Shown in pieces: positions 1 through 64,000 of a stretch of DNA of 64,000 nucleotides. Under the pieces are notes generated by a model. The model ran no database searches. It saw nothing but the letters and a program-made list of their open reading frames with translations, and was not told where the DNA came from. How positions within the stretch are numbered: the first letter of the stretch is position 1; the number at the start of each line of letters is the position of its first letter. The position numbers were made by a program, and so were the translations under genes. The stretch is from Bosea beijingensis (GTDB taxonomy: Bacteria > Pseudomonadota > Alphaproteobacteria > Rhizobiales > Beijerinckiaceae): the NCBI RefSeq assembly GCF_030758975.1, contig NZ_CP132359.1, positions 1,504,811 to 1,568,810 on the forward strand, in the 5' to 3' direction.

Positions 1-290
1 GCTGTATCGGCTGGGGCGCGGGGCTGGTCGTAGCGACGCGGGGCGCAAAGGGCGCGTTGGCGTTGGCCTCGGACCGCTTCCACGAGCAGCCGGCGAGCCC
101 TGCATCCGTGGTCGATACGCTCGGCGCCGGCGACGGTTTCATCGCCGCTTGCCTGCTGGCCATACTCGACGGAGCCGGCATCGCCGCCGCCCTGGCGGCG
201 GGGGCCGAACAGGCTGCGCAGGTCTGCGGCTATCACGGCGGCTTCGGCCACGGCGTGGCGTGGACGAGAACCGAAGCGGCGGTACCGTAA
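1..290 (+). CDS. PfkB-family carbohydrate kinase, C-terminal fragment
   Basis: The reading frame is open from the window edge (first full codon at 3) to TAA at 288-290, so only about 95 C-terminal residues are visible. VVATRGAKGA followed by DTLGAGDGF is the PfkB (ribokinase-like) signature 2, with the anion-hole glycines and the catalytic Asp of the GAGD motif. The family phosphorylates sugars or nucleosides in the cytoplasm. The substrate cannot be told from this part. It ends 15 bp before hyuA on the same strand, so the two are probably co-transcribed. Confidence 0.85.
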   Translation, partial: CIGWGAGLVVATRGAKGALALASDRFHEQPASPASVVDTLGAGDGFIAACLLAILDGAGIAAALAAGAEQAAQVCGYHGGFGHGVAWTRTEAAVP

Positions 291-305
291 GGGAGGACGA
301 CAGAG

Positions 306-2357
306 ATGGCGTGGCGGATCGGGATCGATTCCGGTGGCACATTCACCGATGTCTGCCTCTTCGAGGACGCGACCGGCATGGTCGCGGTCTGGAAGGTGCC
401 CTCGACGCCCGACGATCCCTCCCGCGCCATCGCGCGCGGCACGCAGGAGGGCGTCGAGCGCGTCGGCGCCAGCCCCGCCGACATCGCCTATTTCGGCCAT
501 GGCACCACGGTCGGCACCAACGCCCTGATCCAGCATCGCGGCGTGAAGACGGGCCTGATCACCACCGAGGGCTTTCGCGACCTGATCGAGATCGGCCGGC
601 AGAAGCGGCCGGACCTCTACGACCTCCAGGCCGACAAGGCGCCGCCGCTGGTCACCCGAGACCTGCGCTTCGGCGTCGCCGAGCGCGTTCGCCATGACGG
701 CTCGATCGAGACGCCGCTCGACGAGGATGCCGTCCGGCAGGCGGCGCGGGCGCTGAAGGCGGAGGGCGTCAAGGCCGTCGCCATCGGATTCCTCTACGGA
801 TTCGTCCGGCCCGAGCATGAGGAGGCCGCCAAGCGCGTCGTCACCGAGGAATTCCCCGAGTCCTTCATCTGCGCCTCGCATGAGGTCGCGCCGGAGTTCC
901 GCGAGTACGAGCGCATCTCGACCGCGGTGGTCAACGCCTATCTCGGCCCGGTGATGCAGGGCTATATCCGCCGCCTCGCCGACCGCCTGAAGGAACTCGG
1001 CCTCAAGGCGGTGCCGCATCTGACGCAGTCCAATGGCGGCGTTATCGGCTTCGACATGGCGGCGCGCCTGCCGGTGCGCACGGTTCTCTCCGGTCCCTCG
1101 ACCGGCGTCGTCGCGGCGCAGGCGATCGGCGCCATGATCGGCATACCCAGCCTCATCACCTTCGACATGGGCGGTACCTCCTCGGACGTCGCCCTGCTCG
1201 ATGACGGCGAGGCCAAGCTCGCCTCCGAGGCCAATGTTCACGGCTATCCGATCAAGGCGCCGATGCTGGACATCCACACGGTCGGCGCCGGCGGTGGCTC
1301 GCTCGCCGCGATCGATTCCGGCGGGTTGCTCAAGGTCGGTCCGCGCTCGGCCGGCGCCGATCCCGGCCCCGTCTGCTACGGGCGCGGCGCGACCGAGCCC
1401 GCCGTCACCGACGCCAATGTCGTGCTCCAGACCCTGAACCCGACCCATCTGCTCGGCGGCCGCATGCCGATCGACCAGGCGCTGTCGAAGCAGGCGATCG
1501 GCCGCCTCGCCGATGAGCTCGGCCTCGACCTGATGGCGACGGCGCAGGGCATCATCTCGGTCGTCACCGCCAACATGGCCAAGGCGATCCGGGTCATCAG
1601 CGTCCAGCGCGGGCATGATCCGCGCGATTACGCGCTGGTTGCCTTCGGCGGGGCAGGGCCGCTGCATGCTGCGCGGCTCGCACGCGAACTCGACATGAAG
1701 CGCATCGTCGTGCCGCGCAATCCCGGCATCGGCTGCGCGCTAGGCCTGCTCCTGACCGATCTGCGCGCCAATTTCGCGACGACGCGATTGGCGACGCTCT
1801 CCGATGCACTGGTCCCCGACATGGCGGAGATCTTCGTCGCCTTGCAGGAACAGGCCGATCACTGGTTCGCGGAGGAGGGCGTGGCTTCGGCCGACCGTCG
1901 GCTGAAGCGCACCGCCGACCTGCGCTATCACGGCCAGAACTACGAACTCGCCATCGACGTGCCGGACGGGCCGATCACGCCCGCGACCATCGCGGCGCTC
2001 GCCGAGGGCTTCGCCGCCGCCCATAAACGGCTCTACGGCTTCGTCGCGGAAGGCGAGGCGGTTCAGCTCGTGACCTATCGCGTCGAGGCGGTCGGCCTCG
2101 TGCCCAAGGCCGCCTTCCGGCCGGAGCCCGATGCCGGGCCTGACGCCTCGCACGCCATCATCGGCAGCCGCGAGGTCTGGTTCCCCGAGGCCGGCGGCTT
2201 CGTCGCCTGCCCGATCTACGACCGCGACAAGCTGAAGTCGGGCAACCGCTTCGCCGGCCCGGCCATCGTCGAGCAGATGGATTCGACGACCGTGCTGCTT
2301 CCGGGCATGACCGCGACGGTCGAGCCCTATCTCAACCTGATCCTGGAGATGCCGTGA
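306..2357 (+). CDS. hyuA: Hydantoinase/oxoprolinase subunit A (HyuA family)
   Basis: 683 residues. It starts with an ASKHA-type phosphate loop (GIDSGGTFTD) and has a second one near residue 290 (DMGGTSSDV). A glycine-rich GAGGGS and GADPGPVCYGRG stretch follows, all characteristic of the ATP-binding subunit of 5-oxoprolinase, N-methylhydantoinase and acetone-carboxylase-like enzymes. A strong ribosome site GGGAGG at 291-296 supports the ATG at 306. The stop overlaps the start of hyuB, as is typical for the two-subunit enzyme. The family couples ATP hydrolysis to opening of a cyclic amide; 5-oxoproline or a hydantoin is likely, but the substrate is not shown by the sequence. Confidence 0.9.
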   Translation: MAWRIGIDSGGTFTDVCLFEDATGMVAVWKVPSTPDDPSRAIARGTQEGVERVGASPADIAYFGHGTTVGTNALIQHRGVKTGLITTEGFRDLIEIGRQKRPDLYDLQADKAPPLVTRDLRFGVAERVRHDGSIETPLDEDAVRQAARALKAEGVKAVAIGFLYGFVRPEHEEAAKRVVTEEFPESFICASHEVAPEFREYERISTAVVNAYLGPVMQGYIRRLADRLKELGLKAVPHLTQSNGGVIGFDMAARLPVRTVLSGPSTGVVAAQAIGAMIGIPSLITFDMGGTSSDVALLDDGEAKLASEANVHGYPIKAPMLDIHTVGAGGGSLAAIDSGGLLKVGPRSAGADPGPVCYGRGATEPAVTDANVVLQTLNPTHLLGGRMPIDQALSKQAIGRLADELGLDLMATAQGIISVVTANMAKAIRVISVQRGHDPRDYALVAFGGAGPLHAARLARELDMKRIVVPRNPGIGCALGLLLTDLRANFATTRLATLSDALVPDMAEIFVALQEQADHWFAEEGVASADRRLKRTADLRYHGQNYELAIDVPDGPITPATIAALAEGFAAAHKRLYGFVAEGEAVQLVTYRVEAVGLVPKAAFRPEPDAGPDASHAIIGSREVWFPEAGGFVACPIYDRDKLKSGNRFAGPAIVEQMDSTTVLLPGMTATVEPYLNLILEMP

Positions 2358-3961
2358 TGACCGCGACCGCATCCGTCAGCGTCGACCCGATCACCGTCGA
2401 GGTCATCGGCTCCTCCTTCGCCTCCATCGCCGAGGAGATGGGCGAAGCCCTGGTCAAGGCGAGCTACTCGACCAACATCAAGGAGCGTCGCGACTGCTCG
2501 ACCGCGCTCTTCGACGTCGAGGGCCAGACGCTCTGCCAGGCCGAGCATATCCCGATGCATCTCGGCTCCTTCATCGGCATCATCCCGCATATCCTGAAGC
2601 GCCACTCCGTCGCGGACATGAAGCCGGGCGACGTCTTCATCGGCAACGATGCCTATGAAGGCGGCGGCACCCATCTGCCGGATATCGTGCTGGCCGAGCC
2701 GGTCTTCCACGAAGGCGTCATGATCGCCTGGGCCGTCAACACGGCGCACCACTCGGATTTCGCCGATCGCGGCCACGCCCATATCTATCAGGAGGGCCTG
2801 CGCATCCCGCCGATCCGCCTCTATGACGGCGGCGTGCTGATGAAGGACGTGCAGGAGCTGATCCTGCTCAACTGTCAGGTCCCGCGCGAGCGACTCTCGG
2901 ACCTGCGCGCCCAGATGGCGGCGAACCGTCTCGGTGTCGAGCGGTTGCGCGCACTCTGCGACAAATACGGCCGCGACACGGTGCTCGCCGCCGGCAAGGC
3001 CTTGCAGGACTATGCCGAGCGCAAGATGCGCGCCGGCATCGCCTCGATCCCCGACGGCACCTATCGCTTCTCGGATTCCTTCGACAATCCCGAGATCGAC
3101 GAGCCGCTGACCTTCTCGGTCGCGATCACCGTCGCGGGCGAGGAAATGACGCTCGCCTTCGACTCGCCGCCGCAGATGCGCGCTGGCTTCAACATGGTCT
3201 ACACCGCGCTGCTCTCGACCGTGTATTATGCGGTCAAGACCGTGGCCGACCCGACCATTCCGCCCAATGCGGGGCTCGCCCGGCCGCTCACCGTCACCGC
3301 GACCGAAGGCACGGTGCTGAACTGCGTGCATCCGGCCGCCGTCAACGGCCGCATCGCCGCCTGCCAGCGCGTGGTCGACCTGATCCATGGCGCGCTCGCG
3401 CAGGCCGTGCCGGACCGGGTGATCGCGGCCTGTTCGGGCGCGGTTGCCTCGGCCACCTTCGCCGGCGAGCAGCCCGGCAGCGGCGAGCTCTGGGTCTATC
3501 TGGAGACGATCGGCGGCGGCTCCGGCGCCCGCACCAACAAGGACGGCCTCCACGGCGTCCATGTCCACATGACCAACACCTCGAACCTGCCGGTCGAGGC
3601 GCTGGAGCTGGAATATCCGCTGACCCTGCTGCGCTACGAACTGGTCGACGGTTCGGGCGGGGATGGCCGCCAGCGCGGCGGCATGGGGCTCCGCCGCGTC
3701 TATCGGGCGGAGGCGCCGTGTCGTCTGAGCGTCGATAATTCGCGCCTGACCTCGCGGCCCTGGGGGCTTGCCGGCGGCGGCGAGGGGCAGGGCGGCTCCT
3801 TCTCATTCAGCGAGGGCGTCGCACCCTTCTTCAAGGGCGACGGCGCATTGGAGAAAGGCCAGATCGCCGAGATCATCACGCCCGGCGCCGGCGGTTATGG
3901 CCCGGCCGCGGAGCGCAGTGCCGAGGCGAGGGCGCGAGACAAGGCCGAGCAGCGGGGGTGA
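2357..3961 (+). CDS. hyuB: Hydantoinase/oxoprolinase subunit B (HyuB family)
   Basis: 534 residues from the ATG at 2357, which overlaps the hyuA stop (TGATG). A GTG three bases upstream is a possible alternative start. The protein matches the HyuB family along its length: an N-terminal DPITVEVI, an internal GGGTHLPD, NTAHHSDF with paired His, an IGGGSGAR stretch and a C-terminal TPGAGGYG. With HyuA it forms the ATP-dependent cyclic-amide hydrolase in the cytoplasm. It is the last gene of the plus-strand cluster; the following palindrome (3994-4127) may act as a transcript end. Confidence 0.9.
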   Translation: MTATASVSVDPITVEVIGSSFASIAEEMGEALVKASYSTNIKERRDCSTALFDVEGQTLCQAEHIPMHLGSFIGIIPHILKRHSVADMKPGDVFIGNDAYEGGGTHLPDIVLAEPVFHEGVMIAWAVNTAHHSDFADRGHAHIYQEGLRIPPIRLYDGGVLMKDVQELILLNCQVPRERLSDLRAQMAANRLGVERLRALCDKYGRDTVLAAGKALQDYAERKMRAGIASIPDGTYRFSDSFDNPEIDEPLTFSVAITVAGEEMTLAFDSPPQMRAGFNMVYTALLSTVYYAVKTVADPTIPPNAGLARPLTVTATEGTVLNCVHPAAVNGRIAACQRVVDLIHGALAQAVPDRVIAACSGAVASATFAGEQPGSGELWVYLETIGGGSGARTNKDGLHGVHVHMTNTSNLPVEALELEYPLTLLRYELVDGSGGDGRQRGGMGLRRVYRAEAPCRLSVDNSRLTSRPWGLAGGGEGQGGSFSFSEGVAPFFKGDGALEKGQIAEIITPGAGGYGPAAERSAEARARDKAEQRG

Positions 3962-3993
3962 AGAAACAATGAGGCCCGCCTAGGCGGAACGGC

Positions 3994-4127
3994 TTGTCAT
4001 TCCGGGGCTTCGCGTAGCGAAGAGCCCGGAACCCACGACCGGGCGAGCCCTTTGTCGATGGCGCTTGCGATCGCTCACCCGGTCGTGGGTTCCGGGTTCG
4101 CGCCTATGGCGCGCCCCGGAATGACAA
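3994..4127. repeat. Long palindromic intergenic repeat, family A (copy 1)
   Basis: Outer arms TTGTCATTCCGGGGC and GCCCCGGAATGACAA are exact inverted repeats. Internal arms (CCCGGAACCCACGACCGGG against CCCGGTCGTGGGTTCCGGG) can pair as well, so almost the whole element can fold into one long hairpin. A close relative lies at 61531-61665 and a truncated one at 48248-48285. It sits between the convergent ends of hyuB and the ABC ATPase gene, where a hairpin could end transcription from both sides. Confidence 0.85.
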
Positions 4128-4140
4128 ATGGCGGTGCCGC

Positions 4141-5238
4141 TTAGGCAGCCAGCCACAACAGCGCATGCGGCGACAGCCTCAGCGTCGCTCCGCTGCCGAC
4201 CTCGAACAGCCCGCTGCCAGATTGGAAGGGCACGTCTACTGCCACTTCCGTCGTGCCGATGCGGACGCCGTAGCGCACGCTCGCGCCGAGGAATTCGCGG
4301 TTGGCGACGGTGCAGGGCAGCGCCAGCATCCCGTCCCCGGCCGGGCCCGCATCACCGAGACTGGCATGCTGCGGCCGGAAGACCAGCTTGGCGCCGTCCG
4401 GCACCTGCGCCTCCGCCGGAACCGGCACGCGAGTCCCGCCCTCGATCTCGAAGACCCGGGTCCCGCCGCTGCCGGTGAGTTTCCCACTTAGGATATTGGC
4501 GGTGCCGAGGAAGCCGGCGACGAACAGGTTCGCCGGGTGCTCGTAAAGCTCCATCGGCGTCCCGACCTGCTGCACGATGCCGTCATTCATCACGGCGATC
4601 CGGTCGCAGATCGTGTTCGCCTCCTCCTGGTCATGGGTGACGAAGATCGTGGTCAGGCCGAGCCGCTGCTGCAGGTCGCGCAGTTCGCGGCGAACCTGCA
4701 CGCGCATCTTGGCGTCGAGATTGGAGAGCGGCTCGTCGAGCAGCAGCACCTTGGGCTCGACCGCGACGGTGCGCGCCACGGCGACGCGCTGCTGCTGGCC
4801 GCCCGAGAGCTGCGAGGGCCGCCGCTCGGCGAGATGGGCGAGGCCGACGAGGCCCAGCGCCGCCTCGACGCGCCGCTCGACCTCGGCGCGCTTCACGCCG
4901 CGCTCCTCCAGCCCGAAGGCGACGTTGCGGCGCACCGTCATGTGCGGCCAGAGCGCATAGGACTGGAACACCATGCCGACATCGCGCTTCCACGGCGGCA
5001 GGTCGGTGATCGGCTTGCCGCCGATCCTGACTTCGCCGGTATCGGCATGGTTGAAGCCGGCGATCAGGCGCAGCAGCGTGGTCTTGCCACAGCCGGAGGG
5101 GCCGAGGAAGGCGAAGAATTCGCCCGGCTTGATCGCCAGATTGACGTCCTTGAGCACATGGTTGGTGCCGTAGGACAGGTTGACGCCTTCGATATCGACG
5201 GCGACGGCGGGCGTGGTCAGGGAGACGGTCGCGTTCAT
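4141..5238 (-). CDS. ABC transporter ATP-binding protein (FbpC/PotA-like)
   Basis: 365 residues. Walker A GPSGCGKTT, the Q-loop in MVFQSYALWPH, signature LSGGQQQRVA, Walker B LLLDEPLSNLD and the switch His in VTHDQEE are all present in the first 220 residues. A C-terminal TOBE-type domain (about 285-365) follows. This is the CUT1/iron/polyamine class of importer ATPases acting on the inner face of the membrane. It lies 2 bp after the fused permease and is the last gene of the transporter operon beginning at 8485. The substrate is probably that of the linked binding protein, not necessarily iron. Confidence 0.9.
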   Translation of the reverse strand: MNATVSLTTPAVAVDIEGVNLSYGTNHVLKDVNLAIKPGEFFAFLGPSGCGKTTLLRLIAGFNHADTGEVRIGGKPITDLPPWKRDVGMVFQSYALWPHMTVRRNVAFGLEERGVKRAEVERRVEAALGLVGLAHLAERRPSQLSGGQQQRVAVARTVAVEPKVLLLDEPLSNLDAKMRVQVRRELRDLQQRLGLTTIFVTHDQEEANTICDRIAVMNDGIVQQVGTPMELYEHPANLFVAGFLGTANILSGKLTGSGGTRVFEIEGGTRVPVPAEAQVPDGAKLVFRPQHASLGDAGPAGDGMLALPCTVANREFLGASVRYGVRIGTTEVAVDVPFQSGSGLFEVGSGATLRLSPHALLWLAA

Positions 5239-5240
5239 GA

Positions 5241-6956
5241 TCAGTGGCCCATTCCCTTGGCCTTCTGGCTACGTTCGATGATGAGATGGGAGAGGAAGGT
5301 GCAGGCCGCGACGAGGATCACCGCGACGACGCCGAGCGCGGCACCGGGGCCGCGCCCCGCCGCAGACTGCATGAAGACATAGAGCCCGTAGGCCAGCGGC
5401 GCGTCCGAGTTGGACTGTACCAGCATCAGCGTCGCCGAGAGCTCGACGGCGGCCGTCGAGAACGAAGTGACGAAGCCGGCGAGGATGCCGCCCGCCATCA
5501 GCGGCACGACGATGCGCCGGACCGTGCGCGCCTTGGTGGCTCCGAGGTTCTCGGCGGCTTCCTCGAGCGAGACCGAGATCTGCTGGAGCGCCGCATAGCA
5601 GGCGCGCAGGGCATAGGGCAGGCGCCGGATCGCCAGCGCCATCACGATGGTGATCCAGAGCGCGGCGAGCGGCGTCCCGTCCGGCAGGGTGATGCCATAG
5701 AAGGTCCTGAGATAACCGATGCCGAGCACCACGCCGGGAATGGCGAGCGCCGCGGTTGCCATCCAGTCGAGCCATTCGCGGCCGATCAGCTTGGTGCGCA
5801 GCACGAGATAGGCGATGGCGACGCCGAGCACGACGTCGATGCCGCCGGCGATCGAGGCATAGATCAGCGTGTTCTTGATGTAGACCGAGCTTTCGCCGAA
5901 AACGCGGCCGTAATGCGCGATCGTGTAGGCGTCGGGCAGGGGCGAGAACGACCAGATCGTCGCGAAGGAGAGCAGCAGCAGGCCCAGATGCGGCGCCAGC
6001 ACCAGCGCCAGGATCAGGATGACGATGCCGTAGCCGAACACGGCCTCCATCGGGGTCATCATCCGCTTGGCGAGCCCGCCGCCGCCGCGCTGCGTCGTGG
6101 CGTAGTCGCGACCCTTCAGCGCCCTTGCCGAGAGCCACATTGCCAGCACCGAGGCGATGATCAGCACGACCGAAATGACGTAGCCCATCGGGTCGGCGAT
6201 GCCGATCGAGGTCACCCGGAGGTAGGCCTGCGGCGCCAGCATGTCCTTGACGTTGAGCAGCAGCGGGGTCGCGAGATCGTCGAAGACCTTGACGAAGACC
6301 AGCGAGGCGCCGGCGAGATAGCCCGGCATGGCGAGCGGGAAGACGATCCGCCGGAACAGCCGGAAACCGGAGGAGCCGAGATTCTGCGCGGCTTCTTCCA
6401 TGGCGCGGTCGACATTGCGGAGCGCCGCCGAGAGATTGATCAGGATGAACGGGAAATAGTGGACGGACTGGACGAAGATGACGCCGTTCAGCCCCTCCAT
6501 GAAGTCGATCTTGAAGCCGAACCAGTCGTCCAGCAGCAGATTGACCGAGCCGTTGCGGCCGAAGAAGAGCTGCATCGCCACCGCGCCGACGAAGGGCGGC
6601 ATGATCAGCGGCAGGAAGCCGAGCGTCTGGACGATGGCCGCGCCGCGGAAGACGAAGCGCGTCGTGAGATAGGCCAGCGGCAGGGCGAAGACCGAGGCCC
6701 AGACCACCGACATCGCAGAGACATAGAACGAGTTCCACAGCGAGCGCATGAACAGCTCGGTGCGGACGAAATCGTAGAAATTCACCAGCGTGAAGGTCGA
6801 GGTGCCCTTCTCGGTGAAGGCGACATAGATCACCGTCGCCACCGGCAGCACCAGGAACATCAGGAGAAAGGCGGCGATCGCCAGTGCCAGCGCGATCTGG
6901 CCGGGTGTGCCGGCGATGCGACGGGGGCGGGGAGCCGAGGTCGGAATGGCTGTCAT
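5241..6956 (-). CDS. ABC transporter permease, fused double-domain (FbpB-like)
   Basis: 571 residues from the ATG at 6954-6956; upstream in-frame codons run into the palindrome at 6970-7135 and are not likely to be translated. The protein contains two tandem BinT-type permease halves, each with about six membrane helices and an EAA-like loop (EEAAQNLGSSGFRLFRRIVFP near residue 190; EEAAENLGATKARTVRRIV near 465). This fusion is characteristic of the FbpB/AfuB class that imports ferric iron or phosphorylated compounds. It is expected to form the channel with the ATPase at 4141-5238 and the binding protein at 7148-8485. Confidence 0.88.
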   Translation of the reverse strand: MTAIPTSAPRPRRIAGTPGQIALALAIAAFLLMFLVLPVATVIYVAFTEKGTSTFTLVNFYDFVRTELFMRSLWNSFYVSAMSVVWASVFALPLAYLTTRFVFRGAAIVQTLGFLPLIMPPFVGAVAMQLFFGRNGSVNLLLDDWFGFKIDFMEGLNGVIFVQSVHYFPFILINLSAALRNVDRAMEEAAQNLGSSGFRLFRRIVFPLAMPGYLAGASLVFVKVFDDLATPLLLNVKDMLAPQAYLRVTSIGIADPMGYVISVVLIIASVLAMWLSARALKGRDYATTQRGGGGLAKRMMTPMEAVFGYGIVILILALVLAPHLGLLLLSFATIWSFSPLPDAYTIAHYGRVFGESSVYIKNTLIYASIAGGIDVVLGVAIAYLVLRTKLIGREWLDWMATAALAIPGVVLGIGYLRTFYGITLPDGTPLAALWITIVMALAIRRLPYALRACYAALQQISVSLEEAAENLGATKARTVRRIVVPLMAGGILAGFVTSFSTAAVELSATLMLVQSNSDAPLAYGLYVFMQSAAGRGPGAALGVVAVILVAACTFLSHLIIERSQKAKGMGH

Positions 6957-6969
6957 GGATGGGTGCCGG

Positions 6970-7135
6970 GTGTCATCCCGTGCGCGCCGCGGCATGGAAA
7001 TGCCGCTGCGCAGACACGGGACCGTTGTCAGGAAAAGGCGCTTACGAGGCGCGCTTCAGGAAAAGGCGCCTGCTGGTCGCGCGGTCCCGTGTCTGCGCCG
7101 CAGCGTTCCACGCTGCAGCGCACACGGGATGACAC
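6970..7135. repeat. Nested inverted repeat (cruciform-like) inside the ABC transporter operon
   Basis: Outer arms GTGTCATCCCGTG and CACGGGATGACAC pair exactly. Inside are a second pair (GCAGACACGGGACCG against CGGTCCCGTGTCTGC) and two small hairpins (GCGGCAT-GGAA-ATGCCGC and GCAGCGT-TCC-ACGCTGC). The centre carries TCAGGAAAAGGCGC twice as a direct repeat. It lies between the binding-protein gene stop (7148) and the permease start (6956). In mRNA it may lower expression of the downstream membrane genes relative to the binding protein, a common arrangement in uptake operons. Confidence 0.8.
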
Positions 7136-7147
7136 GCTCCCGACGAG

Positions 7148-8485
7148 TTACTTCGCCGCCTTCAGCGCCTCTTCCGCCTTGGCCTTGGCCTTGGCGTAGT
7201 TGTCGCGGGCGAAGCTTGCCCATTGCGCCTCGACCTCGGCCTGGCGGGCGCCCTTCTCCTTGCCGCCGGTGAAGGCGCCGCGCAGCTCCGGGCTCGCGGC
7301 CTGCGCCTCTGTCACCGGCATGGCGGCGAGCAGCACGCGGGCTTCCTCGGCCATCGCCTTGGCCTTGTCGTTCGGCTTCTTGGCCAGCGCCGCATCGACC
7401 TCGTGCAGCACCTTGTTGACGCCCTTCAGCCCGTCGAGCTGGAAGGAGATGATCTGGTCGAACAGTGTGTCGACCACCGCGGTGCGGCCTTCCGACTTGT
7501 CGACGTCGAAGCCGATCATCTTCTGGAAGCGCGGATCGGTGAAGGGATTCGGATAGTCGGCACCCGCCTTGGCATAGACGGCCGGGTTGACCGGCAGGCG
7601 GCGGATGCCGGGCTCGAGCAGCACTTCCTGGCCGGTCGGCGACAGCAGGAACTCGATGAAGGCTTCGGCTGCGGCCTTGTTCGGCGGGTTCGCGATGATG
7701 CCGACATTGGCCGGCACGACCGTCGTCACGCTCGGATAGACGAACTTGACCGGGAAGCCGGAGGCCTGGGCCGAGAAGGCGAAGAAGTCGATGACGATGC
7801 CGACGCCGACCTGCCCGGAATTGACCTGCTCCGGCACGCCGAAGGAGCGCTCGTTGATCGAGCGGAAATTGCCGGCCATCTCCTTGATGGTCCGCCAGCC
7901 CTTGTCCCAGCCTTCGCCCTGCAGGATCGTCTCGATCGTCAGATGCGTCGTGCCGGAGCGCGACGGTGCCGCGATCGAGACATGGTCGTAGAACACCGGC
8001 TTGGCGAGGTCCTGCCATTCCTTCGGCTCGGGCAGCTTGTTGGCCTTGGCGTAGCGGTCGTTCCACATGATGCCGTAGCCGGAGGCCGCGAAGCCGAAAT
8101 AGAAGCCCGCCGGATCGTTGATCGGATAGGAGCCGATCTTCTCGGGGATGCCGGTCGCCTTGGGCTTGTAGGCGGTGAGCAGCTTCTTGCCCTTCAGCAC
8201 CTCGAAGGCGTCGGGCGCCGAGGCCCAGAACAGGTCGACCTGGTTGTTGGCCTTGGTTTCCTCGACGTATTTCACGCCGGCATTGGTGTTGCGGTTCTGC
8301 ACTTCGAGCGTGACGCCCGGCACCGCCTTCTCGAAGGCCTTCTTGATCGGGTCGGTGACGTCCTTGGAGAAGGAGGTCACCACCGTGACCTTGCCGGCCG
8401 GCGCCTGTGCCAGCGCGATGGTCGTAAACGAGGCGCTCAGCGACAGGCCGAGAGTGGCCGCGAGCGCGGTCCGACGATTCAACAT
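7148..8485 (-). CDS. ABC transporter periplasmic substrate-binding protein (FbpA/AfuA/PgtC-like)
   Basis: 445 residues with an N-terminal export signal (NRRTALAATLGL, cleavage probably after ALAQA). The mature part opens with KVTVVTSFSKD and has DLFWASAPDAFE and RSGTTHL blocks. The same blocks occur in the sensor-linked protein at 11971-13347, so the two are paralogues. The family includes ferric-iron, hexose-phosphate (AfuA) and phosphoglycerate (PgtC) proteins. It is the first gene of the transporter operon and is preceded by a sigma-54 promoter at 8542-8557, so expression is likely inducible by the regulator just upstream. The C-terminal 100 residues are Ala/Lys-rich and helical. Confidence 0.87.
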   Translation of the reverse strand: MLNRRTALAATLGLSLSASFTTIALAQAPAGKVTVVTSFSKDVTDPIKKAFEKAVPGVTLEVQNRNTNAGVKYVEETKANNQVDLFWASAPDAFEVLKGKKLLTAYKPKATGIPEKIGSYPINDPAGFYFGFAASGYGIMWNDRYAKANKLPEPKEWQDLAKPVFYDHVSIAAPSRSGTTHLTIETILQGEGWDKGWRTIKEMAGNFRSINERSFGVPEQVNSGQVGVGIVIDFFAFSAQASGFPVKFVYPSVTTVVPANVGIIANPPNKAAAEAFIEFLLSPTGQEVLLEPGIRRLPVNPAVYAKAGADYPNPFTDPRFQKMIGFDVDKSEGRTAVVDTLFDQIISFQLDGLKGVNKVLHEVDAALAKKPNDKAKAMAEEARVLLAAMPVTEAQAASPELRGAFTGGKEKGARQAEVEAQWASFARDNYAKAKAKAEEALKAAK

Positions 8486-8541
8486 GGCTTCCTCCCGAAG
8501 CAGATTTTTTGGCTCGACGTCGAGGTCGATGCTTTCCGCTC

Positions 8542-8557
8542 AGCAACCGCGATGCCA
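8542..8557 (-). promoter_or_regulatory. Sigma-54 (-24/-12) promoter of the ABC transporter operon
   Basis: Read on the minus strand the bases are TGGCATC-GCGG-TTGCT, matching the sigma-54 consensus TGGCACG-N4-TTGCW, with the invariant GG and GC exactly 10 bases apart. It is 57 bp upstream of the binding-protein ATG. The gene just upstream encodes an enhancer-binding protein with the sigma-54 contact motif GAFTGA, which makes a chance match unlikely. Confidence 0.8.
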
Positions 8558-8610
8558 AGTGCGAGCGGTATTGATTTCGTTGCGGAATTCGGGAGGAGGG
8601 GTTTTCAGTT

Positions 8611-8670
8611 CCCCAATTTCGGGGGTGTAGCGGTAACCTGCCAACACCCCTGATGGGTCATTGCGGTAAC
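8611..8670 (-). promoter_or_regulatory. Candidate enhancer sites for the NtrC-type regulator
   Basis: Two identical 8-mers (GTTACCGC on the minus strand) lie at 8630-8637 and 8663-8670, 33 bp apart, which is about three helical turns. They are roughly 75-120 bp upstream of the -24/-12 promoter, the usual distance for an upstream activating sequence. An inverted CCCC-N6-GGGG lies at 8611-8624 and a GGTGT...ACACC pair flanks the nearer 8-mer. Which of these is the actual operator cannot be decided by eye. Confidence 0.5.
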
Positions 8671-8678
8671 ATCGTCTC

Positions 8679-10034
8679 TCAGTCCGCGAGCGCCGCCGAT
8701 CCGCTCAGGCCGTAGCGGCGCATCTTCAGGTAGAGCGTCTTGCGAGTGATGCCGAGCGCTGCGGCCGTGACGCCGATGCGGCCGTTATGGCGCTTCAGCG
8801 CGGCCCCGATCCCGTCCGCCTCGGCGACCGCGACCAGCTCCTCCAGCGTGCGCTCCGCACCATCGGAGGCCGTCGCGCTGGCATCCGCATCCTCGAAATC
8901 CTCGTCCATGCCGAGCAGGCTCCGCTCGGCGGCATTGCGCAATTCGCGGACATTGCCCGGCCAGTCCTGCCGCGCCAGCCTTTGCAGCAGGTCGCGCCCC
9001 AGCGGAGGAGCGGAACGGCCGACACGGGCAGCGGCGAGCGCGAGGAAGTGCTGGAACAGCAGCGGAATGTCCTCGCGTCGGTCGCGCAGGGGCGGCAGGC
9101 GCAGCGTTATGACGTTGAGCCGATAAACGAGGTCCTCACGGAAGCCGCCAGCCTTGGCGAGCGCGGCGAGGTCGGTCTTGGTCGCGGCGACGATGCGGAT
9201 ATCGACGGCGATCTCCTTGTTGGAGCCGAGGCGCTCGATCCGGCGCTCCTGCAAAGCGCGCAGCAGGCGCACCTGAGCCGCCATCGGCATCGACTCGATC
9301 TCGTCGAGGAAGAGCGTGCCGCCGCTGGCATGCTCGATCTTGCCGATCCGCCGCTCGCGCGCGCCTGTAAAGGCGCCGGCCTCGTGTCCGAACAGCTCGC
9401 TCTCGATCATCGTCTCGGGGATCGCCCCGCAGTTCACCGCGACGAAGCGTCCGCCGCGGCGATTGCCGAGATCGTGCAGCGCGCGGGCCGCGACCTCCTT
9501 GCCGGTCCCGGTCTCGCCGAAGAGCAGCACATCGGTATCCGCATCGGCGAGCAGGGCAAGCCGGCTGCGCAGGCGCGCGACGGCCGGCGAATGCCCGACG
9601 ACACGCGCAGCCCACGGGTCCTCGGAATGAGCCCCGGCCTTGAGCGAACGGTTCTCGATGATCAGCCGGCGGTATTCGCTGGCGCGCCGGATCGTCTCGA
9701 TCAGGCGGACGGGGTCGGCGGGCTTTTCGACGAAATCCCAGGCACCTTCGCGGATCGCCTTAACTGCCATGGGAACATCGGCATGGCCGGTGATCAGCAC
9801 GACGGGGATCTCTGCATCGATCGCGGTCACGGCCGAGAGCAGTCCGAAGCCGTCGCGGCCGGGCATGCGGACATCGCTGACCAGCACGGCAGCGGCATCG
9901 CGGCCAAGCTCTGCCAGGGCGGCATCGCCGGAGCGCTTGGCGGTGACTGTGAAGCCTTCGAGTTCCAGCGTCAGCCGCCAGGCTTCGAGTACCTCGGCAT
10001 CGTCATCGACGAGGACGACCTTGGGAGCGCTCAT
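8679..10034 (-). CDS. Sigma-54-dependent response regulator (NtrC/PgtA/DctD class)
   Basis: 451 residues in three domains. A receiver domain (about 5-120) has the acidic pocket D10-D12 and phospho-acceptor D54 in SDVRMPG. An AAA+ domain (about 145-375) has Walker A GETGTGKE, the sigma-54 contact motif GAFTGA, Walker B GGTLFLDEIE and arginine-rich sensor motifs. A Fis-type helix-turn-helix (about 405-445) follows (HNGRIGVTAAALGITRKTLY). Its start overlaps the end of the kinase gene by 4 bp, so the two form one translationally coupled pair. Its likely target is the promoter at 8542-8557. Confidence 0.93.
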   Translation of the reverse strand: MSAPKVVLVDDDAEVLEAWRLTLELEGFTVTAKRSGDAALAELGRDAAAVLVSDVRMPGRDGFGLLSAVTAIDAEIPVVLITGHADVPMAVKAIREGAWDFVEKPADPVRLIETIRRASEYRRLIIENRSLKAGAHSEDPWAARVVGHSPAVARLRSRLALLADADTDVLLFGETGTGKEVAARALHDLGNRRGGRFVAVNCGAIPETMIESELFGHEAGAFTGARERRIGKIEHASGGTLFLDEIESMPMAAQVRLLRALQERRIERLGSNKEIAVDIRIVAATKTDLAALAKAGGFREDLVYRLNVITLRLPPLRDRREDIPLLFQHFLALAAARVGRSAPPLGRDLLQRLARQDWPGNVRELRNAAERSLLGMDEDFEDADASATASDGAERTLEELVAVAEADGIGAALKRHNGRIGVTAAALGITRKTLYLKMRRYGLSGSAALAD

Positions 10035-11974
10035 GCGTCGATTTCCAGCGGGGCCATGACGTGGGCTGTCGTCCCTTCGAGCGTGATCAGGAAGCGGGTG
10101 CCGGCAGGGCCGGTCTCTGCGACCGCGAGCGTGCCGCCGAGGTCCTTGATGATGTTGTAGGACAGCGAGAGCCCGAGGCCGAGCCCCGAGCCGACCGGCT
10201 TGGTCGTGAAGAACGGGTCGAAGATGCGTTCGAGATGGGCCCGGTCGATGCCGGGGCCGCTATCGGCGACCCAGATCTCGACCTTGTGGCCGTTCCGACG
10301 CGCGCCGATCGCGATCGCGGATTCCTCCATGCCGGTGACGGCATCGAGCGCATTGGCGATGAGATTGACCAGAACCTGCTCAAGCCGGATCTCCTCTGCA
10401 TGGACATGGAGGCGCCCGGAAGGCAGATCGCGCGTGAGCGTGACGCGCTCAGCCGCGAATCGCGGCTCGAACAGCGACAGCGCGGTTTCGATGGTGTCGC
10501 CGACCGCGACCGGAGTCAGCACCACGCCGGGCTTGCGGGCAAAGCGTCTGAGATGCGCGATCAGGTCGGCGGCGCGCGTCGTCAGCGCCTGGATGCGGCC
10601 GATCGCCTTCTGCGCCTCCTCAGGCCGGCCCCGCTCCAGCAGCAGCGCGCCGTTATGGGCATGGGAGCGGATCGCGGCGAGCGGCTGGTTGAGCTCGTGG
10701 CTCAGGCCCGCCGCCATCTGCCCCAGCGCGGCGAGCTTGGCCGCCTGGATCAGGTCGTCGCGCGTCTGCCGGAAGACGGTGAGCGCGCGAGTGAGGTCGC
10801 CGAGTTCGTCATTGCCCGCCTTCGGTAGCAGCGCCGAGGACTGGCCGCTGGCGATGCTGGTCGCAGCTTCGGTCAGGACGCGCAGGCGCGCCACGAGATG
10901 GCGCCGGACATAGAACCAGCCGATCAATAGCGCGCCGATGAGCGAGGCCGCGGCGATGGCGAGCAGCAGGTTGCGGCCGAGCCGGATCGCCTCGGCCGAG
11001 CGGTCGGCGGCCTCCTTCGCCACGGCCTCGGTCCGCTGCACCTCCTGCGAAACCAGTGAGCCCAGTTCCGTGACGAGGCGGCGGCTTTCCGAGATCAGGC
11101 GCTGCGCATCGGCGAGCGCGGCGAGTTCCGAACGCTTGAGGCCCGGCAGGCCGGTCGTCGTATCGGCGAGTCCGATCAGGCGCTGCGTGATCTGCCGGAC
11201 CGTGATCGTGTCGGGCCAGCCGGTGAGCGCCTTGGCCTCGACCTCGAGCTGGTCGACCGCCTCGCCGATGACATGGCCGGTCTGCTCCATGTCCTCGCGG
11301 GTCTGCACCGTGCCGAGGCGCCCGAACAGGCCGACGATCAAATTGGCCTGGGCATTGAGCGTCATCAGCGCTTCGCTCTTGCGGGTCTCCTCGCGGATCG
11401 TGTTCGGCTTGGCGGAGGACGACGCTTCGCTGCTGAGCTGGCCGAGCGCCGTATCGATATTGAAGCGGGCATCGTCGGTCAGCGGCTCGATCTCGTCGAT
11501 GAGATCGGCCTGGAGCCAGCGCAGCTCCTCGCTGACGCCGCGGATGCGCTCGGCCAGCGTGAAGCGCCGCCCCGCGACATCATCGATCGCGCCGAGATTG
11601 CGGCGTATCTCGGCCGCAACGGCGGTCAGGGCGGGCGCGTCGAAGCCGCTGCCGGTGCGCTCGGATAGCACCTTGTCGAGTTCGCTCAAGCGCTCTCCCA
11701 CCACGCGCCGGCCGCGCTCGTAGCTGTCGCGCCGTTCGGCATTGGCCAGTTCCGGCATGCCGGCGATGACGCGGGCGCTGGCTTCGGCCAGCCTTGCGGC
11801 GGAGGCGAGGCCGGGCAGATGCTCGCGTGCGATAGCCGCCAGCTCCTTGCTGAGGCGCTCATAGGAGATCACGCCGACGATGCCGGCACCGACCGCGAAG
11901 AGGCCGACGCCGAGGAAGGCTGCGATCAAGCGCCCGCCGATGCCGAAACGCCGCTTGGGCAGGGCAGGCGTCAT
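10031..11974 (-). CDS. Membrane sensor histidine kinase (PgtB-like)
   Basis: 647 residues. One membrane helix near 15-38 and another near 333-353 enclose a periplasmic helical sensor region of about 290 residues. A HAMP domain follows, then the H-box (SHELNQPLAAIRSH, His near 425), N-box NLIANALDA, G1 DSGPGI, F-box FDPFFTTK and G2 GSGLGLGLSL. The large helical periplasmic domain resembles kinases that read a liganded binding protein (TorS or PgtB type) rather than the ligand itself. The gene overlaps both neighbours by 4 bp, which fits stoichiometric production with the binding protein at 11971-13347 and the regulator at 8679-10034. Confidence 0.92.
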   Translation of the reverse strand: MTPALPKRRFGIGGRLIAAFLGVGLFAVGAGIVGVISYERLSKELAAIAREHLPGLASAARLAEASARVIAGMPELANAERRDSYERGRRVVGERLSELDKVLSERTGSGFDAPALTAVAAEIRRNLGAIDDVAGRRFTLAERIRGVSEELRWLQADLIDEIEPLTDDARFNIDTALGQLSSEASSSAKPNTIREETRKSEALMTLNAQANLIVGLFGRLGTVQTREDMEQTGHVIGEAVDQLEVEAKALTGWPDTITVRQITQRLIGLADTTTGLPGLKRSELAALADAQRLISESRRLVTELGSLVSQEVQRTEAVAKEAADRSAEAIRLGRNLLLAIAAASLIGALLIGWFYVRRHLVARLRVLTEAATSIASGQSSALLPKAGNDELGDLTRALTVFRQTRDDLIQAAKLAALGQMAAGLSHELNQPLAAIRSHAHNGALLLERGRPEEAQKAIGRIQALTTRAADLIAHLRRFARKPGVVLTPVAVGDTIETALSLFEPRFAAERVTLTRDLPSGRLHVHAEEIRLEQVLVNLIANALDAVTGMEESAIAIGARRNGHKVEIWVADSGPGIDRAHLERIFDPFFTTKPVGSGLGLGLSLSYNIIKDLGGTLAVAETGPAGTRFLITLEGTTAHVMAPLEIDA

Positions 11975-13347
11975 GGCCGCGCCCCGGTCAGGCTCTCGTC
12001 GCGCCAGCCCAAAGCCGCGAGCCGCTCGGCGGCCTGTTGCAGGCCGTCGCCGGCTTCCGTTGCGCGGGCCGCGATCGCAGTCCTGATACCGGCTTCGATC
12101 CGAGCCTGTTCCTCGGGCACGGGCAGGCCGCGCGGCACGCGGGCGAGGTTGCGGAAACGCCCGGGCTCTCCGAGTTCCGCGGCCGAGATCGGAGGCTGCG
12201 TCAGTGCGGCCCGCGCCTGGGTCAGCAGCTTCGCGGCCTGTTCGTCAGGGCGCGTGAGCAGCGCCGCTTCCATCGCCTGGAGGCTGCGCCAGAGCCTGGC
12301 ATGCTCGGTGCGGCGGAAGGTGATCCACTCATCGAAGATCAGGTTGACCAGTTCGTAGCGCCCGGCCGAGAGGCCGGCGTCGAAGCCTGTCCGGTTGAAG
12401 ATGCCTTCGGTCTCCGAGAGATGCGGCGGCGTCTCGTCCGGTCCATAGGCCGAGGGCGAGACGGCGAGGCGCCCGATCCGGGGCTCGCGCAGCATCGTCT
12501 GGCCTTCGCGGGAAAGCACGAAATCGATGAAGAGCTCAGCCTCCTTCGGGTTGGGCGAAGTCGCGAGCCTTGCGATGCTGGCAGGTGCGAACAGGGTCTC
12601 GCCCGGCAGCACGAAACGGTTGCCTTCGCCCTCGGCGCTCTTGGCCTCCGTCAGGAAGTCGATGGAGATACCGATGCCGAAGCGGCCGCGGGCAACGCCA
12701 GCGGTGACGCCGAAACTGCGCGCCGTGATCGTCGCGAGATTGCCGCCGATCGCCGACCAAAGCGCCCAACCGCGTTCCCAGCCGAGCGATTGCAGCAGCG
12801 CCTCGACCATCAGATGCGTCGTGCCGGAGCGGGCAGGCGAGGTCAGGCCGATATGGCCGGCATAGACCGGCGCGGCGAGATCGGCCCAGTTGCGCGGCAC
12901 GGGCAGGCCGCGCCCCGCCAGATAGGCGGGGTTGTAGACCAGCCCGTAGCCCGAGACGGCGAAGCCGAGATAGCGGTGATCGGGATCGTTGACCGGATAG
13001 CCGGCGATGGTCTCCGGCGCACCGGTCGCCCGCGGCTGCACAGGTGCCAGCAGGTTCGCGCGCTTCAGCAACTCGAAGGCGTCCGGCGCCGAGGCCCAGA
13101 ACAGGTCGGCTTCCGGCCGCTTCTGCGTGCGGATATCGACGACCGCCGCCGTCGTCTTGCGCTGCACCACCTCGACGGCGATGTCGGGATGCCGGTTGCG
13201 GAAGGCGTTGCGGAACGGCTCGAAGAAGGAGGGCGGGAACGAGGTGATGATCTGGACGCGCCGCCCCTCGGCCATGCCGGCGGCCGGCCAGCCGAAAGCC
13301 AGCAGGGCGAGGAGGACAAGCCTGATCGTGGCGGCGCAGCGACCCAT
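11971..13347 (-). CDS. Periplasmic binding protein dedicated to signalling (PgtC-like)
   Basis: 458 residues with a Sec signal peptide (VLLALLAFGWPAAGMAEG). The mature part (ITSFPPSFFEPF, DLFWASAPDAFE, RSGTTHL) is paralogous to the transporter binding protein at 7148-8485. It is encoded not with the permease but directly before the histidine kinase, with a 4-bp overlap. In the phosphoglycerate (Pgt) system a homologous periplasmic protein acts with the kinase in ligand detection; the same role is inferred here. It is the first gene of the regulatory operon. Confidence 0.85.
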   Translation of the reverse strand: MGRCAATIRLVLLALLAFGWPAAGMAEGRRVQIITSFPPSFFEPFRNAFRNRHPDIAVEVVQRKTTAAVVDIRTQKRPEADLFWASAPDAFELLKRANLLAPVQPRATGAPETIAGYPVNDPDHRYLGFAVSGYGLVYNPAYLAGRGLPVPRNWADLAAPVYAGHIGLTSPARSGTTHLMVEALLQSLGWERGWALWSAIGGNLATITARSFGVTAGVARGRFGIGISIDFLTEAKSAEGEGNRFVLPGETLFAPASIARLATSPNPKEAELFIDFVLSREGQTMLREPRIGRLAVSPSAYGPDETPPHLSETEGIFNRTGFDAGLSAGRYELVNLIFDEWITFRRTEHARLWRSLQAMEAALLTRPDEQAAKLLTQARAALTQPPISAAELGEPGRFRNLARVPRGLPVPEEQARIEAGIRTAIAARATEAGDGLQQAAERLAALGWRDESLTGARP

Positions 13348-13381
13348 GAACCCGTCATATAGCCGGCTTCGTGGCCCGGCT

Positions 13382-13420
13382 AGGCTGGGCGCGTCTTCAT
13401 CTGGCGCGCCGGGCCAGCCT
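13382..13420. terminator. Inverted repeat between the polyamine-type operon and the sensor operon
   Basis: AGGCTGGGCGCG and CGCGCCGGGCCAGCCT can pair around a loop of about 11 bases. The site is in the 128-bp gap after the arginase-family stop (13476, minus strand) and before the sensor operon start (13347). No T-run follows, so it is at best a weak or Rho-assisted terminator. Confidence 0.35.
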
Positions 13421-13475
13421 CTACCCTACGGGCAGGGAAGCCGATGGCTTGTCAGGGCGCCTCTGCTGGAGGCTG

Positions 13476-14405
13476 TTACGCTCCCGTCGCGGCCTTCGAC
13501 TGATGCTGCCGGGCGATCAGGTTGAGCGCGTTCAGCGTCACCTGGGCCGCGAGCAGCGCCGACATGCCGCCGACATCATGCGGCGGGCTGATCGTGTTGA
13601 TGTTGACGCCCACCAGATTGAGCCCGGCGCAGGCTTCCAATACCGCCAGCCCCTCCCGCGAGGTCGCGCCACCCCAGGTCGGCGTGCAGACGCCCGGTGC
13701 GACCGAGGGGTCGAAGAAATCCATGTCGTAGGAGAGATAGACCGGCCGGTCGCCGATATGGGCGCGGATCTCGGCAAAGACCTTGGCGATGCCGCGTTCC
13801 AGCAATTCGGCAAGCGGGATCACGTTGTAGCCGAGGCTGCGCCCGTACTCGCCGACGCCGGGCAGCATCGTCGTGCCGCGCATGCCGATCTGGTAGGAGC
13901 GGGTTGCGTCGACGAGTCCTTCCTCGGCGGCGCGGCCGAAGGCGGTCGCGGTGTTGTAGCCCTCGATCGGATAGGCGTCGGTATGGGCGTCGATATGGAT
14001 GGTGACGAGATCGGGATAGACCCGGTGCAGCGCCCGCATCTCCGGCAGCGCGATGGCGCCGTCGCCGCCGAGCGTCACCGCGACGGCCCGCGTCTCGGCG
14101 ATGGCGCCGACCGCCGCCTCGATCGCGACATAGGAGGCTTCGAGATCGCCGGGGCTGACCTTGGCATCGCCGACATCGACCACGCCGAGCGCCTCCAGCG
14201 GGTTGATGCCGTTGACGAAGTCGAAGGCGCGCAGCAGCAGCGACTGCTCGCGGATCGAGGACGGCCCGAGCCTGGAGCCGACGCGCTGCGGATGGGTGCC
14301 GCAATCGAAGGGCAGGCCGAGGACCACCGCCTTGGCGTCGCCGATCTCGGTGCGGTGCGGGACGCCCATGAAGGTCTGGGCGAGCGAAAACGGCGCCGTT
14401 GTCAT
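13476..14405 (-). CDS. Arginase/agmatinase-family ureohydrolase with a replaced metal ligand
   Basis: 309 residues from the ATG at 14403-14405. The ureohydrolase motifs are HIDAHTD (about 137-141) and YDMDFFDPSVAPG (about 227), which supply five of the usual metal ligands, and GVCTPTWGG. The first metal motif, normally GGDHS, is GGDGA here (about 116), so the His ligand of the binuclear Mn site is missing. The enzyme could use another residue, a different metal or a different chemistry. It is the last gene of a polyamine-type ABC operon, so its substrate is probably a guanidino or ureido compound brought in by that transporter. Calling it agmatinase would go beyond the evidence. Confidence 0.82.
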   Translation of the reverse strand: MTTAPFSLAQTFMGVPHRTEIGDAKAVVLGLPFDCGTHPQRVGSRLGPSSIREQSLLLRAFDFVNGINPLEALGVVDVGDAKVSPGDLEASYVAIEAAVGAIAETRAVAVTLGGDGAIALPEMRALHRVYPDLVTIHIDAHTDAYPIEGYNTATAFGRAAEEGLVDATRSYQIGMRGTTMLPGVGEYGRSLGYNVIPLAELLERGIAKVFAEIRAHIGDRPVYLSYDMDFFDPSVAPGVCTPTWGGATSREGLAVLEACAGLNLVGVNINTISPPHDVGGMSALLAAQVTLNALNLIARQHQSKAATGA

Positions 14406-14473
14406 CAATAGTCCTGTGTCTTGGTCGGAGAGGCAGGGACGGGCGGCGCGATGCCGCCCGTCAGTGTCGAGGC

Positions 14474-15592
14474 TCAGGACGCGATCGCGTCCATGTAGCG
14501 GGCGAGGATGGTGGCGTAGTGCTGCGCGTACCACTCGTTGTCGACGGCGACCTGGCGCGCGAAATTCTCCGGCGATCCGCAGTCGAGCGCCTTCATCTCG
14601 GCCGGCACCATCGCGGCGGCGGCCGGGTTGACCGGCCCGTTGCCGACACGCTTGAACAGTTCGACCTGGCTCTTCGGGTCCTGCGCCGCGGCGATGAACT
14701 TCCAGGCGCCGGCCTTGGCCGGGTTGCCCTTCGGCACGATCCAGGCGCCGGGGAACAGGATGCCGTCCTCGAAGGTGAACTTGATGTGGTCGCCGACCTC
14801 CTTGGCGAGCAGCATCGAGCGCGTGTGCCACAGGTTCCCCATCACGACCTCCTGGTTGCGGAAGAGCTGCTGGCTCTCCGCGCCGGTGGTCCAGAAGATC
14901 GTGTGCGGCTTGATCTCCTTGATCTTGGCGAGCGCCCGGTCGACATCGATCGGGTAGATCTTGTCGCGGCTGACGCCGTCGGCGAGCAGCGCCGCCTCCA
15001 GCATGCCCTCGATATTGTTGCGGAGCGTGCGCTTGCCCGGGAATTCCTTGACGTTCCAGAAGTCCTTCCAGTTCTTCGGCGCCGGCCCCTTCAAGGCCTT
15101 GGCGTCGTAGGTCAGCACGAAGGAATAGAGATAGGCGCCGACGCCCCAGTCCGAGCGATGCGCGGCGCGGACCTTGTCCTGCGACACGATCGACCAGTCG
15201 ACCTTCTCGAGCAGGTTCTGCCGGCCGAGCTCGATCGAGGCCGGCACGGTGCGGTCGCAGACGTCCCAGGTAACAGTGCCGCTCTCGACCATAGCCTTGA
15301 TCTTGCCGGAGCTCGGCCCCGAGCCGTTGATCAGCGCCTTCGCGCCGGGATTGGCCGCGTTGAAGGGCTGGGCCCAGATCGCGTCATAGGCCGGCACGGC
15401 ATCGCCGCCCCAGTTTACGACGACGATCTCGCCGGTCTGCGCATGGGCCGGCGTCAGGCGCAGGCCAGCCGGGATCGCACCCAGCATGGCCAGCGCCTGC
15501 AGGAAGCGACGGCGATGCACGCGCTTGCCCTCGGTCTCCCGGCGCAGGATCGCCAGGCAGTCGTCACGGAATTCCTGATGCTCTCTGGTCAT
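14474..15592 (-). CDS. ABC transporter substrate-binding protein (PotD/PotF-like)
   Basis: 372 residues. A long N-terminal signal has a twin-arginine pattern (RRRFLQALAML, about residues 26-37) and a likely cleavage site after PAHAQ, so Tat export is likely. The mature protein (EIVVVNWGGDAVPAYDAIW) belongs to the spermidine/putrescine-type family that captures cationic linear amines or opines. It is encoded 19 bp after the PotC-like permease and before the ureohydrolase. Confidence 0.87.
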   Translation of the reverse strand: MTREHQEFRDDCLAILRRETEGKRVHRRRFLQALAMLGAIPAGLRLTPAHAQTGEIVVVNWGGDAVPAYDAIWAQPFNAANPGAKALINGSGPSSGKIKAMVESGTVTWDVCDRTVPASIELGRQNLLEKVDWSIVSQDKVRAAHRSDWGVGAYLYSFVLTYDAKALKGPAPKNWKDFWNVKEFPGKRTLRNNIEGMLEAALLADGVSRDKIYPIDVDRALAKIKEIKPHTIFWTTGAESQQLFRNQEVVMGNLWHTRSMLLAKEVGDHIKFTFEDGILFPGAWIVPKGNPAKAGAWKFIAAAQDPKSQVELFKRVGNGPVNPAAAAMVPAEMKALDCGSPENFARQVAVDNEWYAQHYATILARYMDAIAS

Positions 15593-15611
15593 GCTGGTCT
15601 CCCCTCTGTTG

Positions 15612-16415
15612 TCAGGCTTTTGCGGCGGTGCTGCGCAGCGTCGAGATCGCGACGGCGGCGAAGGTGAGGGCGATCATCACCGTGCCGAGCGCGGCGATGG
15701 CGGGATCGATATTGTCGGCGAGCCCCTCCCAGATCCGGCGGGGTAGGGTGGTGACGGCGCGGCTGGTGACGAAGAGCGCGACGATGGTCTCGTCCCAGGA
15801 GGTGATGAAGGCGAAGGCGGCGCCGGCGATGATGCCGGCCTTGATCTGCGGCAGCACGACCCAGCCCATCGCCTGCCGCGGATTGGCGCCGAGACTGCGC
15901 GCCGCCTGCTCCAGCCTTGGATCGACATTGGCCAGCGTGCCCGCGACGGTGAGCACCACGAAGGGCAGCCCCTTCATCGCGTGGATCAGGATGAGGCCGA
16001 GATAGGTGTCGAGCAGCCCGAGCGTCGCCCATGCCCGGTAGAAGGCGACGGCATGCACGATCGGCGGCACGATGATCGGTGCCAGCAGCAAAAGGCGCAG
16101 GCGCTTGGCGAGCGGCGCCCCGAGACGCCAGGCCCCGAGCGCGAAGGCCACGCCGAGCCCGGTCGCGAGCACCGTCGCGCCGATGCCGACGACGAGGCTG
16201 TCGACGATGCTCTTCGTCCAGCGGCCGTCGGTCACGAGGCTGTTGTAATGGCGAAACGAGATCGCATTGGTCGGCAGCGAGAGATAGCGCTCCGGCGTCA
16301 GCGAGATCGGGATGATCACGAGGATCGGCAGCAGCAGGAACGAGGCCGCCAGCCAGGCGACGATGCGGTTGAGCGAGATGCCGTTATGGGTCGAGGGGAC
16401 GCCGAGCGCTGCCAT
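15612..16415 (-). CDS. ABC transporter permease (PotC-like)
   Basis: 267 residues from the ATG at 16413-16415, two bases after the stop of the preceding permease. It has about six membrane helices and the cytoplasmic EAA loop (EQAARSLGANPRQAMGWVVLPQI, near residue 165) that docks onto the ATPase. The sequence pattern (ITSWDETIVALFVTS) is that of PotC-type subunits of polyamine/opine importers. It pairs with the permease at 16418-17272. Confidence 0.88.
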   Translation of the reverse strand: MAALGVPSTHNGISLNRIVAWLAASFLLLPILVIIPISLTPERYLSLPTNAISFRHYNSLVTDGRWTKSIVDSLVVGIGATVLATGLGVAFALGAWRLGAPLAKRLRLLLLAPIIVPPIVHAVAFYRAWATLGLLDTYLGLILIHAMKGLPFVVLTVAGTLANVDPRLEQAARSLGANPRQAMGWVVLPQIKAGIIAGAAFAFITSWDETIVALFVTSRAVTTLPRRIWEGLADNIDPAIAALGTVMIALTFAAVAISTLRSTAAKA

Positions 16416-16417
16416 GG

Positions 16418-17272
16418 CTATTTCCTCAGCGCCTGTTCGACATCCATGAAGCGGCTGAGCCACATCACGAGCAGCAGCACGGCGCCGAGCAGCACGGTCG
16501 CCAGCATCGCCGCCAGCCCCCAGCGCAGCGTCTCGGAGATCTGCACGCTGATGAATTCGGCCACCATGATCGTGCGCCCGCCGCCGAGGATCGCCGGGGT
16601 GATGTAGAAGCCGAGCGAGAAGATCATCACGATCACGCCCGCGCCGATCAGGCCGGGCAGGCTCAGCGGCAGGAAGACCCAGCGGAAGGCCTGTCCCGGC
16701 GTGGCGCCGAGCGCGCGGGCCGCCGGCACCAGCCGGTCGTCGATGCCGCGCAGGCTCGTGTAGAGCGGCAGGATCGCATAGGGCAGCATGTAATGGACCA
16801 TGCCGATGATCACGCCGAGCTCGTTGCGCACGAGGCTGAGCGGGCTCTCGATCAGCCCGGTCGATAGCAGGATCGAGTTGACCAGCCCCTTCGACTGCAG
16901 CAGCGCGACCCAGGCGAAGGCGCGGATCAGGGCGCTGATCCAGAAGCTCGCGACGACGATACCGAGGAGTATCTGGCGCTCGCGCGGCCCGCATTGCAGC
17001 AGGGCATAGGCGACGACATAGCCGATCCCCAGCGCCAGAACCGTGGTGATCGCGCCGATCCTGAGCGTCGTCCAGAGCACGCGCTGCACGGCGCCGTTTT
17101 GGGCGAGCTCGGCATAGTTGGCGAGGCCGGGCTTGGGCACGGTGAAGCTCAGCACCAGCACGTTCAGCACCGGCACGAGATAGAACAGCGCCAGGAAGAC
17201 GCAGGGCGACAGCAGCATCAGCCAGTAGAGCCGCTCGCTTCCGCCGGCGCTGGTGGCGGCAGCCGCGCTCAC
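16418..17272 (-). CDS. ABC transporter permease (PotB-like)
   Basis: 284 residues with about six membrane helices. The EAA-type loop is PAARALGATPGQAFRWVFLPL (near residue 185), followed by a G-rich helix and FSLGFYITPAILGG, a hallmark of PotB-type subunits. Its ATG overlaps the end of the ATPase gene by 4 bp and its stop lies 2 bp before the next permease, so the operon is tightly coupled. Confidence 0.88.
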   Translation of the reverse strand: MSAAAATSAGGSERLYWLMLLSPCVFLALFYLVPVLNVLVLSFTVPKPGLANYAELAQNGAVQRVLWTTLRIGAITTVLALGIGYVVAYALLQCGPRERQILLGIVVASFWISALIRAFAWVALLQSKGLVNSILLSTGLIESPLSLVRNELGVIIGMVHYMLPYAILPLYTSLRGIDDRLVPAARALGATPGQAFRWVFLPLSLPGLIGAGVIVMIFSLGFYITPAILGGGRTIMVAEFISVQISETLRWGLAAMLATVLLGAVLLLVMWLSRFMDVEQALRK

Positions 17273-18405
17273 GGCGAGGCCTCGTTGCCGCGTACGAGGA
17301 TCGCAGCATCCGGCGCCCAGGAGGCGACGATCGCCTCGCCCTCAGTGAAGCTGCGCTGCCCGGCCGGAACCGTCGCCAGCAGCGTCTCGCCATCCGCCAG
17401 CCTGACCTCGACCTCGACGGAGGAGCCGAGATAGGTGATGTCGGCGACCCTGCCGCTGACTTGGCAAGGCGCTGTTTCAGCCGCCGCAGCCGGCGCCGCC
17501 AGCCTGATCTTCTCCGGGCGGAGCGCGGCGACGGCTGCTTGGCCGGCCTGTGCCGCGATGCCGTTCCCGTTCGCCGTCGCGGCGAAACCGGGCATATGGA
17601 TTTCGACCTGCCCGCCGCTGGCCGAGGCGATCTTGCCGCGCAGGAAATTGCTCTTGCCGAGGAAGCCGGCGACGAACTCTGTGGCCGGGCGCTCGTAGAG
17701 CTCGGCCGGCGGGGCGATCTGGAGGATGCGGCCGCGATCGAGGATGACGATGCGGTCCGACATCGTCAGCGCCTCCTCCTGATCGTGGGTGACATAGATG
17801 AAGGTCGAGCCGACTTCGCGATGGATCGAGCGGAATTCGGTCTGGAATTCCTTGCGTAGCGCTTTGTCGAGCGCGCTCAGCGGCTCGTCGAGCAGCAGCA
17901 GCTCCGGCGAGAAGACCAGCGAGCGGGCGAGCGCGACGCGCTGCTGCTGCCCGCCCGACAACTGGCGGGGATAGCGATGCGCGAAGGCCCCGAGCTTCGC
18001 CATCTCCAGCGCGGCCATGATCTTCGGCCGGGCTGCCTCACCGGTGATGCCGCGCGCCCTCAAGGGGAAGGCGACATTGTCGTAGACGGTGAGGTGCGGG
18101 AACAGCGCGTAGCCCTGGAAGACCACGCCGAAATTGCGCCGCTCGGGCGGCAGCGCGGTCACGTCGCGGCCGTCGAGCAGCATGCGCCCGCTGCTGGGCG
18201 CGACGAAGCCGGCGATGCTCATCAGGATCGTGGTCTTGCCCGAGCCCGAGGGGCCGAGCAGCGTGATAAACTCGCCGGCCTTGATCGTCAGATCGGTCGG
18301 TTCGAGCGCGACGAAATCGCCATAGCGCTTCCCAACCTTGTCGAGGACAAGCGAGTCTTTCACCGATGCAGTCCCATTCCCCATGCCGTTCAGGCTTGGA
18401 GCCAT
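17269..18405 (-). CDS. ABC transporter ATP-binding protein (PotA-like)
   Basis: 378 residues from the ATG at 18403-18405. In-frame codons further upstream run across the LysR promoter region and are not likely to be used. Walker A GPSGSGKTT, signature LSGGQQQRVA, Walker B LLLDEPLSALD and the H-loop VTHDQEE are all intact. The C-terminal TOBE domain spans about 280-375. It energises the PotB/PotC-like permeases and is the first gene of the five-gene operon that ends at 13476. It is divergent from the LysR gene at 18488. Confidence 0.9.
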   Translation of the reverse strand: MAPSLNGMGNGTASVKDSLVLDKVGKRYGDFVALEPTDLTIKAGEFITLLGPSGSGKTTILMSIAGFVAPSSGRMLLDGRDVTALPPERRNFGVVFQGYALFPHLTVYDNVAFPLRARGITGEAARPKIMAALEMAKLGAFAHRYPRQLSGGQQQRVALARSLVFSPELLLLDEPLSALDKALRKEFQTEFRSIHREVGSTFIYVTHDQEEALTMSDRIVILDRGRILQIAPPAELYERPATEFVAGFLGKSNFLRGKIASASGGQVEIHMPGFAATANGNGIAAQAGQAAVAALRPEKIRLAAPAAAAETAPCQVSGRVADITYLGSSVEVEVRLADGETLLATVPAGQRSFTEGEAIVASWAPDAAILVRGNEASP

Positions 18406-18451
18406 GGTCCCGTTTTCGCGGCTTCCGTCAAAAACGAAATGAGCTAAAAGG

Positions 18452-18468
18452 TATAAATCTGGATTATA
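18452..18468. promoter_or_regulatory. Candidate LysR-type operator in the divergent promoter region
   Basis: The bases TATAAATCTGGATTATA contain a T-N11-A core (18454-18466) with near-perfect dyad symmetry (AATC-TG-GATT). It sits 20 bp before the LysR gene and 47 bp before the divergent ABC operon. This is the expected place for a LysR-type regulator that represses itself and controls the neighbouring operon. The match is short, so it is a candidate only. Confidence 0.45.
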
Positions 18469-18487
18469 ACTTTGGGGCGGAACGGGC

Positions 18488-19396
18488 TTGGATACGCGGC
18501 ATCTGGAAGCCTTCAGGGCCGTCATTGAGACGGGCTCGATGAGCGCCGCAGCAACCCTGCTGGCGAAGTCGCAACCGGCGATCAGCAATCTGATCACGCG
18601 GCTGGAGGACGAGCTCGGCGTCTCCCTGTTCGAGCGCAAGAAGGGCAGGCTGCAGGTCACGCCCGAGGCGACGTTGTTCTACGAGGAGGCGCGGCGCACG
18701 CTCGGCGTGCTCGAACGCACCCGGCAGGTCGCGCGCGATCTCAAAGGTCTGCGCTCGGGAACGCTGTCGCTGGCGAGCCAGCCCGGTCTCGCCACCTACG
18801 CCTTGCCGCCGATCATCGCCCGGCTGCTGACGCGCTGGCCGGACGGCACGGTGCGCTTCATCACTCGCTCGTCGCCGACCGTGCGCGATCTCGGTCGCAT
18901 CGAGGCCTTCGATATCGGCTTCGCCGAGCATCCGATCGAAAGTCCGGCCCTGGTCATCGAGACCATCGATGTTCCCTGCGTCTGCATGGTTCCGGCCGAT
19001 CACCCGCTGGCGGCCGAGCCGGTCATCACGCCGGCCCATCTCGACGATGCACCCTTCATCTCGCTCTATGCTGATCACTTCCTTCACGAAGCGATCGAAC
19101 GCGCCTTCGCCGAGCATTCCGCGCGGCTGCGCATGGCGGTGCATGTCGAGTTCTTCGGCACTGCCTGCGCTTTGGTGATGGAGGGCGTCGGCGTCACCAT
19201 CGTCGACGTCGTCACCAGCCTGCATTTCCGGAAGGTCGGGCTGGTGGCGCGGCCCTTCGCGCCGCGCCTGTCCTATCGCTACGCGATGTTCCAGCCTGCG
19301 CCGCGGCCGCTCTCGCGCATCGCCCGCGAATTCGTCGAGGCCTTCCGCGAGCACAATGCCGCGCTGATCCGCGAGCACAGCCCCTACGAGGATTGA
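18488..19396 (+). CDS. LysR-family transcriptional regulator
   Basis: 302 residues starting at TTG (18488). The N-terminal winged helix-turn-helix (LEAFRAVIETGSMSAAA, then KSQPAISNLITRLEDELG) is typical, followed by a two-lobed effector-binding domain (about 90-295). It is transcribed divergently from the polyamine-type ABC/ureohydrolase operon, which it probably controls in response to the imported compound or a product. A LysR-like T-N11-A site lies in the shared 82-bp gap. Confidence 0.92.
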   Translation: MDTRHLEAFRAVIETGSMSAAATLLAKSQPAISNLITRLEDELGVSLFERKKGRLQVTPEATLFYEEARRTLGVLERTRQVARDLKGLRSGTLSLASQPGLATYALPPIIARLLTRWPDGTVRFITRSSPTVRDLGRIEAFDIGFAEHPIESPALVIETIDVPCVCMVPADHPLAAEPVITPAHLDDAPFISLYADHFLHEAIERAFAEHSARLRMAVHVEFFGTACALVMEGVGVTIVDVVTSLHFRKVGLVARPFAPRLSYRYAMFQPAPRPLSRIAREFVEAFREHNAALIREHSPYED

Positions 19397-19430
19397 AGCC
19401 GGCGAGGATGTCCCCGCCGGCTCCGAAGCG

Positions 19431-20672
19431 TCAGTTCAGGCTGGCGCGCTTCATGAAGGCGCCGCCCTTCATGATCAGCGGGATGTGCCGGCCCTGGCGG
19501 GTCAGGAGCGAGAGGTCCTTCAGCGGGTCGCCGTCGACGACGATCAGGTCGGCATGGGCGCCGGCGGAGACCGTGCCGATCAGGCCCTCCATCTTCAGGA
19601 GCTTGGCAGCGACATGGGTCGCCGAGGCGATGACCTCATGCGCCGGCAGGGCGCGGCCACGGATCACGAACTCTTCCGACTGGTACTTGTGCATCTCGCC
19701 GAGCAGGTCGCTGCCATAGGCCATGGTCAGGCCGGCCTTCTTCATGATCGCGAGCGATTCCATGCCGGCCGAGCGAACGACATCGACCTTGGCGACCGAA
19801 TCCGGCGGGAAGCCGAGCTTCGGCCCGTCCGAGACCAGCTTGTCATAGGTCACCAGCGTCGGCACGGCGACGGCGCCCTTGGAAGCGGCGAGCTTCGCCG
19901 TCTCGGCCTGGATCAGGTTGCAATGCTCCAGCGAATGCACGCCGGCCTCGACGCAGCGGCGGATGGCGTCGTCGGTATAGACATGGGCCGAGACATAGGT
20001 GCCGGCCATCCGGGCCTCCTCGACCACGGCCTCCAGCTCGCTCACCGAGAAGCCGAGGAAATGGATCGGGTCGGTCGGCGAGGCGCAGCCGCCATTGGCC
20101 ATGATCTTGATGAAGTCGGCCCCGCCCTTCAGCTCCTCGCGCGCGGCGCGGCGGACCTGGTCGACACCGTCGCAGATGCGGCCGAGCGCGCCCAGGCGAT
20201 GGCGCTCGATCACGCTCGGACGGTCGTCATAGCGGCCGCGGAAATCGGCATGGCCGCCGGTCTGGCTCAGTGCCTTTCCGGAGATGACGAGGCGCGGCGT
20301 CGGAAAATCGCCTTCCTCGGTCGCCTGCTTCAGGCCGAAATCGGCGCCGCCGACATCGCGCACCGTGGTGAACCCGCGCATCAGCATCGCCCGCATGATC
20401 CCGAAGGAGCGCGCGGTGACCAGCGAATCCGGCAGGCGTGCATTCGCGCCGAGATCGGCGACACCGGCGACGACGTGGACATGAGCGTCGATCAGTCCGG
20501 GCATCAGTGTCTTGCCCTTGAGATCGACGACCTTGGCCTTGGCCGAGGTCACGGACTTGCCGACCTCGCGGATGGTGCCGCCCTCGACGAGGACGCTGAC
20601 GGGCGCGCCAGCCTCCGGCGCCGAGCCGTCGACGATGCGGGCATTGGTGAACAGGGTTGAAGCCACTGGCAT
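19431..20672 (-). CDS. Metal-dependent amidohydrolase (imidazolonepropionase-like)
   Basis: 413 residues from the ATG at 20670-20672. The N-terminal beta-sandwich part is followed by the HVHVV metal motif near residue 65, a metal-ligand region MANGGCASP (about 185), AHVYTDDAIRRC and HSLEHCN (about 225-260) and a late Asp in YGSDLLGEMH. This is the amidohydrolase superfamily branch that includes Xaa-Pro dipeptidase-like and imidazolonepropionase-like enzymes. It hydrolyses an amide or cyclic amide of unknown nature in the cytoplasm. It is the last gene of the Liv-type ABC operon, so its substrate probably enters through that transporter. Confidence 0.85.
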   Translation of the reverse strand: MPVASTLFTNARIVDGSAPEAGAPVSVLVEGGTIREVGKSVTSAKAKVVDLKGKTLMPGLIDAHVHVVAGVADLGANARLPDSLVTARSFGIMRAMLMRGFTTVRDVGGADFGLKQATEEGDFPTPRLVISGKALSQTGGHADFRGRYDDRPSVIERHRLGALGRICDGVDQVRRAAREELKGGADFIKIMANGGCASPTDPIHFLGFSVSELEAVVEEARMAGTYVSAHVYTDDAIRRCVEAGVHSLEHCNLIQAETAKLAASKGAVAVPTLVTYDKLVSDGPKLGFPPDSVAKVDVVRSAGMESLAIMKKAGLTMAYGSDLLGEMHKYQSEEFVIRGRALPAHEVIASATHVAAKLLKMEGLIGTVSAGAHADLIVVDGDPLKDLSLLTRQGRHIPLIMKGGAFMKRASLN

Positions 20673-20706
20673 GTTCCTTCGGTCAGGTTGCGTCGGGGAA
20701 ACGGGA

Positions 20707-21195
20707 TCAGGCGGCCTTGTTGGCGGCGCGCGCGGCGAGGAAGGCCGGCACCAGCAGAGGCGCCAAACGCTCCACCGGCGCGACATGCTCCTCGCGGTAA
20801 TGGTGCTCGGGCGCGAGCAGGTTGATGGTGCCGACGACCTTGCCGTCATAGATCGCGGGGATGTTGATCACGGAGCCGAGCCCCATGCTCTCGATCAGCT
20901 CGTGGTCGAAGAACGCCCAGCGGATGCCGGCCTTGTCCTTGCCGAGATAGGGTTGGCGGCCGTCCAGCACATGCTTGCCCCAGGGCGTCGGGCCCATCGT
21001 CTTGCGGCCGGAGACCGGGTACTCGGCCGGGCGGTTGGAATAGATGCGCGCGACCTCCTGCCCGTCGACATAGAGCAGCGTGAACAATTCATGGCCGACG
21101 AGGCGGCGAGTGATGTCCTCGAAGGCCTTGAACACCGTGTCGGGCTGGCCGGGCTCCCTGATGAGGGCGGAGAGGGTGGCGAGATCGTCGGACAT
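20707..21195 (-). CDS. Stand-alone GAF-domain protein
   Basis: 162 residues forming a single GAF-type fold: ELFTLLYVDGQEVARIYSN in the first strand pair and SVINIPAIYDGKVVGTINLL in the later sheet. There is no kinase, cyclase or DNA-binding domain. Such small GAF proteins bind ligands in the cytoplasm and occur in amide and nucleobase catabolic operons. Here the gene is placed between the permease livM-like gene and the amidohydrolase gene. It may sense the substrate or assist the enzyme, but nothing in the sequence decides this. Confidence 0.8.
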   Translation of the reverse strand: MSDDLATLSALIREPGQPDTVFKAFEDITRRLVGHELFTLLYVDGQEVARIYSNRPAEYPVSGRKTMGPTPWGKHVLDGRQPYLGKDKAGIRWAFFDHELIESMGLGSVINIPAIYDGKVVGTINLLAPEHHYREEHVAPVERLAPLLVPAFLAARAANKAA

Positions 21196-21210
21196 GGGCA
21201 GGCCTTCGGT

Positions 21211-22122
21211 TTAAGCGGCGGTCGGAGGAACCGGCGCCTTCGGGATGCGCTCGGGCAGGATGCCCTGCGGCTTGAGATGCAGGACGAGGATGAGGGCGAT
21301 GCCGATCAACATCTCGCGCGTGGCTGCGAGCTGGACCGGCTGCAGGCCGGGCACCCATTCGGTGACGAAGCGCGTCGCCTCCAGGAAGATCACGACGAGA
21401 TAGGCGCCGAGCACGGCTCCGCTCGGACGCCCGACGCCGCCGGCCGTGACGGCGAGGAAGATGTAGATCGTGATCAGCGGCTGGAAATGGTCAGGCGAGA
21501 CATAGGACTGGAAATGGGCGTAGAGCGCGCCCGCCAGCGCCGCGATCGCAGCCGAGAGCGCGAAGGCCTGGAGCTTGAAGCGCAAAACCGGCTTGCCGGC
21601 GAAGGACGCGAGCTGCTGGTCCTCGCGGATCGCCTTCAGCGCCCGGCCATAAGGCGAGGCATCGAGCCGGCGCAGGAGCGCCCAGACGATCACCAGCACC
21701 AGCGTGGCGAGGCCGAGATAGAAATAGGCGAAGTTCTGCGTGCCGAGCTCTGCCTTGAGCGGCGCCTTGATGCCGGAAATGCCGTCCGAGCCGTTGGTCA
21801 GCCAGCGCTCGTTCAGCGCCACCAGCCGGATGACTTCCGCGAAGCCGAGCGTGACGATGGCGAGATAGTCATCGCGCAGGCGTAGCGTCGCGAAGGTGAC
21901 GACGAGGCCGACCGCAGCGCCCACGACGAGCGCCGCGCCCCAGCCGATCAGCACCGGCGCTCCGGCTCCCGTCGCCAGCGCAGAGGCATAGGCACCGACC
22001 GCAAAGAAGCCGGCGAGGCCGAGATTGACCAGGCCGGCACTGCCCCAGATCAGGTTGAGGCTGAGCGCGAGCAGGCCGTAGATGGCGCAGAGCGTTAGGG
22101 TGAAGATCAGATAGGACAGCAT
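21211..22122 (-). CDS. Branched-chain amino acid-type ABC permease (LivM family)
   Basis: 303 residues from the ATG at 22120-22122, which overlaps the preceding stop as TAATG. It has about nine hydrophobic helices, the LivM pattern LNLIWGSAGLVNLGLAGFFAVGAY near the N-terminus and DDYLAIVTLGFAEVIR in the middle. With the LivH-like protein it forms the channel of a HAAT-class importer. The operon lacks amino acid biosynthesis genes and ends in an amidohydrolase, so the ligand may be an amide or small peptide rather than leucine. Confidence 0.88.
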   Translation of the reverse strand: MLSYLIFTLTLCAIYGLLALSLNLIWGSAGLVNLGLAGFFAVGAYASALATGAGAPVLIGWGAALVVGAAVGLVVTFATLRLRDDYLAIVTLGFAEVIRLVALNERWLTNGSDGISGIKAPLKAELGTQNFAYFYLGLATLVLVIVWALLRRLDASPYGRALKAIREDQQLASFAGKPVLRFKLQAFALSAAIAALAGALYAHFQSYVSPDHFQPLITIYIFLAVTAGGVGRPSGAVLGAYLVVIFLEATRFVTEWVPGLQPVQLAATREMLIGIALILVLHLKPQGILPERIPKAPVPPTAA

Positions 22123-22985
22123 TAGGCGGCCCTTTCCCCGAGGAGGCCGCGCGGCCGGAAGGTGAGCATCAGCAGGATCGCGACGAAGCCGACGCCGGTG
22201 CGGTAGGTCGCGGGCACGACGAGCAATGCGAGCTCCTCGGCGATGCCGAGCATCAGCGCGCCGGCGACGGCGCCGGGGATCGAGCCGAGCCCGCCGAGCA
22301 CGGCCGCAGCGAAGACCGAGAGCAGCACGCGATAGCCCGTCAGCGGATCGATCGAGGTATCGAGCCCGATCAGCACGCCGCCGACGCCGGTCAGGCCTGC
22401 GCCCAGAAACAGCGTGACGATCGCGATCTTGGCGGGGTCGATGCCCTTGAGCCGGGCGAGGTCGGGATTGTCGGCGACGGCGCGCATCGCCTTGCCGAAG
22501 CGGGTATAGCGCAGGAACAGGAACATCGCCGCCATGATCGCGACGGCGAGCAGCAGGCTCTGGAGCTGCTGGGGGCCGATGCGCAGATCGCCGAAGCGCA
22601 TGTCGCGCGCGATCGGCAGGTCGTAGCCGCGCATCTCGTTGCCGAAGATGAAGCGGACGATGTTCTCGAGCACGAGATTGAGCGCGATCGAGGCGATGGC
22701 CACGATCAGCGCGCCGTTGTTGCGCAGGCGCTTCAGCGAGGTCTCTTCCGCGACGACGCCGACAACGCCCGTCACCGCGAAGGCGACGAGGAGCGCGGCG
22801 GGCACCGGCAGCCCCATCGCGACATTCGCCCACCAGGCGGCGAAGGCGCCGATGGTGGCATAGGCTGCGATGGCGAAGTTCGGATAGCGCAGCACCGCGA
22901 AGATGGCGGAGAAGCCGATGGCCGGGACGGCGATCAGCGTCCCGGTCATCACCCCGTTGACGAGCGCCTGCAGCAACTGGCTCAC
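22122..22985 (-). CDS. Branched-chain amino acid-type ABC permease (LivH family)
   Basis: 287 residues, with about eight membrane helices. LivH motifs are clear: an N-terminal LVNGVMTGTLIAVPAIGFS, an internal LIGLDTSIDPLTG and AAVLGGLGSIPGAVAGAL near residue 230. The start overlaps the end of the binding-protein gene by 4 bp and the stop overlaps livM. It is the second channel subunit of the same importer. Confidence 0.88.
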   Translation of the reverse strand: MSQLLQALVNGVMTGTLIAVPAIGFSAIFAVLRYPNFAIAAYATIGAFAAWWANVAMGLPVPAALLVAFAVTGVVGVVAEETSLKRLRNNGALIVAIASIALNLVLENIVRFIFGNEMRGYDLPIARDMRFGDLRIGPQQLQSLLLAVAIMAAMFLFLRYTRFGKAMRAVADNPDLARLKGIDPAKIAIVTLFLGAGLTGVGGVLIGLDTSIDPLTGYRVLLSVFAAAVLGGLGSIPGAVAGALMLGIAEELALLVVPATYRTGVGFVAILLMLTFRPRGLLGERAA

Positions 22986-24187
22986 GCGATCTTCACCAGC
23001 GTCAGCTTGCCGCCCTGGACCTGCTCGTATCGGAACTGGCAGTCCGCGATGTCGCCGGTTTCGGTGAAGTCGCAGGGGCCGCTGGCGCCGTCATAGTCGA
23101 CCGGCTGCTTGGCGGCGATCGCCTTGAGACCGTCGAGCGCGTTGTCGACCTTGGCGCCGCCCTGCGCCTGGCTGACCTTGCGCACCGCGTCCTTGATCGC
23201 GGTGCCCGAGCTGTCGCCGGCGATCGCGATCGCCATCAGGATCAGGTTGATCTGGTCGTAGACCTGGGTGGTGTAAGGATCGGGCGAGGCGACGCCGATC
23301 ATCTTGACCAGCCGGGCATAGGCCTTCGAGCCTTCGGCCGGCGAAGGCGCGATGGTGAAGGTTTTGTCGACGACCTCGGCCGGCACGCTCTCGACCAGCT
23401 TCTGGTTGACCGCATAGCCGAAGGCGACCTTCAGCCCGCCATAGCCGGCGCGATAGGCGTCCTTGAGCATGACGGCGGTGTCGGGCGTGTAGCCGCCGAA
23501 GATGATCGCGTCGGGCTTGAAGCGCAGCACTTCGTCGATCTCGCTGCGATAGGCCGGCTTCTTGTCGTCATAGATCAGCGAGCCGGTCTCGCCGCCGGCC
23601 TTTTTCACGGCCTCGGTGATGTTGTCGAACTGGCTCTTGGCGAAGGGCGTCTGCGGCGAGAGGAAGAAGACGCGCTTGGCCTTCTCGGCGATGCAGAATT
23701 CGCCGAACTTGCGGCCCTGCAGGGTCGTGTTGGGCTGGGTGCGGATCAGGTAGCCCTGATGCGGGAGCTGCGTGATCGAATCGGCACCCGAGACGGTGGC
23801 AAGGAAGGTCTTCGATTCCCAGCACAGCGGTGCGACGGCGGTTGTGACGGCCGAAGACCAGGTGCCGAGGATGGCCGAGACCTTGTCGACATCGATCAGC
23901 TTGCGGGCGGCGCGCACGCCGGCTTCCGGGCTGGTCTGGTCGTCTTCCGAGATCAGCTCGACCTTGCGGCCGAGCACGCCGCCGGCAGCGTTGACCTCGT
24001 CGACCACGGCCTTCACCGCCTTGACCATCACCGGGCCATAGGGGCCGCCGGCGCCGGTGAGCGGCGTCAGCGTGCCGATCTTGATCGGCGCGCCCTGGGC
24101 GAGCGCGCGGCCGGGCAGGGCGGAAAGGCTGGCAAGCGCGGCGGCGCCTGCCAGAAGCGTGCGGCGGTCGGTCGTGAAAGCGGTCAT
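22982..24187 (-). CDS. Liv-type ABC substrate-binding protein
   Basis: 401 residues. The signal peptide has a twin Arg (TDRRTLLAGAAALASL) and a probable cleavage after RALAQ. The mature part starts IKIGTLTPLTGAGGPYGP, typical of the LivJ/AmiC periplasmic-binding family, with the YDDKKPAYRSE and IIFGGYTPDTAVMLKDA segments of the second lobe. It delivers the ligand to the LivH/LivM-like channel. It differs from true LivJ enough that the ligand should be left open. Confidence 0.88.
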   Translation of the reverse strand: MTAFTTDRRTLLAGAAALASLSALPGRALAQGAPIKIGTLTPLTGAGGPYGPVMVKAVKAVVDEVNAAGGVLGRKVELISEDDQTSPEAGVRAARKLIDVDKVSAILGTWSSAVTTAVAPLCWESKTFLATVSGADSITQLPHQGYLIRTQPNTTLQGRKFGEFCIAEKAKRVFFLSPQTPFAKSQFDNITEAVKKAGGETGSLIYDDKKPAYRSEIDEVLRFKPDAIIFGGYTPDTAVMLKDAYRAGYGGLKVAFGYAVNQKLVESVPAEVVDKTFTIAPSPAEGSKAYARLVKMIGVASPDPYTTQVYDQINLILMAIAIAGDSSGTAIKDAVRKVSQAQGGAKVDNALDGLKAIAAKQPVDYDGASGPCDFTETGDIADCQFRYEQVQGGKLTLVKIA

Positions 24188-24231
24188 GCTGTTCCCCTGT
24201 TGTCTTGTTGGTTTGCTGTCGTGTCGTCGTC

Positions 24232-24954
24232 CTAGCCGCCGAGGAAGAGCCGGCGGATTTCGGGATCGGTGGCGAGCGCTGGCCCAGCGCCCTCGCTGCT
24301 GTTGCGGCCGGAGACCAGCACATAGCCGCGCGTCGAGATCTGCAGCGCTTCGAGCGCATGCTGCTCGACCATCAGGATCGGCAGGCCTCCCTTGTTGAGG
24401 GCGACGATCGCGTCGAACAACTCGTCGGCGGCCTTCGGCGAGAGCCCGGCTGTCGGCTCGTCGAGCAGCAGCAGGGCAGGGGCGTTCATCAGCCCCATCG
24501 CCATCGCGAGGATCTGGCGCTGGCCACCGGAGAGCGTGCGGGCCAGCGCCTTGCGCTTCTCGGCGAGCATCGGATAGCGCGCATACATTTGCTCGGCTCG
24601 TTCTCCGACCTTGCCCGGCTCCTGGAAGCCGCTGATCGCGAGGTTCTCGGCGACCGTCATCGCGCCGAAGACATTGCGCTCCTGCGGCACGAAGCCGATG
24701 CCGGCCCTGGCCCGGCCGAGCGCGTTCTCGCGGGTGACGTCGCCGCCCTTGAGCCTGATCGTGCCGTCTCGCGCCTGCACGAGCCCGGCGATGGTCTTGA
24801 GCAGCGTCGATTTGCCGGCGCCGTTGGGGCCGATGATCGAGACGATCTCGCCCGGCGCGACCGTGAGCGAAGTGCCCTTCAGGATCTGCTCGGCCGCGCC
24901 ATAGCCGGCGACGACGCCTTCGACGGCGAGGAGTTCGCCCTGTGCCGCGCTCAA
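24232..24954 (-). CDS. ABC transporter ATP-binding protein (LivF family)
   Basis: 240 residues, the usual LivF length. Walker A GPNGAGKST, signature LSGGQRQILAMAMGL, Walker B LLLDEPTAGLS and a late H-loop (MVEQHALEAL) are intact. Its ATG overlaps the end of the LivG-like gene by 4 bp. Two different ATPase subunits are normal for this importer class. Confidence 0.9.
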   Translation of the reverse strand: MSAAQGELLAVEGVVAGYGAAEQILKGTSLTVAPGEIVSIIGPNGAGKSTLLKTIAGLVQARDGTIRLKGGDVTRENALGRARAGIGFVPQERNVFGAMTVAENLAISGFQEPGKVGERAEQMYARYPMLAEKRKALARTLSGGQRQILAMAMGLMNAPALLLLDEPTAGLSPKAADELFDAIVALNKGGLPILMVEQHALEALQISTRGYVLVSGRNSSEGAGPALATDPEIRRLFLGG

Positions 24955-25715
24955 TGACGCCTCCCGAGATAGGCTTCCTGCACGCGGGTGTCGGCGGCGA
25001 CCTCGTCGAACGACCCTTGCGTCAGCGTCTTGCCCTCGGCCATGACGATGACGGGCGCGCAGAGCTTCCTGATCAGCCCCATGTCGTGCTCGATCAGGCA
25101 GATCGTCAGCCCGTCGCGATTGAGCGCGACGAGATGCTCGGCGATCTGCTCGGTCAGGCTCGGATTGACGCCGGCCATCGGTTCGTCGAGCAGCAGGATT
25201 TTCGGCTCGGCCATCAGAGCGCGGCCGATCTCGACCAGCTTCTTCTGGCCGCCGGAGAGGGCGGTGACGGGGTTGTCGAGCACATGGTCGAGCTTCAACC
25301 TGCGGGCGATGCCGAAGGCGCGCTCGGAGAGTTCGGCCTCGCGCTTCTTCGCGCTCCCTGTGCCAATCAGCCCGGCCAGCAGGCCCTCGCCCGGCTGGTC
25401 GGCGCCGTAGAGCATCAGGTGCTGGAAGACGCTGAGCTTGGGAAAGCCGCGCGCGAGCTGGAAGGAGCGCACCAGCCCCGCCGCGACCAGCTTCTCCGGC
25501 GGCATTCCGGCCGTCTCGGTCGCGCCGAGCCTGACCGAGCCGGCCTGCGGCCGATAGAGCCCGGAAACCGCGTTGAACAGTGTGGACTTGCCGGCGCCAT
25601 TCGGCCCGATCAACCCGGTGAAGGAGCCTTGCGGCACCGCGAAATCGACGCCGCGCAGCACCTGCACGCCGTAGAAGCCGAGCTTCAGCCCCTGGATGGT
25701 CAGAGCAGCCGTCAT
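24951..25715 (-). CDS. ABC transporter ATP-binding protein (LivG family)
   Basis: 254 residues from the ATG at 25713-25715, which overlaps the stop of the TetR gene by 4 bp. Longer in-frame readings would lie inside that gene. Walker A GPNGAGKST, the LivG-type insertion around residues 85-130, signature LSGGQKKLVEIGRAL, Walker B LLLDEPMAGVNP and H-loop IEHDMGLI are seen. It pairs with the LivF-like ATPase. Confidence 0.9.
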   Translation of the reverse strand: MTAALTIQGLKLGFYGVQVLRGVDFAVPQGSFTGLIGPNGAGKSTLFNAVSGLYRPQAGSVRLGATETAGMPPEKLVAAGLVRSFQLARGFPKLSVFQHLMLYGADQPGEGLLAGLIGTGSAKKREAELSERAFGIARRLKLDHVLDNPVTALSGGQKKLVEIGRALMAEPKILLLDEPMAGVNPSLTEQIAEHLVALNRDGLTICLIEHDMGLIRKLCAPVIVMAEGKTLTQGSFDEVAADTRVQEAYLGRRH

Positions 25716-26368
25716 GCCACCGCCGTCTTGCGCCGGCCGGATTGGGCAGCCGCTGGTTTCATCGGGAAATGCTGCCTGACCTGCTGCTTCCAGAAGCTGA
25801 GCAAGCCCTCGTAATAGGCCGGGTCGTTCGGCCGCAGCACGGTCTGGCTGATCATGCCGCGGACCAGGCACATGGTCGCGTTCATCACGGTGCGGGTATG
25901 GTCGGGGTCGGTGCCGGCGCGCGCCGCAAGCGCGGTCCAGACCGCGTCGAGCCCGGCATGGAATTCCTTGACGGTCGGGATCAGGTCGGCGCGGAAAGCC
26001 GGGTTGTGGCGGGCTTCCGGCAGGTATTCCATCGTCACGTAGAACAGCCGGTCGTCCATCATGCGCCAGGCATAGTCGACGATCTCGTCGCTGGAGCCGC
26101 CGCGCGCCATGAAGTCCTCGGCGAAACGGTGCAGATCGCGCGCCGCCTTGCCGAGCATGTCGGCGACCGAGGCGCTGATGATTGCCTCGCGGCCGGCGAA
26201 ATGATGGGTCAGGGCCCCGCGGGAGACCCCGGCCATGCGGGCGATCTCCGGGGTGGTGGTGCGGGCGAGCCCCTGGTCGTGCAGCAGGTCGATGGTCGCG
26301 TTCATCAGCCGCGCGGAGGTCTCCGCGCTGCGTTCCTTCTGCGATCGTCGCTTGCCGGCGCTGCTCAT
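25712..26368 (-). CDS. TetR-family transcriptional regulator
   Basis: 218 residues. A TetR helix-turn-helix is in residues 18-65 (TTPEIARMAGVSRGALTHHFAGREAII), followed by a helical ligand-binding domain. It is the first gene of the Liv-type operon and overlaps livG by 4 bp. A dyad at 26418-26435 lies 50 bp upstream and overlaps a TTGACT -35-like hexamer. The simplest reading is an autoregulated repressor of the whole catabolic operon that responds to the transported compound. Confidence 0.9.
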   Translation of the reverse strand: MSSAGKRRSQKERSAETSARLMNATIDLLHDQGLARTTTPEIARMAGVSRGALTHHFAGREAIISASVADMLGKAARDLHRFAEDFMARGGSSDEIVDYAWRMMDDRLFYVTMEYLPEARHNPAFRADLIPTVKEFHAGLDAVWTALAARAGTDPDHTRTVMNATMCLVRGMISQTVLRPNDPAYYEGLLSFWKQQVRQHFPMKPAAAQSGRRKTAVA

Positions 26369-26417
26369 CCCGACCTCGCTCCCCTTGACGATGGGGAAAC
26401 GGTGCGACTCAACTTAC

Positions 26418-26435
26418 AAACAGTCAAGCCTGTTT
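26418..26435. promoter_or_regulatory. Candidate TetR operator overlapping a -35 box
   Basis: AAACAG-TCAAGC-CTGTTT is a perfect 6-bp dyad with a 6-bp spacer in the 210-bp region before the TetR gene. On the minus strand the spacer contributes TTGACT, a good -35 hexamer, so bound repressor would block transcription of the TetR-Liv-amidohydrolase operon. The position and symmetry support the call; there is no other evidence. Confidence 0.5.
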
Positions 26436-26456
26436 TTTGAGAGGGCGAATCCACGC

Positions 26457-26559
26457 CGTCATTCTCGGACGGAGCGCCGCACAGATCCCATAATCTCATG
26501 CAGGAAAAGGCGATGCGCCTGCTTGTCATGAGATGCCCGAGGCAAGCCCGGGCATGACG
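26457..26559. repeat. Imperfect palindromic repeat between the TetR and peptidase genes
   Basis: The outer parts carry GTCATTCTCGG and GGGCATGACG. Internal arms ATCTCATG and CATGAGAT pair, and an AGGCGATGCGCCT hairpin lies at the centre next to CAGGAAAAGGCG. That 12-mer also occurs twice in the element at 6970-7135, which links the two repeats. It fills the gap between the peptidase stop (26579) and the TetR promoter. Boundaries are approximate. Confidence 0.55.
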
Positions 26560-26578
26560 CGATTCCGAGGAGAGACTC

Positions 26579-27271
26579 CTACCAGGGCCGGCGCGGCCCG
26601 GTATCGATATGGATCAGCCCGTTCCAGTAGACATGGTTGCCGCCGACTTCGGGCAGGGCGCGAACCCATTCCAGCACCAGTCGCGGCCTGACGCCGGGGA
26701 CGCGAAAATCCATCGCCTGGCAGCCCTTGTGATAGGAGCCGCGCCGGGCGCGCCAGGGTGGCCGCCAAGTCGAGGTCACCTTCACCGCTCCGTATCTGTC
26801 GGCGATCTTGCCGAGGATCAGCTTCAGTTCCTGCGGCAGGCAGGCGATGGAGGTGCCGGGGTCGGTCGAGATGCCCGGCCGTTCCGCCCTCTCGTTCGGA
26901 TCGAAATCCGGCTCGGCACCAGCCTTTTGCCCTGGTGTCAGCTTCGGCCATTCGACGCCTTCGTCGTCATCCGGCTCACCGGGCTGGGGTGGCGTGGCTT
27001 CGGCAGGCGGGGTTTCCGGGGCCGGCGTCGCGGGTGGAGTTTCCTCGGAAGAAGCCGGCACCGGCGTATCGGGAGCAACTGCGCGCGGCGTTGGCGGAGG
27101 CACGATGATGGGAGGCAGCTTCGGCGTGCCCTCGATGTCGAGATCGAACGGGCGCTGCGGCGGCAGCGGCGCGCGCATCGGCTCGCCTTCCTGTGCGGAG
27201 ACGGCAGCCGCCGAGAGCAGCAGGGCGAGCGCCGGCATGGCCAGCGCGCGCGGGAGGCAGGCCGGGCTCAT
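26579..27271 (-). CDS. Exported peptidase M15-like protein (YcbK/DUF882-type)
   Basis: 230 residues. A signal peptide (MPALALLLSAAAVSAQEG) precedes a Pro/Thr/Glu-rich low-complexity linker (about 30-125). The C-terminal 100 residues contain SYHKGCQAMDFRV (His and Asp zinc ligands) and GLIHIDTGPRRPW (second His pair), the pattern of the M15 D-Ala-D-Ala carboxypeptidase/YcbK fold. It probably acts on peptidoglycan in the periplasm, with the linker spanning some distance from the membrane. Divergent from nuoA and unrelated to it in function. Confidence 0.8.
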   Translation of the reverse strand: MSPACLPRALAMPALALLLSAAAVSAQEGEPMRAPLPPQRPFDLDIEGTPKLPPIIVPPPTPRAVAPDTPVPASSEETPPATPAPETPPAEATPPQPGEPDDDEGVEWPKLTPGQKAGAEPDFDPNERAERPGISTDPGTSIACLPQELKLILGKIADRYGAVKVTSTWRPPWRARRGSYHKGCQAMDFRVPGVRPRLVLEWVRALPEVGGNHVYWNGLIHIDTGPRRPW

Positions 27272-27613
27272 CGTGCCGTCGGGCGTCCGCTACAGGATGA
27301 CTGACGAGCGGAGCGAGGATCACGAAACATCGAAGGCCTTTCGGGATGAAGCGCTCGCGCAGCCGGCAACGATTCGGCACGGTGAACGGATGATTGCCGC
27401 TGCCGCATGCCGAAAGCAGACGATTTTGTCGGATTTTCGCCGTTGCTCTGCATGGCGGTGGCGGGACGTAGCCGGATTTTGCCCTAATCTGCGCTGGGTT
27501 CAACCCGGATACGGCGATTGTGCGGCGCGGCGGAGTCTTGCTTCATTCTAATCGAGGGTCTAAGCGACTGGGACAGCGAGCCGCCCCCGCGGGCGTCTGA
27601 AGTGAGTTCGACC
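27272..27613. other. Intergenic region upstream of nuoA (342 bp)
   Basis: This divergent gap must hold the promoters for the M15-like gene and for the nuo operon. TTGCTT at 27538-27543 resembles a -35 hexamer, but no convincing -10 follows at the usual distance. No tRNA, palindromic repeat or further gene was recognised. The nuoA start chosen (27614) is the one that gives the family length; an open frame from 27518 adds 32 residues unlike any NuoA. Confidence 0.5.
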
Positions 27614-27994
27614 ATGCAAGCTGCCACGGTGCCTTCCATCCTGAGCGACTACCTGCCGCTGGTGCTGTTCATCGGCGTCTCGGCGGTGATCGGCCTGGCC
27701 TTGCTGATCGCGCCCTTCGCGATCGCCTATTCCAAGCCGGATGCGGAAAAGCTCTCGGCCTATGAATGCGGCTTCAACGCCTTCGACGATGCCCGCATGA
27801 AGTTCGACGTCCGCTTCTATCTGGTCGCGATTCTCTTCATCATCTTCGATCTCGAGGTCGCGTTCCTGTTCCCCTGGGCCGTCGCCTTCGGCGGGCTCGG
27901 CTGGTATGGTTTCTGGTCGATGATGATCTTTCTCGGCGTGCTCACCGTGGGTTTCATCTACGAGTGGCGCAAGGGCGCGCTGGAGTGGGACTGA
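27614..27994 (+). CDS. nuoA: NADH-quinone oxidoreductase subunit A
   Basis: 126 residues from the ATG at 27614, with three membrane helices. The conserved loop [20 protein letters not shown] (about 48-68) and the acidic helix [14 protein letters not shown] are diagnostic of NuoA/ND3. It is a membrane-arm subunit near the quinone site of proton-pumping complex I. It is the first gene of the nuo operon. Confidence 0.96.
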
Positions 27995-28059
27995 CTGTCG
28001 GGTTGCGAGGCGGCGCTCCGCTTTCGATCCGGCAGGCAAAGGTTCACAAGGATTAGGTT

Positions 28060-28644
28060 ATGGCAATCACAGCGATCGATCGTGGTGATCCGCTCGTCGC
28101 GCAGGCGCCGAGGGGCTTGCTCGGTCCCGACGGCAAGCCGCTGGGAGCGCGTGATCCGTTCTTCGTCGAGATCAACAACGAGCTGGCCGACAAGGGCTTC
28201 CTCGTCACCGCCACGGATGATCTGATCAACTGGGCCCGTACCGGCTCGCTGATGTGGATGACCTTCGGTCTGGCCTGCTGCGCCGTCGAGATGATGCAGC
28301 TCTCGATGCCGCGCTACGATGTTGAGCGCTTCGGCTTCGCGCCGCGCGCCTCGCCGCGCCAGTCGGACGTGATGATCGTCGCGGGCACGCTGACCAACAA
28401 GATGGCCCCGGCGCTCCGCAAGGTCTACGACCAGATGCCGGAGCCGCGCTACGTCATCTCGATGGGCTCCTGCGCCAATGGCGGCGGCTACTACCACTAC
28501 AGCTACTCGGTGGTGCGCGGCTGCGACCGCATCGTCCCGATCGACATCTATGTCCCGGGTTGCCCGCCGACGGCCGAGGCGCTGCTCTACGGCGTCCTGC
28601 TGCTGCAGAAGAAGATCCGCCGCACCGGCACGATCGAGCGCTGA
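28060..28644 (+). CDS. nuoB: NADH-quinone oxidoreductase subunit B
   Basis: 194 residues. A ribosome site AAGGA (28048-28052) supports the ATG at 28060. The N2 4Fe-4S cluster ligands are visible: the adjacent pair in [10 protein letters not shown], the Cys in [13 protein letters not shown] and the Cys in YVPGCPPT. This peripheral-arm subunit passes electrons from N2 to quinone together with NuoD. The N-terminal 35 residues are a poorly conserved extension. Confidence 0.97.
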
Positions 28645-28685
28645 GCGCTCTTTCGGTCGATGCTGCAGGCGATGAAGGTGAGACG

Positions 28686-29291
28686 ATGAGCGAAGCGCTC
28701 GTACAACTCGGCGAAGAGATCAAGGCCGCGCTGCCCGGCGCGGTGACGGAGGCCGTCGTCGCCTTCGAGGAGCTCACGATCCATGCCGAGGCGGCTTCGA
28801 TCGTCGCGGTGCTGCGCACGCTCTACAGCGATCCGCGCTTCCGCTTCGTGAACTTCACCGACATCGCCGGCGCCGATTATCCCGGCCGCGAGAAACGCTT
28901 CGACGTCGTCTATCATATGCTTGCGCCGCACCATAACCGCCGCATCCGCGTGAAGGTGCAGACCGACGAGGCGACGCCCGTCCCCTCCGTCATCGACGTG
29001 TTCCCGGCGGCGAACTGGTTCGAGCGCGAGGCCTACGACTTCTACGGTATCCTCTTCTCCGGCCACCCGGATCTGCGCCGCATCCTCACCGATTACGGTT
29101 TCGAGGGTTATCCGCTGCGCAAGGACTTCCCGCTGACCGGCTTCGTCGAGGTCCGCTATGACGACGAGCAGAAGCGCGTCGTCTACGAGCTGGTGAAGCT
29201 CAACCAGGAATTCCGCAACTTCGATTTCCTCTCGCCCTGGGAAGGCACGGATTACGTGCTGCCGGGCGACGAGAAGGCGAAGGGGGCGTGA
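28686..29291 (+). CDS. nuoC: NADH-quinone oxidoreductase subunit C
   Basis: 201 residues from the ATG at 28686, after GGTGAGACG. The 30-kDa subunit signature [21 protein letters not shown] (about 120-140) and the following [12 protein letters not shown] are clear. It is separate from NuoD, as in most alphaproteobacteria and unlike the E. coli NuoCD fusion. It belongs to the hydrophilic arm. Its stop overlaps the start of the GFA-family gene. Confidence 0.97.
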
Positions 29292-29731
29292 TGACTGCTG
29301 CGGCGAAAAAGCTGTCTGGCGGTTGTCTCTGCGGCGCGGTGCGTTTCACCGCCGTGCCCAAGAAGGCCGAGATGGATGCGTGCCATTGCGGCATGTGCCA
29401 GCGCTGGAGCGGCGGCGTCTTCATGGCCGTGTCCTGCGGCGAGGTCGCCGTCGAGGACGAGAGCGAGCTTGGCACCTATCCTTCGTCGGAATGGGCGATG
29501 CGCCAGTTCTGCAAGCGTTGCGGCTCCAGCCTGTTCTGGCGACTGCGCGAGGGTGGCGACCATGTCGCGGTCTCGTTCCAGAGCTTCGACGACAAGAACT
29601 CCTTCATCTTCCTCGAAGAGATCTTCATCGACGCGAAGCCCGCGCTCTATGATTTCGCCGGGGAACGCCCCCGGCTGACGGGCGCCGAGGTGCTGGCGCG
29701 CTTCGAGGCGCAGCAGGAAGGCCGGTCATGA
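29291..29731 (+). CDS. GFA-family (CENP-V/GFA) zinc protein inside the nuo operon
   Basis: 146 residues from the ATG at 29291 (overlapping the nuoC stop). The zinc-binding cysteine motifs of the GFA fold are complete: [10 protein letters not shown] (Cys 12 and 14), CHCGMC near residue 34-39 and [10 protein letters not shown] near 76. Members bind glutathione adducts or zinc; some activate formaldehyde with glutathione. It overlaps nuoD by 4 bp, so it is translated with complex I genes, but no GFA protein is a known complex I subunit. Its role here is unknown; an accessory in cluster assembly or detoxification is only a guess. Confidence 0.88.
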
Positions 29732-30918
29732 CCGAGCACAATATCCGCAATTTCTCGATCAATTTCGGCCCGCAGCACCCGGCCGCGCACGGCGTGCTGC
29801 GTCTGGTGCTGGAGCTCGACGGCGAGATCGTCGAGCGTGTCGATCCGCATATCGGCCTGCTGCATCGCGGCACCGAGAAGCTGATCGAGGCCAAGACCTA
29901 TCTCCAGGCCGTGCCCTATTTCGACCGGCTCGACTATGTCGCGCCGATGAACCAGGAGCATGCCTATGCGCTGGCGGTCGAGCGCCTCGTCGGCGTGACC
30001 GTGCCGCGCCGCGGCCAGCTCATCCGCGTGCTCTATTCCGAGATCGGCCGCATCCTCTCGCATCTCCTGAACGTCACCACGCAGGCGATGGACGTCGGCG
30101 CCCTCACGCCCCCGCTCTGGGGCTTCGAGGAGCGCGAGAAGCTGATGATCTTCTACGAGCGGGCCTGCGGCGCGCGCATGCACGCAGCCTATGTCCGTCC
30201 GGGCGGTGTCCACCAGGATATCCCGGTCTCGCTGATCCACGACATCGCCGAATGGTGCGATCCGTTCCTCAAGGTCTGCGACGACCTCGAAGGCCTGCTC
30301 AGCGACAACCGCATCTTCAAGCAGCGCAACGTCGATATCGGCGTGGTCGATCTCGAGACCTGCTGGAAATGGGGCTTCTCGGGCGTGATGGTGCGTGGCT
30401 CCGGCGCGCCCTGGGACCTGCGCAAGTCGCAGCCCTACGAGTGCTACGAGGAGCTGGAGTTCGACATTCCCGTCGGCAAGAACGGCGACTGCTTCGACCG
30501 CTATCACATCCGCATGGAAGAGATGCGCCAGTCGGTCCGCATCATGAAGCAGTGCTGCGACAAGCTGCTGGCCCCCGATGGCGGCGGCCCGGTCTCCTCG
30601 CTCGACGGCAAGATGGTGCCGCCCAAGCGCGGCGAGATGAAGCGCTCGATGGAAGCGCTGATCCACCATTTCAAGCTCTATACGGAGGGCTACAAGGTGC
30701 CGGCCGGCGAGGTCTATGCCGCCGTCGAGGCGCCGAAGGGCGAGTTCGGCGTCTATCTGGTTTCGGACGGCACCAACAAGCCCTATCGCTGCAAGATCAA
30801 GGCCCCGGGCTTCGCCCATCTCCAGGCCATGGATTTCATGTGCCGCAAGCACATGCTCGCCGACGTCTCCGCGATCCTCGGCTCCCTCGATATCGTCTTT
30901 GGTGAAGTTGACCGCTGA
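29728..30918 (+). CDS. nuoD: NADH-quinone oxidoreductase subunit D
   Basis: 396 residues. The 49-kDa family signature is clear: [21 protein letters not shown] (part of the quinone site), [12 protein letters not shown] and a C-terminal DIVFGEVDR. The His in HPAAHG and the Tyr in [10 protein letters not shown] line the quinone-reaction cavity. It overlaps the GFA-family gene at its start and the nuoE ATG at its stop. Confidence 0.97.
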
Positions 30919-32135
30919 TGTCCGTCCGTCGTCTCGCCCCTGATCCGGTTCAGCCCGCCTCCTTCGCCTTCACCGCGGCGAACGAGAACTGGATCGTCCA
31001 GCAGATCGCCAAGTACCCCGAAGGCCGGCAGGCTTCCGCCGTCATCCCGCTGCTGTGGAAGGCGCAGGAGCAGGAGGGCTGGGTCTCCCGCGCCGTGATC
31101 GAGACCGTCGCGAAGCGCCTCGGCATGGCGCCGATGCGGGTGCTGGAGGTCGCGACCTTCTACACCATGTTCAACCTGCAGCCGGTCGGCGAATTCTTCG
31201 TCCAGCTCTGCGGTACGACGCCCTGCGCGCTGCGCGGCGCGGAAGCGCTGAAGAAGGTCTGCGAGGACGTCATCGGCCCGCAATCGACCGTGACAGCCGA
31301 CGGCAAGCTCTCCTGGCTCGAAGTCGAGTGCCTGGGCGCCTGCTGCAACGCCCCGATGGCGCAGATCAATGTCGATTACTACGAGGACCTGACGCCGGCG
31401 AATTTCCGCCAGCTCCTCGACGATCTCCGCAACGGCCGCGCCACCAAGCCCGGCCCGCAGAACGGTCGCACCGGCTCCGAGCCGGAAGGTGGTCCGCAGA
31501 CGCTGACCGACAAGGCGCTCTATGACGGGTCGATGATCGGCGCCGGCGACTGGCAGAAGCGCATCGTCGAGCAGCGCAAGGCCGCTGCCGAAGCCGCCGC
31601 CGCCAAGGCCGCCGCCGAGGCGGAAGCCAAGAAGGCGGCCGAAGCCGAAGCGAAGAAGGCCGACGCGACCCCGGCCGCCGTCGCTGCCAAGCCTGCGACC
31701 GAGACGGCCGCTGCCGCCCGCCCGCAGCCTTCCTCGCCGACCCAGCCTTCCAACGCGGCCAAGGACACCCCGGCCGCCAAGGGCAAGGTCGAGAAGAAGG
31801 ATGTCGCCGAGGCTGCCAAGCCTGCGGCGGCGGGTAAGGTCACCGCGACCGACGAGAGCAAGCCCGAACTGCTGACCGTGGCGCGCGGCGGCAAGGGCGA
31901 CGATCTCGAGCTGATCTGGGGCGTAGGGCCGAAGCTCGGCAAGATGCTCAACGAGATGGGGGTCTGGCATTACGACCAGATCGCCAAGTGGACACCGGCG
32001 GAGCTCGCCTGGGTCGATGCGCGGCTGACCGGCTTCAAGGGCCGGGCGGAGCGTGACGACTGGATTGCTCAGTCGAAGAAGCTCGCGACGGGTTGGCGCC
32101 CGGAGTCGAAGCTTGGCGACAAGCCGGCAGAGTGA
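30918..32135 (+). CDS. nuoE: NADH-quinone oxidoreductase subunit E with C-terminal HhH-like extension
   Basis: 405 residues, about twice the basic NuoE length. Residues 1-165 are the thioredoxin-like 24-kDa subunit; the N1a 2Fe-2S ligands lie in CGTTPC (near 97) and CLGACC (near 138). An Ala/Lys/Glu-rich coiled or disordered linker (about 215-315) leads to a C-terminal domain (about 320-395) with LIWGVGPKLGKMLNEMG, a helix-hairpin-helix pattern. Similar tails occur on NuoE in other alphaproteobacteria; their function is not known. The core takes part in NADH oxidation with NuoF. Confidence 0.95.
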   Translation: MSVRRLAPDPVQPASFAFTAANENWIVQQIAKYPEGRQASAVIPLLWKAQEQEGWVSRAVIETVAKRLGMAPMRVLEVATFYTMFNLQPVGEFFVQLCGTTPCALRGAEALKKVCEDVIGPQSTVTADGKLSWLEVECLGACCNAPMAQINVDYYEDLTPANFRQLLDDLRNGRATKPGPQNGRTGSEPEGGPQTLTDKALYDGSMIGAGDWQKRIVEQRKAAAEAAAAKAAAEAEAKKAAEAEAKKADATPAAVAAKPATETAAAARPQPSSPTQPSNAAKDTPAAKGKVEKKDVAEAAKPAAAGKVTATDESKPELLTVARGGKGDDLELIWGVGPKLGKMLNEMGVWHYDQIAKWTPAELAWVDARLTGFKGRAERDDWIAQSKKLATGWRPESKLGDKPAE

Positions 32136-32146
32136 GGCACTAGGAC

Positions 32147-33451
32147 ATGCTCGCAGATCGCGATCGCATCTTCACCAATCTCTACGGCCTGCATGACCGT
32201 ACCCTGAAGGGTGCGATCCAGCGCGGCGGCTGGGATGGCACCAAGTTCATCCTGGAGCAGGGCCGGGACTGGATCATCGACGAGATGAAGAAGTCCGGCC
32301 TGCGCGGCCGCGGCGGCGCCGGCTTCCCGACCGGGCTGAAATGGTCGTTCATGCCCAAGGTCAGCGACGGGCGCCCGCATTACCTCGTCGTCAATGCCGA
32401 CGAGTCGGAGCCGGGCACCTGCAAGGATCGCGAGATCATGCGCAACGACCCGCATACGCTGGTCGAGGGCTGCCTGATCGCCTCCTTCGCCATGGGCGCG
32501 CATGCGGCCTATATCTACATCCGTGGCGAGTATGTCCGCGAGCGCGAGGCGCTGCAGCGCGCCGTCGACGAGGCCTATGAGGCCAGGCTCATCGGCAAGG
32601 ATAACGTCCACGGCTATCCCTTTGATCTCTATGTGCATCACGGCGCCGGCGCCTATATCTGCGGCGAAGAGACGGCGCTGCTGGAGAGCCTCGAGGGCAA
32701 GAAGGGCATGCCGCGGCTGAAGCCGCCATTCCCGGCCAATATGGGCCTCTACGGCTGCCCGACCACGGTGAACAACGTCGAGTCGATCGCCGTCGCCCCG
32801 ACCATCCTGCGCCGCGGCGCGAGCTGGTTCTCCTCGATCGGCACGCCGAACAATGTCGGCACCAAGCTGTTCTGCGTCTCGGGCCATGTGAACAAGCCCT
32901 GCAACGTCGAAGAGGCGATGGGCCTGACCTTCCGCGAGCTGATCGACAAGCATTGCGGCGGCATCCGCGGCGGCTGGGACAATCTCAAGGCCGTCATCCC
33001 CGGCGGTTCGTCGGTGCGCATGGTCCCAGCCGAGCAGATCATCGACACCCCGATGGATTTCGACTCGCTCTCGAAGCTGCGTTCCGGCCTCGGCACGGCG
33101 GCGGTGATCGTGATGGACAAGTCGACCGACATCGTCCGCGCCATCGCCCGCATCAGCCATTTCTACAAGCATGAGAGCTGCGGCCAGTGTACGCCTTGCC
33201 GCGAAGGCACGGGCTGGATGTGGCGCGTCATGGAGCGCATGGCCGAAGGCCGCGCCCAGAAGCGCGAGATCGACATGCTGCTCGACGTCACCAAGCAGAT
33301 CGAGGGCCACACGATCTGCGCGCTCGGCGACGCCGCGGCCTGGCCGATCCAGGGCCTGATCGCGCATTTCCGTCACGAGATCGAGCAGCGCATCGACGAC
33401 TATGCCGCCAACCCGCACAGCGAGCCTGTGCGCCTGATGGCGGCGGAGTGA
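32147..33451 (+). CDS. nuoF: NADH-quinone oxidoreductase subunit F
   Basis: 434 residues. The FMN/NADH site is seen in [16 protein letters not shown] (about 55-70), [14 protein letters not shown] and [16 protein letters not shown]. The N3 4Fe-4S ligands are in [12 protein letters not shown] (about 345-356) with a fourth Cys in HTICALGD. It is the NADH-oxidising subunit at the tip of the peripheral arm. It starts 11 bp after nuoE and ends 4 bp before nuoG. Confidence 0.97.
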
Positions 33452-33455
33452 GACC

Positions 33456-35519
33456 ATGACGAAACTCCTCATCGACGGCATCGAGGTCGACGTTCCGCCT
33501 GAGTACACCGTGCTCCAGGCTTGCGAGGCGGCGGGCGTCGAGGTGCCGCGCTTCTGCTTCCACGAGCGTCTCTCGATCGCCGGCAACTGCCGCATGTGCC
33601 TCGTCGAGGTGAAGGGTGGCCCGCCGAAGCCGCAGGCCTCCTGCGCCATCGGCGTGCGCGACCTGCGCCCCGGCCCGAACGGCGAGCCGCCGGTCGTCCT
33701 GACCAAGTCGCCGATGGTCAAGAAGGCCCGCGAAGGGGTGATGGAGTTCCTGCTCATCAACCACCCGCTCGATTGCCCGATCTGCGACCAGGGCGGCGAG
33801 TGCGACCTGCAGGATCAGGCGATGGCCTATGGCGCGGACACCTCGCGCTATGCCGAGAACAAGCGCGCGGTCGAGGACAAGTATATCGGCCCGCTGGTCA
33901 AGACGCAGATGACGCGCTGCATCCAGTGTACGCGCTGCGTCCGCTTCACCACCGAGGTGGCCGGCGCCTCTGATCTCGGCGCCATCGGCCGCGGCGAGGA
34001 CATGGAGATCACGACCTATCTCGAGCAGGCGATGGCGTCGGAGCTCCAGAGCAACGTCGTCGATCTCTGCCCGGTCGGCGCGCTGACCTCGAAGCCCTAC
34101 CAGAACAAGGCCCGTCCCTGGGAGCTCTCGAAGACCGAGAGCATCGACGTGATGGACGCGGTCGGCTCTGCCATCCGCGTCGACTCGCGCGGCAAGGAAG
34201 TGATGCGCATCCTGCCCCGCCTCAACGAGGCGGTGAACGAGGAGTGGATCTCCGACAAGACCCGCCACGTCGCCGACGGCCTCAAGACCCAGCGCCTCGA
34301 CCGGCCCTATATCCGCGAGAATGGCCGCCTGCGTCCGGCAAGCTGGAACGAGGTGTTCGCCGCCATCGCCGCCAAGGTGAAGGCGACGGCCCCTGAGAAG
34401 ATCGGCGCCATCGCCGGCGATCTCGCCGCGGTCGAGGACATGTTCGCGCTGAAGAGCCTGATCGTCTCGCTCGGCTCCGCCAATCTCGATGCCCGCCAGG
34501 ATGGCACCAGGCTGCATCCGAAGTTCGGCCGCGCGTCCTACGTCCTCAACGCCGGCATCGCCGGCATCGAGGATGCGACCTCGCTGCTGATCATCGGCTC
34601 GAACCCGCGCCGCGAGGCGCCGATCCTGAACGCCCGCATCCGCAAGCGCTGGCTGCGTGGCGATCTCAAGGTCTCCGTCATCGGCGAGAAGGCCGACCTG
34701 ACCTATACCTACGAATATCTCGGCGCCGGCCCGGAGACGCTGGCCGAGGTCGTGAAGTCGGCCGCCGCTGCCGGCGGCAAGCCGATGGTGCTGGTCGGGC
34801 AGGGCGCTCTTTCCCGCGCTGACGGTGAGGCCGTGCTCTCGCTCGCCGCCAAGGCGGCGCAGGCGCTCGGCGCCGTCGCTGAGGGCTGGAACGGCTTCGG
34901 CGTGATCCATACCGCCGCTTCCCGCGTCGGCGCGCTCGATCTCGGCTTCGTGCCGGGCGAGGGGGGGCTTGACGCGGCTGCGATGGTCAAGCCGGGAGCG
35001 CTCGATGTGCTCTTCCTGCTCGGAGCCGACGAGATCGAGGTGCCGGAAGGTGCTTTCGTCGTCTACCAGGGCACGCATGGCGACAAGGGTGCCCACCGCG
35101 CCGACGTCATCCTGCCGGGCGCTGCCTATACCGAGAAGTCCGGCACCTATGTGAACACGGAAGGTCGTGTGCAGATGGGCGACCGCGCCACCTTCCCGCC
35201 GGGCGATGCCCGCGAGGACTGGGCGATCCTGCGCGCGCTCTCGGCAACGCTAGGCAAGACGCTGCCCTTCGACTCGCTGTCCGGCTTGCGCAAGGCGCTC
35301 TACGAGGCGCATCCGCATTTCGCGGCGCTCGACAGTCTTTCGATCAATGATGCGGCGGAGATCGGCAAGCTCGCCGGCATCGGCGGCAAGACCGACAAGG
35401 CGGGCTTCGCGCCCGTCGTCGCCGATTTCTATCAGACCAACCCGATCGCGCGTGCCTCCGCCATCATGGCGGAATGCTCGGCGCTGGCCTCCGGCCGGCA
35501 TCAGCAGGCGGCGGAGTAA
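33456..35519 (+). CDS. nuoG: NADH-quinone oxidoreductase subunit G
   Basis: 687 residues. The N-terminal ferredoxin domain holds N1b ([15 protein letters not shown] with a later Cys), then the His-ligated N5 site [17 protein letters not shown] and N4 in [11 protein letters not shown] with a later Cys in DLCPVGAL. The rest is an inactive molybdopterin-oxidoreductase-like domain. The four-Cys N7 motif of some bacteria is not apparent. It carries electrons along the peripheral arm. Confidence 0.97.
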
Positions 35520-35525
35520 GCGGCC

Positions 35526-36578
35526 ATGAACTGGGACCTCGTCCTCGATATCGCGATCATCCTCGGCAAGAGCCTGCTGCTGCTGGTCTGCCTGCTGGTC
35601 TTCATCGCCTATATCCTGCTGGCCGACCGCAAGGTCTGGGCGGCGGTGCAGCTTCGCCGTGGCCCGAACGTGGTCGGACCCTGGGGCCTGTTCCAGAGCT
35701 TCGCGGACCTGATCAAGTTCGCGCTCAAGGAGCCGATCATCCCGTCCGGCGCCAACAAGGGCATCTTCCTGCTGGCGCCCTTCATCTCCTGCCTGCTGGC
35801 GCTCGGCGCCTGGGCGGTGATCCCGGTGGCGGAAGGCTGGGCGATCGCCGACATCAATGTCGGCGTGCTCTATATCCTCGCGATCTCCTCGCTCGGCGTC
35901 TACGGCATCATCATGGCCGGCTGGGCTTCGAACTCGAAATACCCGTTCATGAGCGCGCTGCGCTCGGCGGCGCAGATGGTCTCCTACGAGGTCTCGATCG
36001 GCTTCGTGATCATCACCGTGCTGCTCTGCGTCGGCTCGCTGAACCTCTCGGCGGTGGTCGAGGCGCAGCAGAACCGAGGGCTGGCTCACGCGCTGGGCGT
36101 GCCGTGGCTTTCGATCCTGAACTGGTACTTCATCCCGCTCTTCCCGATGTTCGTGGTCTTCTTCATCTCGGCTCTGGCCGAGACGAACCGGCCGCCCTTC
36201 GATCTGGCCGAGGCGGAATCCGAGCTCGTGGCGGGCTTCATGGTCGAGTATTCCTCGACCCCGTACCTGCTGTTCATGCTCGGCGAATACGTGGCGATCA
36301 TGACCATGTGCTCGCTGACCACGATCCTGTTCCTCGGCGGCTGGGCGCCGCCGGTCGCGCTGCCGCCCTTCACCTGGCTGCCCGGCGTGTTCTGGTTCGC
36401 GCTCAAGGTCTGCCTCGTGTTCTTCATGTTCGCGCTGGTGAAGGCCTTCGTGCCGCGCTACCGCTACGACCAGTTGATGCGCCTGGGCTGGAAGGTCTTC
36501 CTGCCGCTCTCGCTCGCCTGCGTGGTGATCGTGGCGCTGGTGCTGCAGTTGACCGGCTGGGGGCCGGTGGCGGGATGA
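35526..36578 (+). CDS. nuoH: NADH-quinone oxidoreductase subunit H
   Basis: 350 residues, eight or so membrane helices. The ND1 signature is complete: [31 protein letters not shown] near residue 35-65 and [20 protein letters not shown] near 220-240, which form the quinone chamber and the E-channel. It links the peripheral and membrane arms. Its stop overlaps the start of a small membrane-protein gene by 4 bp. Confidence 0.97.
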
Positions 36579-36811
36579 GTTGGGCCGGCCCGCTCGGTGC
36601 CCTGATCGGCTTCGGGCTCGGCCTGCTGGAATACCGGCTGATGTCGGCTGTGGTGATCGGGGCGCTCCGGCGCACGGATCGCTCGGAGACGCAGGCCGAG
36701 AAGGATGATTACGAGCGCCGCATCCGCATCCTGCGGGCGGTGCTGGTTGTAATGACGATCGGCTTGATGCCGATCCTTGGTTTCGTGATCGGCCGGACGT
36801 TGTTCGGCTGA
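36575..36811 (+). CDS. Small two-helix membrane protein encoded in the nuo operon
   Basis: 78 residues. It overlaps the nuoH stop (ATGA) and ends 20 bp before nuoI. There are two hydrophobic stretches (about 5-30, with [20 protein letters not shown], and about 53-75, [18 protein letters not shown]) around a charged loop ([20 protein letters not shown]). No family is recognised. Translational coupling between two core subunits suggests it acts with complex I, as a supernumerary subunit or assembly factor, but this is inference. A longer in-frame reading would overlap most of nuoH and is not credible. Confidence 0.75.
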
Positions 36812-36831
36812 GGATGTAAAGGACGAAGGCG

Positions 36832-37320
36832 ATGTCACTCGCGCAAGCCGCAAGGGGCCTGCTGCTGAAGGAGTTCGTCGGGGCTATCGGCCTGTCGATG
36901 CGCTATTTCTTCAAGCCGAAGGCGACGCTGAACTACCCGTTCGAGAAGGGCCAGCTTTCGCCGCGCTTCCGTGGCGAGCATGCGCTGCGCCGCTATCCGA
37001 ACGGCGAGGAGCGCTGCATCGCCTGCAAGCTCTGCGAGGCGATCTGCCCGGCGCAGGCCATCACCATCGAAGCCGGCCCGCGCCGCAACGACGGCACGCG
37101 CCGTACCACCCGTTACGACATCGACATGACCAAGTGCATCTACTGTGGCTTCTGCCAGGAAGCCTGCCCGGTCGATGCCATCGTCGAGGGGCCGAATTTC
37201 GAGTTCGCGACCGAGACCCGCGAGGAGCTGTTCTACGACAAGGACAGGCTGCTCGCGAACGGCGCGCGCTGGGAACGCGAGATCGCGCGCAACATCGCGA
37301 TGGACGCGCCTTATCGGTGA
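36832..37320 (+). CDS. nuoI: NADH-quinone oxidoreductase subunit I
   Basis: 162 residues. Two 4Fe-4S motifs, [16 protein letters not shown] (about 63-78) and [16 protein letters not shown] (about 102-117), bind clusters N6a and N6b; Cys spacing is canonical. The N-terminal amphipathic helix anchors it to the membrane arm. A 280-bp gap with a palindromic repeat separates it from nuoJ, the only large gap in the operon. Confidence 0.97.
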
Positions 37321-37343
37321 CGTTTTCTGACCGCCTCAGGGCG

Positions 37344-37447
37344 GTCATCCCGGGCGACCGTAGGAGACCCGGGATCCATGCCTGAACCTTTGCCGGGGGC
37401 ATTCCGGCATGGATCCCGGCTCTCCGCTTCGCTGCGGCCGGGATGAC
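37344..37447. repeat. Palindromic repeat, family B (copy 1), between nuoI and nuoJ
   Basis: GTCATCCCGG and CCGGGATGAC form the outer arms; GGGATCCATGCC and GGCATGGATCCC form the inner ones. The element shares GGGATCCATGCCTGAACCTT with the copy at 57748-57860, which lies in the opposite orientation. It is in the 280-bp nuoI-nuoJ gap; the remaining sequence up to nuoJ holds no recognised gene. The RNA hairpin could slow or process the nuo transcript. Confidence 0.85.
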
Positions 37448-37600
37448 GGCGTGGAAACAGAGTGAGACCAGACCCGCCGTGCGGTTGTCCCGCCCGGCGG
37501 GCCTGATTATAGACGCTCCAAATGGCTCGGGGTCCATTGAGTCCCGGAGCACGAACCAAACGAGGACCGCGCCGAAAAGGGGCGGGAAGGGCTGGCCGAG

Positions 37601-38224
37601 ATGAATGCCGCAGCGGCTTTCTTCTATCTCTTCGCAGGGGTGACCGTGGCATCCGCCTTCATGGTGGTGGCCTCGCGCAACCCCGTGCATTCGGTGCTCT
37701 ACCTGATCCTGGCCTTCGTCAACGCGGCCGGGCTGTTCATGCTGCTCGGCGCCGAGTTCCTCGCGATGCTGCTGGTCGTCGTCTATGTCGGCGCGGTCGC
37801 GGTGCTCTTCCTCTTCGTGGTGATGATGCTCGATGTCGATTTTGCCGAGTTCCGCCAGGGCTTCCTGAACTACCTGCCGATCGGCGCGCTGATAGGCTTC
37901 ATCTTCGCCGTCGAGCTGCTGCTGGTCGTCGGCGCCTGGGTCATCGATCCGCAGATCGTCAAGGCGCCGGTCGCCGCGATCCCTGCGGGCATCTCGAACA
38001 CCGAGGCGCTCGGCCGCGTGCTCTACACCCAGTATGTCTATTACTTCCAGGCGGCCGGCCTCGTGCTGCTCGTCGCCATGATCGGCGCGATCGTGCTGAC
38101 CCTGCGGGACCGTCCCGGCATCAAGCGCCAGCATGTCCCGACCCAGAACGCCCGTACCAAGGACGCGGCGATGGCGGTCAAGCAGGTGCCCTCGCGCGCC
38201 GGCGTTCCCGAGGAGATGGCGTGA
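37601..38224 (+). CDS. nuoJ: NADH-quinone oxidoreductase subunit J
   Basis: 207 residues with five membrane helices. The ND6 signature lies in residues 20-80: [20 protein letters not shown], then [29 protein letters not shown] with the conserved pi-bulge helix. A hydrophilic C-terminal tail of about 45 residues carries several Lys/Arg. Its stop overlaps the nuoK start. Confidence 0.96.
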
Positions 38225-38532
38225 TGACGATCGGACTGGGCCATTATCTCGCCGTCAGCGCCATCCTGTTCACGCTCGGCGTGCTCGGCATCTTCATCAA
38301 CCGCAAGAACGTCATCGTCATCCTGATGTCGGTCGAGCTCATCCTGCTCTCGGTCAACATCAACTTCGTCGCTTTCTCGAGCTTCCTGAACGACATCGTC
38401 GGCCAGGTCTTCGCGCTGCTCGTGCTCACGGTGGCGGCGGCTGAGGCCGCGATCGGCCTCGCCATTCTCGTCGTCTACTTCCGCAACCGCGGCACGATCG
38501 CGGTGGAAGACATCAACATGATGAAAGGCTGA
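38224..38532 (+). CDS. nuoK: NADH-quinone oxidoreductase subunit K
   Basis: 102 residues from the ATG at 38224, with three membrane helices. The two conserved Glu of the proton path are seen in [16 protein letters not shown] (near 37) and in [13 protein letters not shown] (near 72). Length and position are standard for NuoK/ND4L. A GTG three bases earlier is possible. Longer upstream in-frame readings would overlap all of nuoJ and are rejected. Confidence 0.95.
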
Positions 38533-38561
38533 GCGCGCCCCAGCGCCTGGACCTCACTGCC

Positions 38562-40583
38562 ATGTATCACGCGATCGTCTTCCTCCCTCTCATCGGCTTC
38601 CTGATCGCCGGCCTGTTCGGCCGGCTGATCGGCGCGCGCGGCTCCGAGATCGTCACGACCTCGCTGCTGATCGTCTCCGCGCTCCTCTCCTGGGTCGCGT
38701 TCGTTCAGGTCGGCTTCGGTTCCGGCACGACCCGCGTGCAGGTCGCGAACTGGATCTCGTCCGGCCAGCTCCAGATCGACTGGGCTTTCCGCATCGATAC
38801 GCTGACGGCGGTGATGCTGGTCGTGGTCAACACCGTCTCCAGCCTCGTGCATCTCTATTCGATCGGCTACATGCACGAGGACGAGCATCGCTCGCGCTTC
38901 TTCGCCTATCTCTCGCTCTTCACCTTCGCCATGCTGATGCTGGTGACGTCGGACAACCTCGTCCAGATGTTCTTCGGCTGGGAAGGCGTCGGTCTCGCTT
39001 CCTATCTCCTGATCGGCTTCTGGTATCAGAAGCCCTCGGCCAATGCGGCCGCGATGAAGGCGTTCATCGTCAACCGCGTCGGCGATTTCGGCTTCTCGCT
39101 CGGCATCTTCCTCGTCTTCGTCCTGTTCGGCTCGGTCGGCTTCGACGCGATCTTCCCGCGCGCCGGCGAGGTGGCGAGCCAAAGCTTCCGCTTCCTGGGC
39201 TATGACTGGAACGCCCTGACCCTGACCTGCCTGCTGCTCTTCATGGGCGCGATGGGCAAGTCGGCGCAGTTCCTGCTGCACACCTGGCTGCCGGACGCGA
39301 TGGAAGGCCCGACTCCGGTCTCCGCGCTTATCCATGCCGCGACCATGGTCACCGCCGGGGTCTTCATGCTGGCGCGCCTGTCGCCGGTCTTCGAATATGC
39401 TCCCGTCGCGCTGACAGTCGTCGTCGTCTTCGGCGCCACCACCGCCTTCTTCGCGGCAACGGTCGGCCTCGTGCAGAACGACATCAAGCGCGTCATCGCC
39501 TATTCGACCTGCTCGCAGCTCGGCTACATGTTCGTCGCGCTCGGCGTCGGCAATTATGGCGCCGGCATCTTCCACCTCTTCACCCACGCCTTCTTCAAGG
39601 CGCTGCTCTTCTTGGGCGCCGGCTCGGTCATCCATGCGATGCATCACGAGCAGGACATGCGCCACATGGGCGGCCTCCGGAAGCACATCCCGATCACCGC
39701 CGCTGCGATGACGATCGGCACGCTGGCGCTGACCGGCGTCGGCATCCCCGGCACCATTTTCGGCTTCGCCGGCTTCTTCTCGAAGGACGCGATTGTCGAG
39801 AGCGCCTATGCCTCCGCGCTGGGACTTGGCGGCTTCGCCTCGTCCTATGCCTTCATCCTGCTGGTGGTCGCGGCCTGCATGACCTCGTTCTACTCCTGGC
39901 GCCTCTATTTCATGACCTTCGAGGGCGCGCCGCGCTGGGGCCGTGGGCACGACTCGCATGGCCACGACCATGGCGACCATGCGCATGGCCATGATGATCA
40001 CGGCCACGGCCATGACCACACCCCGCATGAGAGCCCCTGGGTGATGCTCATCCCGCTCGTCGTGCTGTCGATCGGCGCGATCCTGGCCGGCGTCCTCTTC
40101 AAGGAGGCCTTCATCGGCCACGACTTCGAGCAATTCTGGAAGTCGGCCCTGTTCATCGGCAAGGACAACAAAATCCTGGAAGCCATGCATGGCGTGCCGA
40201 CCTGGGTCGCATTCTCGCCCTTCGTGGCGATGGTGATCGGCTTCGCGCTGGCCTGGTACATGTATGTCCGGCGGCCGGATATCCCGGGCAAGCTGGCTGC
40301 CGCCAACCCGGCGCTCTACCAGTTCCTGCTCAACAAGTGGTATTTCGACGAGCTCTACGACTTCCTGTTCGTGCGTCCGTCGAAATGGCTCGGCCGCTTC
40401 CTCTGGAAGAAGGGCGACGGCTTCGTCATCGACGGCTTCGGTCCTGACGGCGTCTCGGCCCGCGTGGTCGACGTCACCAACCGGGTGGTCCGGCTGCAGA
40501 CCGGCTATCTGTATCACTATGCCTTCGCCATGCTCATCGGTGTCGCTGGGCTCGTGACCTGGTATCTCTTGGCTCGCGGGTGA
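38562..40583 (+). CDS. nuoL: NADH-quinone oxidoreductase subunit L with His-rich loop
   Basis: 673 residues, antiporter-like ND5 subunit with about 16 helices and the lateral C-terminal helix. Conserved proton-path residues are in [18 protein letters not shown] (Glu near 145), [21 protein letters not shown] (near 250) and [12 protein letters not shown]. An unusual hydrophilic loop at about 463-491 carries 12 His in 27 positions with many Asp. It could bind metals, but may simply be a variable loop. It pumps protons at the distal end of the membrane arm. Confidence 0.97.
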
Positions 40584-40584
40584 G

Positions 40585-42105
40585 ATGATGTCCTTCTTCG
40601 GCTTCGGTATCCTCACCGGTCTTCTGGTTCTGCCGCTGGTCGGCGCCATCCTGATCATCGTCCAGCGCGGCGATCAGTCGGCCGTCGATTCCAATGCGCG
40701 CTGGATCGCTCTGTTCACGACGGTCCTGACCTTCGCTCTCGCCTGCGTCGCCTGGAGTCGGTTCGACACCGCCAATCCCGGCTTTCAGCTTGTCGAGACC
40801 CACGCCTGGGTCTCGGATGCGATCAAGTTCAAGCTCGGCGTCGACGGGTTCTCCTTCCCCTTCATCGTGCTGACGGCGTTCCTGATGCCGTTCTGCATCA
40901 TCGCCTCCTGGACCTCGGTCCAGAAGCGCGTGCGCGAATACATGATCGCGTTCCTGGTGCTGGAAGCGCTGATGATCGGCGTCTTCGCGGCGCTCGACCT
41001 CGTGCTGTTCTACCTGTTCTTCGAGGCAGGCCTGATCCCGATGTTCCTGATCATCGGCATCTGGGGCGGCAAGCGGCGCGTCTACGCCTCCTACAAGTTC
41101 TTCCTCTACACGCTGCTCGGCTCGGTGCTGATGCTGCTCGCCGTGATGGCGATGTACTGGAACGCCGGCACCACCGACATCCCTACGCTGCTGGCGCACA
41201 AGTTCCCGTCGCAGATGCAGACCTGGCTGTGGCTGGCCTTCTTCGCCTCCTTCGCGGTGAAGATGCCGATGTGGCCGGTCCATACCTGGCTGCCCGATGC
41301 CCACGTCGAGGCGCCGACCGCCGGCTCGGTCGTCCTGGCGGCGATCCTGCTGAAGATGGGCGGCTACGGCTTCATCCGCTTCTCGATCCCGATGTTCCCG
41401 GAAGCCTCGGCACTGTTCGCGCCGATGGTCTTCGCCCTCTCTGTCGTCGCCATCGTCTACACCTCGCTGGTGGCGCTGATGCAGGAGGACATGAAGAAGC
41501 TGATCGCCTATTCCTCGGTCGCCCATATGGGCTTCGTGACGATGGGCCTCTTCACCCTGACGCCGCAGGGCATCCAGGGCGCGATGTTCCAGATGGTCAG
41601 CCACGGGCTGGTCTCCGGCGCGCTCTTCCTCTGCGTCGGCGTGATCTACGACCGCATGCACACCCGCGAGATCGCGGCCTATGGCGGCCTCGTGAAGCGG
41701 ATGCCGGCCTATGCCGTCATGTTCATGGTCTTCACCATGGCCAATGTCGGCCTGCCCGGCACGGCCGGCTTCGTCGGCGAATTCCTGACGCTGCTCGGCG
41801 CCTTCCGCGCCAATCCCTGGGTGGCGTTCTTCGCGACGTCCGGTGTCATCCTCTCGGCGGCCTACGCGCTCTGGCTCTATCGCCGGGTCGTGTTCGGCGA
41901 ACTGGTGAAGCCCGAGCTGAAGGACATCAAGGACCTGAACGTCCGCGAATACGTGACGCTGGTCCCGCTCGTCCTGCTGACGATCTGGTACGGCATCCAG
42001 CCGCACACGATCCTCGACGCCTTCGCGGCGCCGACCGAAGCGCTCATCAAGAACTATCAGGCAGCCCTCGCCGTCGCGAAGACGGCGCTGGCGGTCGCGC
42101 AGTAA
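40585..42105 (+). CDS. nuoM: NADH-quinone oxidoreductase subunit M
   Basis: 506 residues, about 14 membrane helices. ND4 motifs include [22 protein letters not shown] (Glu near 145), [26 protein letters not shown] near 230-255 and [14 protein letters not shown] near 310. The ATG at 40585 is followed immediately by a second Met. It is one of the three antiporter-like proton-pumping subunits. Confidence 0.97.
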
Positions 42106-42114
42106 GGTCTCGTC

Positions 42115-43542
42115 ATGGCTCTGCCCGCTCTCGGCCCGGCCCTGCCGGAAATCATCCTCGCCCTCGGCGCCATTGCCATGGTGCTGGTCGGCGCGATCCA
42201 GGGCGAGCGCTCGACGCGCCTGCTCGAAGGGCTGGCGCTGGCGCTGCTGGCGGTCGCACTGGTCATGGTCGTGTCCGGCACCGGCAAGATGCTGACCTTC
42301 AACGACGGCTTCATCGTCGACGGTTTCGCTCGCTTCATGAAGGTGCTGACGCTGCTCGGTGCCGGCGCCGCGATCCTGCTGTCGGCCGATACGCTGCGGC
42401 GCCAGGGCACGATGCGCTTCGAGTTCCCGATCCTCGTCGTGCTCTCGACCATCGGCATGATGATGATGATCTCGGCCAACGATCTCATCAGCCTCTATGT
42501 CGGCCTCGAACTGCAGTCGCTGGCGCTCTATGTCGTCGCCGCCTTCGACCGCGACAACGCGAAGTCGACCGAGGCCGGCCTGAAGTATTTCGTGCTCGGC
42601 GCGCTCTCCTCCGGCATGCTGCTCTATGGCGGCTCGCTGGTCTATGGCTTCACCGGCACCGTAACCTTCCCGGGCATCGCGGCTGCGACGGCCGGCGGCC
42701 ATGCCGGCATCGGCCTCATCCTCGGCATCGTCTTCATCGCGGCCGGCGTCGCCTTCAAGATCTCGGCCGTGCCGTTCCACATGTGGACTCCGGACGTCTA
42801 CGAGGGCGCGCCCACCCCGGTCGCCGCCTTCTTCGCATCGGCGCCCAAGATGGCCGCCATGGCGATGGTGATCCGCGTCTTCATCGGCGCCTTCCCCGGC
42901 GCGATCCATGACTGGCGCCAGATCATCGTCTTCATCTCGATCGCATCGATGGGCCTCGGCGCCTTCGCCGCGATCGGCCAGCGCAACATCAAGCGCCTGC
43001 TCGCTTATTCCTCGATCGCCAATATGGGCTATGCGCTGGTCGGCCTCGCTGCCGGCACGGCCGAGGGCGTGCAGGGTGTTATGACCTATATGGCGATCTA
43101 TCTCGCCACGACGCTCGCTGCCTTCGCCTGCGTGCTGATGATGCGCCGCGACGGCAAGCTCGTCGAGGACATCTCGGAGCTCGCCGGCCTGTCCCGCACC
43201 AATGGCTGGATGGCTTTCGCGATGGCGATGATGATGTTCTCGCTTGCCGGCATCCCGCCGCTCGCCGGCTTCTGGGCCAAGTGGTACGTCTTCCTGGCCG
43301 CGATCAATGCCAAGCTTTATGTGCTCGCCGTGATCGGCGTGCTGACCAGCGTCGTCGGCGCCTATTACTACCTGCGCCTCGTCAAGGTGATGTATTTCGA
43401 CGAGCCGAAGCCGGCCTTCGAAAAGGCCGATCTCGGCGTGCGCACCGTATTGCTGGTCTCGGCGATCTTCGTGCTGGTGCTCTCGCTGGTTCCTGCGCCG
43501 CTGTTCGACTCGGCGGCCGCCGCGGCGAAGTCGCTCTTCTGA
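42115..43542 (+). CDS. nuoN: NADH-quinone oxidoreductase subunit N
   Basis: 475 residues. ND2-family features are [18 protein letters not shown] (Glu near 133), [23 protein letters not shown] near 220-240 and [17 protein letters not shown]. It is the last subunit gene of the operon. The birA-type gene starts 12 bp downstream, so the transcript may continue. Confidence 0.97.
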
Positions 43543-43553
43543 GCTGGCGACGC

Positions 43554-44312
43554 GTGCTTGGTGAGGCCGCGCGCGCCGCGGGCTATCGTCTGATCGTCCG
43601 TGACGAGGTCGGCTCCACCATGGAGGAGGCCCGTCGTGCGCTCGACCAGGGCGAGCCGGGCAAGCTCTGGATCGTTGCCCGCAGCCAGAACGCCGGCCGC
43701 GGGCGCCATGGCCGGCAATGGGGCTCCCCGCCCGGCAATCTCTACGCCAGCCTGCTGCTGACCGATCCGTGCGAGCCCGCACTGGCGCCTCAACTTGGCT
43801 TCGTCGTGGGCCTCGCCCTGCATGACGCCGCCGCGAAGCTGCTCGGCCCGGCCGCCTCCGGCCTCAGGTTGAAATGGCCCAACGACCTGCTGCTTGGTCG
43901 CGCCAAGACCTCCGGCCTGCTGCTGGAGGGCGAGAGTCGGGCAGGGCGCTTCAACGTCATCGTGGGCTGCGGCGTCAACATCGCGTCCTGCCCGGCGGAC
44001 ACGCCCTATCCCGCGACCTTCCTTAAGGCCACCGCTCCCCAGGCCAATGTCGAGGCCATGCTGACGGGCCTGAGCGACGCCTTCGCCCAGCGCTTTGCCA
44101 TCTGGTCGCAACCCGGCGGTTTCGGCCCGACCCGCGCCGCCTGGCTGGAGCGCGCCGCCTTCCTCGGCGAGACCATCACCATCCGCCTGCCCGAGGGGCC
44201 GCTCGCCGGCACCTTCATCGGCCTCGACCCGACGGGGCGCCTCGAACTCGAAACCGAAGCCGGCCGGCGCGTGATCGATGCCGGTGACCTCTTCTTCGGC
44301 CTACCCGCCTGA
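43554..44312 (+). CDS. birA: Biotin--[acetyl-CoA-carboxylase] ligase, class I
   Basis: 252 residues from the GTG at 43554, the first plausible start after nuoN; the weak ribosome site leaves the start uncertain. The biotinoyl-AMP site GRGRHGRQWGSPPGN (near 45-60), KWPNDLL (near 105) and GCGVNI are intact, with the SH3-like C-terminal domain (about 205-250). No N-terminal helix-turn-helix is present, so this is the monofunctional class that does not repress biotin genes. It attaches biotin to carboxylase carrier proteins. Confidence 0.9.
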   Translation: MLGEAARAAGYRLIVRDEVGSTMEEARRALDQGEPGKLWIVARSQNAGRGRHGRQWGSPPGNLYASLLLTDPCEPALAPQLGFVVGLALHDAAAKLLGPAASGLRLKWPNDLLLGRAKTSGLLLEGESRAGRFNVIVGCGVNIASCPADTPYPATFLKATAPQANVEAMLTGLSDAFAQRFAIWSQPGGFGPTRAAWLERAAFLGETITIRLPEGPLAGTFIGLDPTGRLELETEAGRRVIDAGDLFFGLPA

Positions 44313-44422
44313 TCCTGCCATCGCTCGACCTCCGTCGATCTGGAGGCTAAATCGCTGGCGTGCTAGGGCTCCTTGCCATCACGCGGCATTAGATCAAGCC
44401 ACTGCCACAATCAGGATTGCCA

Positions 44423-46093
44423 GTGACCCGCTCCAGCGACCAGCTCGTTTTCGTTCCCCTCGGCGGCCTCGGCGAGATCGGCATGAACGCCGCTCTCTAC
44501 GGCTTCGGGCCCGAGGGCCGACGAAAGTGGATCCTGGTCGATTGCGGCCTGTCCTTTGCCGGGCCGGAGGCGCCGGGCGTCGATATCGTCCTGCCCGACC
44601 TGCGCTACATCATCGAGGAACGGGCGAACCTCCTCGGCATCGTCATCACCCACGCCCATGAGGATCATATCGGCGCGCTCGCCGCGCTTTGGCCCTCGCT
44701 ACGCGCACCGGTTTATTGCACGCGCTTCGCCGCGGGCCTGCTCGCGACACGCCGCCTCTCCGAGCCCGGCGCGCCCAATGTCGAGATCAATGTCGTTCCG
44801 CAGGGCGGGGCGATCACGCTCGGCCCGTTCGACATCGAGTTCGTGCCTGTGGCCCATTCGATCCCGGAATCGAACGCGCTCGCGATCCGCACGCCGGCCG
44901 GCCTCGTCGTCCATACCGGCGACTGGAAGATCGACCCGACTCCGCGCGTCGGCCTGCCGACCGACGAGAAGCGCCTGCGCGAGCTCGGCGACGAAGGCGT
45001 GCTGGCGCTGGTCTGCGATTCCACCAATGTCATGCGCGACGGCACCAGCCCGAGCGAGGCCGATGTCGCCGCCAAGATGAAGGAACTGGTCGCGTCCGCA
45101 CCGGGGCGCGTCGCCGTCACCACCTTCGCCTCCAATGTCGCGCGCCTGCGCGCCGTCGCGGAAGCCGCGATGGCCAACGACCGCGAGGTCGTGGTCGTCG
45201 GTCGCGCCATGGACCGCGTCATCGACGTCGCCCGCGAATGCGGCTATCTCGACGGCATCCCCGGTTTCCGTGCGGTCGACGCCTATGGCTACCTGCCGCG
45301 CGACAAGGTCGTCGCCCTGGTCACCGGCAGCCAGGGCGAGCCGCGTGCCGCGCTCTCGCGCATCGCCTCGGACGACCATCCCGAGATCGCCCTCTCGCCG
45401 GGCGACCGCGTGATCTTCTCGTCGCGCACCATCCCCGGCAACGAGAAATCGGTCGGCAACATCCTGAACGCGCTCGCCCGCGACAAGATCGAGATCATCA
45501 CCGACCGGACGCATCTCGTCCATGTCTCCGGTCACCCCCGCCGCGAGGAGATGGCCCGTCTCTATGGTTGGCTGAAGCCGCAGATCGCGATCCCCGCCCA
45601 TGGCGAGGACCTGCATTTGTCTGAGCACGAAACCTTCGCCCGCAGCCTGGGCGTCAAGCACGTCCTGCGCGCCGGCAATGGCGACGTCGTCGCGATCTCG
45701 GGAGAGGGCGCCCGCAAGGTCGACGAAGTCCAGCATGGCCGGCTCTACCAGGACGGCTCGCTCTTGGTGAATGCGCTGGAGCGGACGATCCAGGAGCGTC
45801 GCCGCCTGTCCTTCGCCGGCATCGTCTCGATCGCGGTCGCAATCGACGACAAGGGCGGCGTCGCCGGCGAGCCGGAGATCGCCGTGCTCGGCCTGCCGCC
45901 GCGCACGCTCGGCGGCATCGATTTCGACGAGTTCGTCGCCGATACCGTCGGCGATCTCATCGACAATATCCCCAAGGCCCGCCGCCGCGACCCCGAGGCC
46001 TTGCGCAACGCGCTGGAGCGTGGCGTGCGCAGCGCTGTCAACGAGGAGTGGGGCAAGAAGCCGCTGGTGCATGCGCTGGTGGTCGAGGTGTAG
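44423..46093 (+). CDS. rnj: Ribonuclease J
   Basis: 556 residues. AGGA at 44413-44416 best fits the GTG at 44423; a TTG at 44417 is possible. The beta-lactamase/beta-CASP fold shows VPLGGLGEIGMN at the start, THAHEDHIGAL (two His and Asp ligands, near 75) and HTGDWKIDP (near 165), followed by the beta-CASP domain and a C-terminal RNase J domain (about 450-556). It degrades and matures RNA as a 5'-3' exonuclease and endonuclease. It follows birA as in many Rhizobiales. Confidence 0.93.
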   Translation: MTRSSDQLVFVPLGGLGEIGMNAALYGFGPEGRRKWILVDCGLSFAGPEAPGVDIVLPDLRYIIEERANLLGIVITHAHEDHIGALAALWPSLRAPVYCTRFAAGLLATRRLSEPGAPNVEINVVPQGGAITLGPFDIEFVPVAHSIPESNALAIRTPAGLVVHTGDWKIDPTPRVGLPTDEKRLRELGDEGVLALVCDSTNVMRDGTSPSEADVAAKMKELVASAPGRVAVTTFASNVARLRAVAEAAMANDREVVVVGRAMDRVIDVARECGYLDGIPGFRAVDAYGYLPRDKVVALVTGSQGEPRAALSRIASDDHPEIALSPGDRVIFSSRTIPGNEKSVGNILNALARDKIEIITDRTHLVHVSGHPRREEMARLYGWLKPQIAIPAHGEDLHLSEHETFARSLGVKHVLRAGNGDVVAISGEGARKVDEVQHGRLYQDGSLLVNALERTIQERRRLSFAGIVSIAVAIDDKGGVAGEPEIAVLGLPPRTLGGIDFDEFVADTVGDLIDNIPKARRRDPEALRNALERGVRSAVNEEWGKKPLVHALVVEV

Positions 46094-46126
46094 AAAGGCC
46101 GCATAGCCACGCCGGAGAGGATGCAG

Positions 46127-46531
46127 ATGATCGGACGCCTGAACCACGTCGCCATAGCGGTGAAGGACCTCGAAGCCTCGACGGCGCTCTATCGCGACAC
46201 GCTCGGCGCGCGGGTCTCGCAGCCGCAGGCCGAGCCGGAGCACGGCGTCACCGTCGTCTTCGTCGAGCTGCCCAACACCAAGATCGAGTTGCTGGAGCCG
46301 CTCGGCGCCGATTCGCCGGTCGCCAAGTTCCTCGAGCGCAACGCCGATGGCGGCATCCACCACATCTGCTACGAGGTCGACGACATACTCGCAGCGCGGG
46401 ATCGCCTGAAGACGCAAGGCGCGCGCGTCCTCGGCTCCGGCGAGCCGCGCATCGGCGCCCATGGCAAGCCGGTGCTGTTCCTGCACCCCAAGGATTTCCT
46501 GGGCACGCTGGTCGAACTCGAACAGGCCTGA
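46127..46531 (+). CDS. mce: Methylmalonyl-CoA epimerase
   Basis: 134 residues. GGAGAGG at 46113-46119 fits the ATG at 46127 better than the in-frame ATG at 46121. A vicinal-oxygen-chelate fold with two beta-alpha-beta-beta-beta repeats is apparent: MIGRLNHVAIAVKDLE (metal His7), GGIHHICYEVDD (second His) and a C-terminal VELEQA (Glu). It interconverts the (2R) and (2S) forms of methylmalonyl-CoA in propionate catabolism. It lies in the conserved rnj-mce-DUF1467 neighbourhood. Confidence 0.92.
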   Translation: MIGRLNHVAIAVKDLEASTALYRDTLGARVSQPQAEPEHGVTVVFVELPNTKIELLEPLGADSPVAKFLERNADGGIHHICYEVDDILAARDRLKTQGARVLGSGEPRIGAHGKPVLFLHPKDFLGTLVELEQA

Positions 46532-46536
46532 CGACG

Positions 46537-46944
46537 ATGACCGACTTCGCTTCGACCGAGATCGCTTTCCTGGGCCAGCCCGAGGCCGGCTCGCCACGCC
46601 CCTTCAGCGCTGCCACCGTTGCCGGAGGGCTAGTCTTCGTCTCCGGCCATTCGGCGCCGCATGATCCGGCCCGCGGCATCCACCGTGGCGAGACGCCGGC
46701 CGCAGAGGTCCGCAATGCGCTCGGCCACATTGCGAAGATCCTCGCGGAAGCCGGAAGCTCGCTCGACCGCGTCGTTCAGATGACGATGCTGATCACCGAC
46801 CCTGCCGACTATGCCGCCTGCAATGCCGAATATGTGAAGCATTTCCCCGGCGGCCTGCCGGCCCGGCACACCGCACGCTTCGGCGTGCCGACCGAGGCGA
46901 AGGTCGCCTTCTCCTGCATCGCGCTCGCCGGGAAGACAGCATGA
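46537..46944 (+). CDS. RidA/YjgF-family protein
   Basis: 135 residues from the ATG at 46537. VAGGLVFVSGHSAPHDP, a central NALGHIAKILAEAGSSLDRVVQMTMLITD and a late FPGGLPARHTARFGV form the RidA trimer fold with the Arg of the active cleft (PARHTARF). RidA deaminates reactive enamine/imine intermediates; this subgroup has not all been shown to. The gene sits between mce and DUF1467 with a 4-bp overlap to the latter, an insertion relative to the usual order. Confidence 0.88.
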   Translation: MTDFASTEIAFLGQPEAGSPRPFSAATVAGGLVFVSGHSAPHDPARGIHRGETPAAEVRNALGHIAKILAEAGSSLDRVVQMTMLITDPADYAACNAEYVKHFPGGLPARHTARFGVPTEAKVAFSCIALAGKTA

Positions 46945-47171
46945 ACATCGTCGGCAGCCTCGCCCTCTATTTCGTGATCTGGTGGATCACGCTCTTCGCG
47001 GTGCTGCCCTTCGGCATCCGCAGCCAGCATGAAGCGGGCGATTTCGTGGCCGGCACCGAACCCGGCGCGCCGGTGCTGCCCGGGCTGCTGAAGAAGGCGG
47101 TCATCACCTCGCTGCTCGCGGCGGTGATCTTCGCCGTCGTCTGGTATGTCTGGGCGACCTACGACCTCTGA
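46941..47171 (+). CDS. DUF1467-family small membrane protein
   Basis: 76 residues with two membrane helices (LALYFVIWWITLFAVLPFG, and KAVITSLLAAVIFAVVWYVW). The loop IRSQHEAGDFVAGTEPGAP is characteristic of DUF1467, found after mce in alphaproteobacteria. Function is unknown. In many relatives proS and lolC follow; here gene order breaks off after this gene. Confidence 0.88.
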   Translation: MNIVGSLALYFVIWWITLFAVLPFGIRSQHEAGDFVAGTEPGAPVLPGLLKKAVITSLLAAVIFAVVWYVWATYDL

Positions 47172-47568
47172 CACGGCTTCGCGCGGAGCGTGTTGAGGCG
47201 TTTTCGCGCGACGTTGCAGAATTATCTCATGCCGCGCGGTTCTTCCTGCTTTGGGCCGCGCACGGCTCCCGCTGACGCGGATCGCCTGCTATCGCTGACG
47301 TCGAAGAGCGTTGGCACGTCGAGGTAGGCTTTGCCTAAGTAAGTCCGGTCTCAATCCAGTTCACCCGTACAGCCGGTGGCGGCCTGCCATCGGCGTATGA
47401 ATACGTTCGTCGGGTGGCGGCGAGAGACCGGTTTGGCATTGTCCAATGTGCCAGTACAGCGCCCGCTGTCTCTGCTCTTCGCCCGCCTGAAGCACCGCCA
47501 TACCGCTCCCGACAAGGGTTTCTCACGCGCCATCTTGGTGAACTTCCGAATGGAAGACCAAGACTGCT
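47172..47568. other. Gene-poor stretch before the DUF1062 gene (397 bp)
   Basis: No open frame with credible protein features is seen on either strand, and no tRNA. The only notable element is an imperfect dyad around 47435-47453 (TGGCATTG-TC-CAATGTGCCA), which could be an operator or part of a promoter for the DUF1062 gene 116 bp downstream. No known regulator is encoded beside it. Confidence 0.4.
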
Positions 47569-48201
47569 ATGTGCGCGAAACTTCGGGTCCGCTGGACCAT
47601 CACGCCGCAAATCCCTCCCCAACCCTGGATAAACTGCAACGGCTGCGGCGGGCCGAGAGCCTTCCGCTCCAGCGGAAAGGTAAGGCTCAACGCCAATGGC
47701 CGCAGCCTCGATGCCTGGCTGATCTACAGATGCGTCGACTGCGACAAGACCTGGAACCGCCCGATCTTCGAGCGGCGGAACATCCGCGACATTGAGCCCC
47801 GTATTCTCGCGGCGCTTCAGTCCAATGATCCGCTCTGGATTCAGGCGGAAGCGTTCGACCTCGACGCCTTGCGACGCAAGGCGCGGCGCATCGACGAATT
47901 CCCGGAATGCAGCATCGTCAAGGATGTCCTGTGCGAGGTCCGCCACTGGACGCATCTGGCGATTGAACTGACGGTTCCGTTTCCGGTCAGCCTGCGACTG
48001 GATCGTATGCTGGCGTCCGAGCTGGGGCTTTCACGAACGCGACTGCAGGTGCTCCATGATCAGGGCGCGCTTCGCTTCGCTTCCGGTCCTGCCGACAGCC
48101 TGCGGCGGCGCATCAGGTCCGGCACCGTCGTCGTGCTCGATCTGTCGGCGGAAGCCGGGCGGGAAGAGCTGTGGCGGCCTCTGGCGACCGGCGTTGCGTG
48201 A
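47569..48201 (+). CDS. DUF1062-family protein
   Basis: 210 residues. A zinc-ribbon-like N-terminal part has INCNGCGG (about 22-29) and YRCVDCDKTWNRPI (about 53-66), followed by VRLNANGRSLDAWLIYRC, characteristic of DUF1062. The C-terminal half is helical and contains an S4-like stretch (LRLDRMLASELGLSRTRLQ) that could bind RNA. Function is unknown. It stands alone in a gene-poor area where the conserved Rhizobiales order is broken, so acquisition by transfer is possible. Confidence 0.78.
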   Translation: MCAKLRVRWTITPQIPPQPWINCNGCGGPRAFRSSGKVRLNANGRSLDAWLIYRCVDCDKTWNRPIFERRNIRDIEPRILAALQSNDPLWIQAEAFDLDALRRKARRIDEFPECSIVKDVLCEVRHWTHLAIELTVPFPVSLRLDRMLASELGLSRTRLQVLHDQGALRFASGPADSLRRRIRSGTVVVLDLSAEAGREELWRPLATGVA

Positions 48202-48247
48202 AGAGGGCGCCATCACTGCGATCTGTGGCCGGGAGCCACCTCTGTCC

Positions 48248-48285
48248 TTCCGGGTTTGCGCCTTTGGCGCGCCCCGGAATGACAA
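48248..48285. repeat. Truncated copy of the family-A palindrome
   Basis: TTCCGGGTTTGCGCCTTTGG and the following GCGCCCCGGAATGACAA match the right end of the element at 3994-4127 with two differences. The left two thirds are missing, so it cannot form the full hairpin. It marks an old insertion or deletion in this gene-poor area. Confidence 0.75.
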
Positions 48286-48329
48286 GGGCACTAGGTCAGG
48301 CGCACCCGTCCGAGGTACCGCGCAAGAAA

Positions 48330-48355
48330 AAAGGCAAGGCCGATGCCTTGCCTTT
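48330..48355 (-). terminator. Perfect hairpin with a T-run on the minus strand
   Basis: AAAGGCAAGGC and GCCTTGCCTTT pair over 11 bases around a 4-base loop. Followed on the minus strand by TTT, giving six T in a row, it looks like an intrinsic terminator for leftward transcription. On the plus strand the stem is followed by GATAG, so it would serve the DUF1062 gene less well. No minus-strand gene is known upstream of it. Confidence 0.55.
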
Positions 48356-48681
48356 GATAGTCCGCTTTTACCGCTGCACCGGCACACGTCTTCGAAAAGC
48401 GTGCGACTCGTTTTGCAAGGCGGGCGTTTGTTCCTCCCAAGACCTGGTCCGCAGCGCTTCGACCCGCAAAGCGCTCCCAGCGCTGGAAGGATTAGCCGAT
48501 TGTGACGGCGCTGTCATCAGTTTAGGCAGTTCAAGCCTGGAATTTTTGCAAGATTAGTCTTCTTTGCACTTGTGCAGTGCAGCAAGGGCAGGTGTCGGAT
48601 CGACGCAATGCCTTGTTCCGGCCAAAGGATAGGGCTATCGACCGGCATCCGCCGGGCTCACTGGCGGCCATGGAGATCTTC

Positions 48682-49233
48682 ATGCTGCGCAGCTCGCTCG
48701 CCGCCCTTGCCGTCGTCGCCTCGTTCGGTTTCGCCCAGGCCCAGACGCCGAAGCCCGATCCGGAGAACACTGTCATCCTCGAGACCAAGGACGGCCCGGT
48801 GACGATCCGCCTGCGGCCGGACCTGGCGCCGAAGCATGTCCAGCAGATCAAGGCGCTGGTGAAGCGCGGCTTCTATGACGGCATCGTCTTCCACCGCGTC
48901 ATCGACGGCTTCATGGCCCAGACCGGCGACCCGACCGGCACCGGCACCGGCAAGTCCGACCTGCCGAACCTGCCCGCCGAATTCACCCCCACGCCCTACA
49001 AGGTCGGCTCGCTCGGCATGGCCCGTTCATCCTCGCCGGACTCGGCCAATTCGCAGTTCTTCATCTGCTACGAGGGCTGCGGCTCGCTGACCGGCCAGTA
49101 CACGCTCTTCGGCGAGGTCGTCTCCGGCATGGACGCCGTGCGCAAGATCAAGAAGGGCTCCAGCGCCAATAACGGCCAGGTGAGCGGCCCGGACAAGATC
49201 GTCCGCATGCGCATGCAGGCCGACGCCAAGTAA
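48682..49233 (+). CDS. Periplasmic peptidyl-prolyl cis-trans isomerase, cyclophilin type
   Basis: 183 residues from the ATG at 48682 (GGAG at 48672-48675 gives good spacing). A signal peptide (RSSLAALAVVASFGFAQAQ) targets it to the periplasm. The cyclophilin active site is intact: VFHRVIDGFMAQTGDPTG (Arg near 75), and NSQFFI near 128. It speeds proline isomerisation in exported proteins. It is paralogous to the cytoplasmic enzyme at 49922-50392, two genes downstream. Confidence 0.92.
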   Translation: MLRSSLAALAVVASFGFAQAQTPKPDPENTVILETKDGPVTIRLRPDLAPKHVQQIKALVKRGFYDGIVFHRVIDGFMAQTGDPTGTGTGKSDLPNLPAEFTPTPYKVGSLGMARSSSPDSANSQFFICYEGCGSLTGQYTLFGEVVSGMDAVRKIKKGSSANNGQVSGPDKIVRMRMQADAK

Positions 49234-49277
49234 GCCGGCATAGAGCGGGGCAGGGCGAGCCGGGGAGGGGTACGGCG

Positions 49278-49922
49278 ATGGTTCGGACGGCCCTGATCGG
49301 GATCGCCCTGGCGCTCGGCGTCAATGGAGCGCTCGCGCAGGACACGCGCGATCTCGGCCTGCCGCCGCCCTCCGGTTCGCAGAATCCGGTTCTGCCTCCG
49401 CCTTCGGGCTCGCAGAACCCGATCCTGCCGCCGCAGAGCGGCCAGCGCTACAATCCCGGTGTCGGCGGGCCCTTCAGCGGCAATGACGTGCCGGGCCTGG
49501 ATCAGCGCCGGCTCGGTACGCCGCGCGTCCTGCAGGGCGGCGGCGAGATCGGCCTGATCGGCCAGGTCACGCCTGACGAGCCGCAGGACGGCACCGAAAC
49601 CGTCGACCGGCTCGACCAGATCGCCCCGGCGCTCCGGCGCTGCTGGAGTCCGCCGCCATTGCCAGGCGAGCTCACCGGCGCGATGGTCTCGCTCCGCTTC
49701 AGCCTCCGGCGCGACGGCAGCCTCTTCGGCCAGCCGCGCGTCACCTGGGAGACGAAGCGCGGCGATGCCGAATTCCAGCGGCGCTTCAGCGAATCCGCCG
49801 TCGCCGCCATCCGCTACTGCACGCCGATGAGGTTGTCGGCGGGCCTCGGAGCGAGTATCGCGGGGCGACCCTTCACCATCCGCTTCCACGGCCGCGCGCG
49901 GCTCAATGAAAGGCAGACCTGA
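49278..49922 (+). CDS. Exported protein with TolA-C/TonB-C-like domain
   Basis: 214 residues. A signal peptide (ALIGIALALGVNGALAQD) is followed by tandem Pro-rich repeats (LPPPSGSQNP twice, then LPPQSGQ, about 30-56). The C-terminal part (about 110-205), IAPALRRCWSPPPLPG ... VSLRFSLRRDGSL ... FSESAVAAIRYCTP, resembles the TolA C-terminal domain with two Cys. It probably acts in the envelope. It is encoded between two cyclophilins and overlaps the second by one base. Confidence 0.7.
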   Translation: MVRTALIGIALALGVNGALAQDTRDLGLPPPSGSQNPVLPPPSGSQNPILPPQSGQRYNPGVGGPFSGNDVPGLDQRRLGTPRVLQGGGEIGLIGQVTPDEPQDGTETVDRLDQIAPALRRCWSPPPLPGELTGAMVSLRFSLRRDGSLFGQPRVTWETKRGDAEFQRRFSESAVAAIRYCTPMRLSAGLGASIAGRPFTIRFHGRARLNERQT

Positions 49923-50392
49923 TGTCCCTCGATCCCGAGAACACCCTCGTCATGGAAACCACTAAGGGCAAGGTGGTGATCAAGCTGCGTCCGGATCTCG
50001 CGCCGGGCCATGTCGAGCGCATCAAGCTGCTCGCCCGCGAGGGTTTCTATGACGGCATCGTCTTCCATCGCGTCATCGACGGCTTCATGGCCCAGGTCGG
50101 CTGCCCGCACGGCACCGGCACGGGCGGCTCGAGCTATCCGGACCTGAAGCAGGAGTTCAACGCCGAGCCGCATGTCCGCGGCATCTGCTCGATGGCTCGC
50201 GCCCAGAACCCGAACTCGGCCAACAGCCAGTTCTTCATCGTGTTCGACGACGCCCGCTTCCTCGACAAGCAGTACACCGTCTGGGGGGAAGTCGTCGAAG
50301 GCATGGACAATGTCGATCTGATCAAGCGCGGCGAGCCGGTGCGCGATCCCGACTCGATCGTCTCGATGAAGGTGATGGCCGACGCGGCCTGA
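49922..50392 (+). CDS. ppiB: Cytoplasmic peptidyl-prolyl cis-trans isomerase, cyclophilin type
   Basis: 156 residues without a signal peptide. The active-site blocks VFHRVIDGFMAQVGCPHGTG, FNAEPHVRG and NSANSQFFIVF are conserved. It shares long identical stretches with the upstream periplasmic enzyme (GFYDGIVFHRVIDGFMAQ), indicating duplication. It starts one base before the end of the TolA-C-like gene. Confidence 0.94.
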   Translation: MSLDPENTLVMETTKGKVVIKLRPDLAPGHVERIKLLAREGFYDGIVFHRVIDGFMAQVGCPHGTGTGGSSYPDLKQEFNAEPHVRGICSMARAQNPNSANSQFFIVFDDARFLDKQYTVWGEVVEGMDNVDLIKRGEPVRDPDSIVSMKVMADAA

Positions 50393-50409
50393 TCTTCGAT
50401 AGTTTGAGG

Positions 50410-50464
50410 CGAGCCCTCATCCCGGGACGCGAGCGGCGCTCGCAGCCAATGGGGTGAGGGCTCG
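50410..50464 (+). terminator. Stem-loop after ppiB
   Basis: CGAGCCCTCA and TGAGGGCTCG form a 10-bp stem around an internal GCGAGC-N3-GCTCGC hairpin, followed by TTTCGTTT. It lies 18 bp after the ppiB stop and 30 bp before queA. A terminator or attenuating hairpin is likely; the arms also resemble dispersed repeats common in Rhizobiales. Confidence 0.6.
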
Positions 50465-50493
50465 TTTCGTTTGACCAGAAGGACGCTGCGGTC

Positions 50494-51579
50494 GTGAACG
50501 TCGATCTCTTCGATTTCGACCTGCCCGAGGATCGCATCGCGCTGCGGCCTGCAAGCCCGCGCGATGCGGCGCGATTGCTCGTAGTGCGCCCCGATGCGCC
50601 CGAGCCGCTGGAGGATCGCGGCATCCGCGATCTCGTCTCGCTGCTTCAGCCCGGTGATGCGCTCGTCCTCAACGACACCCGCGTCATCCCCTCGCGGCTG
50701 CGTGGCCGGCGTTATCGCGGCGCGGATTCGGCCCGTGTCGAGATCATGCTGCACAAGCGCGAGAGCGAGGATCGCTGGCTCGCCTTCGCCCGGCCGGCTA
50801 AGAAGCTTTCCGTCGGTGAACGCGTGGTTTTCGATTCGGAAGCCGCCAGCAATGCCTGCGAGCTCGGCCGCCTGCATGCCGAGGTCATCGCCAAGGGCGA
50901 GGGCGGCGAGGTCGAATTGCAGTTCAGCCTGACCGGCGCCTATCTCGACGAGGCGATCGCACGGCTCGGCGAATTGCCGCTGCCGCCCTATATCGCCGGC
51001 AAGCGCCCGACCGACAGCGCCGATACCACCGACTACCAGACGAACTTTGCTCGCAAGGACGGCGCCGTCGCCGCACCGACCGCGGGCCTGCATTTCACCC
51101 CGGAGCTGTTGGCGGCCTTGGAGGCGCGCGGCGTCAGCCGGCATTTCGTCACGCTCCATGTCGGTGCCGGCACCTTCCTGCCGGTAAAGGCTGATGATAC
51201 CGACGAGCATCGCATGCATGCCGAATGGGGCACGGTCTCGCCCGAGACCGCTGCCGCGTTGAACGCCACTAAGGCGAAGGGCGGGCGCATCGTCTGCGTC
51301 GGCACGACCTCGCTGCGCCTGATCGAAAGCGCGGCGGCGGCAGATGGCACGATCCAGCCCTTCTCCGGCGACACTGCGATCTTCATCACGCCGGGTTACC
51401 GCTTCCGCGCGGTCGACATGCTGATGACGAATTTCCACCTGCCGCGCTCGACACTGTTCATGCTCGTCTCCGCCTTCTGCGGACTCGACATCATGAAACG
51501 GGCCTATGCCCATGCGATCGCAGAGCAATATCGCTTCTATTCCTACGGCGACGGCAGCTTGTTGTTCAGGACTGGGTGA
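50494..51579 (+). CDS. queA: S-adenosylmethionine:tRNA ribosyltransferase-isomerase
   Basis: 361 residues from the GTG at 50494 (AGAAGGACG upstream). QueA landmarks are [14 protein letters not shown] at the start, [14 protein letters not shown] (near 57), [14 protein letters not shown] (near 193) and [18 protein letters not shown] (near 310). It converts preQ1 to epoxyqueuosine in tRNA, using SAM as the ribosyl donor. tgt, which often follows, is absent here. Confidence 0.95.
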
Positions 51580-51594
51580 TACCCCGCAGCCGCC

Positions 51595-51686
51595 GTCATG
51601 CTCGGGCTTGACCCGAGCATCGCGGAAACCGGTGTCTTCTTGTCCTGAGATTCTCGGGTCGAAGCTGCGCTTCGCCCGCGAATGAC
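51595..51686. repeat. Palindromic repeat between convergent queA and the NUP-family gene
   Basis: The outer arms are GTCATGCTCGGG and CCGCGAATGAC (imperfect), and the left part forms a TGCTCGGG-N5-CCCGAGCA hairpin. It belongs to the same GTCAT...ATGAC class as the other palindromes but is less symmetrical. Located between converging genes, it may end transcription from both sides. Confidence 0.6.
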
Positions 51687-51698
51687 GATCTCAGCCGC

Positions 51699-52727
51699 TC
51701 ACTTCCCCGGCAGCGCTGGCGCGCCCTTCTGCCAGACCGGCCACTCCGCCACGATGTGATCGACCATCTTCGATCCGACGGCCTCGATATTGGCAACGGT
51801 CTCAGCGAAGCCGCCGGCCGTCTGGCCCGGCGCCGGGTCGAGATGCTGCAGCGTCGTCTCGTTCGGGTTGCCCTGGTCGAAATTGACCGCGCCGCGCAGG
51901 CTCATGATCCGGTCGGTGCCGAATTGCCGCTTGATCACCAGCGTGATCGCCGCGGCTTCCATCTCGGTGATCACATAATCGTCGGCGCCGTAGAGCTTGG
52001 CCATGTACTGCGCCTCTTTCGACAGGCCGGGCCCATGGAAGAAGGTGTCGCCGGTCATATGCGTGCCGACCTGCACGGAGGGCGCGGCCTGCGCCTGCTT
52101 GTCGGGATAGCGCATGCGGTACTGCTTGGCGGAATCCGAATCCTGCAGGTTGACGCCCGAGCCGAGCCTCACCGCCCATTTCACCAGCAGCGGGTTGAGC
52201 TGGAAGACGCGATAGGCCTCATAGCCCTTGCGCGGCATGAAGACGGGCTCGCCCGGCTTGCCTTCCTCCGGTGCCCAGCGATGGCCGAGATCGTAATCGA
52301 CCAGCCAGCTCCCCCAGGAGACGTCGCCGATCGTGCCGCGCGAAGGCGGCGTGCCGGCAACGCCGCTCAGCACGAAATAGGCCTGCGAGAAATCATAGGC
52401 CGGGTCGAGCAGGATCGCCTGCATCGAGGACGAGGAATTGACCTTGCCCATCCCGAGCACGGCGCCGCAGACGCCGTCGCCGTTGCAGTAGACCGGCTTC
52501 AGCGCGCCCTTGACCTCATGTGGCCCACTCGCCTTCCAGTAGCGCTCGTACCAGTGCTGGAATTCGCCGGCCCGGTCGCCGGTATTCTCGCCGATCTCGA
52601 ACATCGCGGCGATGAAGACCTTGACCTTGACCGGCTGGGTCTGCGCCGCGGCGGGCGTCGCCAGAGCCCCGAAGGCGGCAAAGCTGAGGGCGGCGAGGCC
52701 GGCCCGTCCGGTGATGGTCTGCGTCAT
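51699..52727 (-). CDS. Purine nucleoside permease (NUP) family protein
   Basis: 342 residues from the ATG at 52725-52727, with a signal peptide (LAALSFAAFGALATPAAAQ). VKVKVFIAAMFEIGENTGDR, AYFVLSGVAGTPP and VITEMEAAAITLVIKRQFG are characteristic of the NUP family (PF06516). The glutamate-rich EMEAAA block resembles nucleoside-phosphorylase-type binding sites, so the protein may bind or process nucleosides in the periplasm rather than form a channel. It has no transport partner nearby. Confidence 0.85.
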   Translation of the reverse strand: MTQTITGRAGLAALSFAAFGALATPAAAQTQPVKVKVFIAAMFEIGENTGDRAGEFQHWYERYWKASGPHEVKGALKPVYCNGDGVCGAVLGMGKVNSSSSMQAILLDPAYDFSQAYFVLSGVAGTPPSRGTIGDVSWGSWLVDYDLGHRWAPEEGKPGEPVFMPRKGYEAYRVFQLNPLLVKWAVRLGSGVNLQDSDSAKQYRMRYPDKQAQAAPSVQVGTHMTGDTFFHGPGLSKEAQYMAKLYGADDYVITEMEAAAITLVIKRQFGTDRIMSLRGAVNFDQGNPNETTLQHLDPAPGQTAGGFAETVANIEAVGSKMVDHIVAEWPVWQKGAPALPGK

Positions 52728-52907
52728 GAAACTCTCCACGGCCGAAAGCTGAAAGGGCCGTCCGGGGCGGGCGCAGCAAGGGCCGGGTCAAATTTGCCAC
52801 GGCGGGAGCGCGCTCGTCTATCGGGTGCGACGCTCCATGCGCTGAACCGGCTCGCATTCCCCGGCTGAAAATGCTACCGGGCTCCCAACAGGGATTTTGA
52901 CAGTCAA

Positions 52908-53570
52908 ATGGCCGATATTTTTCGCGAGATCGAAGAGGAAGTCCGTCGCGACCGAGCGGCGGAGCTTTGGAAGAAATATGGCTGGGTGATTTCCAGCCTC
53001 GCCGTGCTGGCTGTGCTTGCCGTTGCCGGATGGCAGTTCTGGCTGCATCGCGAGAATCAGGCCTCGCAGGCCGTCGGCGCACGCCTCGAAGCGGCGCTGA
53101 AATCCTCGCGCGATGGCGACGCTACCCAGGCCGAGACCATCCTGAAGGAGCTCTCGACCACGGCGCCGGCCGGCTACCGCCTGATCGCCCGCTTCCGCCT
53201 CGCGGCCGAGGCCGCCAAGCGCGATGCGGCTGCCGGCGCCACTGTGTTCGATGCGCTCGCCGCAGACGCCTCGCTCGACCAGACCTCCCGCGACCTCGCC
53301 AAGCTCCGTGCCGGCATCCTGCGCGTCGATCTCGCGGGCTATCCCGAGGTCAAGGCGGCTTTGGAGCCGCTGGCGGCCGCGCAGGGCGTCTGGCGCCACA
53401 CCGCTCGCGAATTCCTCGGCATCGCGGCGCTCAAGGCCAATCTCTTCGAGGATGCCGGACGCTGGTTCGACGCCGCGATCACCGATCCGCAGGCGCCGGC
53501 GGCCCTGCGCCAGCGCGTCGAGCTCTATCTCGCTTTGGTCCGTGGCGGCCCCGTCACGGTGAAGAACTGA
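52908..53570 (+). CDS. Membrane-anchored TPR-like protein (YfgM/DUF2133 type)
   Basis: 220 residues. An N-terminal cytoplasmic segment (FREIEEEVRRDRAAELWKKYG) leads to a membrane helix (about 26-45, ISSLAVLAVLAVAGWQFWL), then a periplasmic helical repeat domain. This is the YfgM-like layout of a translocon-associated chaperone, and the gene is commonly found before der in alphaproteobacteria, as here. Confidence 0.82.
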   Translation: MADIFREIEEEVRRDRAAELWKKYGWVISSLAVLAVLAVAGWQFWLHRENQASQAVGARLEAALKSSRDGDATQAETILKELSTTAPAGYRLIARFRLAAEAAKRDAAAGATVFDALAADASLDQTSRDLAKLRAGILRVDLAGYPEVKAALEPLAAAQGVWRHTAREFLGIAALKANLFEDAGRWFDAAITDPQAPAALRQRVELYLALVRGGPVTVKN

Positions 53571-53593
53571 ACCGGAGCTTGGCTCCAACGGCG

Positions 53594-53635
53594 CCGCCGC
53601 CCCGGCTGCTCGCGTCGGCGAGCCGGGACGACGGC
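53594..53635 (+). terminator. Stem-loop between the YfgM-like gene and der
   Basis: CCCGGCT and AGCCGGG pair around an inner CTCGCG-like loop, within GCCGCC...GGACGACGGC flanks. No T-run follows, and der begins 20 bp later, so it may be only a weak attenuating hairpin. Confidence 0.35.
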
Positions 53636-53653
53636 GAAAATGTGTGAAATCTG

Positions 53654-55051
53654 ATGACAGCCATCGTCGCCCTGATCGGGCGCCCCAATGTCGGCAAGTC
53701 GACGCTGTTCAACCGGCTGGTTGGCAAGAAGCTCGCACTGGTCGATGACCGGCCGGGCGTGACGCGCGACCGCCGCGAGGGTGATGCCACCCTCGGCCAT
53801 CTCCGCTTCAAGGTGATCGACACTGCCGGCCTCGAGGAGGCCGACAAGGATTCGCTCGCCGGCCGCATGCGCGCCCAGACCGAGACGGCGATCGCGCAGG
53901 CCGATGTCGTGCTCTTCATGATCGACGCCCGCCTCGGCATCACGCCGATGGACCAGCCTTTCGCCGATCTGGTGCGCCGCTCCGGCAAGCCGGTGATCCT
54001 GCTCGCCAACAAGGCCGAGGGGAAGAAGGGTACTGACGGCATCATCGAGTCCTACGGGCTCGGCCTCGGCGACCCCGTGCCGTTCTCGGCCGAGCATGGC
54101 GAGGGCACCTCGGACCTGCTCGAGGCGCTGATGCCCTATATCGCCGACGAATCCGAGGATGACGAGGACGAAGCGGCCTGGGCCGATGTTCCCGCGGCTG
54201 ATTCGGATGACGAAGAGGATATCGATCCCGATCGTCCTCTGCGCGTCACCATCATCGGCCGCCCGAACGCCGGCAAGTCGACGCTGGTCAACCGCATGAT
54301 CGGCGAGGAGCGGATGCTGACCGGCCCCGAGGCCGGCATCACCCGCGACACCATCTCGGTCGACTGGGAATGGCGCGGTCGCAAGGTCAAGCTCTTCGAC
54401 ACCGCTGGCATGCGCAAGCGCGCTCGCATCGAGGAGAAGCTGGAGAAGCTCTCGGTCGCCGATTCGCTGCGCGCGATCCGCTTCGCCGAGGTCGTGGTCG
54501 TGCTGCTCGACGCCACCATCCCCTTCGAGAAGCAGGACCTGACGCTGGTCGATCTGACCGAGCGCGAGGGCCGCTCCGTCGTGATCGGCCTCAACAAATG
54601 GGATCTCGTCGCCGACAAGCAGGGCCTGCTGGCCGAGCTCAAGGAGAAGGCCAACCATCTGCTGGCGCAGGTGCGCGGCGTGCCGATCATTCCGCTTTCC
54701 GGCCTCGCCGGCGAAGGCATCGACAAGCTGATGCAGGGCGTGTTCTCGGCCTACGGGGTCTGGAACCGTCGCGTCTCGACCGCGCGCATCAACCGCTGGC
54801 TCGAAGGCGTGCTCTCGGCGCATCCGCCCCCGGCTGTCGCCGGTCGTCGCATCAAGATCCGCTACATGACGCAGGCCAAGGCCCGGCCGCCGACCTTCGC
54901 GCTGTTCGGTAACCAGCTCGACCATCTGCCGGTGTCCTATACCCGCTACCTCGTCAACAACCTCCGGGACGCTTTCGAGCTTCCGGGCACGCCGATCCGC
55001 CTGCATCGTCGCGGCGGCGCCAATCCCTATGACAAGGAGCGCAAGGGCTGA
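53654..55051 (+). CDS. der: Ribosome-associated GTPase Der (EngA)
   Basis: 465 residues with two tandem GTPase domains. The first has G1 [16 protein letters not shown] and NKAE; the second has G1 GRPNAGKST (near 204), DTAGMRK and NKWD. An acidic linker rich in Asp/Glu (about 172-196) separates them, and a KH-like domain (about 380-465) closes the protein. It acts in 50S ribosomal subunit assembly and is normally essential. Its stop overlaps the start of the oxidase gene. Confidence 0.96.
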
Positions 55052-56148
55052 TGAAGGTCGCGGTCGTCGGCGCCGGTATCGCCGGGCTTTCCACCGCCTG
55101 GTCGCTGAGCAAGCGCGGGCATGAGGTGACGCTCTTCGAGCAGGCGCGGCAGATCCCCAACCCCTATGCGGCCTCGGGCGACCAGCACCGCATCATCCGC
55201 CGCGCCTATGGCGGCGCCGACGGCTATGCCCGCACCATCACCGAGGCTTTCGACGCCTGGAGCGAGCTCTGGGCCGATCTCGGCAAGCAGCATTATGCTG
55301 CTTGCGGCGTGCTCGGCATCTCCCAGACCGAGGGCGACGACGGCGAGGAGTATCGCGAAGGCCTCGACCGCATGGCCTCGCCCTACGAGCTGTACGACGC
55401 CGCGGAGACCGCCCGGCGCTATCCCTTCGTCGACGCCGCGACGATCCGCTACGCCTATCTCAGCCCGGAAGGCGGCGCGCTCTTTCCTGCCCGCATCGCT
55501 GCCGACATGGTGCGTCTGTTGCGTGAGCGCGGCGTCACCCTGCGCGAGGGCGCGACGGTCACAGCGATCGATCCCGAGACCGGCCGGATCGGCCTTGCCA
55601 ACGGCGAGGCGGCGAGTTTCGACCGCATCGTGGTCAGTTCCGGAGCGTGGGTCCTGAAGCTCCTGCCGGAGCTTGCCGATGTGCTGACGACCTACCGCAC
55701 CGCCGTCGCCTATCTCGACCCGCCGTCGGATTTGAAGGCGGCCTGGGAGGCTGTCCCTGTCATCGTCGATGTCGGCGGCTCGGTCGACGGCTATGTCCTG
55801 CCGCCGGTCGACGGCACGGGTCTCAAGGTCGGCGCCGGTGTCCACAAGCGCCCGCGCCAGCCCGACGAGGAGCGCGAGCCGCGGGCGGGCGAGGGCGAGC
55901 AGATTCGCGACTATTTCGCGCCGCCCTTCGCGCGCATCGCCGAGTACCGGGTCGAGCGCGTCGTGACCTGCGCTTACACCTTCACGGCTGACCGCAAGTT
56001 CCTGTCGCGGCAGATCGGCCGGGTGACGGCGGTCTCGGCCTGCTCCGGCCACGGCTACAAGTTCGGCGCGGCGGTCGGCCGGCGCGTCGCAGCCGCCGTC
56101 GAGAGCGGCGACCAGGCCGGCCTGCTGCGCTGGCTCAGGGCCGAGTGA
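55051..56148 (+). CDS. FAD-dependent amine/amino acid oxidase (DAO family)
   Basis: 365 residues. The N-terminal FAD-binding motif is VAVVGAGIAGLSTAWSLSKRGHEVTLFEQ. SGDQHRIIRRAYGG (about 43-56) and the C-terminal SGHGYKFGAAVGRRVA are characteristic of the monomeric sarcosine/N-methyltryptophan oxidase group, whose Cys-linked FAD may be present here (Cys near 327-330). The substrate is not evident. Translationally coupled to der, an association probably only of position. It overlaps the convergent TPR gene by 14 bp. Confidence 0.85.
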   Translation: MKVAVVGAGIAGLSTAWSLSKRGHEVTLFEQARQIPNPYAASGDQHRIIRRAYGGADGYARTITEAFDAWSELWADLGKQHYAACGVLGISQTEGDDGEEYREGLDRMASPYELYDAAETARRYPFVDAATIRYAYLSPEGGALFPARIAADMVRLLRERGVTLREGATVTAIDPETGRIGLANGEAASFDRIVVSSGAWVLKLLPELADVLTTYRTAVAYLDPPSDLKAAWEAVPVIVDVGGSVDGYVLPPVDGTGLKVGAGVHKRPRQPDEEREPRAGEGEQIRDYFAPPFARIAEYRVERVVTCAYTFTADRKFLSRQIGRVTAVSACSGHGYKFGAAVGRRVAAAVESGDQAGLLRWLRAE

Positions 56149-56944
56149 CTGGCGCGGGCGTGCCCGGAGAGCGCGCCGACAGCGCCTCGGCTTTCGCTTC
56201 GTCGGCAACCGCCTCGGCCTCGCGGCCGGCGGCGCGTTTGGCCGCGGCGCGGAAGCGATAATTGTCGTCGGCATCCGGCGCGAGGCGGATTGCTTCATCG
56301 AAATCGGCGATGGCCCGGTTGGTGTCGCCATTGTTGAAATGGGTCAGGCCGCGGAGCGACCAGGCCCGTTCGAGATGTGGCACCAGGGTGATGGCGCGAT
56401 CGAGATCCCCCAAAGCTTTTGTCGGCTCTCCGAGCGAGGCCTGGATCGACGCACGCGTGACGAAGAACTCTGCCTGCGATGGATCGAGCCCGATGGCGGT
56501 GTCGAGGTCGCTCAGCGCCCTCGGCAGGTCCCGCATATAGAGCAGCCGTGCCTGGCCGCGCTTCCAGAACGCCACGGACATCTTCGGTGCAAGAGCGATG
56601 ACACGGGCATAGTCGGCTAGTGCCTGCGTGTAGGCTGTGCCCGTTCCCGGTGCCAGGAGATCGGCGCGATCCAGAAGGGTGGTGACGAGCGCCTGCCCCG
56701 CAAGATTGTGACGGTCGATCAGCGCGTTGCAGGCGGCGAGCGCCTTGTCATGGCGTGCGATGATCGCAAGCGGATCGGGTGGAGGCTCGTCATGTCCCGA
56801 GCGGCAGGTCTGGCGCAGTTCCGCTACTGAAGTGGCCGTGCCGGCCGCAGCGCCGTCATCGGCACGCGCCGGCGCCGCGACCAGGGCGGCGGTGAAGCCG
56901 AGGGCTGAAGCGGTGAGGAACCAGCGGACGGAAGGCGAGAGCAC
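56135..56944 (-). CDS. Exported tetratricopeptide-repeat protein
   Basis: 269 residues from a GTG at 56942-56944 with AGGAGA five bases upstream. A signal-like segment (FLTASALGFTAALVAAPARAD) precedes at least four TPR units (for example ALADYARVIALAPKMSVAFWKRGQARL and AIADFDEAIRLAPDADDNYRFRAA). It probably mediates protein contacts in the envelope. It converges with, and overlaps by 14 bp, the oxidase gene on the other strand. Confidence 0.8.
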   Translation of the reverse strand: MLSPSVRWFLTASALGFTAALVAAPARADDGAAAGTATSVAELRQTCRSGHDEPPPDPLAIIARHDKALAACNALIDRHNLAGQALVTTLLDRADLLAPGTGTAYTQALADYARVIALAPKMSVAFWKRGQARLLYMRDLPRALSDLDTAIGLDPSQAEFFVTRASIQASLGEPTKALGDLDRAITLVPHLERAWSLRGLTHFNNGDTNRAIADFDEAIRLAPDADDNYRFRAAAKRAAGREAEAVADEAKAEALSARSPGTPAPVTRP

Positions 56945-56976
56945 TCTGTCTCCTTCGTCTTGGTGATGGCTGCGTC

Positions 56977-57717
56977 TCAGACAGGCAGTTGCGGGGTGAG
57001 CACCTTGCCCTGCGGGAAGTCGAAGATCTTGCCGCTCTCGGTCCAGTCGGGCGAAGCCAGCCGGACCAGATGCGGGGCCAGCTCCTCCGGCGCTTTCAGC
57101 GTTTCCGGGTCTTCCCCCGGCATCGCCTCGGCCCGCATCTTGGTGCGCAGCGGCCCGGGATTGACCAGCATGAGCTTGACCGGCGTCGTGGCGGTCTCGG
57201 CCGCGTAGGTGCGCCCCAGCGCTTCCACGGCGGCCTTGGAGACGGTGTAGGGACCCCAATAGGCCGTGCATTTATGCGCGGCGCCCGAGGTCATCAGCAG
57301 CACGCGGCCGGCATCCGATGCACGCAGCGCCGGATCGAGCGCCTTGAGCAGGCGCCAGTTGGCGGTGACGTTGATGTCGAGGACCTTGGCCCAGTCCTTC
57401 TCGGTGACGTGGTCGAGCGGGCTCAGCGAGCCGAGCACGCCAGCATTGGCGAGCAGGATGTCGAGCTTGCCCCAGCGCTGCGTCACCGCATGGCCGAGCT
57501 TCTCCAGCCCGCCGGCATCGCCGAGGTCGAGCGGCACCAGCGTGGCGCTGCCGCCGATCGCGGCGATCTCGTCGTCGAGCTCCTCGAGCGCGCCTGCGGT
57601 GCGGGCGAGCGCGATGACATGCGCGCCTGCTTCGGCGAAGGCGAGAGCCGCAGCACGGCCGATGCCGCGCGAGGCGCCGGTGACGAGCGCGACGCGCCCC
57701 TTGAGCGGTTGGGTCAT
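56977..57717 (-). CDS. Short-chain dehydrogenase/reductase
   Basis: 246 residues with a classical SDR fold: TGASRGIGRAAALAF nucleotide motif at the N-terminus, NAGVLGS near 90 and catalytic Ser/Tyr/Lys in MTSGAAH (about 143) and YTVSK (about 157-161). A cofactor preference for NADP is suggested by the Arg following the glycine motif. The substrate is unknown. It is conserved downstream of purF in Rhizobiales. Confidence 0.9.
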   Translation of the reverse strand: MTQPLKGRVALVTGASRGIGRAAALAFAEAGAHVIALARTAGALEELDDEIAAIGGSATLVPLDLGDAGGLEKLGHAVTQRWGKLDILLANAGVLGSLSPLDHVTEKDWAKVLDINVTANWRLLKALDPALRASDAGRVLLMTSGAAHKCTAYWGPYTVSKAAVEALGRTYAAETATTPVKLMLVNPGPLRTKMRAEAMPGEDPETLKAPEELAPHLVRLASPDWTESGKIFDFPQGKVLTPQLPV

Positions 57718-57747
57718 GATGAGAGTTGTCCCGCTTCCCTACGCGCC

Positions 57748-57860
57748 GTCATCCCGGACGAGCCGCGATAGCGGCGCCGATCCGGGATCCATGCCGGAGC
57801 GCTTCCGATGAAGGTTCAGGCATGGATCCCGGGTCTGCTCTTCGCTTCGCCCGGGATGAC
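57748..57860. repeat. Palindromic repeat, family B (copy 2)
   Basis: Outer arms GTCATCCCGG/CCGGGATGAC and inner arms GGGATCCATGCC/GGCATGGATCCC are the same as in the nuoI-nuoJ element, and on the minus strand it shares GGGATCCATGCCTGAACCTT with that copy. It lies between the end of purF (57880) and the start of the SDR gene (57717), both on the minus strand. Confidence 0.85.
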
Positions 57861-57879
57861 AGCCCCATTCGTGAAACGT

Positions 57880-59352
57880 TCAGCCGGCTTCGGCCAGCAG
57901 CGAGATCTGCTGCTTGGCGCTCTCGCCGACCATGTCGGTCAGCGAGGTCGGGTAGTCGCCGGTGAAGCAATGGTCGGTGAATTGCGGGCGCTGCGGGTCG
58001 CGGCGCTCGTGGCCCATGGCGCGGTAGAGCCCGTCCACCGAGATGAAGGCCAGCGAATCCGCGCCGACGAACTGGCGCATCTCCTCCAGCGAATGGGTCG
58101 CGGCGAGCAGCTTCTCCCGGTCCGGCGTGTCGATGCCATAATAGTCGGGATGGGTGATCGGCGGCGACGAGATGCGGAAATGCACCTCGCGGGCGCCGGC
58201 CTCGCGCATCATCTTCACGATCTTGAACGAGGTCGTGCCGCGCACGATCGAATCGTCGACCAGGATGATGCGCTTGCCCTCGACCACCGAGCGATTGGCC
58301 GAATGCTTCAGCTTGACGCCGAGCTCGCGGACCTTCTGCGTCGGCTCGATGAAGGTGCGTCCGACATAGTGGTTGCGGATGATGCCGAGCTCGAACGGGA
58401 TGCCGCTGGCCTGGGCATAGCCCAGCGCCGCCGGAACGCCGGAATCCGGCACGGGCACGACGACATCGGCCTCGGTCGGCGCTTCCTGCGCCAGCACAGC
58501 GCCCATCGCCTTGCGGCGTTCATAGATGCTGCGGCCCTTCACGATGGAATCGGGGCGGGCGAAATAGATGTATTCGAAGATGCAGGGGCGCTCGGCCACC
58601 GGCGGGAAGGGCTTGTGGCTCTCGATCCCGGATTCGGAGATGATCACGACCTCGCCGTTCTCGACCTCGCGGACGAACTTGGCGCCGATGATGTCGAGCG
58701 CGCAGGTTTCCGAGGTCAGGATCGGGCAGCCATCGAGTTCGCCGAGCACGAGCGGGCGGATGCCGAGAGGGTCGCGGGCTCCGATCAGCTTCTTGTTGGT
58801 GATGCCGACGAAGGCATAGGCGCCCTCGATCTGGCGGATCGCTTCGATGAAGCGGTCGACGAACTGCTGCTTGCGGCTGCGCGCCACGAGATGCAGCAAT
58901 ACCTCGGTATCGGAGGTCGACTGATAGATCGCGCCGTCGCGGACGAGATTGCGGCGCAGCGTCAGCCCGTTGGTCAGGTTGCCGTTATGCGCGACGGCGA
59001 AGCCGCCACCATGCAGTTCGGCGAAGAGCGGCTGGACATTGCGCAGGATCGTCTCGCCGGTCGTCGAGTAGCGGACATGGCCGATCGCCTGCTTGCCCTT
59101 GAGCTTGTCGATGACGCTGGCTTCCGAGAAGGCGTCGCCGACGAGGCCGAGGCGGCGCTCCGAATGGAAGCGCTTGCCGTCGAAGGAGACGATGCCGGCC
59201 GCCTCCTGGCCGCGATGCTGGAGCGCATGCAGGCCGAGCGCGGTCAGCGCGGCGGCATCGGCATGGCCATAGATGCCGAAGACGCCGCATTCCTCCCGCA
59301 GCCGGTCGGCATTGGGGTCGAAGGCGGCATCACGCTCGGTTTGCGAGATCAT
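57880..59352 (-). CDS. purF: Amidophosphoribosyltransferase
   Basis: 490 residues. A 21-residue propeptide is expected to be removed to expose the catalytic Cys22 (REECGVFGIYG). The glutaminase domain (RGQEAAGI, GHVRYSTTG, NGNLTN, STSDTEV) is followed by the phosphoribosyltransferase domain with the PRPP loop VDDSIVRGTTS near 360. Cys residues of an Fe-S cluster occur (CPILTSETCALD, CIFEYIYFARPDS, DHCF). It catalyses the first committed step of purine synthesis. Confidence 0.96.
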   Translation of the reverse strand: MISQTERDAAFDPNADRLREECGVFGIYGHADAAALTALGLHALQHRGQEAAGIVSFDGKRFHSERRLGLVGDAFSEASVIDKLKGKQAIGHVRYSTTGETILRNVQPLFAELHGGGFAVAHNGNLTNGLTLRRNLVRDGAIYQSTSDTEVLLHLVARSRKQQFVDRFIEAIRQIEGAYAFVGITNKKLIGARDPLGIRPLVLGELDGCPILTSETCALDIIGAKFVREVENGEVVIISESGIESHKPFPPVAERPCIFEYIYFARPDSIVKGRSIYERRKAMGAVLAQEAPTEADVVVPVPDSGVPAALGYAQASGIPFELGIIRNHYVGRTFIEPTQKVRELGVKLKHSANRSVVEGKRIILVDDSIVRGTTSFKIVKMMREAGAREVHFRISSPPITHPDYYGIDTPDREKLLAATHSLEEMRQFVGADSLAFISVDGLYRAMGHERRDPQRPQFTDHCFTGDYPTSLTDMVGESAKQQISLLAEAG

Positions 59353-59398
59353 GTCTGGCTCCAGGCGACGGGGCTTGAGCTTTCGTTCTACGCGCTAA

Positions 59399-60016
59399 TT
59401 AGGGACGGGCTGGGGCAGGTGCAACCGGTGCAGGCGTCGCGGGGCTGCGCGGCTCCTCGGCCGGTGCTTCCGGAGCGGTCTCGGAGGCCGGCTTCTTCAG
59501 CAGGTTCTTGATGAAATCGGCGTTCACGTCCTGCGGCAGCATCGAGATCAGCGAGCGGCCGGTCTCTTCCAGCATCGGCTTGGCCTTGGCGTCCTTGGCC
59601 CAGACCGGCATCTTCTCGGCGCCGACCAGCGCGGCGAAGAACAGGTAGCCGATCACTGCCAGCAGCAGGCCGCGCGCCGCGCCGAAGACGAAGCCGAGCG
59701 TGCGGTCGAGCGCGCCGATGCGCGAATCCAGCACGAAATCGGAAATCCGGGCCGTGATCAGCGAGACGACGATCAGCGTGCCCAGGAACAGGGCCGCGAT
59801 CGCGGCGACCAGCGCGATCGTGTCCTGCGCCGAGCTTGCCGGGATGTACTGCTTGATGAAGGGCACGAGCTGGGGATGGAACACCCAGGCGACGGCCGCC
59901 GCGGCGACCCAGGAGGCGATGGCGAGCACTTCGCGCGTGAAGCCGCGCACGGCCGCGAGCAAAGCCGAGATCAGAACCACGCCGATGACGACGAGATCGA
60001 GAATGGTGACAGGCAT
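59399..60016 (-). CDS. cvpA: CvpA-family membrane protein
   Basis: 205 residues from the ATG at 60014-60016. Four membrane helices with the CvpA pattern ILDLVVIGVVLISALLAAVRGFTREVLAIASW, VLDSRIGALDRTLGFVFGAARGLLL, and a Pro/Ala-rich C-terminal tail from about 175 onward. In enterobacteria it supports colicin V production and envelope homeostasis; the biochemical function is unclear. It is located just before purF as in E. coli. Confidence 0.88.
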   Translation of the reverse strand: MPVTILDLVVIGVVLISALLAAVRGFTREVLAIASWVAAAAVAWVFHPQLVPFIKQYIPASSAQDTIALVAAIAALFLGTLIVVSLITARISDFVLDSRIGALDRTLGFVFGAARGLLLAVIGYLFFAALVGAEKMPVWAKDAKAKPMLEETGRSLISMLPQDVNADFIKNLLKKPASETAPEAPAEEPRSPATPAPVAPAPARP

Positions 60017-60122
60017 TGGGAGGGCCGCTTTGCTGTGGTCAGGTGCCGACCGGCCGGAGCAGGGCGGCCGTTTCGGCTTTGCTATACGCGTTCCGGGGCT
60101 TTCCGTCACCCTTTCGGCGAAG

Positions 60123-61523
60123 TCATTTCACATCTCTGCGAGGAGCACGTGCGGCGATATCCGCAACGAGTTCCGTGACATGGCCGAAACGCCGCAGGTT
60201 CAGCCCGTTGCCGTCTCCGTGATCGGCGCCGCCGGCCGGCATCAGCGCGGCCTCGAAGCCGAGCTTGGCCGCTTCCCTGAGCCGCGCCGCAGCGACGGCG
60301 ACGGGGCGAATCGCGCCAGACAATGCGATCTCGCCGAAATAGACCGCTTCCTGCGGCAGGGTGGCCCCGCTGAGCGAGGAAACCAGCGCCGCGGCGACCG
60401 CGACATCGGCGGCCGGTTCGTTGACCCGCAGGCCGCCTGCGACATTGAGATAGACGTCGTGCTGGCCCAGCCGCAGGCCGCCATGCGTCTCCAGCACGGC
60501 CAGCACCATGGCGAGCCGGCTGTTCTCCCAGCCGACGACGGCGCGCCGCGGGGTGCCGAGCGCGGTCGGGGCGACCAGCGCCTGGATTTCGACCAGCACC
60601 GGCCGCGTGCCCTCCATGCCGGCGAAGACGGCTGCGCCCGGCGCCGGCTGGTCGCGGCCCGCCAGGAAGAGCGCCGACGGGTTGGTGACCTCCGACAGGC
60701 CCTTGCCGGTCATCTCGAAGACGCCGATCTCGTCGGTTGCGCCGAAGCGGTTCTTCTGGCCGCGCAGGATGCGGAAGGAATGCGCCCCTTCGCCCTCGAA
60801 GGACAGCACGGCATCGACCATGTGCTCGACCACACGGGGGCCGGCGATCTGCCCGTCCTTGGTAACGTGGCCGACGAGGATCAGGCAGACGCCTGATGTC
60901 TTGGCATAGCGGATCAGCGCCTGGGCCGAGCCGCGCACCTGCGTCACCGTGCCCGGCGCGCTCTCGACCTCGCCCGACCACATCGTCTGGATCGAATCGA
61001 TCACCACGAGGGCAGGGCGCTCGCCCTGACCCAGCGTCGCGACGATATCCTCGACATTGGTCTCGGCTGCGAGATCGACCGGCGCCTCGGCCAGTCCCAT
61101 CCGCTCGGCCCGCAGCCTGACCTGTCCGGTCGATTCTTCGCCCGAGACATAGACGACGCGGCGACCGCCCAGTGCCAGCGCCGCGCAGGCCTGCATCAAG
61201 AGCGTCGACTTGCCGATGCCGGGGTCGCCGCCGATCAGCAGCACCGAGCCCGGCACGAAGCCGCCGCCGGTGACGCGGTCGAGCTCGCCGATGCCGGAGG
61301 CGATGCGCGGTGCGTCCTGCGTCTCGCCTTTCAGCGTCTCCAACGCGAAGACGCGCCCGCGCGCCCGCCCGCCGGAGGAGGGCCGGCCACCACCCGGAAC
61401 GGGCGCTGCTTGCGCGTCCTCGACCAGCGAGGACCACGTCCCGCAGGCGTCGCACTTGCCCTGCCAGCGGTGATAGACCGCCCCGCAGGCCTGGCAGTGA
61501 TAGGTCGGTCCGCGCTTGGCCAT
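60123..61523 (-). CDS. radA: DNA repair protein RadA
   Basis: 466 residues from the ATG at 61521-61523. A zinc finger CQACG-N10-CDACG (about 10-27) leads to a RecA-like core with Walker A GGDPGIGKSTLL (near 98), Walker B LVVIDSIQTMW and the RadA signature KNRFGATDE (near 252). The C-terminal part is Lon-protease-like (about 285-455). It drives branch migration in recombination. In-frame codons beyond the start read into the family-A palindrome and are rejected. Confidence 0.95.
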   Translation of the reverse strand: MAKRGPTYHCQACGAVYHRWQGKCDACGTWSSLVEDAQAAPVPGGGRPSSGGRARGRVFALETLKGETQDAPRIASGIGELDRVTGGGFVPGSVLLIGGDPGIGKSTLLMQACAALALGGRRVVYVSGEESTGQVRLRAERMGLAEAPVDLAAETNVEDIVATLGQGERPALVVIDSIQTMWSGEVESAPGTVTQVRGSAQALIRYAKTSGVCLILVGHVTKDGQIAGPRVVEHMVDAVLSFEGEGAHSFRILRGQKNRFGATDEIGVFEMTGKGLSEVTNPSALFLAGRDQPAPGAAVFAGMEGTRPVLVEIQALVAPTALGTPRRAVVGWENSRLAMVLAVLETHGGLRLGQHDVYLNVAGGLRVNEPAADVAVAAALVSSLSGATLPQEAVYFGEIALSGAIRPVAVAAARLREAAKLGFEAALMPAGGADHGDGNGLNLRRFGHVTELVADIAARAPRRDVK

Positions 61524-61530
61524 CGCTAAA

Positions 61531-61665
61531 TTGTCATTCCGGGGCACGGCGCAGCCGTGAACCCGGAATCCACGATCTGGCGTGACCTTTGCCGAGCGCG
61601 GTGGCAACCGCTCGCCCGGTCGTGGATTCCGGGCTCTCCGCTGGCGCGAAGCCCCGGAATGACAA
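61531..61665. repeat. Long palindromic intergenic repeat, family A (copy 2)
   Basis: TTGTCATTCCGGGGC at the left end and GCCCCGGAATGACAA at the right end are identical to copy 1 (3994-4127); the centre also shares GGAATCCACGA-type arms and GAGCG/CGCTC parts. Length is within one or two bases of copy 1. It lies between radA (start 61523) and alr (stop 61682), both on the minus strand. Confidence 0.85.
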
Positions 61666-61681
61666 GGGAATGAGCCACTCT

Positions 61682-62812
61682 CTACAGCCCCACATACCGT
61701 CGGTGGTAGCGGCGGCCGAGGCTGGTCAGGATCTCGTAGCCGATCGTCTTGGCGCCGCCGCCTACCGTTTCGAGATCAAGCGGGCCGCCGATCAGCGTCA
61801 CGCTCGCGCCGCGCCTGGCCGCGTCAGCCGGCGCATCGGTCACGTCGATGATGATCAGGTCCATCGAGACCGAACCGACGAAGGGGCAGGAGACGCCGTC
61901 GATCAGCACCGATCCGCCGGTGGAGCTATCGGTCCAGCTTCCATTGCGCGGATAGCCGTCGGCATAGCCGAGGCAGATCGTCGCGAGCTTGCGCTTGCCC
62001 TTGGCGGTCCAGCGCCCGTTATAGCCGACCTGCGTGCCATCCTCGACCTCGCGGGTCTGGATGATCGTGGCTTCCAGTCCCACGACCGGCTTCATCGGGT
62101 TCGGCTGCCCCGGCGTCGGATTGCCGCCATAGAGCGCGTAGCCCGGCCGCGTGAGCTGGTAGGACGGGCAGTCCTTCAGGAAATGGCCCGACGAATTCTT
62201 GAGCGAGGCCGGCACACCGGGCAGGGCCGCCGCGATCTCCGCGAAGGCGGCGATCTGGCGGGCATTGGCCGGGTCGGCCTCGTCCTCGGAGGAGGCGAAA
62301 TGGCTCATCAACAGCCCGATCCCCGCCGCTGCGATCACGCCCGAGCGCTCGCGGGCGAGGTTGAGCCCCTCGCCCGGCCAGAGGCCGAGCCGGTTCATCG
62401 CCGTGTCGACATGCAAAGCCGCCGGCCGGACCTGCGCGCCGGTCTGGCGGAACGAGGCCCATTCCAGCAATTCCTCATGCGAGCCCAGCACCGGCGACAG
62501 ACCATGGGCGGCGAAGGTCTCGGCGGTGCCGGGCAGGAGCCCGTTCAGCACGTAGATCGTCGCGTCCGGCGCGACCTTGCGGGCCCGGATCGCTTCCGAG
62601 ACATGCGCGACGAAAAAGCTCTTGCAGCCGGCCTTGGCCAGCGCTGTCACGGCCGGCTCGATGCCGATGCCATAGGCGTCCGCCTTGACCACGGCGCCGG
62701 CCTCGGTGCCGGCGCGCTTGCCGAGAAGGCGCCAGTTCGAGACCAGCGCGTCGAGATCGATGGTGAGCGTCGCGCCGAACGCGGTGGAATCAGTCAGGTC
62801 GGCAGGCATCAT
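61682..62812 (-). CDS. alr: Alanine racemase
   Basis: 376 residues. The PLP Lys is K43 in VVKADAYGIG; the active-site region HVDTAMNRLG (about 135) and RPGYALYGGN (about 220) are conserved, and the second catalytic Tyr is in VGYNGRW (near 262) with SMDLIIIDVT in the C-terminal barrel. It makes D-alanine for peptidoglycan. Start and stop overlap dnaB by 4 bp (ATGA), so the dnaB-alr pair is translationally coupled. Confidence 0.95.
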   Translation of the reverse strand: MMPADLTDSTAFGATLTIDLDALVSNWRLLGKRAGTEAGAVVKADAYGIGIEPAVTALAKAGCKSFFVAHVSEAIRARKVAPDATIYVLNGLLPGTAETFAAHGLSPVLGSHEELLEWASFRQTGAQVRPAALHVDTAMNRLGLWPGEGLNLARERSGVIAAAGIGLLMSHFASSEDEADPANARQIAAFAEIAAALPGVPASLKNSSGHFLKDCPSYQLTRPGYALYGGNPTPGQPNPMKPVVGLEATIIQTREVEDGTQVGYNGRWTAKGKRKLATICLGYADGYPRNGSWTDSSTGGSVLIDGVSCPFVGSVSMDLIIIDVTDAPADAARRGASVTLIGGPLDLETVGGGAKTIGYEILTSLGRRYHRRYVGL

Positions 62813-64000
62813 TCACGGTCCGGAAGGCGCAACTCGTCGGCGCGGTCGGAGAAGCGTGTCACATCCGCGTCGAACTGCAAGGCCACCGCGCCGGTCGGGC
62901 CGTGGCGCTGCTTGCCGATGATCAGCTCGGCGACGCCGTGCATCGCCTCCATCTCGATCTGCCACTTGTTGTGCTCTTCGGTGCCCGGCCGCGGCTCCTT
63001 GCCCTTGAGGTAGTATTCCTCGCGGTAGACGAACATCACCACGTCGGCGTCCTGCTCGATCGAGCCGGATTCGCGCAGGTCGGAGAGTTGCGGGCGCTTG
63101 TCGTCGCGATTCTCGACCTGACGCGAGAGCTGCGAGAGCGCGATGATGGGAACGTTGAGCTCCTTGGCCAGCGCCTTCAGGCTGGTCGTGATCTCGGTCA
63201 GCTCCTGCACGCGGTTCTGGCTGTTCTTGGACGAGCCGGAGAGGAGCTGCAGGTAGTCGATGAACAGGACGTCGAGCCCCTTCTGGCGCTTCAGGCGCCG
63301 GGCGCGCGCCATCAACTGCGCGATCGAGATGCCGCCGGTCTGGTCGATATAGAGCGGCAATTTCTCGATCTGGGCGGCGACATCGGTCAGCCGGGCGAAA
63401 TCGCCCTCGGTGATGCGGCCCTGCCTGATCTTGTAGGAGGAGATGCTCGACTGCTCGGCGACGATACGGGTCGCGAGCTGGTCGGCCGACATTTCGAGCG
63501 AGAAGAAGCCGACGATGCCGCCGTCGACCGACTTGATCGAGCCATCCTCCTGCCGCTCGCCGCGCCAGGCCTTGGCGATGTTGAAGGCGATGTTGGTGGC
63601 GAGCGAGGTCTTGCCCATGGCGGGGCGCCCGGCGAGTACGAGCAGGTCGGAGCGCTGCAGGCCGCCCATGCGTTGGTCGACATCGCGCAGGCCGGTCGAG
63701 ATGCCGGAGAGACCGCCGGCGCGCTGGTAGGCGCTCGCCGCCATGTCGATGGCGAGGCGCAGCGCCCCGTCGAATTTCTGGAAGCCGCCCTCGTAGCGGC
63801 CCTTTTCGGCGAGTTCGTAGAGCCGGCGCTCGGCATCCTCGATCTGCTCGCGCGGCGCCATCTCGACCGGCGCGTCATAGGCGATATTGACCAGGTCTTC
63901 GCCGACGCCGATCAACTGCCGGCGCACGGCGAGGTCGTAGATCGTCCGGCCGTAATCGGCGGCGTTGATGACGGTCGTCGCCTCGGCGGCGAGACGCGCG
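62809..64000 (-). CDS. dnaB: Replicative DNA helicase DnaB, N-terminally cut by the window end
   Basis: About 396 residues of the C-terminal part are visible; the frame stays open to base 64000, so the start lies outside. The N-terminal domain end and linker helix (TTVINAADYGRTIYDLAVRR) precede the RecA-type ATPase with Walker A GRPAMGKTS, Walker B VLFIDYLQLL (Asp near the DYLQL motif) and the arginine finger region. It unwinds DNA at the replication fork. It is coupled to alr by a 4-bp overlap. Confidence 0.95.
   Translation of the reverse strand, partial: ARLAAEATTVINAADYGRTIYDLAVRRQLIGVGEDLVNIAYDAPVEMAPREQIEDAERRLYELAEKGRYEGGFQKFDGALRLAIDMAASAYQRAGGLSGISTGLRDVDQRMGGLQRSDLLVLAGRPAMGKTSLATNIAFNIAKAWRGERQEDGSIKSVDGGIVGFFSLEMSADQLATRIVAEQSSISSYKIRQGRITEGDFARLTDVAAQIEKLPLYIDQTGGISIAQLMARARRLKRQKGLDVLFIDYLQLLSGSSKNSQNRVQELTEITTSLKALAKELNVPIIALSQLSRQVENRDDKRPQLSDLRESGSIEQDADVVMFVYREEYYLKGKEPRPGTEEHNKWQIEMEAMHGVAELIIGKQRHGPTGAVALQFDADVTRFSDRADELRLPDRE

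Follow-up and report, generated by a model that had tools for sequence, protein, structure and literature searches.

A Pgt-type three-component sensor that probably drives its own ABC importer in Bosea

PgtC of Salmonella has been described as a sensor of 3PG (PMC11077982), and the substrates reported for the carrier PgtP are PGA and PEP (PMC10715179). With UhpABC–UhpT, a phosphate ester outside the cell is reported to induce its transporter (PMC4546632, PMC10715179). The locus described here lies in a 5.56-Mb, single-contig Bosea genome and places a Pgt-like regulatory trio next to an ABC importer. The original prediction, made on the 64-kb stretch of DNA that was analysed (the window), had set it against enteric Pgt systems, whose regulators control a major-facilitator carrier; that contrast is borne out in E. 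coli DSM 30083, where pgtP, which encodes the MFS carrier, adjoins pgtC-pgtB-pgtA. Searches of mainly open-access literature gave no account of an ABC importer under a Pgt-type sensor, which is weak evidence of novelty. The locus comprises the following features.

11971–13347, minus strand: sensor binding protein (PgtC-like, 458 amino acids), with a hydrophobic stretch at the N terminus and a helical extension at the C terminus
10031–11974, minus strand: histidine kinase (647 amino acids), with a TorS sensor domain match (residues 53–166), HAMP, HisKA and HATPase_c
8679–10034, minus strand: NtrC-family response regulator (451 amino acids), with a receiver, an AAA+ domain with GAFTGA and a Fis-type HTH
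8656–8671, minus strand: enhancer-like site TGTTACCGCAATGACC, the genome's only exact TGTTACCGNNNTGACC
8631–8638, minus strand: second conserved block GGTTACCG, closer to the promoter, from an alignment of 16 Bosea promoters
8542–8557, minus strand: sigma-54 −24/−12 site TGGCATCGCGGTTGCT, the sole exact match in the window
8514–8529, minus strand: 5′-leader hairpin TCGAC-CTCGAC-GTCGA, of which the stem varies and the loop is nearly constant in Bosea
7148–8485, minus strand: importer binding protein (PgtC-family, 445 amino acids), SBP_bac_6
5241–6995, minus strand: permease of two fused transmembrane units (BPD_transp_1 in two stretches); the open reading frame runs from 6995, and the true start is probably ∼6956, where orthologues begin
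4141–5238, minus strand: ATPase, ABC_tran and TOBE_2

Pfam assigns SBP_bac_6 to the sensor and importer binding proteins alike and receiver, Sigma54_activat and HTH_8 domains to the regulator, and matches the kinase region to the TorS sensor domain with E 2.6e-11. The original prediction had the three regulatory genes overlapping by 4 bp each, followed by a sigma-54 promoter and by an importer whose binding protein is a paralogue of the sensor-linked one, and it holds throughout. The sensor and kinase genes overlap by 4 bp, as do the kinase and regulator genes; the promoter motif is exact and conserved among relatives; and the two binding proteins are 40% identical over 397 columns. Beyond this pair, the genome's other relatives of the sensor protein give partial matches of 18–29% identity, and the sensor's counterpart in Bosea robiniae DSM 26672 is 93% identical. 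The regulatory trio and the importer genes are separated by 193 bp, and because this interval holds the promoter and the enhancer-like site, the two groups are probably separate transcription units. All the features of a predicted sigma-54-dependent unit of the NtrC type are found: a regulator with GAFTGA, a −24/−12 promoter, an upstream enhancer-like site, and rpoN in the genome.

The check proposed with the original prediction, a search for the six-gene order in other Hyphomicrobiales, came out in its favour: the order recurs across many genera. A first set of 101 genomes searched at E ≤ 1e-60 gave, among the matches listed, 40 Bosea genomes with a match; 16 of these carry all six genes together on one strand and 24 carry the three importer genes alone, so that every Bosea genome found to have the sensor (16/16) keeps the order. 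Of 397 genomes sampled across the order, 33 had a relative. All 29 of these from outside Bosea were fetched: 11 have the complete ordered set (L128–L131, L136–L140, L153 and L154), three have the six genes split over contig ends (L053/L054, L132/L133 and L143/L144), two have the trio without this importer (L141 and L142) and in 13 the importer is present with no trio next to it. Named genomes were scanned for the best 80 of 544 encoded relatives, and because these were ranked by likeness to the sensor, the resulting proportions do not measure prevalence. A regulator gene lies upstream of a same-strand importer at 51 of these 80 loci (including L201, L202 and L209, where it is 3.9 kb away), an importer without a regulator is present at 25, and no importer is in reach at four (L186, L192, L194 and L224). 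The regulatory trio thus also occurs without this importer in reach, at L141, L142, L192 and L194. The 51 named cassette loci include Bosea (8 loci, largely repeats of first-set genomes), Microvirga, Chelatococcus, Ancylobacter, Mesorhizobium, Aminobacter, Ensifer, Sinorhizobium, Rhizobium, Pseudochrobactrum, Devosia, Telmatospirillum and Azospirillum.

The sigma-54 motif alone is unconvincing, since the window holds three matches with up to one mismatch compared with 2.0 in shuffled sequences; it is conservation across genomes that convinces. An exact TGGCAY-N5-TTGCW stands 70–72 bp before the importer gene in 16/16 cassette Bosea, and the best match in the 400 bp upstream of the importer has at least three mismatches in the 24 cassette-free Bosea. 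With up to one mismatch, the site is present at all 51 named loci with the regulator (42 exact, at −28 to −87) and at 0/25 named loci without it, four of which have less than 400 bp of upstream DNA (L237 only 25 bp). About 0.006 such sites would be expected by chance per 400 bp of one strand, as calculated from 2.0 per window on both strands. In the non-Bosea order sample, three cassette genomes of which recur among the named loci, the same threshold gives a site at 9/14 cassette loci and at 0/14 importers without an adjacent cassette. Four further cassette loci (L138, L139, L153 and L154) have a match with two mismatches, both in the −12 part, and no site was found at cassette locus L137. A sigma-54 match scored for cassette-free L081 in the tree comparison lies inside the gene. 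A tree of 119 importers yielded 12 independent pairs differing in the cassette; the site follows the cassette in about 10 of them, opposes it in none and shows no difference in about two (median p 0.002). Such tracking of the cassette by the site, the exceptions being the five loci just named, is in keeping with the self-contained module originally predicted.

Upstream of the −24/−12 site, the 16 aligned Bosea promoters contain two near-invariant blocks, GATGTTACCG-N3-TGACCCATC and GGTTACCG. The enhancer-like pattern was scored as TGTTAC-N5-TGACC, which is exact in 16/16 cassette Bosea and found within one mismatch in 0/24 cassette-free Bosea. Among the named loci with the regulator, 45 of 51 have it within one mismatch (29 exact; 37/43 when the Bosea rows are removed) and six do not, and it was found at 0/24 named loci without the regulator (one row was dropped for too little upstream DNA) and in 0/75 shuffled control sequences. 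The longer form TGTTACCGNNNTGACC was searched for in 12 whole genomes. Exactly one copy is present in each of the seven cassette Bosea genomes, always before the importer gene (at 8671–8656 in the window), and none in the five cassette-free Bosea genomes. This distribution of the exact longer form suggests that the regulator may have a single target.

Taking gene order, domains and promoter conservation together, we consider it likely that the ABC importer is dedicated to, and driven by, the three-component sensor of Pgt type encoded beside it. We propose that the sensor binding protein, in the periplasm, binds a phosphate ester from outside the cell and would dock on the kinase's TorS-like periplasmic region. 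The kinase, to judge from its domains, would then phosphorylate the NtrC-family regulator, which would bind TGTTAC-N5-TGACC and activate the −24/−12 promoter of the importer. Production of the importer binding protein, permease and ATPase would allow import of the same or a like ligand, as the shared pocket residues suggest, and in relatives the co-directional HAD and/or histidine phosphatases may release the phosphate.

The nature of the ligand was approached through the binding proteins. By both sequence and fold, the closest solved relatives of the two proteins are VcA0625 (titled as a glucose-6-phosphate (G6P) binding protein), AfuA and P5PA; proteins that bind ferric iron or phosphonate come next. 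The first fold neighbours of the predicted models (mean pLDDT 89.0 and 85.8) are G6P and PLP binders. In P5PA, phosphate is reported to be held by Thr37, Ser147, Gly148, Thr149 and Ser183 (PMC8427247). These residues align with T67, S177, G178, T179 and S214 of the importer protein (by our own count the chain numbering is shifted by 38), which are invariant in 27 importer proteins, and the sensor equivalents T65, S174, G175, T176 and S211 are invariant in 26 sensor proteins. Two arginines beside the phosphate motifs, R176 and R213 in the importer protein and R173 and R210 in the sensor protein, are likewise invariant in the 27 and 26 proteins. Both are also present in enteric PgtC, which has an Asp where the phosphate-loop glycine stands, and we infer that they may bind a carboxylate.

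Genes for HAD and/or histidine phosphatases directly follow the ATPase gene on the same strand at 29 of the 76 cassette loci with room for them, all 29 being among the 52 non-Bosea rows (three of which repeat a genome). None of these phosphatase families follows the importer in the 24 Bosea rows, nor at any of 47 cassette-free loci, where other phosphatase families would be missed because the queries were taken from cassette loci. Of four linked HADs, three score above the 180-bit cut-off for phosphoglycolate phosphatase (223.5, 217.4 and 197.4) and one below it (164.9); four linked histidine phosphatases passed no cut-off. The HAD family is a broad one. Because of the phosphate residues, the downstream phosphatases in relatives and the fold neighbours, the ligand is likely to be a phosphate ester. 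Its most likely class, at roughly even chances, is that of the small phosphocarboxylates, to which phosphoglycerate, phosphoenolpyruvate and phosphoglycolate belong. The ligands originally offered thus survive in part: a phosphate ester is supported and a phosphoglycerate-like one favoured, while iron and phosphonate are disfavoured.

A hexose phosphate such as glucose-6-phosphate, imported by what would be a sigma-54 counterpart of AfuABC/Uhp, would also agree with the conserved phosphate residues and with the place of VcA0625 and AfuA among the best fold and sequence matches. Three observations argue against it. His205 of AfuA, described as needed for binding the sugar ring (PMC4546632, PMC8427247), aligns with Ile232 of the importer protein, the two invariant arginines follow PgtC and not AfuA, and the best score of the linked HADs is as phosphoglycolate phosphatase. 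We therefore regard a hexose phosphate as unlikely.

Importer and sensor could also read different phosphorus compounds, the sensor for example a related metabolite, since the two proteins diverged long ago, in which case the circuit would not be a simple substrate loop. In a tree of 67 proteins they fall into separate old groups, with longer branches for the sensors; support is 74 for the importer group, and the sensor group taken in its entirety has none. The very long branch of PgtC makes its placement tentative. The same separation into old groups rejects the idea that the binding protein was duplicated recently within Bosea. The dedicated enhancer, and the invariance of the five phosphate contacts and both arginines across importer and sensor proteins, nevertheless speak for a shared kind of ligand, and two different compounds seem rather improbable.

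An importer of the PhnS2-T2-U2 kind, for 2-aminoethylphosphonate, would account for the phosphate-like ligand and for the Pho-box-like sites of cassette-free relatives (below), and the best NCBIfam matches include PhnS2, PhnT2 and PhnU2. All three cut-offs are missed, however (109.5/392.75 bits for PhnS2, 383.6/457.7 for PhnT2 and 153/593.25 for PhnU2), and the linked HADs match phosphonatase far less well than phosphoglycolate phosphatase (in one case 57.2 versus 223.5 bits), which leaves a phosphonate highly improbable. There is next to no likelihood of a ferric iron importer of the FbpABC type that answers to a sensor of iron or an anion: despite the SBP_bac_6 family and distant matches to ferric-binding proteins, the stretch with the Tyr-Tyr pair that holds iron in SfuA and YfuA is without counterpart in the sensor or importer protein, the phosphate-binding set is intact and relatives link the importer to phosphatases.

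The small phosphocarboxylate remains the favoured ligand, and the cassette-free Bosea hint at how its importer may be controlled elsewhere. Promoters were scanned with what we take to be the Pho-box consensus; a Pho-box-like site with up to two mismatches is present in 17/24 cassette-free Bosea versus 0/16 with the cassette. This contrast is suggestive only, since it loses significance when relatedness is taken into account: about two of the 12 independent pairs differ in the box (median p 0.5). The best site is in reverse orientation in 14 of the 17 carriers. In the genome of the window, three of nine matches are forward sites at pstS, phoX and phnC, genes named from their translations. The reverse-box pattern has seven matches in seven Bosea genomes, four before importers, two before pstS (L157 and L161) and one unassigned (L162). 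A literature search on the ChvI motif as an alternative to PhoB led nowhere.

The neighbourhoods of 15 of the 24 cassette-free Bosea loci and of eight named cassette loci were compared by translated alignment. An upstream neighbourhood is common to L044, L047, L048 and L078, without the cassette, where it stops ∼150–260 bp short of the importer gene, and to L165, L166 and L168, with the cassette, where it stops ∼270–710 bp short of the sensor gene. Cassette locus L167 also has upstream neighbours in common with many. Downstream neighbours match in one pair only (L044/L167), and L163, L164, L169 and L170, which include close kin of the window, have no neighbours in common with the cassette-free loci compared. 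The comparison thus establishes a common chromosomal site for the two promoter classes in only part of Bosea. One gene is common to seven Bosea loci and, in the one tested, encodes a PHO4-family phosphate transporter. The leader hairpin before the importer is kept in both promoter classes, with a loop that is mostly CTCGAY. Among 31 of 40 loci, 16 with and 15 without the cassette (the hairpin of L080 looks spurious), 27 distinct sequences give 130 of 135 possible stem pairs versus 2–47% in slid controls. No Bosea-like hairpin was recognised in the other named loci. On the tree of 119 importers, at least three changes of the cassette are needed inside Bosea.

A tentative reading, to which we give somewhat less than an even chance, is that one ancestral small-phosphocarboxylate importer has acquired two mutually exclusive wirings: phosphate-starvation control of the PhoB type, or a plug-in cassette of sensor, kinase, regulator, enhancer and sigma-54 promoter that replaces the Pho-box promoter. 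In one Bosea lineage the exchange would have left the chromosomal site unchanged and taken place upstream of an RNA leader that both forms share. On this view, the ancestor of PgtC, the enteric phosphoglycerate sensor, would be the binding protein of this family of ABC importers.

Uptake of phosphorylated carbon compounds is little described in soil- and root-associated Alphaproteobacteria, and the conserved six-gene set suggests an overlooked route for scavenging organic phosphorus. In annotation, importers of this kind are readily mistaken for transporters of iron or phosphonate. The promoter code of TGTTAC-N5-TGACC and a −24/−12 site makes the module findable and testable by sequence. As a sigma-54 sensor that apparently has one target, it could be put to use as a biosensor, and an importer that is found under either kind of control offers a natural comparison.

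Among known systems, PhnS2-T2-U2, a putative 2-aminoethylphosphonate importer, resembles the Bosea set in general importer architecture and differs in that the three Bosea proteins miss all its cut-offs. TorT is the periplasmic binding protein partner next to TorS, and the Bosea set likewise has a periplasmic binding protein adjoining a kinase with a TorS-like sensor region; TorT-TorS has a different regulator class and, presumably, a different ligand. The analogy with UhpABC–UhpT would lie in a phosphate ester outside the cell inducing its own transporter through a kinase–regulator pair. UhpT is, however, an antiporter, and to our knowledge Uhp does not use sigma-54, whereas Bosea has a binding-protein sensor, an ABC importer and a sigma-54 promoter. 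AfuABC, VcA0625 and P5PA share the binding-protein fold and phosphate contacts. Unlike these proteins, the Bosea importer protein carries more than 100 extra C-terminal residues, the match ending near residue 331 of 445, and its importer appears to be under sigma-54 cassette control; unlike AfuA, it lacks the ring histidine, although Asp206 is kept (D233). The extension is helical in the predicted model and common to PgtC. The Pgt system is the nearest in organization, with the same order of binding protein, kinase and NtrC regulator genes and their overlaps. The kinases are 26% identical, and PgtC is 30–31% identical to both Bosea binding proteins, which have its SRS-x-T-H and RSFGV motifs as well as its C-terminal extension. 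The differences are that the target is an ABC importer and not the MFS carrier PgtP, that an importer-type paralogue of PgtC exists in the Bosea set, and that the kinase and regulator score far below the NCBIfam cut-offs for PgtB (247.7 bits versus 1000, NF047794) and PgtA (298.4 bits versus 650, NF047793). By their sequences, both binding proteins belong with PgtC in the broad sense.

The importer operon of the module runs on the minus strand, and the neighbouring genes and the sequence elements in and around it lie in the window as follows.

306-3961, hydantoinase A/B (oxoprolinase-like) gene pair, convergent with the importer operon
4004-4127, long imperfect inverted repeat, 3' of the ATPase gene
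6970-7135, long imperfect inverted repeat, between the binding-protein and permease genes
8514-8529, leader hairpin, 5' of the importer gene
13476-15592, arginase/agmatinase-family ORF (longest frame)

Since the longest frame of the arginase/agmatinase-family ORF overlaps the next gene, which is PotD-like, its true start is probably internal to that frame. Both inverted repeats were spotted by eye in the sequence. The leader hairpin has an almost invariant CTCGAY loop on a variable stem, and a hairpin with this loop is common to both Bosea promoter classes, that is, importers preceded by the sensor-kinase-regulator cassette with its sigma-54 site and cassette-free importers.

Among the relatives' loci in other genomes, no sigma-54 site was found at ≤1 mismatch upstream of the importer in L052, L145 and L146. 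In these three loci a module-type regulator gene lies several kb from the importer on the opposite strand, accompanied in L052 by a kinase match. In four cassette loci (L138, L139, L153 and L154) the putative -24/-12 site is TGGCACGGCATTTGAG, in which the GC normally seen in the -12 element is missing. The sensor-kinase-regulator trio is also present at L141, L142, L192 and L194, with no importer of the module's type within reach. In Azospirillum, the distance from regulator to importer is ∼3.9 kb at L201, L202 and L209, compared with ∼0.3 kb in other loci of this genus.
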